DNA of 30,788 bases from Candidatus Fermentibacterales bacterium (GTDB taxonomy: Bacteria > Fermentibacterota > Fermentibacteria > Fermentibacterales > JAFGKQ01), in NCBI GenBank assembly GCA_016928495.1, contig JAFGKQ010000023.1, positions 1-30,788 of the forward strand. The letters are read 5' to 3'. Below are positions 1 through 30,788 of the stretch, piece after piece; position 1 is the first letter of the stretch, and every line of letters starts with the position of its first letter. The translations under genes and the position numbers were made by a program. Below the pieces are notes generated by a model. It was not told the origin of the DNA and searched no databases. It saw only the letters and a program-made list of their open reading frames with translations.

Positions 1-1647
1 GAAGTCGGTCGGAACGAATCGCAGCATCAGCAGCGAGAGCACGAAGAGCCCGATGGTCGACCAGATCACCAGCTTCCTGTGACCGACGGTCCAGGTGACC
101 GCTCGGTTGTATCGGCTGTTGATGGCGTCTATCCTGCCGCCGATGAGCGCGGCGAGCCTGCCCTTCCTGGGCTCGAGCTTCTTCGCCCTGGAGGTCAGCA
201 GAGGCACCAGGCTCAGCGCAACGAACAGGGAGACGAGCAGGCTGAAGCTTATGGTCAGGCTCATGTCGCGGAAGAGCTGGCCGGACAGGCCCGGAACGAA
301 CAGGATGGGAACGAACACCGCCAGAGTGGTCAGCGTGGAGGCGGTTATCGCCATTCCCACCTCCATCGAGCCCTTCACGGAGGCATCCGGGCCGGCCTCA
401 CCGCTTTCCCTGTACCTGAAGATGCTCTCCAGCACCACTATCGAGTTGTCCACGAGCATGCCCACGGCAAGCGCTAGGCCCGCCAGGGATATGAAGTTGA
501 TGTCCACCTCGAAGAAGTACATGACCGCGAAAGTTGCCACTACCGACAGGGGGATCGAGATGCCGACGATTATCGAGCTCCGCCAGGACCGGAGGAAGAA
601 CAGCAGGACCAGCACCGCGATGATGAAGGCCTGGACGGCTGTCTGAGAGAGGTTGCCTATGGAGTCGGTAATGAACTCGGACTGGTCCCAGAGAACGAAC
701 AGGTCGAAGAGGCCGGCGTAGCGCCCGGAAATGTCCCCCAGCTCCGCGGAGACGGCACGGCAGACGTTCACCGTGTTCGCATCCGACCGCTTCATGATGA
801 AGAGGATCACGGCTGACTTGCCGTCCACCCTGACATGGTCGACTATCTCCATCGTCCCGTCGTAGACCTCCGACACGTCCCTCAGCATGACCGGGCCTCC
901 GGGTCCGTACCCGACGACGAGCTGCTCTATCTCCTCGACCGAGTGGTAGGCGGATTCGACGCGCACGTTGATCTTCATGCCGCCCGCCTCGACGGCTCCA
1001 GCAGGCTGGTCGTTCCTGACCGCCCCGAGAGCACCCACGACGGCCGTGAGCGACACGCCGCTCTCGGCGAGCCTGACCGGATCGACCTCCACCCTTATCT
1101 GGCGCTCCAGTCCCCCCTGAGTCATGGTGGAGCCGACGCCATCGATCCTGTTGATCAGAGGCTCTATCTCCTCCTCGACCATCTCTCTCAGATCGAAGTC
1201 GTTGAGAACGTCGCTGGTGAAGGAGATGAACATCACGGGCTGGGCACTGGGGTCCAGCGCCAGCACGAAGGGCTTGCTGGCATCCTCCGGCAGGAAGTCC
1301 TCGTAGAGATCCAGAACGCGCCTCAGGTCGGTCTCGGCCTGGTTGAGGTCGTAGCCCCAACTGAACTCCGCGATGACGCTGCTGATGCCCGGACTCGAGC
1401 TGGAGGAGACCTTCCGGACGTTCTTGACCCTGGCTGCCGCCTCCTCGAGGATGTCGGTCACCAGGGTCTCCATCTCCTCGGCTCCCGCACCCTGAAGCTG
1501 GCTCACCATGAAGATCATCGGGAACTGGAGGTCGGGGTAGAGATCGACTCCGAGCTGGGTGAGCCCGAAGAGGCCGACACCGAGCACGAAGATGAAGACC
1601 ATGATGAAGGTTATGCGTCTGCGTACCGAGAGGCCCGGGAGGCTCAT
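1..1647 (-). CDS. RND efflux pump permease (AcrB/HAE1 type), 3' part missing
   Basis: Inner-membrane proton-driven pump subunit that exports drugs or amphiphiles through the adaptor and TolC-like channel encoded just upstream. The 549 codons visible are the N-terminal half of a family that is usually 1000-1050 residues; the gene runs off the window at base 1. Seen in the translation: a cytoplasmic start and TM1 (residues about 10-32) followed by the typical 'GVDLYPDLQFP' entry into the porter domain, two periplasmic porter repeats, then TM2-TM6 from about residue 335. The TM4 segment carries 'LAGLALAVGMLVDNSIVVLE', whose acidic residue matches the family's proton relay. The ATG overlaps the adaptor stop codon (ATGA), with a GAGG about 10 bases upstream. 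It is the last visible gene of the tetR-led operon. The substrate cannot be told from sequence. Confidence 0.93.
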   Translation of the reverse strand, partial: MSLPGLSVRRRITFIMVFIFVLGVGLFGLTQLGVDLYPDLQFPMIFMVSQLQGAGAEEMETLVTDILEEAAARVKNVRKVSSSSSPGISSVIAEFSWGYDLNQAETDLRRVLDLYEDFLPEDASKPFVLALDPSAQPVMFISFTSDVLNDFDLREMVEEEIEPLINRIDGVGSTMTQGGLERQIRVEVDPVRLAESGVSLTAVVGALGAVRNDQPAGAVEAGGMKINVRVESAYHSVEEIEQLVVGYGPGGPVMLRDVSEVYDGTMEIVDHVRVDGKSAVILFIMKRSDANTVNVCRAVSAELGDISGRYAGLFDLFVLWDQSEFITDSIGNLSQTAVQAFIIAVLVLLFFLRSWRSSIIVGISIPLSVVATFAVMYFFEVDINFISLAGLALAVGMLVDNSIVVLESIFRYRESGEAGPDASVKGSMEVGMAITASTLTTLAVFVPILFVPGLSGQLFRDMSLTISFSLLVSLFVALSLVPLLTSRAKKLEPRKGRLAALIGGRIDAINSRYNRAVTWTVGHRKLVIWSTIGLFVLSLLMLRFVPTDF

Positions 1648-2726
1648 CTTTCCACGACCTCCACGAGGGACCCGTCCGAGACCCTGTTCTGGCCCCTGAC
1701 TATTACGGAGTCACCGAACTCCACCCCTTCAGTTATCTCGACCATTCCGGCGGTGCGGATCCCAGTCTCGACCGCCCGTATCACCGCGGCTCCGTCCTCG
1801 ACGATCGCGATCTCGTAGCCGTCGCGCGTCCTTCTCAGAACGCTCTCGGGAACCACCACCGCATCGGTCGAGGTCTCGGTCATGATGCTCACCCTGCATG
1901 TCATCCCGGGCCTCAGAAGCTGATCGGGGTTGTCGAAGCGAACCTCCACGGGGACCAGGCCGCTGACAGGGTCCACCGTCGGGGATACTGCGGTGACGAT
2001 GCCCGGGAAGGACTGGCCCTGCAGAGCAGTGACCGAGATGTAGGCCGGAAGCCCGACCCTGAGGGAGTAGATGTCCGACTCGGGAAGCAGCGCCTCGGCC
2101 ACGATCCCCTCGGCGTTGGAGATCGAGACCAGAGGCTGCCCCGAGGCCGTGTTGCCTGCTCTGGCCCAGACCCTTCCGATCCTGCCCGTGAACGGGGCCT
2201 CGATCACTGCATTGTCCCTCACGCTCTCGGCCTGGTTGTAGCCCGCGTAGGCCTGGTTGAGCTGGGCCTGGGCGGCCTCCGCTCCCGTCCTCGCGGCATC
2301 GAGCTGCTGCTCGCTCACGGCGCCCGCCTGGAAGAGGGTCTCCATCCTCTCCAGGTTCTGACCGGCGTTGTCGGCATTGGCTCGCGCGGCGCTAATGGCC
2401 GCAAGGGCAGCCGACGTCCCCGCAGTGGTCTGCTGATCGGTATCGAGCCTCACCAGCTTCTGCCCGGCCTCCACGCTGTCCCCCTCGCTGACGAGGACCT
2501 CGAGGATCCTCCCTGGCATGCTGGCGTAGATCAGCGCCTCCTCGATCCCTTCGAGTCTCGAGTTGGCGTAGACCTCGCGCGAGATCGTCTGGCCCGTCGC
2601 CTCGGCTGCCCTGACCGGAACGGGTCTCTCGGGCGGAGGTGGCGGTGGGCCACATGCGGCCGAGGCAATGAGCATCGAACAGGACGCCATGATGGCGAAG
2701 GTCGTCTCCAGGGGTCTGTTTCTCAT
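1644..2726 (-). CDS. RND efflux periplasmic adaptor (membrane fusion protein), lipoprotein
   Basis: Periplasmic adaptor of the HlyD/AcrA type that bridges the RND pump and the TolC-like channel. The N-terminus is a lipoprotein signal ending in a SAAC lipobox, followed by a proline-rich linker. Next come a lipoyl half-motif ('ASMPGRILEVLVSEGDSVEAGQKL', seen in two parts), an alpha-hairpin rich in Ala/Gln, the second lipoyl half ('IEAPFTGRIGRVWARAGNTA'), a beta-barrel and a membrane-proximal domain. The length of 360 aa is normal. I chose ATG 2726 because GGGAGAG lies 8 bases upstream. An in-frame ATG at 2747 overlaps the TolC-like stop (ATGA) but lacks a ribosome site and would add 7 residues before the signal peptide. 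Its 3' end overlaps the pump gene by 4 bases. Confidence 0.93.
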   Translation of the reverse strand: MRNRPLETTFAIMASCSMLIASAACGPPPPPPERPVPVRAAEATGQTISREVYANSRLEGIEEALIYASMPGRILEVLVSEGDSVEAGQKLVRLDTDQQTTAGTSAALAAISAARANADNAGQNLERMETLFQAGAVSEQQLDAARTGAEAAQAQLNQAYAGYNQAESVRDNAVIEAPFTGRIGRVWARAGNTASGQPLVSISNAEGIVAEALLPESDIYSLRVGLPAYISVTALQGQSFPGIVTAVSPTVDPVSGLVPVEVRFDNPDQLLRPGMTCRVSIMTETSTDAVVVPESVLRRTRDGYEIAIVEDGAAVIRAVETGIRTAGMVEITEGVEFGDSVIVRGQNRVSDGSLVEVVER

Positions 2727-2743
2727 CCCGTCTACTCTCCCGA

Positions 2744-4072
2744 TCATTCTATTGGGGCATGCGTCACTTCGACGAAATCCAGTTGATCCAGGGTTCCCAT
2801 GGATCGCGCGAGTCCGGCCTCGCTCAGCCTGAGGCTGTACAGGGCCGAGGCGTAGTTGGTCCGCGCCGAGGTCAGGGCCAGGAAGGCCTGGTCCATGTCC
2901 AGCCTGGTTATCGTGCCAGCCTCGTAGGACACGGTGGCGATGCCCGCCGCCTCCTCGGCCTGCGACAGGGTGTGGCTCGTGGCCTCGACCCTCTCACGGG
3001 ACTCCTCGAGGCCGTTCCAGCCCTGCACGAGGGAGAGGCCGGACGCCTGTTCCATCGCCTCCGACCCGGCATCGGCAGCCAGTCTGTCGTATCGGGCTGC
3101 GTTGTAGGAAGATATATCGTTCAGGCCGTTGAAGATGGGCACCTGCAGAACCAGCATGAGGTTGAGATCTCGCTCGTAGTCGTCCGTGCTGAAGTGCCAG
3201 TCGGACCTCTGAGCCTGGAAGCCATAGCTGGCCTGCAGGAAGAGGCTGGGGAGCAGAGACGCCCTCTGCATGTCCACGCTCGCGGAAGCGATGCTCCTGC
3301 TCCCCTCGGCCAGGGCGAGCTCGGGGCTGTTCCGGCTCATCAGCGTGACGGCCTCCTCCAGAGTCGAGGGAACGTCCAGCGGCAGGCAGTCCTCGAGGCA
3401 GCCCTCTGCATCGAGCGGGGTGGCGATGTCCAGGCCCATCGCCGTCCGCAGCCCGGCTCTGGCGCTCTCGAGCTGGCTCTGGGCCGCAATGGCCTCGGGC
3501 TTCCTGTTCTCCCATGCCACGCGGCTCTGGAGCAGCTCGAACCTCGAGATGGCCCCGGCCTCGTAGCGAATGGCCGCCAGATTGTAGCCCTCCTCGGCGA
3601 TGGCGAGAGCCTCCTCGGAGACCGCGACCATCTCTCTGGCCAGCAGCAGCCCGTAGAAGGCGCGTATCACGTCCAGGATGGCATTCTGTCTCGTCGCGTC
3701 CAGCTCCACCCCGGCCAGGCCCGAGGAACGTGATGCCAGCCTGTACCCGGCCGGGCCCTGAGGCACGAAGAGAGGGACATCGACTGTGATCCCCGCATCG
3801 GAGATCCACTCGGGACCCATCGAGAAAGACCCCACGCCGGGGACCTCTATCTCCTGCACGTCGTAGTCATGAAGGAACGTGAGGCTGCCGTAGATCGAGG
3901 GCAGGAACCAGTACCTCGCGCCTCTCTCGCTCCACTCGGAGCCATGAAGAGCATGGGCCGCAGCCTCCACGTCCCCCCGGTTGCTGAGGGCCATGCCCAC
4001 GGCCTGCTCGAGATCCACCGACCACGACAGCCCCGTGATCGCCAGCACTGCCACGGCGACTGCCTTGCTCAT
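2744..4072 (-). CDS. TolC-family outer-membrane efflux channel
   Basis: Outer-membrane factor that would complete the tripartite pump. The 442-aa product has a short hydrophobic signal peptide (about residues 1-18, 'VAVAVLAITGLSW') followed by two tandem outer-membrane efflux (OEP) repeats. Each repeat contains the long Ala/Glu/Leu-rich helices of the periplasmic tunnel; for example 'YNLAAIRYEAGAISRFELLQ' in the first is mirrored by 'ATVSYEAGTITRLDMDQAFL' in the second. The start is ATG 4072, overlapping the tetR stop codon by ATGA, with GGGAAGGGAG about 9 bases before it. A longer open frame reaching 4726 is only the shadow of tetR. It is gene 2 of the operon and is translationally coupled on both sides. 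Confidence 0.93.
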   Translation of the reverse strand: MSKAVAVAVLAITGLSWSVDLEQAVGMALSNRGDVEAAAHALHGSEWSERGARYWFLPSIYGSLTFLHDYDVQEIEVPGVGSFSMGPEWISDAGITVDVPLFVPQGPAGYRLASRSSGLAGVELDATRQNAILDVIRAFYGLLLAREMVAVSEEALAIAEEGYNLAAIRYEAGAISRFELLQSRVAWENRKPEAIAAQSQLESARAGLRTAMGLDIATPLDAEGCLEDCLPLDVPSTLEEAVTLMSRNSPELALAEGSRSIASASVDMQRASLLPSLFLQASYGFQAQRSDWHFSTDDYERDLNLMLVLQVPIFNGLNDISSYNAARYDRLAADAGSEAMEQASGLSLVQGWNGLEESRERVEATSHTLSQAEEAAGIATVSYEAGTITRLDMDQAFLALTSARTNYASALYSLRLSEAGLARSMGTLDQLDFVEVTHAPIE

Positions 4073-4719
4073 CCGTCCGCACTCCCTTCCCGTTCTCCGC
4101 CGCGGGGCCCGCCCGTGCCCCCGGCGCCCAGCCCCCTGTAGATAAGGTCGATCATGCTCTCGGGATCGGGCGTCACATCGCTGACCGGCTGACCATGGAG
4201 CAGCTTGACGACGTAAGCGTTGAGGGCTCCGTGATGCATGGTCAGCACCAGCCCGGGGTCCACATCGCCGCGTATCTCCCCGCTCTTCCTGGCTTCCTCG
4301 AAGAGCGGAGTCAGCTTGCGGAGCATCATGTCCGAGATCTCGTCCTGAAGCCTGTCGATCATGAGACGGATGCCCGGATCCAGTATCAGGGCGATGTGAG
4401 CCCTCACAAGATCGGGCCTGTCCTTGATGGCCTCGATTCTCCTGGCGGCCATGCGGACCAGGATCTCCCTCAGCGTGCCCGCGGTCTGGACGATAGCGTC
4501 GATCTCCTTCGAGACCTCTTCCAGGACGGTCTGCGCCAGGGCCACGAACAACCCCTTCTTGCTCCCGAAATGGTAGTAGATCGCGGGCTTGGTCAGGCCG
4601 CACTTCTGCGCGATCTCGCTCATCGTGATGCTGGAGCAGGGCTTGCGTCCAAGCAGCCCGATAAGGGCGCCCAGAATGACGTGCTTGGTGTCCTGCTCCA
4701 GGGGCGTCGGGGCTGACAA
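4069..4719 (-). CDS. TetR-family repressor of the efflux operon
   Basis: DNA-binding regulator, 216 aa, probably the ligand-responsive repressor of its own operon. The N-terminal helix-turn-helix is clear at residues 31-60: 'ITMSEIAQKCGLTKPAIYYHF' in two pieces, then 'GSKKGLFVAL', the canonical TetR pattern. The C-terminal two thirds are helical and resemble the AcrR/BetI-type ligand domain. The start is TTG at 4719-4717, since no ATG or GTG fits the frame; GAAAGAG lies about 8 bases upstream. It is first in the operon, directly downstream of a palindrome placed over the predicted start of transcription, so autorepression is likely. The extreme C-terminus is Gly/Arg-rich and probably disordered. 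The inducing ligand is unknown. Confidence 0.93.
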   Translation of the reverse strand: MSAPTPLEQDTKHVILGALIGLLGRKPCSSITMSEIAQKCGLTKPAIYYHFGSKKGLFVALAQTVLEEVSKEIDAIVQTAGTLREILVRMAARRIEAIKDRPDLVRAHIALILDPGIRLMIDRLQDEISDMMLRKLTPLFEEARKSGEIRGDVDPGLVLTMHHGALNAYVVKLLHGQPVSDVTPDPESMIDLIYRGLGAGGTGGPRGGEREGSADG

Positions 4720-4768
4720 CTGACACGCTCTTTCAAGCCGCTGTGTGGAACACTACATGGAAGCTGCC

Positions 4769-4786
4769 TTACTTACCGGTAGGTAA
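4769..4786. promoter_or_regulatory. Likely TetR operator, 18-bp near-perfect palindrome
   Basis: TTACTTACCGGTAGGTAA matches its own reverse complement at 8 of 9 positions per half, centred on ACCGGT. It lies 50 bases upstream of the tetR start and covers the expected transcription start, touching the -10 box. AC(C/T)nACCGGTnGGT-like palindromes are typical targets of TetR repressors that control RND operons, so binding by the adjacent product is the simplest reading. Confidence 0.75.
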
Positions 4787-4812
4787 TCTAAATCTCCGAG
4801 GCTCACGGTCAA
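4785..4812 (-). promoter_or_regulatory. Sigma70-type promoter of the efflux operon
   Basis: On the minus strand, TTGACC (4812-4807) is followed after 16 bases by TAGATT (4790-4785). The -35 matches 5 of 6 consensus bases and the -10 matches 4 of 6. Transcription would begin near 4778, inside the palindrome. No other good promoter is visible between fhs and tetR. Confidence 0.6.
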
Positions 4813-4861
4813 GTCCTTCGACACTAAGCTCATGTGCTCGAGCAGCTTGGGCCACATCGCA

Positions 4862-6544
4862 TCAGAACAGGTTGATCGCGTTGCCCTCCGAGTCCACGTC
4901 CACGTCCACGGCGTTCGGGTTCCTGGGAAGCCCGGGCATTCTCATGATCTCCCCGGTTATCGGGATCAGGAAGCCTGCTCCCGCCGCGATCTCCACCTCC
5001 CTGACAGTGATGACGAAGTCCTTGGGTCTGCCGAGGAGCTCCGGATTGTCCGAGAGGGACTTCTGTGTCTTCGCGATGCAGACCGGCAGCTTGTCGTAGC
5101 CGAACCTGCGGATCATCTCGAGGTCCTTCTGCGCGGTGGAGGTGTAGTCGGCATGCTCCGCGCCGTAGATCTGGCTCGCTACCGTGAAGATCTTCTTCTC
5201 CACGGGCCAGCTCCAGTCGTAGAGCGGCCTGAAGTCGCTCTTGCAGGAGGATGTCCTGTCCACCACCATCTCGGCCAGATCCCGCATGCCATCTCCGCCA
5301 CTGGCAAAGCCGTCCCCCACCGCCGCAGGGACGCCGAGGCCGTCGCAGTGATCGAGGACCACCTTCAGCTCCTCGTCGCTGTCGGTGGCAAACCTGTTGA
5401 GGCACACCACGGCCGGAACCCCGAACCGACGGATGTTCTCGAGGTGCTTGTCGAGGTTCGGCAGGCCCGCAGCCACCGCATCGGGGTTGGCCTCGTCCAA
5501 CTCCTTCCTCCCGACTCCTCCGTGCATCTTGAGGGCCCTGCAGGTTGCCACCAGCACGACGAGGTTCGTGCAGAGGCCGCCGTAGACGCACTTTATGTCG
5601 AAGAACTTCTCGGCCCCGAGGTCGAAGCCGAATCCCGCCTCCGTCACCGCGTAGTCCGCGAAGGCCAGGGCCATCCTGGTGGCCAGGAGCGAGCTGCACC
5701 CGTGTGCTATGTTGGCGAAGGGACCGGTATGGACGAGAGCGGGAGCCCCTTCGAGCGTCTGGACGAGGTTCGGCTTTATGGCGTCCCGAAGAAGCAGGGC
5801 CATCGCGCCGCTCACCTGTATGCTGCCGGCGGTCATCGGCTCCTTGTCATAGGTCATGCCGATGTAGATCCGGTCCAGCCGCTGCTTTAGATCGTCGAGG
5901 TCCTTCGAGAGAGCCAGTATCGCCATCACCTCGCTGGCCGCAGTTATGTCGAATCCCGTCTCCCTGGGCACTCCCTGGGTCCTTCCGCCGAGTCCGATCA
6001 CGATGTCGCGAAGCGCCCTGTCGTTGACGTCCAGCACCCTCCTGAAGGTCACCGTGCGCGGATCGAGCCCGGACACGTCCTTCCAGTAGAGGTGGTTGTC
6101 TATCGCGGCGGCGAGGAGATTGTGCGCGGCAGTCACGGCATGGAAATCGCCGGTGAAGTGCAGGTTGATGTCCTCCATCGGCACGAGCTGCGAGTAGCCA
6201 CCCCCGGTGGCGCCGCCCTTCCTACCGAACACGGGCCCCAGCGATGGCTGCCTGATGGCACAGCAGACGGACTTCCCCAGCGCGGCGAGGCCCTGGGTCA
6301 GGCCGATGCTGGTGGTGGTCTTGCCCTCACCCGCAGGCGTCGGTGTCATGGCCGACACCAGGATGAGGTTCCCCGGCTCCCGCAGATCCGCCTTCTCGAG
6401 GGCCTTCAGGCGGATCTTGGCCTTGTGGCTGCCGTAGACGTCCAGGTCGTCCCCGCCCAGGTCGAGCAGAGCAGCTATCTCGATGATGTCTTTGAGCTTC
6501 GCTCCTCGTGCTATGTCCACGTCGCTCGGGAACTCGATGGTCAT
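4862..6544 (-). CDS. fhs: Formate-tetrahydrofolate ligase
   Basis: Cytoplasmic enzyme that makes 10-formyl-THF from formate, THF and ATP. It feeds C1 units into purine and methionine-tRNA formylation, or serves the methyl branch of acetogenesis. The 560 aa is the normal length. A P-loop 'TPTPAGEGKTTTS' lies at residues 67-79, followed by the family's 'QPSLGPVFGRKGGATGGG' and 'HFTGDFHAVTAAHNLLAA', and later 'HTGPFANIAHGCSS' and 'EAGFGFDLGAEKF'. The C-terminus has the usual 'ITGEIMRMPGLPRNPNA'. I chose ATG 6544 (start MTIEFPSDVDI) because GGGAGAGG sits 6 bases before it; an in-frame GTG 17 codons upstream lacks a ribosome site. It lies 75 bases downstream of the PHP gene, with a hairpin between them. 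No other folate gene is in view. Confidence 0.97.
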   Translation of the reverse strand: MTIEFPSDVDIARGAKLKDIIEIAALLDLGGDDLDVYGSHKAKIRLKALEKADLREPGNLILVSAMTPTPAGEGKTTTSIGLTQGLAALGKSVCCAIRQPSLGPVFGRKGGATGGGYSQLVPMEDINLHFTGDFHAVTAAHNLLAAAIDNHLYWKDVSGLDPRTVTFRRVLDVNDRALRDIVIGLGGRTQGVPRETGFDITAASEVMAILALSKDLDDLKQRLDRIYIGMTYDKEPMTAGSIQVSGAMALLLRDAIKPNLVQTLEGAPALVHTGPFANIAHGCSSLLATRMALAFADYAVTEAGFGFDLGAEKFFDIKCVYGGLCTNLVVLVATCRALKMHGGVGRKELDEANPDAVAAGLPNLDKHLENIRRFGVPAVVCLNRFATDSDEELKVVLDHCDGLGVPAAVGDGFASGGDGMRDLAEMVVDRTSSCKSDFRPLYDWSWPVEKKIFTVASQIYGAEHADYTSTAQKDLEMIRRFGYDKLPVCIAKTQKSLSDNPELLGRPKDFVITVREVEIAAGAGFLIPITGEIMRMPGLPRNPNAVDVDVDSEGNAINLF

Positions 6545-6573
6545 ACCGCCTCTCCCTGATTGGATCGGGTGAA

Positions 6574-6590
6574 CGGGAAGATCCTTCCCG
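6574..6590. terminator. Perfect hairpin between the PHP gene and fhs
   Basis: CGGGAAG-ATC-CTTCCCG is a perfect 7-bp stem with a 3-base loop. It lies between the stop of the PHP gene (6620) and the fhs start (6544), both read on the minus strand. Only a weak T-rich stretch follows on that strand, so it may be a partial terminator, a processing site or an mRNA-stability element rather than a full stop. Confidence 0.35.
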
Positions 6591-6619
6591 GTCAAGATAG
6601 CCCGGTCCGGGCCGCGGGT

Positions 6620-7450
6620 CTAGCGAAGGGGATACTCGACGGGCTCGCCCCGGCGGTAGAGGAGAGCGGTGCCGAAGCCCGCCTCCAGCAGCATGTCCAC
6701 GCCTTCGCCAAGGCCGTAGAAGACCCATGGATCGCGATGAGTGTCCGACCCCAGCGTCACCCGGGTGCCTCCCAGGCTCCTGTAGAGCGCGAGCACGGGT
6801 GGCACCGGGTAGGTCACTCTCTCGTCCCTTCGAAGCCCCGAGGTGTTGAGCTCCAGGGCCACTCCGCGCTCCACCATCGAGGACAGGAGCTGCCTCACGA
6901 GGTCCGGGAAGAGCCTCGTCTCGTCCAGCTCCCGGAGATCGAGCCCTGCCTGTGTCATGCCGCGCCTGAATATCCCGAGATGCGCCAGCACGTCGAATCC
7001 TCCGGTCTCCACCATCTCGATGCTCTGCCGGAGGTACTCCTCCACCAGCCCCATGGGATCCGCACGGGCCTCGAAGGGCTCCTTCTCCAGCACCAGCTCC
7101 TCACCCACCCAGTGGAGCGCCCCGACGACGAAGTCATAGTCGTAGCCCGACGCGGCCTCCATAGCCCGCTCGCCGAACCTGTGGGGCTCGCCGATCTCTA
7201 TGCCCTTGAGCAGCACCGGGCCGTCCGATCCGCGTGATTCGACGGCCTTCGCGAAAGCCTCGTCGTAGCGGGCGGCATCGAACCAGGCGTAGCAGAAGTC
7301 TCTGGGATGGTAGTCCACGTGGGCGACGAAACCCACACCGCTCAGGCCGGCATCGGCAGCCCTCGACGCCAGGAGGCTCTCCGGGAAGTCGGCGTCCGGG
7401 GAGTTTGACGTATGGACGTGCATGTCGTAGATGATCCTCGTCGTCGGCAT
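6620..7450 (-). CDS. PHP-domain phosphoesterase (histidinol-phosphatase HisJ-like)
   Basis: Metal-dependent phosphoesterase of the PHP superfamily, 276 aa and probably cytoplasmic. All metal-ligand motifs of the family are present in order: DMHVHT (H11, H13), HVDYH (H44, H48), GIEIGEPH (E85), ALHW (H113), AHLGIF (H157), ELNTSG (E200, N202) and GSDTH (D236, H238). The overall pattern fits the HisJ/HisK histidinol-phosphate phosphatase branch. No histidine-biosynthesis gene is adjacent, so the substrate remains a family-level guess; other PHP hydrolases act on sugar or nucleotide phosphates. The start is ATG 7450. It is divergent from the ogt-like gene, with 70 bases between the two starts, and probably co-transcribed with fhs. 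Confidence 0.85.
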   Translation of the reverse strand: MPTTRIIYDMHVHTSNSPDADFPESLLASRAADAGLSGVGFVAHVDYHPRDFCYAWFDAARYDEAFAKAVESRGSDGPVLLKGIEIGEPHRFGERAMEAASGYDYDFVVGALHWVGEELVLEKEPFEARADPMGLVEEYLRQSIEMVETGGFDVLAHLGIFRRGMTQAGLDLRELDETRLFPDLVRQLLSSMVERGVALELNTSGLRRDERVTYPVPPVLALYRSLGGTRVTLGSDTHRDPWVFYGLGEGVDMLLEAGFGTALLYRRGEPVEYPLR

Positions 7451-7520
7451 CGCAGGATACTACGCCTGTGGCACGGGCCGGACAAGCCCCGGGAGCGGCC
7501 GAGCCTCTCGACGGAGGAGC

Positions 7521-7979
7521 ATGAACGCCGAGCTGATCTATCGCTCCGGACCAGGAGTGCTCTCCATTCGCCTCAGTGACGGCCTGGTCAGGGGCGCGGC
7601 ATTCACCAGGTCCGCTTGCCTGCCGGAGCTTCCGGACTGCGCCCTGAGGAGGCGCCTCGATGCATACTTCCAAGGCCAGCCAGTCGGTTTCACCGACCTC
7701 ATCGAGCCGCTCGGCTCCACCGGGTTCACAACCAGGGCCTGGCAGGCGATCAGGCAGATCCCGTGGGGAACGACGCTCAGCTACGCGGAGCTGGCCGCAG
7801 CGGCCGGCAGCCCCGGCGCGTCACGAGCCGCCGGAAGGGCCTGCGCAGCCAACAGGATTGCCGTTCTGGTGCCCTGTCACAGGGTGACCCCCGCCACTGG
7901 CGGCGTGGGGGGCTACGCCTGGGGAACGGACATCAAGAGAAGCCTGCTCGAGCTTGAGGGGGCTCTCCTCAGTAGGTGA
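7521..7979 (+). CDS. ogt: Methylated-DNA-protein cysteine methyltransferase (MGMT/Ogt family)
   Basis: Suicide DNA-repair protein that takes the methyl group from O6-methylguanine onto its own cysteine. The active-site motif LVPCHRV puts the acceptor cysteine at residue 119 and its histidine partner at 120. It is preceded by the DNA-recognition helix region ending in 'GRACAANRIAV' and followed by 'GGVGGYAWG', which gives the expected arrangement for the ATase C-terminal domain. The 152 aa is slightly short, with a reduced N-terminal domain of about 60 residues. The start is ATG 7521 with GGAGGAG ending 1 base upstream, or more likely pairing through ACGGAGG; an upstream open frame without a ribosome site was rejected. 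Its 3' end overlaps the convergent lipoprotein gene by 11 bases. Confidence 0.92.
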   Translation: MNAELIYRSGPGVLSIRLSDGLVRGAAFTRSACLPELPDCALRRRLDAYFQGQPVGFTDLIEPLGSTGFTTRAWQAIRQIPWGTTLSYAELAAAAGSPGASRAAGRACAANRIAVLVPCHRVTPATGGVGGYAWGTDIKRSLLELEGALLSR

Positions 7980-8685
7980 CCCCGAGGCCGGTGATGATGA
8001 CTGGCCTTTCGAAACCCAGAGGCATCGTGAACTCGATCGCTATGGCCTCCGGCACGAGCCAGCCGTATCCCTCCCCTTCCTCCTCGGTCTTTATCTCGTA
8101 GTAGCACCCGATCGTGATCCCGTGGAAGGAGTCGTTCTCCACCGAGTCCCAATCGGTCTCGTCGCTGTCGGGAAGCTCCGGGAGGTTCGCGAGGTCGGGG
8201 CCGTACCCCACCTGGTAGCCCCCGTAGACCTCGAACCGGTAGCCCAGCTTCCTTCCCGCCATCAGACTCAGCCTGGGGCTGATGACCTTCACCGGGATGA
8301 CGTAGTTCACGTCGAGCATGCCGCACAGCGCGAGAGGGTCCTCCGGAGGCAGGGCCCCTATGCGGAACTGGGGTCCCAGCCCATAGGACATGAAGCTGAA
8401 CCCCAAGTCTATCCTGTCAGTAGCGCCTATCATGAAGCTGCCGCCCGGAAAGACCTCGAGGTAGTCCTGACGCGTCTCCTCGGCCTGCTTCCTGTCATCG
8501 GGGTCCAGGAAGGCCGGGAGCCAGAGCCCTCCCCGGAACACGTAGCGGCCCTCGCCGAGATTGTGCGCCGGCTGGAGCAGTCCGTACTGGCACCCGACGA
8601 GCACGGCGAGTGCGAGGCTTACGGCGACGGCCGGCAGCGCGCGGCGCGTCCGGGAGCCGGCCGCTCCAGTCACGCTCTTCCTCAT
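7969..8685 (-). CDS. Outer-membrane-type lipoprotein of unknown function
   Basis: I do not recognise a named family. The 238-aa product starts with an Arg-rich lipoprotein signal ending in LVGC (lipidated Cys 32). The rest is rich in Gly, Tyr and alternating hydrophobic strands, for example 'RFEVYGGYQVGYGPD' and 'VIITGLGVTY', and ends with an aromatic residue. That looks like a small beta-barrel or beta-sandwich protein attached to the outer membrane. A short acidic stretch (ETDWDSVEND, KTEEEGEGYG) lies between late strands. ATG 8685 was preferred over GTG 8694 because AAAGGG lies at a usable distance only for the ATG. It is divergent from the metallophosphoesterase (111 bases between starts) and overlaps the ogt-like gene tail to tail. 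Confidence 0.8.
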   Translation of the reverse strand: MRKSVTGAAGSRTRRALPAVAVSLALAVLVGCQYGLLQPAHNLGEGRYVFRGGLWLPAFLDPDDRKQAEETRQDYLEVFPGGSFMIGATDRIDLGFSFMSYGLGPQFRIGALPPEDPLALCGMLDVNYVIPVKVISPRLSLMAGRKLGYRFEVYGGYQVGYGPDLANLPELPDSDETDWDSVENDSFHGITIGCYYEIKTEEEGEGYGWLVPEAIAIEFTMPLGFERPVIITGLGVTY

Positions 8686-8796
8686 GCGGAACACCCTTTC
8701 TCGATCGAGCTTGCGGGCCTAGATTCGAACCAAATCTCTGTATTCGATCGGCCGACTGCAATAGTCAGCCATCCTGGCGGGGAAAGAGGTTCCGGT

Positions 8797-10458
8797 GTGA
8801 GGTCTGCGCATCTGTCCGTCTCTCTTGTCCTTGTGATCCTCGCCGGCTCGTCCGCGGCATACCCGCTCCGGGTCGCCGTGCTGGGTGACAGAACGGGCAG
8901 TCCCGATGATGGCGACTTCGCGCGAGCTGTCTCCACCATAGCACTGATGCGGCCGGACCTGGTCCTCAGCGTGGGCGACTTCATCGACGGCTACTGCGAC
9001 TCGAGCACGGCGGCCGCGCAATGGGAGCACGTGCTCTCGATGATGGGTCCCATCCTCTCCAATCACCATCTGGTGTGGGTTCCCGGCAACCACGACATCT
9101 GGGACGGGGACTCGCGCGAGCTCTGGGAGGAGATCACCGGGGTCGAGGCCAGCCATGTCGAGGAGCACGGGGAGGTCGTCTTCGTTGTCTGGGACAGCTC
9201 CACGCTGCCCGACTACGTCGATGGTCCCGCCATGCGGTGGCTGCGGGATGCGCTGGCCGGGCTGGCGCGAGAGCGAACCGTGCTGCTGATCACCCACAAG
9301 CCCTTCTCGATGATGGTAGACCAGGACAGCGCGGCGGCAGGCTCTTTCCACGAGCTGATGCTGGAGCACGACGTGGAGGCTGTCATATGCGGACACATAC
9401 ACGCATTCGCGGCAGACAGGAGAGACGGCGTGCTCTACATGGCCGCCGGGCCGTCCGGGGCCGGCAACTCCGTGACTGGTCCGGACCAGGCGACCTTCGA
9501 CCAGGTGGCCTGGCTGACGATCCTGCCCGACAGCGTCTCCGTGGCGGTCCTCGAGGCCTACCACGCTCACGGCGAGGGCCTGAACACCCCGGCGGAGCAA
9601 TGCATGGCCTTCCGTTACTCGAGCAGGATGATAGATCTGGAGCCCCTCGAATGCGGGTCGGGCGTCGCCGGCATGATACTGACCCCGCAGGAGCCGGGTG
9701 TCACGAGGCTCTTCAACCTGAGGTTCCTGGACACGGGGGAATGGCTGTTCGAGAGCGATACGCTGATGGTGGAGCTTGAACCGGACCTTCCCGTCCGGCT
9801 CGAGGTGGGCTACAGCCTCCCATCCACGTCCAGTCCCTATCCGCCGCCAAGCTGCGAGGCTTCCCTTATCTACGGGCCTCGCGACAAGCACCTCTCGTTC
9901 GGGTTCCAATGGCCGGTGGAGATGAGCATCGAGGCAACGCGGTCAGATCGAGTGCGCCTCGACGGCAGGCCCTCCGAGGGGGAGTACTCCTCCGTCGGGC
10001 ACCGCTTCGCGGACGCAGAGGGCGAGCCTGCGAGCTACTCCGGCGTAGCCATGTTCGCGGCTTCCGATGACTCCATGCTCTACCTCTGTGTGCAGGCTGC
10101 CGCGGCGCAGCTTCCGGAGAGCGGGGAAGTGGGTGAGAGGATCACTTTCTGCCTCGAAGCCGGCGGCTGCTTCGCCTACATCAGGGTTTCGAGGCCCGGA
10201 GAGGTCTCCTCGAGGTTCACTGACGGCCGGGAGAACCTGGGCGATCCGGGAGAGGGTTGGGTCGTGGAGGTCGACCCGGGAGAGGCCGGGGGCTTCTGGT
10301 CGGTGGAGCTGGGCGCGCCCCTCGAGGGGCTGGGGCGCGATGACGGCTCGGTTGTGCGCGCGCACGTGTTCGCAGCTTCGCAAGAGGGGGAGCTGGCCTC
10401 CTGGAGCTACCCTCTCTGGTGGGACAGCAGCACCATGGGCAGGATAGTCCTGCCATGA
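8797..10458 (+). CDS. Secreted metallophosphoesterase with C-terminal CBM9-like domain
   Basis: Exported calcineurin-like phosphoesterase, 553 aa. A signal peptide covers residues 1-21. The dinuclear metal site is complete: GDRTG (D31), GDFID (D61), GNHD (N98-H99-D100), THKP (H167) and GHIH (H200, H202). Residues 215-380 form a beta-rich linker of unknown fold. Residues about 380-553 look like a CBM9/DOMON-type sandwich: they begin 'VRLDGRPSEGEYS', contain 'DDSMLYLCVQA', and end 'STMGRIVLP', like the last strand of CBM9 domains. The substrate is unknown; the tail suggests retention on a polysaccharide or cell surface. The start is GTG 8797 with AAAGAGG 5 bases upstream; the open frame runs further back but lacks a signal sequence there. 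elbB follows after 45 bases. Confidence 0.85.
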   Translation: MRSAHLSVSLVLVILAGSSAAYPLRVAVLGDRTGSPDDGDFARAVSTIALMRPDLVLSVGDFIDGYCDSSTAAAQWEHVLSMMGPILSNHHLVWVPGNHDIWDGDSRELWEEITGVEASHVEEHGEVVFVVWDSSTLPDYVDGPAMRWLRDALAGLARERTVLLITHKPFSMMVDQDSAAAGSFHELMLEHDVEAVICGHIHAFAADRRDGVLYMAAGPSGAGNSVTGPDQATFDQVAWLTILPDSVSVAVLEAYHAHGEGLNTPAEQCMAFRYSSRMIDLEPLECGSGVAGMILTPQEPGVTRLFNLRFLDTGEWLFESDTLMVELEPDLPVRLEVGYSLPSTSSPYPPPSCEASLIYGPRDKHLSFGFQWPVEMSIEATRSDRVRLDGRPSEGEYSSVGHRFADAEGEPASYSGVAMFAASDDSMLYLCVQAAAAQLPESGEVGERITFCLEAGGCFAYIRVSRPGEVSSRFTDGRENLGDPGEGWVVEVDPGEAGGFWSVELGAPLEGLGRDDGSVVRAHVFAASQEGELASWSYPLWWDSSTMGRIVLP

Positions 10459-10468
10459 GAGGGAAGTC

Positions 10469-10487
10469 CCGCCGGCACTCCCGGCGG
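10469..10487. other. GC hairpin in the phosphoesterase-elbB gap
   Basis: CCGCCGG-CACTC-CCGGCGG is a perfect 7-bp stem with a 5-base loop, 10 bases after the phosphoesterase stop and 17 bases before the elbB start. There is no T-run after it, so intrinsic termination is doubtful. It could reduce read-through or protect an mRNA end. Confidence 0.3.
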
Positions 10488-10503
10488 TGAAGGGGGTAGC
10501 AGA

Positions 10504-11175
10504 ATGGCAGCGAGAAGAAGAGTCGCAGTGGTCCTCAGCGGCTCCGGCGTGAAGGACGGGTCGGAGATACACGAAGCCGTGTCCGCGATAATCGCTCTCG
10601 ACAGGGCAGGCTATGAAGTGGTCTTCACGGCTCCGGACGTCGATCAGGCCGCAACGGTGGACCACCTTTCGGGTCAGCCTGCGGAAGGGGAGAGGCGCAA
10701 CGTGCTCCGCGAGTCGGCCAGGATCGCCAGGGGCGAGATCCGCCCTCTTTCGAGGCTGCGACCGGAAGACTACGACGCGGTTGTGTTCCCGGGAGGCTTC
10801 GGCGCCGCGACCAACCGCTGCAGCTTCGCCGAGGAGGGTGCTTCCTGCGGCGTCCTCCCGGAGATCGAGAAACTGGTGAGGAGAGCCTCTGATGACGGCA
10901 AGCCGATCGCAGCCATGTGCATAGCCCCCGTGATACTGGCAAGGTGCCTCGGCAATGGCGTCAGGCTGACGATCGGGACGGACAGGGGAACAGCGTCGGC
11001 TCTTGAGAAGATGGGCGCCGTCCACGTAGACTGCCCCGTGGATAGCTCCGTCGTGGACGAGACCAGGAGAGTCGTGACGACCCCGGCCTACATGCTTGCC
11101 AATGGCCCCGCTCAGGTGATGGCAGGAGCCGAGAGCCTGGTGAGAGAGCTGGGGAGGTTGCTGGAGAGCGCCTAG
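10504..11175 (+). CDS. elbB: ElbB-type DJ-1/PfpI-superfamily protein (glyoxalase-like)
   Basis: Class I glutamine-amidotransferase-like protein of the ElbB branch ('enhancing lycopene biosynthesis protein 2'). E. coli ElbB has weak glyoxalase activity and an unclear main role. The 223 aa follow E. coli ElbB closely: 'VVLSGSGVKDGSEIHEA' at the start, 'RNVLRESARIARGEIRPL', 'VVFPGGFGAATN', the nucleophile elbow 'MCIAP' (Cys 139), 'RLTIGTDRGTA', 'CPVD' and the near-invariant 'VVTTPAYMLA'. The start is ATG 10504 with AGGGGG 7 bases before it. It may be transcribed with the phosphoesterase gene upstream. Its stop codon overlaps that of the convergent aminotransferase gene by 4 bases. Confidence 0.95.
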   Translation: MAARRRVAVVLSGSGVKDGSEIHEAVSAIIALDRAGYEVVFTAPDVDQAATVDHLSGQPAEGERRNVLRESARIARGEIRPLSRLRPEDYDAVVFPGGFGAATNRCSFAEEGASCGVLPEIEKLVRRASDDGKPIAAMCIAPVILARCLGNGVRLTIGTDRGTASALEKMGAVHVDCPVDSSVVDETRRVVTTPAYMLANGPAQVMAGAESLVRELGRLLESA

Positions 11176-12257
11176 CTCAGAGTCGACTCGATCGCATCCA
11201 GACCGGTCCTGAGCTGCTCGGGCGTCACGGTCCAGCCAACCCGTACACTGCCCGGAGCCCTGAAAAAGCTGCCGGGCGCAAGCAGCACATGGTGATCGTC
11301 ACGCAGCATCCTGCAGTACTCCACGTCGTCCACGCCTTCGGGCAACCGAAGCAGACCGAAGGGGCAGTAGCGGGGCTCGACCCAGGAGAGCCCCATCCTT
11401 GTCACCGAGTCCGCCACCATGGCCTTTCGCTCGTCGTAGGAGCGGTAGATCCTGCGCCGCATGGCGGGAAGCTCCCTCAGGACGCCCCTGGCCAGCCAGT
11501 CGACGATGGTCGGCATGGAGACGCCCATCAGGTCGTAGAAGCGCTCGCATCTCATCACCGTCTTCTCGTCGGCGATGATCCAGCCGAAGCGCCAGGTCCC
11601 GATGCCGTACACCTTGGTCAGCGAGCCCGTATGGACCAGCCCCGTACCGTAGGCAGCCGCTGCCTTGCGATCCGGCACATGGTCGAGATACACCTCGTCC
11701 AAGAGTACAGGGATCCCCCTTCTCGCGCTCCATTCGCCCAGCTCGATCGTCCTCTCCTCCGATAGCTCCACTCCAGAGGGGTTATGGGGATTGGTCAGCA
11801 TCACCAGGGCAGTGTCGTTGCGAGCCAGCGCGTCCAGGCGGTCGATATCGATGTCGAAGCCGGCGTCCGCCCGCCTCTCGAGGAGGTCGATGGAGCAGCC
11901 CATGGCCTCGGCCACTCCCGGGAGAGCGTCGTAGACGGGCGTCTCCACCACGACGTGCCCGCCCTCGCCCAGAACCAGGCTGCAGTAGAGGAAGTTTCCG
12001 AAGCTGCTGCCCCCCACCACGCTCATCACCTGATCCGGCCTGACTCCGTAGTGGCTGGACAGGGCCTCGCGGACCTCGGGGGGCGTGTAGGGGTCTTTCC
12101 AGGTGAGGTCGGCCTTCTCCAGCTCTATCCCCAGCTCCTCGGGGGATGGCTCGGCCGGCTGGTTCGAGGCCATGAAGACGTAATCCTGCCTGAGATGACC
12201 GTAGGAGTGCGCGAGCTGCTTGGCAAGCTGCATGTAGGGAAACTCCCTGTAACGCAT
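11172..12257 (-). CDS. PLP-dependent aminotransferase, fold type I (class I/II)
   Basis: Cytoplasmic aminotransferase, 361 aa. The fold-type-I signature residues are all present: NPHNPSG (N159, binding PLP O3'), DEVY (D187 on the pyridine nitrogen, Y190), SLTK (K215, Schiff-base lysine), the nearby R223 in TWRFGW, and R339 in SVRVGW for the substrate carboxylate. The sequence lies between aspartate/aromatic aminotransferases and HisC-like enzymes, so the amino-acid substrate cannot be named. The N-terminus is compact, without the longer arm of AspC. The start is ATG 12257 with GGAGG about 10 bases upstream. It appears monocistronic and is convergent with elbB, overlapping by 4 bases. Confidence 0.93.
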   Translation of the reverse strand: MRYREFPYMQLAKQLAHSYGHLRQDYVFMASNQPAEPSPEELGIELEKADLTWKDPYTPPEVREALSSHYGVRPDQVMSVVGGSSFGNFLYCSLVLGEGGHVVVETPVYDALPGVAEAMGCSIDLLERRADAGFDIDIDRLDALARNDTALVMLTNPHNPSGVELSEERTIELGEWSARRGIPVLLDEVYLDHVPDRKAAAAYGTGLVHTGSLTKVYGIGTWRFGWIIADEKTVMRCERFYDLMGVSMPTIVDWLARGVLRELPAMRRRIYRSYDERKAMVADSVTRMGLSWVEPRYCPFGLLRLPEGVDDVEYCRMLRDDHHVLLAPGSFFRAPGSVRVGWTVTPEQLRTGLDAIESTLS

Positions 12258-12357
12258 CTCGGACCATCCTCCACTTCCTGTTCTTCCGGCGGGGCAAGCA
12301 CGATCATCCTACTCTGCTCATCGCCGGCCGTGTATGCAACCGACCGCGGTGCTCTGC

Positions 12358-12386
12358 TTGACAGAGGGACGGAAGGGCAAGACAAT
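12358..12386 (+). promoter_or_regulatory. Sigma70-type promoter of the cupin gene
   Basis: TTGACA (12358-12363, a perfect -35) is followed after 17 bases by GACAAT (12381-12386, 4 of 6). It would give a leader of about 28 bases before the ATG at 12421. A second copy of GCTTGACAG lies at 12400-12408, just before the ribosome site, forming a direct repeat with the -35 region. Confidence 0.6.
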
Positions 12387-12420
12387 CCTCACCGACCCGG
12401 CTTGACAGGAGGACCCTTCC

Positions 12421-12924
12421 ATGGACATGGGCCCGGACGAGATCATAGAGATGCTGGGGCTCAGGCCCCTGCCGTTCGAGGGCGGCTTCTACAGGGAGAC
12501 CTACAGGTCCGGGACCAGGCTCGAGTCCGCCGACAGGTCCCTGCTCACAGCCATCTACTATCTTCTCACGCCGGACTCGCACTCGGCCATCCACCGACTC
12601 ACGGCCGACGAGCTCTACCACTTCTACTCGGGCGATCCGGTGGAGATGCTGCTCCTGCTCGAGGACGGCAGCAGCAGGCTGCTGGTGCTGGGATCGGAGC
12701 TCGCTCTGGGCCACAACCACCAGGTCCTGGTGCCTGCGGGCACCTGGCAGGGCTCGAGGCTAAGGAAGGGCGGCAGGCTTGCGCTGATGGGTACTACCAT
12801 GGCGCCCGGCTTCGATCCCGCCGACTGGCAGCCCGGGAACCCGGATGGCCTCGTGAACAGGTTCCCCGAGTGGGCTGGCATGATACGTGAGCTCGCTCCT
12901 GACAGTGGCGGCGGGAAGCAGTGA
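12421..12924 (+). CDS. Cupin_5 (DUF985) family protein
   Basis: Small single-domain cupin of the cupin_5/DUF985 family; the biochemical role of the family is not settled. The 167-aa product shows the family's landmarks: 'EGGFYRETYRS' (residues 20-30), 'TAIYYLL' (43-49), 'IHRLTADELYHFYSGDP' (57-73, with H58, E64 and H67 at the usual metal-ligand positions), 'VPAGTWQGS' (104-112) and 'GTTMAPGFDPADW'. The start is ATG 12421 with GGAGG 8 bases upstream; ATG 12427 is a possible alternative. The C-terminal coding end overlaps the upstream open frame of the zinc-ribbon gene. A good promoter lies directly upstream, so it may lead a transcript that includes the zinc-ribbon gene and perhaps the kinase. 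Confidence 0.92.
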   Translation: MDMGPDEIIEMLGLRPLPFEGGFYRETYRSGTRLESADRSLLTAIYYLLTPDSHSAIHRLTADELYHFYSGDPVEMLLLLEDGSSRLLVLGSELALGHNHQVLVPAGTWQGSRLRKGGRLALMGTTMAPGFDPADWQPGNPDGLVNRFPEWAGMIRELAPDSGGGKQ

Positions 12925-12928
12925 CCCC

Positions 12929-13276
12929 GTGAAGTGCCCCAACTGCGGAGCCGGCGTATCGGTGGGCAGTGACGGAGCCTGCATCTGCTCCTATTGCGGG
13001 TCGAGCTTCCTGGCCGACGAGCTTGGCGGAGGTCCCTCCCCTGCACCGGAGAGGACCGGGCAAGCCCCGGTCGTGATCAGGGAGATCCACCACTACCACG
13101 ACAAGCCCGACAGGCTGCCGGCTGCCCTGGGTTGTCTCTTCTTGCTCTTCTTCCCCGCAGGGATCGTCTACTACATCATCATGAAGCAGGACTACCCACG
13201 CAGGGCCAGGACGGCGCTCATCGTGTCGATCGTGGCTCTGATCGTGATAGCGCTCGGCAGAGGCCTCGGCAACTGA
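12929..13276 (+). CDS. Small zinc-ribbon membrane protein
   Basis: Unrecognised protein, about 115 aa. It begins with a zinc ribbon (C3-x2-C6 and C20-x2-C23, 'CPNCG...CSYCG'). A Pro/Gly linker and a His-rich patch 'IHHYHDKPD' follow, then two hydrophobic segments (about residues 62-84 and 92-110) with basic residues 'RRAR' between them. This predicts a membrane anchor with a cytoplasmic zinc finger. The start is uncertain: GTG 12929 (4 bases after the cupin stop, with GGGAAG about 10 bases upstream) places the ribbon at the N-terminus, while GTG 12887 would overlap the cupin gene and has no ribosome site. Similar ribbon-TM proteins occur near kinases in many bacteria, and a kinase-fold gene follows here, which suggests but does not prove a link. 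Confidence 0.72.
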   Translation: MKCPNCGAGVSVGSDGACICSYCGSSFLADELGGGPSPAPERTGQAPVVIREIHHYHDKPDRLPAALGCLFLLFFPAGIVYYIIMKQDYPRRARTALIVSIVALIVIALGRGLGN

Positions 13277-13381
13277 TCCGCCCGGAGGCCGCATCGAGGG
13301 GGACTGGTGGCGGCCCCCATGTGTTTATAGGTTCACTCGCGCGGAAGCTCGGGGCTACCGGAGGAGGACGGGGCGCAGGCC

Positions 13382-14185
13382 ATGGGGTTGGAGTTCACCA
13401 ACTACGAGATCGAGGGCAAGATCGGTGACGGAGCCTTCGGCCCCGTTTACAGCGGCACACGGAAGCAAGACGGACACAGGGTGGCCATAAGGGTCATGCC
13501 CGAGGGCCTCGTGGATTCCAGGCGGGCCAAGGACCGCTTCTCCCGCGAGATGCGGAAGGTCGCCACGCTGCACCATGTCACCCTCTGCCGGCTTCTCGAG
13601 TTCGGGGAGGTCCAGGGCCAGCTCGCCGTGATAATGGAGTACATGGAGGGCACGCCGCTCTCGCGCCTTCTGGGCTCGCCGCCCCAGGCCATGCCGCACA
13701 CGCGCGCCATCCAGATCGTGCGTGAGGTCCTGAAGGGCATGAACTACGTTCACGGCAAGGGGCTGATCCACGGCGACATCTCTCCCGGCAACATATTCGT
13801 AGGCCAGCAGGGGGACATCAAGATCGCGGATCTGGGCGTTGCCGGAGGTCTCTCTTTCGGCACAGCGAGCAGCCCCCATCTTCCCGCCCGCCTTCTCTGC
13901 TACATGGCTCCCGAGTACCTCCTGGAGGGAGTGGTGGATGCCAGAACGGACGTCTACTCGATCGGGATGGTGCTCTACAAGACCCTGGTGGGGCCCATGC
14001 CTCTGGCTCTGGACGAGATAACGGAGCAGGACGTTATGCGTGTCGTCCTCAGGAAGCCCCTTCCTCCCGCAAGGGAGGTCAACCCCCAGGTGCCTGCGTG
14101 GCTGCAGGAGGTCCTGACGGAGGCGCTCTCACACGATCCCTCCAGGCGCCTGCGGAGCTGCGAGGCCTTTCTCAACAGGCTCTAG
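13382..14185 (+). CDS. Ser/Thr protein kinase-fold protein with altered VAIK lysine
   Basis: Hanks-type kinase domain with nothing else attached (267 aa, no transmembrane or sensor part). Seen in order: a glycine loop 'GKIGDGAFGPVYSG' (12-25); 'VAIRV' with Arg 37 where the ATP-anchoring Lys is normally found; a helix-C Glu near residue 56; a catalytic loop 'HGDISPGN' (H130-N137, HRD arginine replaced by Gly but Asp 132 and Asn 137 kept); 'DLG' in place of DFG (D150); 'MAPEY' (175-179); and 'DVYSIGMVLY'. Most catalytic residues are present, so it may be weakly active or may bind nucleotide without phosphorylating. The start is ATG 13382; GGAGGAGG lies rather far upstream. The zinc-ribbon membrane protein precedes it by 105 bases, so they may work together. 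Confidence 0.88.
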   Translation: MGLEFTNYEIEGKIGDGAFGPVYSGTRKQDGHRVAIRVMPEGLVDSRRAKDRFSREMRKVATLHHVTLCRLLEFGEVQGQLAVIMEYMEGTPLSRLLGSPPQAMPHTRAIQIVREVLKGMNYVHGKGLIHGDISPGNIFVGQQGDIKIADLGVAGGLSFGTASSPHLPARLLCYMAPEYLLEGVVDARTDVYSIGMVLYKTLVGPMPLALDEITEQDVMRVVLRKPLPPAREVNPQVPAWLQEVLTEALSHDPSRRLRSCEAFLNRL

Positions 14186-14215
14186 GCCCCGCCCTGGCCG
14201 CGGCCGGCTCCCTCT

Positions 14216-14815
14216 CTACTTGCCCTTCCTGGCTCTCCGCGCCCGGGCGGCCCGCTTGCTGGAGGACGCGGAAACGGCGAGGCCGCTGCGGACCCCGGCG
14301 GCGGACCTGACGTCCTCCACGGTATAGAACGCCTTCGGGTTGAAGCGGCGGATCACCGACTCGACCTCCGGAAGCTGCTTCCTGCTCACGACCGTGAAGA
14401 TGATCTCGACGGGTCCCATCTCGCCCTCCGCCGGCACCCTGGTCGTCCTGAAGCGGCTCTCTTTCAGGTACTCCAGCAGGCGCTCCGGGTCGCCGGGAAC
14501 GATGATCCTGACCAGAGCCACCCCGAGGGCCAGCCTTCCCTCGATCAGGATGCCCACGAAGTTCCCGGTAGCGAATCCGGCGGCGTAGGCAACGTAGCAC
14601 AGCCAGTTGCTGAGGTTCTGCATGATCTGGCCGATGGCGAGAAGCCAGATGAGAACCTCCACGAACCCCAGCAGGGGAGCCAGATAGCGCATTCCCTTAC
14701 CGGTCAGTATTATCCTGACTGTCCCGATCGAGACGTCTACGATGCGGGCCAGGAAGATCGCTGCGGGAAGCACCGCGTAGGCGAAGGCAGGGCTGTCCAT
14801 CAAGCCTGTGATCAT
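14216..14815 (-). CDS. UPF0316 membrane protein (DUF5698 + DUF2179)
   Basis: Integral membrane protein of the UPF0316/YebE type, 199 aa, function unknown in the family. Three hydrophobic segments (about residues 9-30, 44-65 and 72-92) contain the family's 'VSIGTVRIILTGKGMRYLAPLLGF' (in two parts) and 'GFATGNFVGILIEGRLALG'. A soluble DUF2179 domain follows (about 125-180, 'VEIIFTVVSRKQLPEVES', 'NPKAFYTVEDVRS'); DUF2179 is also found on YitT-type proteins. The tail is strongly basic (Lys/Arg over the last 12 residues). I chose ATG 14815 with GGAGG 4 bases before it; the open frame extends back to 14935 but would place a polar segment before TM1. It is divergent from the DUF523-DUF1722 gene. Confidence 0.88.
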   Translation of the reverse strand: MITGLMDSPAFAYAVLPAAIFLARIVDVSIGTVRIILTGKGMRYLAPLLGFVEVLIWLLAIGQIMQNLSNWLCYVAYAAGFATGNFVGILIEGRLALGVALVRIIVPGDPERLLEYLKESRFRTTRVPAEGEMGPVEIIFTVVSRKQLPEVESVIRRFNPKAFYTVEDVRSAAGVRSGLAVSASSSKRAARARRARKGK

Positions 14816-14841
14816 CGCTCCTCCGGGTGGGGGTTCGCTCT

Positions 14842-14857
14842 TCCCGCAACGGCGGGA
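14842..14857. other. Hairpin in a divergent start region
   Basis: TCCCGC-AACG-GCGGGA is a perfect 6-bp stem with a 4-base loop. It sits midway between the divergent starts of the UPF0316 and DUF523-DUF1722 genes, which are only 65 bases apart. It may be an operator shared by both genes or a leader hairpin. Confidence 0.25.
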
Positions 14858-14880
14858 GACAGGGAGGGAGATACGACCGG

Positions 14881-15912
14881 ATGACTGCGTCCGCAAGACC
14901 CGGACACGGGAGGAGCCACTTCCAGAGGCCGACACTCGTGCTGAGCCGATGCCTGGAGATCGATAGCTGCAGGTACAACGGCCTCGCCATATCCGCGCCG
15001 ATCGTGAAGAGGCTGCAGCCCTTCGCGGATCTCATCCCCGTCTGCCCGGAGCTGGAGATCGGGCTCGGGGTGCCGCGAGACCCCATCAGCCTGGTCCGCA
15101 CGGCACCGTCCGGAGAGCCGCGTCTGGTTCAGCTATCCACGGGGCGCGACCTCACGCGGACCATGCATGAGTTCTGCAGCCGGTTCCTCGGAGCCCTTTC
15201 CCCTGCTACGGATGGCTTCCTGCTGAAGTCCCGGTCTCCTTCCTGCGGCATACACGACGCGAAGGTGCGCTCCGGGGCAGAACGGGGATCTGCGATCCTG
15301 GGTCGTGCTCCGGGCCTGTTCGGCGCCGCGGTCCTTGCCGCCTTTCCGGAGCTCCCGGTGACCCATGAGGGGCGCATGCTGAACTTCCGGCTGAGGGAGC
15401 ACTGGCTGACCTCTGTCTTCACGCTCGCACGATTCAGGGAGACCGTCGAGGCCTGCGCGTCTTCGGGCAGGATCGGCGCTCTGGTCGAGCTGCACGCCCG
15501 GCTGAAGCTCCTGCTTCTCGCCCAGGGCCGGGTCCACCTCGAGAGGCTCGGGAAGATCGCGGCCAACCCCGAGCGAAGGAAGGCCGCCGGCGTGCTGGAT
15601 GACTACGGGACGGCGCTGCGGGCAGCGCTGGCCAGGCCCTCCAGGAGCGCCGCGAACGTAGACGTGCTGCTACATGCGATGGGGCACATGAAGAAGATGT
15701 TGTCCCCCGGGGAAAAGGCCTTCTTCTTGGACAGCCTGGAGGAGTACCGCCAGGGACGGCTCCCCCTCAGTGCCTGCTGCTCGATGCTGAGATCCTGGGC
15801 GGTCCGCTTCGGGAACGACTACCTGCTCTCGCAGGCCTACTTCGAGCCCTATCCCAGGGAGCTTCTCGAGCTGACCGACTCCGGCCTCGGTCTCTCTCGC
15901 GGCAGGCCCTGA
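14881..15912 (+). CDS. DUF523-DUF1722 fusion protein (TudS/YbgA-like)
   Basis: Two-domain cytoplasmic protein, 343 aa. The N-terminal DUF523 domain (about 18-160) has the family cysteines: C24 and C30 in 'SRCLEIDSCRYNG', C55 in 'PVCPELEIGLGVPRDP' and C122 in 'SPSCG'. DUF523 proteins of the TudS type bind a [4Fe-4S] cluster and desulfurate thiouracil, so an iron-sulfur cluster is likely. The C-terminal DUF1722 (about 165-325, 'REHWLTSVF', 'HLERLGKIAAN', 'HAMGHMKKMLSPGEK') matches E. coli YbgA, whose role is unknown. Fusion of the two is known in other bacteria. The start is ATG 14881 after a GGGAGG-rich leader; an in-frame ATG at 14827 lies within the divergent promoter region. The substrate here is not determinable. 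Confidence 0.88.
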   Translation: MTASARPGHGRSHFQRPTLVLSRCLEIDSCRYNGLAISAPIVKRLQPFADLIPVCPELEIGLGVPRDPISLVRTAPSGEPRLVQLSTGRDLTRTMHEFCSRFLGALSPATDGFLLKSRSPSCGIHDAKVRSGAERGSAILGRAPGLFGAAVLAAFPELPVTHEGRMLNFRLREHWLTSVFTLARFRETVEACASSGRIGALVELHARLKLLLLAQGRVHLERLGKIAANPERRKAAGVLDDYGTALRAALARPSRSAANVDVLLHAMGHMKKMLSPGEKAFFLDSLEEYRQGRLPLSACCSMLRSWAVRFGNDYLLSQAYFEPYPRELLELTDSGLGLSRGRP

Positions 15913-15977
15913 GCCGGTCGAGGAGGCCGGGCTTGCGGAGACTTCCGCGCCACCGGCCTGAGCCATCCGCATCGAGA

Positions 15978-16009
15978 AGGGCGGACGGAGCAGCCGCTCC
16001 CCCCGCCCT
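15978..16009. terminator. Candidate bidirectional terminator
   Basis: A composite inverted repeat lies between two convergent genes. AGGGCGG (15978-15984) pairs with CCGCCCT (16003-16009), a 2x2 internal mismatch follows, then GGAGC pairs with GCTCC around a 4-base AGCC loop. The plus strand continues with GCGGGTCCTTCTG, a weak T-rich tail. Its position, 66 bases after one stop and 25 bases before the other, fits termination from both sides. Confidence 0.5.
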
Positions 16010-16033
16010 GGCGGGTCCTTCTGAGAACAGGTC

Positions 16034-16984
16034 CTAGAAGCTGACCTTGATCCCGCCCCAGGTATCGGTATCCAGAGACAGGATCCCGAGCCAGTCCAGT
16101 ATCTCTTCCATGATCGCCTCGGTCTCGCTCGAGGAGCAGGCCTCGAACTCGAAGGTCGAGTAGATCCTGCCCTCCGCGTCGAGGTACGAGGCATACTGGT
16201 TGCTCCCGCCGTCTCCGAGCAGGCCGTTGGTGGCGACGTCGTCGACGAAGAAGGGATTGGAGTTGGAGAAGTTGGTCTGCTGGGCCGTTCCGCTCCAGCC
16301 GGCCAGGAAGGTGCCGGACTCGCCCGACGCGGGAGCGGTCGCTTCACCGTTCACGACATCGTCCACGATGGTGCCGCATCCGAACCAGGTGTTGAGCCAG
16401 CTACCGGGCACACCGCTGTAGTGGATGTCCTGACCGATCAGGACCACGGTCCCGCCGGCGTTCATGTAGGTCTCCAGAATGGCCCTCGAGTCGGCGGACA
16501 CCGCCTCGACGTCGCTCCACCAGTAGTCGAACGTGTGAAAGAACACGACATCGTAGTTGGCAAGGGTCGCGGCATCGGGGATGTTCTGATAGTACTCCGC
16601 AGCATCGTAGGTTGCGTACCACTCCCAGGTAACGCCCAGGTTGTCGCAGGCCGTGCCCAGGCCACCGTTCCAGTGGTAGGGACTGCCCGGAGGCTCGGTG
16701 CTCGAGGGCTCTATCGTATCGTATGACCAGGTGCTGGGATAGAGCTCCTCTGTCGGGTTCCAGTAGACGTCGCCCCAGGCGAACTCACTGGTGAAATCCA
16801 TCCCGCTGAAGATGAACAGCACCTGTGCGTCACGGTCCGGAACGCCGGGGAACATGCTGGTCTGGCGCTCGCGGGCCTGGGTGACCTCGGGGGCCTCGAC
16901 CCAGGTGTCCCTTACCCTGCCGGGCACCAGGTCAGCCGAGGCCAGAGCGAACAGCACGAGGATCGCCACTACGGCTCTCATCAT
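16034..16984 (-). CDS. Secreted protein with ThuA/GATase-like core and 'TWGGIK' tail
   Basis: Exported protein of 316 aa; I do not recognise a named family. Signal peptide: residues 1-17 (MMRAVVAILVLFALASA). The middle has the alternating pattern of a Rossmann-like GATase1/ThuA fold: 'AQVLFIFSGMDF', 'YDVVFFHTFDYWW' (a strand ending in a His/Phe loop), 'ILETYMNAGGTVVLIGQDIHYSG', and a final 'AIMEEILDWLGI'. Proteins with this fold often form inactive surface or polysaccharide-associated domains, so catalysis is doubtful. The C-terminus ends in 'DTWGGIKVSF' right after the fold; the jelly-roll protein at 21977 ends similarly. Two consecutive ATG codons (16984, 16981) follow AAAGGAG. It is apparently monocistronic, divergent from the TonB receptor, and flanked by a terminator-like repeat. 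Confidence 0.8.
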   Translation of the reverse strand: MMRAVVAILVLFALASADLVPGRVRDTWVEAPEVTQARERQTSMFPGVPDRDAQVLFIFSGMDFTSEFAWGDVYWNPTEELYPSTWSYDTIEPSSTEPPGSPYHWNGGLGTACDNLGVTWEWYATYDAAEYYQNIPDAATLANYDVVFFHTFDYWWSDVEAVSADSRAILETYMNAGGTVVLIGQDIHYSGVPGSWLNTWFGCGTIVDDVVNGEATAPASGESGTFLAGWSGTAQQTNFSNSNPFFVDDVATNGLLGDGGSNQYASYLDAEGRIYSTFEFEACSSSETEAIMEEILDWLGILSLDTDTWGGIKVSF

Positions 16985-17009
16985 TCGAAGACTCCTTTCG
17001 GTTCGATCA

Positions 17010-17015
17010 AGTGTA
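17010..17015 (-). promoter_or_regulatory. Possible -10 box of the secreted ThuA-like gene
   Basis: On the minus strand TACACT follows GAGATT directly; transcription would start near 17003, about 19 bases before the start codon. The same GAGATT-TAnAnT arrangement occurs at the efflux operon promoter (GAGATT-TAGATT). I see no convincing -35. Confidence 0.3.
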
Positions 17016-17094
17016 AATCTCTAACACGAGAAGGAGCCTGGGGTTCCATACGGGTTTCGTCAACCTCTGCGGCAATCACGCTCGATCTGAATGT

Positions 17095-17164
17095 CCGACA
17101 GGCTCTTGTCGGTCAGCCAGGCGGCTGGACCGGCGGGATTCGATCTCGCTTGTTCGAACCGCCG
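17095..17164. other. Three successive inverted repeats upstream of the TonB receptor
   Basis: CCGACA-6-TGTCGG (17095-17112), CAGCC-4-GGCTG (17114-17127) and CGGCGG-22-CCGCCG (17131-17164) lie end to end in the 245-base gap between the divergent secreted protein and receptor genes. They could be operators or a structured leader. No B12-riboswitch box is recognisable in them. Confidence 0.35.
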
Positions 17165-17178
17165 TCACCCGGTAGCTT
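17150..17178 (+). promoter_or_regulatory. Possible promoter of the TonB receptor operon
   Basis: TTGTTC (17150-17155) and TAGCTT (17173-17178) are separated by 17 bases. Each matches 3 to 4 consensus bases. The -35 lies inside the third inverted repeat, so a factor bound there would block it. The implied leader is about 45 bases. Confidence 0.35.
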
Positions 17179-17229
17179 TGAATCCTGAAGGACCGCGGAC
17201 CCCGGCGGACCAAGGTGAGGAGGCAGGGA

Positions 17230-19890
17230 ATGGCAGTCACTCGGGCTCCCTCCACTCTCCTGCTCAGGCTGGCGTTTGTCGCTATTCCCCTCGTGCTTGC
17301 AGCCGTTTCCGAGGCTGGAACGACGGGCGCCCTTGCCGGGAGGGTCTCGGGCGAGGACGGCGAGCCGCTGCCGGGGGCCACCATCGTCATCGAGGGAACG
17401 CCGCTGGGCGCGTTCACCGACCAGAACGGGGAGTTCTTCGTCTACGCCGTTCCCCCCGGCACCTACTCGGTGTCCGCCAGGATGGTCGGGATGACGACGG
17501 TGACGAAGCAGGGCATCCGGATACTCACCGACCAGACGACGGTCGAGAGCTTCGAGCTGGCGGTGTCGCCCGCGGGCCACACGGTGATCCAGGTGACGGA
17601 CAGGCGGAACCTGATACTCGAGAACGTGCCCTCGACGATCCACGTGCTGGATCTCACCGAGCTCAGACTGATGCCTGTACCGGATATCCTGGACGTGCTC
17701 GGCAGGCAGCCCGGCATCGTCACGCGCCAGGGAGCCATGCATGTCAGGGGCGGACGGCCGGGGGAGGTGGCCTTCCTGCTCGACGGGATCCCCAGCCGCT
17801 CTCCGCTCGACTACTCCTACGCATCGACCGTGCCGCTCAGCGCTCTCTCCCAGACATCCCTGACGACCGGCGGTATCGATGCGGAGTACGGCAACGCGAT
17901 GTCCGGGGTGGTGAGCATGGTCACCCGAGAGGGGGGCAGGGAGCTCGAGGGTGAGCTCTACGTCCGCGGGGGAGACATGACCGAGTTCGGGTACGAGAAC
18001 ATCGCCCGGAACTACTCCGAGCCCTCGGAGAACGACAGCTACAGAAGTAACGCGATCGACGTCGAGTGCGCCCTGGGCGGCCCCGAGCCGATCACCGGGC
18101 TGCTCCTCCCGGCTCTGGGGGCGGAGCTTCCGGGCGAGGTCACCGTCTTCGGCTCGCTGCGCTACATGCGAAGCGGCCGCGATCTCCGCGACAGCAGGGA
18201 CAACTGGGAGAACAACTGGCAGAACTTCTTCTCGGGCTCCCTCAAGATCACCTCCCGCCCCTCGGCGTCCACCAGGCTCTCTCTGCTCGGCTTCTACAAC
18301 TACAGGCAGAGCGGATGGGACGAATGGGCATGGTCGCGCTACGACGAGCCCGCATACATCGAGGGCGAGCCCTATCTGGGCGGTGACCCGGACTACGCCC
18401 TGCCGATACGGTTCCTGGAGACCGGAGGAGCCACCGGCTCTCTGACCCGGATGCTCGGCGATGACGTCTGCCTCGATTTCAGGCTCAACCAGACCAGGTT
18501 CTGCCACTGGCGGAGGATCCTGGATCCGGACGGGGGCTACTTCGGCGAGGCCTACTCGCCCGGTGACTGGGCCACCGTGTTCTATCCGACGCCCCGGGTC
18601 GCCGACTCTCTGGGCTTCTACCATTCGGGCGTCCATCCCGACGTATGGCTGGAATCGAGAACGACGGTGTCCACGGGCAAGACGGACATCACCGTGAGAG
18701 CCAGTCAGGACCTCGAGATCAAGGGCGGCCTCGAGAGCCGCTACTACGATGTCTACGACTATAGCGTCTACCTCGAGAGCCAGGGCGACTGCCACGTCAG
18801 TCTGTGGAGGGCATACCCCAGCTCCCATGCGGCCTACGTCAGGAGCACCTGGAAGCTGGGGAGCGGCATGGTGCTGAATGCCGGGATCAGGTTCGACCTG
18901 TTCCTGCCGAACGCGGACAGCTACGATCCGGACGGAGGCGGCTGGAGCACAGCGGAGGCGAAGCACCAGATAAGCCCCAGGTTCGGGGTGACCCATCCCG
19001 TCACCGAAAGGGACGTCTTCTTCGCCACCTACGGCCACTACTTCCAGATGCCCAACCTGAACCAGCTCTACTTCGGCACCGACTACAACATCTCGGGGCT
19101 CTACTCCCTGGTCGGGAACCCCGACCTCGAAGCGGAGAGGACCGTCGCCTACGAGGCCGGCGTCCGGCACCGCATCTCCGAGACCACGTCGATCGCTCTG
19201 TCGGCCTTCTACAAGGACATCACGGGCCTCGTGCGCACGGGGGAGCACTACAGCGAGGGCTTCGAGTACTACTACGTCTACGAGAACGACAACAGCCATG
19301 CCACGGTGAGGGGCTTCGAGCTGAAGCTGCTGGGTCTGCCGGAAGGACCGCTATCGGGAAGCGCCAGCTACTGCTACACCATCGCGAGGGGAAGGTACTC
19401 TTCCCCGCTGGAGGCCTGGCAGTACGGAGCGGGAGGCTACCTGATCGAGCCGACGACGGACAACTACCTGGACTGGGACCAGAGGCATGCGGCGACAGTC
19501 CATGCCACCCTTTCGATCCCGAGGGGAGAGGGCCCTTCCGTCCTGGGCTGCAGGCCCCTCGAGGGAACAGAGGTCACGCTTGACTGGGCCTATGGCAGCG
19601 GCTTCCCCTTCAGCCCGCCCCCGGGGGAATCGCTGGTGCCCGACATAAACACCATGAGGTACCCCTCCACCACGCAGACCGACCTGGGCGTGGCCAGGTC
19701 GTTCTGGATAGGACCGCTGACGCTGCGCACAGGGGTCACCGTCTACAACCTGCTGGATGCGAGGAACCTCGACAGGATCTTCGACGCGGGTTACTACCTG
19801 GAGCAGGGCGACCCCGGCGGCCCGGCGGGCAATCCCGGAGCGTGGTCGCCCGCGAGGCACCTCGCCCTGAGGCTGACGGCGCTATGGTAG
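17230..19890 (+). CDS. TonB-dependent outer-membrane receptor with N-terminal carboxypeptidase-regulatory-like domain
   Basis: Large outer-membrane receptor, 886 aa, for energised import of an unknown ligand. A signal peptide covers residues 1-29. A CarboxypepD_reg-like beta-sandwich lies at about 33-110 ('GRVSGEDGEPLPGATIVIEG', 'DQNGEFFVYAVPPGTYSV'). The plug spans about 130-235 ('ILDVLGRQPGIVTRQGAMHV', 'RGGRPGEVAFLLDGIPSRSP', 'GGIDAEYGNAMSGVVSMVTR'). The remainder is a beta-barrel rich in aromatic strands, ending '...HLALRLTALW'. The extension domain is typical of SusC-like and other FCB-group receptors. The start is ATG 17230 with GAGGAGG 6 bases upstream; GTG 17215 was rejected because the ribosome site would fall inside it. 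The next gene, a lipoprotein, starts 7 bases before this stop, so the two are translationally coupled and probably partners. Confidence 0.9.
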   Translation: MAVTRAPSTLLLRLAFVAIPLVLAAVSEAGTTGALAGRVSGEDGEPLPGATIVIEGTPLGAFTDQNGEFFVYAVPPGTYSVSARMVGMTTVTKQGIRILTDQTTVESFELAVSPAGHTVIQVTDRRNLILENVPSTIHVLDLTELRLMPVPDILDVLGRQPGIVTRQGAMHVRGGRPGEVAFLLDGIPSRSPLDYSYASTVPLSALSQTSLTTGGIDAEYGNAMSGVVSMVTREGGRELEGELYVRGGDMTEFGYENIARNYSEPSENDSYRSNAIDVECALGGPEPITGLLLPALGAELPGEVTVFGSLRYMRSGRDLRDSRDNWENNWQNFFSGSLKITSRPSASTRLSLLGFYNYRQSGWDEWAWSRYDEPAYIEGEPYLGGDPDYALPIRFLETGGATGSLTRMLGDDVCLDFRLNQTRFCHWRRILDPDGGYFGEAYSPGDWATVFYPTPRVADSLGFYHSGVHPDVWLESRTTVSTGKTDITVRASQDLEIKGGLESRYYDVYDYSVYLESQGDCHVSLWRAYPSSHAAYVRSTWKLGSGMVLNAGIRFDLFLPNADSYDPDGGGWSTAEAKHQISPRFGVTHPVTERDVFFATYGHYFQMPNLNQLYFGTDYNISGLYSLVGNPDLEAERTVAYEAGVRHRISETTSIALSAFYKDITGLVRTGEHYSEGFEYYYVYENDNSHATVRGFELKLLGLPEGPLSGSASYCYTIARGRYSSPLEAWQYGAGGYLIEPTTDNYLDWDQRHAATVHATLSIPRGEGPSVLGCRPLEGTEVTLDWAYGSGFPFSPPPGESLVPDINTMRYPSTTQTDLGVARSFWIGPLTLRTGVTVYNLLDARNLDRIFDAGYYLEQGDPGGPAGNPGAWSPARHLALRLTALW

Positions 19891-20897
19891 GCCTCCGGGG
19901 CGCCGGCTATCCGGCCCGTGCTCTGCCCGTGGCGCTTGCGCTCCTTGTCTCGAGCTGTCACGAAGTCGTCGAGTACGGCTCCGTAGGATCCTATGGCGTC
20001 TGCATCATCAGGACCTCAGACATGGCCCAGGTGGACTGCATCGAAGGCTTCGAGGGGGGGCGAAGCCTGTGCTCCCTCGGCAACAGCCTGTTCCTTGTGG
20101 CCTCGACGACCGGCGCGCTGTTCAGGGTCAACTCCGCGGACAGGGTAGTCGAGGAGGTCTACCAGATCGGACCGCCATTCTCTGCCGGATACGACGAGAT
20201 GACCCAGGTCGGAGTCGGGCAGGTCTACCTGGTCGGGGGATTCGGGCAGCTCCTCGAGTTCGGTGTCCCGCAGGGCGGCCTCGAGGACCAGTTCCCGGCG
20301 GGGCCGTCACCGGCCGCGCTGTCCAGGTCGACGGTTCCCGGACGCCTCTATGTAGCCGACTCCTACGACTGCATGATCCGGGAGGTATGGACCAGCGACA
20401 ACACGGCATACAGGGAGTTGACTCTCGATGGGACGCCATCCGGGCTTGCCTTCTTCGGATGGCCGGCGGGCTATCTGGCCGCGGTCTGCTCCGACCTGGG
20501 TGTGCTCTACACCGTGGACGTAGCAGGCTTCGTCGCTCAGAGCATCCCGCTCCCCGGGAGCTGCTCCGACGTGGCCGTGCTGTCCGACACCTCCATCTAC
20601 TGCGTCACCCACCCCGCCTGGTCCCAGAGCAACGGGCGAGTCACCCTCGGAGACCGTTTCGGCCTGACGCCCGCGATGATCACCCTTCCCGCCGAGGGTC
20701 ACCCGTGCTGCGTGTGTGCCTCGCCCACCACCGCCAGATTCTACGTTGCCTCAGTGCTCGAGGACGGGACCTCGAGGGTCATGGAGGTAGACGCTCTTCT
20801 CTGGGGGCTCACCAGGTCATGCGAGGTCGGCGGCTATGTCAGGGACATCACCACTCACGCGAATGGCGAGTACGTGCTGGTCCTGACGTCCAACTAG
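19884..20897 (+). CDS. Beta-propeller-like surface lipoprotein paired with the TonB receptor
   Basis: Lipoprotein, 337 aa. The signal peptide ends in LVSSC (lipidated Cys 25). The mature part shows repeated units of about 40 residues with strand patterns such as 'SLCSLGNSLFLVASTTGALF', 'QVYLVGGFGQLLEFGVP', 'GRLYVADSYDCMIREVWT', 'YLAAVCSDLGVLYTVDVAG' and 'RFYVASVLEDGTSRVMEVDA'. These are characteristic of a six- or seven-bladed propeller (YncE/BtuG-like). Several cysteines may form disulfides. The ATG overlaps the receptor stop by 7 bases. In Bacteroides, BtuG is a propeller lipoprotein that sits on the TonB receptor BtuB and captures cobamides; here a similar receptor-cap role is inferred from fold and gene order only. 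Its end overlaps the convergent S41-like gene by 50 bases. Confidence 0.8.
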   Translation: MVGLRGAGYPARALPVALALLVSSCHEVVEYGSVGSYGVCIIRTSDMAQVDCIEGFEGGRSLCSLGNSLFLVASTTGALFRVNSADRVVEEVYQIGPPFSAGYDEMTQVGVGQVYLVGGFGQLLEFGVPQGGLEDQFPAGPSPAALSRSTVPGRLYVADSYDCMIREVWTSDNTAYRELTLDGTPSGLAFFGWPAGYLAAVCSDLGVLYTVDVAGFVAQSIPLPGSCSDVAVLSDTSIYCVTHPAWSQSNGRVTLGDRFGLTPAMITLPAEGHPCCVCASPTTARFYVASVLEDGTSRVMEVDALLWGLTRSCEVGGYVRDITTHANGEYVLVLTSN

Positions 20898-21942
20898 CCC
20901 GCGCGCCGGGCCCGGCGCCCCTCGCCCAGAGCAGCGCGAACTCGAGTATGGGATCCCTTCCGGCCGCGAAGTCTTCCGGCGTTGCCGGCACGAAGATGTC
21001 CGGGGCGACACCGGTGACCTGGAGCCAGCTCGAGCTGTCGGCCCTGAGGATGGTCTCGACGGGGACCGAGTAGGAGCTCCCTCCGGGAAGGGCGTAGACA
21101 GCGGGCGTCGTGACCTCGCTCATGGTCGTGTCCCCTATCAGGACGGCGTTCGGCAGCTCGTCCGCCATGCACGCGAACAGCTCCGGAGCACCGTAGCAGT
21201 CCTCCCCTATCAGAACGGCGACCGGCCCCTCGTACCAGGAGGGCAGGGTGTAGACGTGCCTGGGCTCGGGCTCGCTCAGGTCCTCCCGGCCCGGTCCTTT
21301 CCGGTACAGGGTGTAGTAGGCGATCCTCGTCTGGTCATTGAACCGCCGGGCGACCTGGCCTATCCTCTCGACAGAGCCTCCCCCGCAGGGCCTCTGGTCG
21401 ATCACCACTGCAGGGGCATCGGGGTGCTGGGCAAGGACCTCGTCGAGATAGCCGCCGTAGATCATGTCGTTCCACTCGGCGATCAGGATGTAGGGCACCG
21501 AGTCCATCACGCAGTAGCCCCACCAGCCCTCCTCGAACCACTCGAAGCCGGCAGGCTCGAGGTAGTTCTGCCAGAGCACGTCCCAGTCGTAGCTGGCCTC
21601 CACATCGGGCTGCCATGGAACGATCGGGTCACCCGCAAAGACCAGGCATATCCCGGCGTCCTCGAGCTCCGACAGCATCTCGCTCATCAGGTAGATGAAA
21701 GATGCCTGCGTCGTGACGGTGTCAGTCCTTGCCGAGTACTCCTCGAAGACCTCGTCCCAGTCCACCGCTCCGGTGTAGACGAATCCCACGAACAGCCGGT
21801 CGTACTGGTTCCAGATCAGCTCGAGCTGGGCGAGGTAGTCGTCGTGCCCGCCAAGATCCACGGGATCGTCGAGGCAGGAAACCGTCAGACACGACGCCAG
21901 GATGGCGGCTGTCCGCCAGAGCCTCGCGGACGGCCTCCTCAC
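20848..21942 (-). CDS. S41 peptidase-like lipoprotein lacking the catalytic Ser and Lys
   Basis: Predicted lipoprotein, 364 aa. The signal peptide starts MRRPSARLWR and ends at VSC (lipidated Cys 23). The core follows the C-terminal-processing-protease (S41) fold: 'PAVVIDQRPCGGGS' (177-190, like the family's DLRxNPGG), 'GPVAVLIGEDCYGAPELFA' (239-257), 'AVLIGDTTMSE' (266-276), 'GSSYSVPVETI' and 'GVAPDIFVPATPEDFAAGRD' (311-330). Where active enzymes have SxSxSE and the TFGKG lysine, this protein has Gly 251 and Glu 276, so it is probably catalytically dead and may bind peptides or a partner. I chose GTG 21942 because it gives a clean signal; the open frame reaches 22170 without one. It follows the jelly-roll gene by 34 bases, likely in one transcript. 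Confidence 0.78.
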   Translation of the reverse strand: MRRPSARLWRTAAILASCLTVSCLDDPVDLGGHDDYLAQLELIWNQYDRLFVGFVYTGAVDWDEVFEEYSARTDTVTTQASFIYLMSEMLSELEDAGICLVFAGDPIVPWQPDVEASYDWDVLWQNYLEPAGFEWFEEGWWGYCVMDSVPYILIAEWNDMIYGGYLDEVLAQHPDAPAVVIDQRPCGGGSVERIGQVARRFNDQTRIAYYTLYRKGPGREDLSEPEPRHVYTLPSWYEGPVAVLIGEDCYGAPELFACMADELPNAVLIGDTTMSEVTTPAVYALPGGSSYSVPVETILRADSSSWLQVTGVAPDIFVPATPEDFAAGRDPILEFALLWARGAGPGARASWTSGPARTRHSREW

Positions 21943-21976
21943 GGCACCCGGCCGGAGGCCTTCGGCCCCGTGGACC

Positions 21977-22648
21977 CTAGAGCGACTTGATGGACGCCCA
22001 CGTGGAAGGCGCCAGCCCGATCGGCGGGGCGATCGAGAAGTTGTCGGCGGTAGAACAGGTGTAACCAACGTGAGGGAGGCCATCACCGTCCTCGTAGAGC
22101 CCGGGGAGGTAGACCCTCGAGCCCTCGGCGACCATCCCCGTCGGGATGCCGCCGACCGGCTGACCGTCAACGGTGATGCTCACCTGGCTGCCGAGCTTCT
22201 CGATCACCCAGTGCAGCCACTGGCCCTGCTTGTTCGATCCGTCAGGGCCGTAATAGTAGCTCGTGCCGCCCGACCCGTTGCGCTGGGCCATGTAGAGCTT
22301 CCCGTACATCGAGTAGCCGAAGCTCACTCCCAGTCCGAAGGGGCCGTTCTCGGGCCCGATGGCGATCCCGTGGAACATGTCGTTCCAGACTATGTAGTCG
22401 AGCCTTACGTCCATCTCGATCACGTAGTCGCCGCCGTAGGTGGACACGGTCTGGATCCAGTCATCCGGGTCCTCGCGAAGCAGGTTGAGGAACCCCCCCG
22501 ATTCCGTGATGTCGCCGGCGGCGCTCCAGTGGGCCGGGTCTATCACCCCGTCCTCGAAGTCGTCGCTGAACCAGTCCTGGGCCTCGGACAGCCCTGCACC
22601 CACGAGAAGCATGCCAGCAGCGGCTGAGAGAGTCAGCAATCGTCTCAT
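21977..22648 (-). CDS. Secreted jelly-roll (LamG/DUF1080-like) protein with 'TWASIK' tail
   Basis: Exported beta-sandwich protein, 223 aa. The signal peptide covers residues 1-23 (ending GLSEAQ). The mature part reads as a concanavalin-like lectin fold: 'WFSDDFEDGVIDPAHWSAAG' (opening strand), 'GGDYVIEMDVRLDY', 'YYYGPDGSNKQGQWLHWVIE' and 'VSITVDGQPVGGIPTGM'. This resembles LamG/DUF1080 domains that bind or cleave glycans, but no catalytic residues are evident. The last residues, 'APSTWASIKSL', resemble the tail of the secreted protein at 16034. ATG 22648 has GGAGG 6 bases upstream, partly inside a hairpin. It is first in a two-gene unit with the S41-like lipoprotein and lies downstream of the phoU-like gene (73-base gap). 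Confidence 0.8.
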   Translation of the reverse strand: MRRLLTLSAAAGMLLVGAGLSEAQDWFSDDFEDGVIDPAHWSAAGDITESGGFLNLLREDPDDWIQTVSTYGGDYVIEMDVRLDYIVWNDMFHGIAIGPENGPFGLGVSFGYSMYGKLYMAQRNGSGGTSYYYGPDGSNKQGQWLHWVIEKLGSQVSITVDGQPVGGIPTGMVAEGSRVYLPGLYEDGDGLPHVGYTCSTADNFSIAPPIGLAPSTWASIKSL

Positions 22649-22649
22649 C

Positions 22650-22670
22650 TCCAACCTCCGTCCGGTTGGA
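22650..22670 (-). promoter_or_regulatory. Hairpin covering the ribosome site of the jelly-roll gene
   Basis: On the minus strand TCCAACC-GGACGGA-GGTTGGA forms a perfect 7-bp stem with a 7-base loop, ending 1 base before the ATG. The GGAGG ribosome site spans the 3' side of loop and stem, so folding would hide it. This may be translational control or a fortuitous fold. Confidence 0.35.
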
Positions 22671-22721
22671 AGATGCAGACTCGGCGACGGCGGGAAAAGG
22701 CCCGGGGAGACGCGGAGGGGA

Positions 22722-23375
22722 TCAGTCGGGCTTGTAACCCAGCTTGTGGAAGGGGTTGACAACGCTCGAGGCGACGTTCCGCGTGTGAAGGCTGATCCTC
22801 CTTATGAACCGGAACAGCAGGCAGTAGGCGACGGCCCTCCTTACCCCCAGGGACTCGTCCCCCGCAACCGCCTGGAGCATCGCGTCGCAACGGTTGGCCA
22901 CCCAGGTGAGGGTTTCCATCACCTGCTCGGCAGCGGCGGCGTCTGCCTCGACGAAGGCGTCTCGCGTCCGGGAGATCGCGCTCTCCAGCCTCTCGCGCAT
23001 GGTTCCCAGATCGCCGGCGTACTCCGGACGGTCGAGCACCGCCCTGGCCAGGCCCGGCAGCTCGACGATGTTCTTAGCGAGATCCCCAACGCGCTCGACA
23101 TCGACGATTATGGTGATCAGCACGAGGGACGCCGTGACATCCTGCTCGGGGTTGATGGTGAGGTGCTCCAGGACCTTCTTCCTGATCTCGATCTGGGCCG
23201 TGTTGAGGGTCTTGTCCATCTCGTAGACGTTCTCCTGCGTGCCCTGACCGCGCGTTGCAACGTCCATCGCGACGGAGAAGATCCTCCCGGCCCTGTCTAT
23301 CGCCTCGGCACTCTGCTCGAGGGCCCGCTTGAGGAGTATGTCTTCCTTCCACCATGAGAACAGGCGTCTGAACAC
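22722..23375 (-). CDS. PhoU-like protein
   Basis: Cytoplasmic four-helix PhoU-domain protein, 217 aa. The helices contain the PhoU-like 'EMDKTLNTAQIEIRKKVLEH', 'LITIIVDVERVGDLAKNIVE' (the E-x2-R-x2-D metal motif of PhoU proteins) and 'VANRCDAMLQAVAGDESLG'. In Na/phosphate cotransporters of the NptA/YjbB type a PhoU domain is often fused to the C-terminus of the transporter. Here it is a separate gene 7 bases downstream of one, so it probably regulates or couples to that transporter. The start is GTG 23375; its GGAGGT ribosome site overlaps the transporter stop codon (TGGAGGTGA), implying termination-reinitiation coupling. A PstB-type high-affinity phosphate system is not in view. Confidence 0.88.
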   Translation of the reverse strand: MFRRLFSWWKEDILLKRALEQSAEAIDRAGRIFSVAMDVATRGQGTQENVYEMDKTLNTAQIEIRKKVLEHLTINPEQDVTASLVLITIIVDVERVGDLAKNIVELPGLARAVLDRPEYAGDLGTMRERLESAISRTRDAFVEADAAAAEQVMETLTWVANRCDAMLQAVAGDESLGVRRAVAYCLLFRFIRRISLHTRNVASSVVNPFHKLGYKPD

Positions 23376-23382
23376 TGTCCGA

Positions 23383-24471
23383 TCACCTCCAGAGGAACAT
23401 CAGGCCCAGGGGCAGCACGTAGAACGTAACGATAATGTAGAGGATAGCATATACCCTGTTCCGGGCGGCCCTCCTGCCCAGCTCCTTGGCCAGGCCAATG
23501 GGCAGGAACCGCAGCGGATAGAGGATGGATATTCCGATGATGTTGAAGACGAGGTGCGTCAGGGCGATCGTGATTGCAAGGGGGTTCGCTGTCGCCATCG
23601 AGGCGAGGATGGCGGTGACGGTTGTCCCTATGTTGGTGCCGAGGGTGTAGGGAAAGGCCTTCTCGACGGTCACGATCCTGGCGCCGATCAGCGGCACCGC
23701 GAGCGAGGTCGTGATAGAGCTGCTCTGAACCACTGCCGTGAGGGATGCCCCGGCCAGGAACGCCCTCACCGGGTTGTTGAAGACGTACTCGTTGATCCTG
23801 CGCTCGGCCTGCGTCTTGACCAGGCCCCTCATCAGCCGGGTGATGATCCGGAGTGATGTGAAGAGAAGGACCAGGGCCACCGCAAGCATGGCTAACGGCG
23901 CTTCCGCGCAGACCAGCTCGAAGAGACAGACCGCGGGGCCGGTCGTGACCTTGATCGGGTTGATGACCTCTATGCCGCCGATCCCGACGAAGGCGCTGGT
24001 CAGCCAGCCCGCTATCTTCTCCAGGAGCCCGAACTTGAGCTGCAGCGGCATGATGAAGAGCACGGCGAAGATGTTGAAGAAGTCGTGAACCATTGCCCCC
24101 GCGAACGCCCACTCGAACTCGTCCCGCCTGTGGACATGCCCGAGGGATACCAGTGTGTTCGTTACGGTGGTTCCGATGTTCGCGCCCATGATGATGGGGA
24201 TGGCGTTGCCGATGGTCAGGCTCCCGCTCGCCACGAATCCGACCACGATGGAGGTCGTGCAGGATGAGCTCTGCACGATGGAGGTGGCTATCACACCGAC
24301 CAGGAGGCCCTTGAACGGGTTCGTGGTCTGCGCGATGAGCGTCTCCGCGAAGCCCGCCCCGAAGAGCTTGAAGGCATCCCCCATGAGCCTGATGCTGACG
24401 AGGAACAGGTAGATCAGCACGGCGAAGAAGAGGAGCTTTAGCGCGATGTCTTTTCTGCTCATACGCCCCAT
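23383..24471 (-). CDS. Na/phosphate cotransporter family protein (NptA/YjbB type)
   Basis: Inner-membrane sodium:phosphate symporter of the NptA family (SLC34-like), 362 aa, with about 8-9 membrane segments. The family's inverted duplication is clear: QSSSCTT (67-73) with GANIGTT (96-102) in the first half, and QSSSITT (249-255) with GTNIGTT (278-284) in the second. These QSSS and GxNIGTT motifs line the substrate path. The usual C-terminal PhoU domain is missing because it is encoded by the next gene. The ATG is 24471 or 24462 (MGRM or MSRK); neither has a strong ribosome site. It could import or export phosphate; direction is not seen in sequence. Confidence 0.92.
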   Translation of the reverse strand: MGRMSRKDIALKLLFFAVLIYLFLVSIRLMGDAFKLFGAGFAETLIAQTTNPFKGLLVGVIATSIVQSSSCTTSIVVGFVASGSLTIGNAIPIIMGANIGTTVTNTLVSLGHVHRRDEFEWAFAGAMVHDFFNIFAVLFIMPLQLKFGLLEKIAGWLTSAFVGIGGIEVINPIKVTTGPAVCLFELVCAEAPLAMLAVALVLLFTSLRIITRLMRGLVKTQAERRINEYVFNNPVRAFLAGASLTAVVQSSSITTSLAVPLIGARIVTVEKAFPYTLGTNIGTTVTAILASMATANPLAITIALTHLVFNIIGISILYPLRFLPIGLAKELGRRAARNRVYAILYIIVTFYVLPLGLMFLWR

Positions 24472-24614
24472 GCGATCGGGTTCGCGTGAAACAGCGCAGG
24501 GAGAGGCCTCGTGGGCTCGCGTGGAAGTCTGGTGACCCCTTGTGCCGCTCCGGGGAACAGCAAAGATAACTGAGCGCACCCGACCCCCGCAACGCTCGGG
24601 GCGGCGGTTCGGCC

Positions 24615-25997
24615 CTACCTCACGCCCAGCAGCCGCGCAACGACCGAGATGCCGTTCCGGGCAAGCACGAGGGCGTGCTCCGGAGAGCGCACCCTCGATA
24701 GCAGCCTCAGCACGTGGAGGGGCCTGCAGTAGAAGCGCATCATCGCCTCCCGCTGAAGCCGCCGCAGCTCCGCGGGGCCGAGATCGCAGGCACTCGGAGC
24801 GTCCCTGCTGCAGTCCAGATCGCTCAGGTCCTCCTCGGCCAGGGAGCCGGAGGAGACGAGCGCGCTCCTCACCTCGCTGCCGAGCCTGGGAACGAGCAGG
24901 TTGAACGACGCGAAGTCGCATCCCAGGTCACGCGCCAGGCGTATCGTCGCGCGAGCCGAGTCCGGCGTCTCTCCGGGAAGCCCGATGATGAAGTGGCCAA
25001 GCGTCGATATGCCGGCTTCCCGCGCCCATTGGAAGACCTCTCTCGTCCTCTCCGGGCTGATGTTCTTGCCTGCCAGGCTCAGGCTCTCCGGATTCGCGCT
25101 CTCAACTCCGATCATCACCAGGTGGCAGCCTGCCTCCCGCATGAGCCCGAGGAGCCGTCGGTCGACCGTGTCCGCCCTGGCCTCGCAGGACCAGACCATG
25201 CCGGAGCCCTCCGCTGCCATGGCCTCGCACAGGGCCGCGGCATCCCCGGCATCCACCCCGAACGTGAGGTCCCTAAGGAAGAACTCGCGGAACCCCAGCG
25301 ATGCTATCTTCCGGTACTCCTCGAGGAAGCTGTCCCTGTCCCTCCTGCGATACCCCAGCTTCCAGCTCGAGCAGAAGCTGCACCTGAAGGGACAGCCATA
25401 CCCGTAGAGCATGGTCGCTATTCTGCGATGCCTGGAGTAGGGCATCGAGTAGCTCCCGGAGGGGAAGAGCTCGTGCCGTGGCGCCGGATAGTCGAACGAT
25501 TGCCCGGTCCGTGACGCGACTGTCCTCAGAAGGCCCCGCTCCAGGAAGGCCACCCCCTCGGCGAGATCTCGCCTGCCCTCCAGCAGCCGCAGGACCCCCG
25601 GCGAGGTGAAGTCGAGTATCGCGGCCTCCAGGAAGCTGCTGGAAGCCAGCAGCCGCTCCGTATGGAAGAAGGCCGAATCGCCCAGAACGGCGGTCCTGCA
25701 ACCCGTCACCCCATGCAGCTTCTCGAGGAAGTCCAGATCGGAGCCGAGCGACACGGCCGCCACCAGTGAGATGACCCAGTCGGGGCGGAGGCCGGCTGCG
25801 CGGGAGATGGCGCGCTCGAACCCGAGCCGCTCTGCCGTCGCGTCCAGCACGAACACCTCGTGACCGGCGGAGAGCCTTCCGCTAAGGGCGAGGAGATCTA
25901 TCGGGGCCCAGTAGTAGCTGGCCTTGGCGGTCTCGCCGCAGCAGAAGTCGCGCAGAACTGGCGGCGAGGAAGGCGGATTGAGCAGCAGCACCCTCAA
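24615..25997 (-). CDS. B12-binding-domain radical SAM protein
   Basis: Radical SAM enzyme, 460 aa, of the large family with an N-terminal cobalamin-binding-like Rossmann domain (about 1-130, 'MRVLLLNPPSSPPVL', then 'PDWVISLVAAVSLGSD'). I do not see the DxHxxG signature of base-off B12 binding. The radical SAM core begins near 195 with 'YGCPFRCSFC' (C202, C206, C209, binding the 4Fe-4S cluster), followed by 'FLRDLTFGVDAG', 'SCEARAD', 'GVESANPESL' and 'GHFIIGLPGET'. The reaction is unknown; relatives include BchE- and hopanoid-type methylases and oxidases. The start is TTG 25997 with GGAGGGG about 9 bases upstream. It borders the glycosyltransferase cluster, divergent from it, so a lipid- or glycan-modifying role is possible. 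Confidence 0.88.
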   Translation of the reverse strand: MRVLLLNPPSSPPVLRDFCCGETAKASYYWAPIDLLALSGRLSAGHEVFVLDATAERLGFERAISRAAGLRPDWVISLVAAVSLGSDLDFLEKLHGVTGCRTAVLGDSAFFHTERLLASSSFLEAAILDFTSPGVLRLLEGRRDLAEGVAFLERGLLRTVASRTGQSFDYPAPRHELFPSGSYSMPYSRHRRIATMLYGYGCPFRCSFCSSWKLGYRRRDRDSFLEEYRKIASLGFREFFLRDLTFGVDAGDAAALCEAMAAEGSGMVWSCEARADTVDRRLLGLMREAGCHLVMIGVESANPESLSLAGKNISPERTREVFQWAREAGISTLGHFIIGLPGETPDSARATIRLARDLGCDFASFNLLVPRLGSEVRSALVSSGSLAEEDLSDLDCSRDAPSACDLGPAELRRLQREAMMRFYCRPLHVLRLLSRVRSPEHALVLARNGISVVARLLGVR

Positions 25998-26045
25998 GCT
26001 GGTTCACCCCTCCTGCCCGGACCCCTGGCCCATGATCGTCATCGG

Positions 26046-26076
26046 GTTCTATCGGGCAGAGGGGGTCCCGAGTCAA
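26046..26076 (-). promoter_or_regulatory. Possible promoter of the radical SAM gene
   Basis: Minus strand TTGACT (26076-26071) and TAGAAC (26051-26046) are separated by 19 bases, slightly wide. It lies 49 bases upstream of the TTG start. Confidence 0.35.
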
Positions 26077-26115
26077 CCGCGCAATCGGGGGCAACGGCTC
26101 CGTTTCCTTCGAACC

Positions 26116-26144
26116 TGGCTCCACGGGGCGGGGACGACTATTCT
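26116..26144 (+). promoter_or_regulatory. Possible promoter of the GT-B glycosyltransferase pair
   Basis: TGGCTC (26116-26121) and TATTCT (26139-26144) lie 17 bases apart. The -10 matches 4 of 6, the -35 only 3. Transcription would begin near 26151, 23 bases before the ATG. Confidence 0.35.
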
Positions 26145-26173
26145 AGAGCCGTCTTCACTCACCGGAGGGTCCG

Positions 26174-27241
26174 ATGAGGATAGCACTGAACGTGGACTTC
26201 CCGCTGCGCATGGCAACCGGGGTCTCCCGGTTCGGCATGGAGCTGGCGCGGGCGATCGCAGCTACCGGCCACCTCGCCGAAGCCTGGCTGAACCGGGCCT
26301 CCAGGGAATGGGCGCCCGAGTTCCGTGCAATGGGGGCTACCGTGCGCTTCTATCCGTTTCCCAGGAGGCTGACGGATCGCTTCTGGCCTTCGGCCATGGC
26401 CCGCAGGAACGGGATAGATGCGGTTCTCAGCCCCGGCGGGGTGATGCCCGCCAGCACGGGAGGCGCCGCTCACGCCGTGATCCTCCACGACATGGGCCCG
26501 TTCATCCTCGAGGACATGAAGACCGATGCCGACACCAGGGCCTGGCGCAGCCGTATCCACGATGCGGTCAGACGAGCGTCACGCATCCTGGTCAACTCCG
26601 TGGTAACACGAAGAGACCTGATTGGGATATACCCGAACGCCGAGGGGCGGACGGTGCTGGTTCCGCCGGGGATCGACCACTTCCACGGCGAGGGACGATC
26701 CGGGAAGATGCTCCACATACTCGCCGTCGGCACGCTGGAGCCCAGGAAGAACTACGAGACGCTCCTCGAGGCCTATTCGATCCTCAGGGCGTCGCACCCC
26801 GGGATGCCTCCACTCGTCATAGCCGGCATGGACGGCTACAGGGCGGAGCGGATCCGCAGGCTCCCATCCGGGCTGGGTCTGGGCTCGAGCGTCAGCTTCA
26901 CCGGCTATGTCAGCGAGGAAAGGCTCCGGGAGCTCTACAGGGATGCCGCCTGCCTGGTACATCCCGCTCTGTACGAGGGCTTCGGCTTCACGGTGGCGGA
27001 GGCCTTCGCCTGGCGTCTTCCGGTTGCCTGCTCGTCCGCCGGCGCCCTGGGGGAGTTCTTCACCGGTTGCGCCCATATGTTCGACCCGCTGGACGCCGTG
27101 GGAATGAGCGACGCGATCGCCACCTGCCTCGACTCGGGAGTCACGCCCGGGCAGCAGGGCAACCGTGCTCGCCTCGCGGCCGATCTGACGTGGGAAAGCG
27201 CCGCACACCGCACCATTGAAGCCCTGGAGGAGGCCCTGTGA
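26174..27241 (+). CDS. Glycosyltransferase family 4 (GT-B)
   Basis: Retaining GT-B glycosyltransferase, 355 aa, probably acting on the cytoplasmic face of the inner membrane in surface-glycan assembly. The N-terminal Rossmann half opens 'MRIALNVDFPLRMATGVSRF' with the acceptor loop G-V-S-R-F, and has 'HAVILHDMGPFI' and 'ILVNSVVTRRDL'. The C-terminal nucleotide-sugar half contains 'AVGTLEPRKNYETLLEAY' and the donor-site 'VHPALYEGFGFTVAEAFAWR' (E-x7-E motif). The sugar is not determinable. The start is ATG 26174 with GGAGGG 5 bases upstream. The stop overlaps the next glycosyltransferase (GTGA), so they are coupled. Confidence 0.93.
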   Translation: MRIALNVDFPLRMATGVSRFGMELARAIAATGHLAEAWLNRASREWAPEFRAMGATVRFYPFPRRLTDRFWPSAMARRNGIDAVLSPGGVMPASTGGAAHAVILHDMGPFILEDMKTDADTRAWRSRIHDAVRRASRILVNSVVTRRDLIGIYPNAEGRTVLVPPGIDHFHGEGRSGKMLHILAVGTLEPRKNYETLLEAYSILRASHPGMPPLVIAGMDGYRAERIRRLPSGLGLGSSVSFTGYVSEERLRELYRDAACLVHPALYEGFGFTVAEAFAWRLPVACSSAGALGEFFTGCAHMFDPLDAVGMSDAIATCLDSGVTPGQQGNRARLAADLTWESAAHRTIEALEEAL

Positions 27242-28533
27242 GCGCAAGAGTCCTGCTGGTCGGCTGCACCGGCGGAGCGCCGTCGACCGGAGCCGGTGCC
27301 TGCATCGCCAGGACACGCAGGTTCGGAATGGCCCTCGAGAGCGCGGGCTTCGAGGTCGTGACCCTCTCTCCGCCCGAGGGCCGCAGGGGTGCGCGAGCGG
27401 TGGGCCGGGCACTGGACGAGGCGAGCTTCGACTGCGCGGTCCTCATCAGCCCCTTCCCGGCGGAGGCAGCGGCCCTCGGGCGCCCCGGCCTTCCGCTCTG
27501 GGTGGACATGAACGGGATGCACCCGGCGGAGATGCTTCTCCGGTCCACGGACTCCGGAAGGGCGGCTGAGCACATGCTGAGAATCCTCGCTCTGGAGAAC
27601 CTGCTTCTCCGCACCTGCGACAGGTTCTCCTGCCCGTCCCGTAGGCAGGCGGACGCCCTGATGGGCGAGCTGCTGCTGCTGGGGAGGCTCGATTCCTCTG
27701 CCGCCGGCACGGTGCCCGTGTCGGCCATTCCCCACTGCGCCATGCCGGGGGCTCCCTTCCGCGAGGAAGAGGCCATCCGGGGACCGTCCGGGGTGAACGT
27801 GTTGTCGGCCGGCGCGTTCAACGTCTGGTTCGACCATCTCACCCTGTTCGCCGCCCTGGAGACCGCGATGAGCCGGGAGCCTTCCATCACCTTCACCTGC
27901 GCCGGAGGAGCCGTTCCGTTCTCTCCGGGCAGCTACCTGGAGTTCGAGGAGATGGCCCGCTCGTCGAGGTTCGCGGACCGCTTCAGACTCCTCGGCTGGC
28001 TGGACGAGAAGGCGCTCGAGGAGGTTTACGAGAATGCTACGATGGCCGTCTACGCGGACCTTCCGGGCGCCGAGACCCGTCTGGGGGCCAGGACCAGGGT
28101 CCTCGACTGGGTCTCCAGGGGAATCCCGGTCGTGTGTACTCTCGGCGCCGAGATCTCGGAGGACATCCGCGACGGCGGCCTCGGCATAGTGGTTCCACAG
28201 GGGGACCCGGAGGCACTCACGGAGGCGCTCATCAGGCTTGCCTCGTCGAGGGAGCTGGCGCGGGAGATAAGGTCGCGCCAGAGGGCCTGGTGCGAGGGTC
28301 CGGGAAGCATGGACCGTGTTTTCGAGCCGCTGGTGAGCTGGTGCTCGAGCCCTTCCCGTCTGCCCCAGGGTGCTCTGGCCAGGCCCACGGCTCATCGCCT
28401 GGACAGCCCGGGCTACCTCGCGGCCATCTTCCGGGTTGTCGCAAGAGAGCAGGGCGTCCCGCGCGCCCTCTACAGGCTCCTCGAGAAGCTAGTCCCCGTG
28501 CTGAAGAGGCTCAGGAAGCCCGGCCGCGGCTGA
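27238..28533 (+). CDS. Glycosyltransferase, GT-B fold (GT4-like)
   Basis: Second GT-B-type glycosyltransferase, 431 aa, more divergent than its neighbour. It opens 'ARVLLVGCTGGAPSTGAG', then 'LPLWVDMNGMHPAE' and 'CDRFSCPSRRQADAL', which are acceptor-half patterns. The donor half has 'NVLSAGAFNVWFDHLTLF', 'LLGWLDEKALEEVYENATMA', 'DWVSRGIPVVCTLGAEI' and 'GLGIVVPQGDPEALTEAL'. The C-terminal 70 residues are Arg/Leu-rich and may contact the membrane. The GTG start at 27238 overlaps the previous stop by 4 bases. Its TGA (28531-28533) directly abuts the stop of the convergent GT2 gene (28534), together forming TGATCA. Confidence 0.85.
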   Translation: MSARVLLVGCTGGAPSTGAGACIARTRRFGMALESAGFEVVTLSPPEGRRGARAVGRALDEASFDCAVLISPFPAEAAALGRPGLPLWVDMNGMHPAEMLLRSTDSGRAAEHMLRILALENLLLRTCDRFSCPSRRQADALMGELLLLGRLDSSAAGTVPVSAIPHCAMPGAPFREEEAIRGPSGVNVLSAGAFNVWFDHLTLFAALETAMSREPSITFTCAGGAVPFSPGSYLEFEEMARSSRFADRFRLLGWLDEKALEEVYENATMAVYADLPGAETRLGARTRVLDWVSRGIPVVCTLGAEISEDIRDGGLGIVVPQGDPEALTEALIRLASSRELAREIRSRQRAWCEGPGSMDRVFEPLVSWCSSPSRLPQGALARPTAHRLDSPGYLAAIFRVVAREQGVPRALYRLLEKLVPVLKRLRKPGRG

Positions 28534-29511
28534 TCAGAGGCCCATCGCCCTTCTGGCCCTGTCCTGGTATCTCCGGAAAGGACCTCCTCTGCTTCGCTGC
28601 GCAGCGAACCTCGCGAAGACGGCCGTGAGGGGGGCACCCTCGGGATCATGAGAGACGGGCTCCCTCAGGCCGTCACGCGTGCCGGCCAGCACGGCCCTGG
28701 CAAGCGTCCATCTTCCCCTGGCAAGAGAGGCGATGATCCACAGAGCCTGCCACTCCAGGATCGGCCTCCTCAGCCTCTCGAAGATGCCGGGATGGAACTG
28801 CCGGCGGAGCACGATAAGTCTGTTCCTGTTGCAGAGGTGCTCCTTGAAGAAGCTGCCCGACCCCGCCGTCGCCGAGTGGGCGTGCCTTATCCTGGCGCCC
28901 GGATCGTAGACCACCTTCCAGCCGCGCCGGTTGAGCTGGAACCCCAGCTCGACGTCCTCCTGGTAGGCGAAGAGGCCCTCGTGGAAAAGCCGGTCGGGGT
29001 CGGGCAGCGCGCTCCTGCGGATCATCACCGCTCCGCCGCAGGGAAACGCAAGCTCGCAGGGCTCCAGGAACTCCGAGACCGGGCTCCCCTTCCCCCTGTC
29101 CCAGGCAAAGCCCAGCCAGTCCATGGACCCCCCGGCGGCGTCCACCGTTCCGGGCTCGGACATGCTCAGCATGCAGCTTGCCACCGCCCCGACTGAGTCG
29201 CGCTCGACGGACTCCCTCAGGGAGACCAGCCAGCCCTTCTCGGCCACGCAGTCGTTGTTCACCAGCACGATGAGGTCTCCGCGGGATTCCATCAACCCGA
29301 TGTTGTTGCCCTCCGCGAATCCGGTGTTCCTCCTCTGCCCGAGCAGCCTGATCCCGGGGAACTCCTCCTGCACGAGTCGGTCGGATCCGTCGGAGGATGC
29401 ATTGTCCACCACAATGATCTCATCGGGAGGAGGGCTTTGCGACACCAGCGAGCGGACGCAGTCGAGGAGCATGCGGCCCCCGTTCATGTTGACCACGATG
29501 GCGCTGACCAT
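28534..29511 (-). CDS. Glycosyltransferase family 2, rhamnosyltransferase-like
   Basis: Inverting GT-A glycosyltransferase, 325 aa. The N-terminal part has 'VSAIVVNMNGGRMLLDCVRS' and 'DEIIVVDNASSDGSDRL' (nucleotide pocket), then 'NTGFAEGNNIGL' and 'VLVNNDC' (the DxD-type metal site as NND). The acceptor region has 'PCGGAVMIRRSAL' and 'FAYQEDVELGFQLNRRGWKV' (the ED catalytic base). This arrangement matches WbbL-type rhamnosyltransferases and other O-antigen GT2 enzymes. A hydrophobic stretch near residue 255 ('LEWQALWIIASLA') may bind the membrane. The start is ATG 29511 with TAGGGA upstream, 7 bases after the upstream GT2 gene. Confidence 0.93.
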   Translation of the reverse strand: MVSAIVVNMNGGRMLLDCVRSLVSQSPPPDEIIVVDNASSDGSDRLVQEEFPGIRLLGQRRNTGFAEGNNIGLMESRGDLIVLVNNDCVAEKGWLVSLRESVERDSVGAVASCMLSMSEPGTVDAAGGSMDWLGFAWDRGKGSPVSEFLEPCELAFPCGGAVMIRRSALPDPDRLFHEGLFAYQEDVELGFQLNRRGWKVVYDPGARIRHAHSATAGSGSFFKEHLCNRNRLIVLRRQFHPGIFERLRRPILEWQALWIIASLARGRWTLARAVLAGTRDGLREPVSHDPEGAPLTAVFARFAAQRSRGGPFRRYQDRARRAMGL

Positions 29512-29518
29512 GTCCCTA

Positions 29519-30433
29519 TCAGCCCTCGCCGCGATCCAGTAGCTCGACCGGGGGCACGCCTGCCCGACCTCTCATGCCATGGAGGGCGGCCCTCCAGATC
29601 CAGGGCACCAGCCCGGCGCGTCCCCTCATGGGCAGGAGCCCGGTCTTGATCAGGGTCACCAGGGAGTAGTAGGCGGTAAACAGAGCCAGGTCCGTTCGCC
29701 CGAGGTACCTGGCCGCCACGATGTACCTGTTCCTGTGGGTCAGGTACACGGCTAGCGGAGAAAGCTCACCGCCGACGCTGGCAGCGCCGTGGTGGTACAC
29801 CCTGCTGGCGGGCACCAGGTGTATCCTCATGCCGATTCCGGTTATCCTGAAGCAGAGGTCGTTGTCCTCGCAGTAGACGAAGAGCCCCGGGTCCTGAAGC
29901 CCGACCCGGCTGAAGTCCCCGGTCCTGAGGAGCATGGCGCACCCCGAGGCGAAGCTCACCTCCACCGGCTCGGCTGGCAGGTCGCTGGCCAATGCATACT
30001 CCTGCCTCGAACGCATCAGGCGAGGCATCAGGGTGCCTCCGGCGCTCCAGACAACCCCGGGATCATCGGCACGCAATATGGCGGGAGCGGCGATGCCTAC
30101 CTCCGGATGTGCGCCCAGGTATGTGGACAGCAGAGCGATCGCGTCGGGCTCGACCTCCGTGTCGTTGTTGAGGATGAGGACCTCATCCGGGGCCAACCCC
30201 TCCAGCAGCCCGAACGCCCTGTTGTTGCCGGCGGTCAGCCCCTCGTTGGCATCGCTGCGATGGAACACGAGCCCCTGCGTCGAGCAGACCCACTCTGGAA
30301 CCGGACCGGGACTCGCGTTGTCCACGAGAGCCGGGACGACCTCCACCCCTCGGGAGCCGAGAAGGCTCTCGACGCACCTGCGACTGAGCTCCCACTGCCG
30401 GTAGTTGACCAGCAGCACCCCGATCCTCTTCAA
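29519..30433 (-). CDS. Glycosyltransferase family 2
   Basis: GT2 enzyme of about 304 aa, first gene of the minus-strand pair. It begins 'MKRIGVLLVNYRQWELSRRC' and carries 'VPALVDNASPG', 'NEGLTAGNNRAFGLL', 'VLILNNDTEVEPDAI' (NND metal site), 'FASGCAMLLRTGDF' and 'FVYCEDNDLCFRI' (ED motif). A hydrophobic stretch 'DLALFTAYYSLVTLI' near the C-terminus suggests membrane contact. I chose TTG 30433 because GGAGGAG lies 3-5 bases upstream and the conserved GT2 strand starts at once; the open frame continues to 30607 without a ribosome site. It is paralogous to its neighbour but not a close copy. Confidence 0.9.
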   Translation of the reverse strand: MKRIGVLLVNYRQWELSRRCVESLLGSRGVEVVPALVDNASPGPVPEWVCSTQGLVFHRSDANEGLTAGNNRAFGLLEGLAPDEVLILNNDTEVEPDAIALLSTYLGAHPEVGIAAPAILRADDPGVVWSAGGTLMPRLMRSRQEYALASDLPAEPVEVSFASGCAMLLRTGDFSRVGLQDPGLFVYCEDNDLCFRITGIGMRIHLVPASRVYHHGAASVGGELSPLAVYLTHRNRYIVAARYLGRTDLALFTAYYSLVTLIKTGLLPMRGRAGLVPWIWRAALHGMRGRAGVPPVELLDRGEG

Positions 30434-30476
30434 GCGCTCCTCCCTGTTCGACGAGCCCCGGGCGGCGTGACTACCG

Positions 30477-30482
30477 ATTGTA
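30477..30482 (-). promoter_or_regulatory. Possible -10 box of the GT2 pair
   Basis: TACAAT on the minus strand (5 of 6 to TATAAT) lies 44 bases upstream of the TTG start. The -35 at 17 bases is weak. Confidence 0.35.
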
Positions 30483-30606
30483 ACGGCTGTGCCTCCCTGA
30501 CGGAAGGCTCCGGCCATGGCAATGCCGACCTGCCGCTGCATATCTTCGGGAAGCGGAACACCCCCGCGCTCCCCGGTCCGCATCAGCAGCCAACGAGGAG
30601 GGTCCA

Positions 30607-30788
30607 ATGTCTCTCATCAGAATGGTCCCCGGGGCCCGGGCCATCACAGGGCCGGCGCCGGCGATTCTGTCTCTGCTGTTCGTCTTCTCGCGGCCCCCGG
30701 TCGGCGAGTGCGGCAGGATCATGCCCTGCGATCTGGAGTACATCGGCGCGTTCGCGCTGCCTGCCTCGGAAGACTGGGAGGGCTGGGA
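30607..30788 (+). CDS. Exported protein of unknown function, 5' part only
   Basis: Partial gene, 60 codons in view, running off the window end. The N-terminus reads as a signal peptide or anchor (hydrophobic 'PAPAILSLLFVFS' after a basic start), followed by cysteines at residues 35 and 41 and 'DLEYIGAFALP'. That phrase resembles the opening of some secreted beta-propeller proteins, but 60 residues are too few to name a family. ATG 30607 has GAGGAGGG 4 bases upstream. It is divergent from the GT2 pair (173 bases between starts). Confidence 0.65.
   Translation, partial: MSLIRMVPGARAITGPAPAILSLLFVFSRPPVGECGRIMPCDLEYIGAFALPASEDWEGW

Follow-up and report, generated by a model that had tools for sequence, protein, structure and literature searches.

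A TonB-dependent receptor gene linked to a propeller lipoprotein and an S41-fold lipoprotein in Candidatus Fermentibacterota: a probable lidded importer

Candidatus Fermentibacterota, formerly Hyd24-12, carry a multi-copy gene module that encodes a TonB-dependent outer-membrane receptor, a predicted seven-bladed propeller lipoprotein, and a lipoprotein of the S41-peptidase fold. We describe the module from a window of 30,788 nucleotides, the whole stretch of DNA that was analysed (contig JAFGKQ010000023.1 of assembly GCA_016928495.1), which belongs to a 2.3 Mb draft genome of this phylum. The three genes are tightly linked, have expanded as paralogs, and diverge in a correlated manner, and most of the S41-fold copies have lost the catalytic serine. 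These features make it probable that the module is a propeller-lidded TonB importer similar to BtuBG and XusAB, supplemented with an S41-fold accessory that would bind the ligand or hand it over. Coordinates are collected in Table 1.

Table 1. Features of the module and other genes of the window.
Feature	Position	Strand	Description
TonB-dependent outer-membrane receptor	17230..19890	+	Signal peptide, CarboxypepD_reg, Plug, TonB barrel, C-terminal Trp; 886 aa
Propeller lipoprotein	19884..20897	+	337 aa; Cys25; linker C[HYT]xxxE[YF]; predicted seven-bladed propeller
Stop/start overlap of receptor and lipoprotein, ATGGTAG	19884..19890	+	7 bases
S41-peptidase-fold lipoprotein	20848..21942	-	Tricorn_C1-like N-terminus; GTG start; lipobox LTVSC; Gly at nucleophile position (YGAPE)
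RND efflux operon	1..4726	-	AcrB-type pump, HlyD/CusB-type adaptor, outer-membrane efflux protein
Eukaryotic-type Ser/Thr protein kinase gene	13382..14185	+	
2-thiouracil desulfurase domain fused to DUF1722	14827..15912	+	

A first-pass annotation of the window had reported a 7-base overlap between the receptor and lipoprotein genes, a lipobox on the lipoprotein, and a CarboxypepD-plug-barrel order in the receptor; all three hold. The overlap is exact and common to both open reading frames, and it recurs in relatives. Among the 38 modules with both a full receptor and a full propeller, the propeller start lies at most 30 bases from the receptor stop in 36, the two genes overlap in 16, and the identical 7-base overlap is present in 14; the start codon nearest to the receptor stop was taken for these counts, which biases them to short gaps. 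The spacing of receptor and propeller is tighter than expected by chance. The 7-base form is favoured because the receptor terminates in a Trp codon followed by TAG (TGGTAG).

The receptor matches, in order, the Pfam domains CarboxypepD_reg (1.7e-16), Plug (1e-7), and TonB barrel (8.7e-24). It is classified as a TonB-dependent receptor by the succession of Plug and TonB-dependent barrel, both above the Pfam cut-off. Its predicted structure is weak (pLDDT 63), and the low-confidence model still matches solved receptors, for example, PqqU and Cir. Two assignments to known families were rejected. As a SusC/RagA protein, the receptor reaches 37 bits against the TIGR04056 cut-off of 368, through its CarboxypepD part only. 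As BtuB, it reaches 32 bits against the TIGR01779 cut-off of 600, and 40 against the PRK10641 cut-off of 836.

The propeller lipoprotein begins MVGLRGAGYPARALPVALALLVSSC-HEVVEY, with the cysteine of the lipobox at residue 25. No Pfam, NCBIfam, or PHROGs family scores above cut-off for it, and a tblastn search of plasmids gave no match. An AF2 model built from an alignment of 42 relatives has a mean pLDDT of 90 and a pTM of 0.86, and is nearly all-strand, with 27 strands listed. Low confidence is confined to the signal peptide and to residues immediately past the lipid cysteine. In structure comparison, residues 35-337 align to seven-bladed propellers with Z of about 32-36 among the matches listed, where 1l0q, an S-layer propeller from an archaeon, ranks first (Z 35.7), followed by YncE (Z about 33). 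The model and the alignments agree with the propeller fold that the first-pass annotation had guessed and set as a test of its proposal; on these predictions, the fold is well supported. Propellers serve many roles, however, and unrelated propellers fit the model as well as YncE does, which counts against reading the protein as a lid.

Kinship with BtuG was examined at the level of profiles. Against solved structures, the lipoprotein profile matches 1l0q first (4e-27) and reaches 3dsm, 8bmy, 8baz, 8bn0, and 8p97 at about 1e-3; these we take to be BtuG structures, from the entry names and PMC10404256. DUF5074 is matched weakly by 3 of the 42 family members, and the window protein is not among them. 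A specific BtuG kinship is thus weakly indicated by the profile matches, while the absence of BtuG chains from the best 50 matches of the structure comparison has no bearing on it either way. The arrangement itself is of the BtuG type, in that a lipoprotein predicted to be a seven-bladed propeller is encoded beside a TonB receptor.

The stretch between the lipid anchor and the propeller carries an invariant residue. Glu30, five residues past the lipid cysteine, is invariant in 42/42 relatives, and the linker that holds it is predicted to be disordered on its own. Invariance in spite of predicted disorder is expected of a linker that binds a partner. In 17 other candidate lipoproteins, a Glu is found at the equivalent position in just 2 and is absent in 15. 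Alternatively, the invariant Glu30 could be an export signal; we know of no lipoprotein export signal described for Candidatus Fermentibacterota.

The first-pass annotation recognized the receptor-propeller pair and overlooked the third conserved partner, the S41-fold lipoprotein. In the window, its gene is convergent with the propeller gene, and the 3' ends overlap by 50 bases. The encoded protein contains Peptidase_S41 and Tricorn_C1 domains. Members of the S41 family are located within 6 kb of 43 of the 60 family receptors; receptors without one at this distance mostly lie at contig ends, have the gene just beyond 6 kb (G014:C124 and G029:C134), or have a fragment of it at the contig edge. 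In several loci of the Sabulitectum type (L091, L096, L097, and L100), the S41 gene is on the same strand as receptor and propellers, adjoining them or placed between them. That adjacency is kept despite changes in orientation argues for a function in common.

One possibility is protein or peptide scavenging, where the S41-fold lipoprotein would act at the surface as a working protease and provide cut substrate to the importer. In its favour, Peptidase_S41 is matched by 27/27 aligned members and Tricorn_C1 by 23 of the same 27, 5 of 43 module copies keep a Ser at the nucleophile position, and secreted proteins with FlgD_ig/T9SS tails adjoin the module in one clade. Against it, the nucleophile position is other than Ser in 38 of the 43 module copies, the window included, whereas 5 of 10 copies outside modules have Ser there; the position was scored as three residues before a conserved Glu, assuming an alignment register that agrees with 4l8k. 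No Lys occurs in the stretch expected to hold that of a CtpA-type dyad in any S41 copy scored. The window protein, with a Gly in place of the catalytic Ser, is not classed as an active peptidase by this position, and most module copies are probably pseudo-proteases, since so few retain the Ser. The solved structures 4l8k (E 1e-60) and 8vcb align to almost the entire length of the family, whose profile also matches, partially, the interphotoreceptor retinoid-binding protein (IRBP), a non-peptidase. IRBP demonstrates that the S41 fold is able to bind a ligand without cutting. We consider peptide scavenging improbable, and prefer ligand binding over cutting as the role of the S41 protein.

Two further observations concern neighbours and relatives of the S41 genes. 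In one clade (L072, L073, L074, L076, L101, and L117), three large genes, which in most cases diverge in orientation from the receptor, adjoin the module, and some encode FlgD_ig or T9SS-tail-like ends; in L074 and L076, the S41 gene is at the far end of these three. Away from family receptors, L165 and L166 each contain tandem S41 lipoprotein genes, where one member of the pair has Ser and the other Glu at the nucleophile position.

The linkage of receptor and propeller was surveyed by searching genome contigs, all from metagenome-derived drafts, with the receptor alignment. Counted over matches above the low-scoring range, the propeller gene is directly downstream of 56 of 60 full-family receptors, such that the pair is kept together in relatives, the second test that the first-pass annotation had set for its proposal. 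Of the remaining four receptors, three are cut by contig ends and one (G013:C10) has its propeller directly upstream, in the gene order propeller-receptor-S41. Viewed from the lipoprotein, 76 of 93 matches have a receptor no more than 8 kb upstream in the same orientation, the other 17 including fragments and contig edges; in wide loci around the lipoprotein matches, the receptor is directly upstream in nearly all. Clustering of neighbours for a fourth conserved gene returned a best family in 9 of 53 loci.

The lipoprotein relatives that were found are all within Candidatus Fermentibacterota, in 37 of 42 genomes with a threshold of 1e-10; at E<=1e-20, the profile matches 0 of about 248 genomes outside the phylum. 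Paralogous expansion is evident within genomes and within loci: the host genome has two further receptor-propeller pairs, on contigs C321 and C66, and a receptor may be accompanied by one, two, or three recognised propellers, arranged in tandem. Where two or three propellers are arrayed, not all can be the lid simultaneously. A sister receptor clade of 24 copies (800-1000 bits, about 37-43% identical) has neither a propeller nor an S41 gene in any copy examined (0/24), and in the receptor tree, one branch with full support separates the propeller-less receptors from the rest. In five loci (L105, L109, L111, L113, and L121), genes for a short protein, secreted or in the membrane, and for an ExbD-like protein come after the sister-clade receptor. 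In Candidatus Sabulitectum silens JCC-6 (L098 and L130), receptor genes are interrupted by stops or frame shifts, by decay or sequencing error.

Divergence within the module is correlated. Distance matrices give r=0.92 for receptor and propeller, 0.90 for receptor and S41, and 0.89 for propeller and S41, values to which species history contributes in part. The nearest neighbours of receptor and propeller agree in just 58% of cases, which counts against the propeller as a lid. Mean identity is 32% for the propeller and 52% for the receptor, and lower conservation than the receptor is expected of a ligand binder. In a different placement, the propeller would face the periplasm and help to fold or stabilise the receptor without capping it. 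Linkage alone is silent on the side of the membrane, and there is a precedent in BamB, a propeller lipoprotein of the inner leaflet. We regard this placement as quite unlikely: an assembly factor dedicated to one receptor family, with many diverged copies and tandem arrays, would be unlike BamB; sister receptors manage without a propeller; and the propeller falls below the receptor in conservation.

A true BtuB-BtuG pair that imports vitamin B12 in a new phylum, which the first-pass annotation had already doubted, is very improbable: the propeller profile does reach BtuG structures and DUF5074 at the weak levels given above, but it is nearer to the archaeal S-layer propeller, the receptor is far below the BtuB cut-off, no corrinoid genes were recognised among the neighbours scanned, no cobalamin riboswitch was detected in the window and in nine loci related to it, and Rfam as a whole gave zero matches across the window and 147 kb of related loci.

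We favour a propeller-lidded importer that would operate as follows. The TonB-dependent receptor would span the outer membrane, and the propeller lipoprotein would be produced by coupled translation. Exposed at the cell surface, the propeller would dock on the outer face of the receptor, in a physical complex, as a ligand-capturing lid tethered by the short conserved linker. Ligand bound by the lid would be passed to the barrel and imported in a TonB-driven manner, as in BtuBG and XusAB. We infer a position over the barrel mouth from the correlated divergence, the invariant Glu30, and two precedents: the linker of BtuG2 runs along the barrel loop EL2 (PMC10404256), and XusB sits on XusA as a lid-like cap (PMC13142918). 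The S41-fold lipoprotein, usually without a catalytic serine, would most likely bind the same ligand or a precursor, without cutting. Our guess is that the ligand is scarce and of medium size, for instance a peptide, siderophore, or cofactor. A bolder version, tentative and on the unlikely side, is that the module represents a new class of outer-membrane uptake machine, diversified by duplication phylum-wide, in which the receptor is supplied with a class of ligand new to TonB transport by two unrelated lipoproteins that capture it jointly, the propeller lid and a retinoid-binder-like S41 pseudo-protease.

Comparison with known systems places the module beside, and not within, existing families. 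BtuB-BtuG of Bacteroides thetaiotaomicron, which imports vitamin B12, is alike in co-encoding a TonB receptor and a seven-bladed propeller lipoprotein, in the linker joining the lipid cysteine to the propeller, and in its multiple copies per genome. In contrast, the module is found in another phylum, shows no corrinoid evidence in riboswitch and neighbour scans, and combines a CarboxypepD-bearing receptor that is not BtuB by family models with a weakly BtuG-like propeller and an S41-fold lipoprotein as third partner. SusC-SusD and utilisomes of Bacteroidota share a CarboxypepD-plug-barrel receptor under a lipoprotein lid, sometimes with extra surface lipoproteins; the module receptor differs by its score, far under the SusC/RagA cut-off. 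SusD is a helical TPR protein and not a propeller. The proteins 4l8k, 8vcb, and IRBP share the S41 fold, over nearly the whole length for the first two, whereas the module protein is lipid-anchored, linked to a TonB receptor, and has mostly lost the nucleophile. XusA-XusB, for xenosiderophores in Bacteroides, likewise has a TonB receptor under a seven-bladed propeller lipoprotein lid (PMC13142918). Xus loci encode PepSY inner-membrane proteins where the module has S41 lipoproteins, and the propeller was rejected as XusB, DUF4374 being matched by 0 of 42 members at E<=0.01. The module may work on the same principle as BtuBG and XusAB; the family models do not support placing it in either.

To our knowledge, what is new is the lineage, a propeller paired with a receptor of the CarboxypepD type, the arrangement of propellers in tandem, and a partner of the S41 fold. 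A full-text literature search for the S41 fold with TonB lipoproteins found no paper, and a literature search for Fermentibacter with TonB found nothing on the module. Lipoprotein-capped TonB importers have been described in Bacteroidota, and are proposed to be among the reasons why these bacteria thrive in the gut (PMC10404256). The same gene arrangement, in many copies throughout Fermentibacterota, points to repeated origins of lidded import or to a greater age than assumed, and suggests that lipoprotein-lidded import may reach well past gut Bacteroides. The S41-fold partner provides a concrete handle on the ligand in an uncultured phylum.
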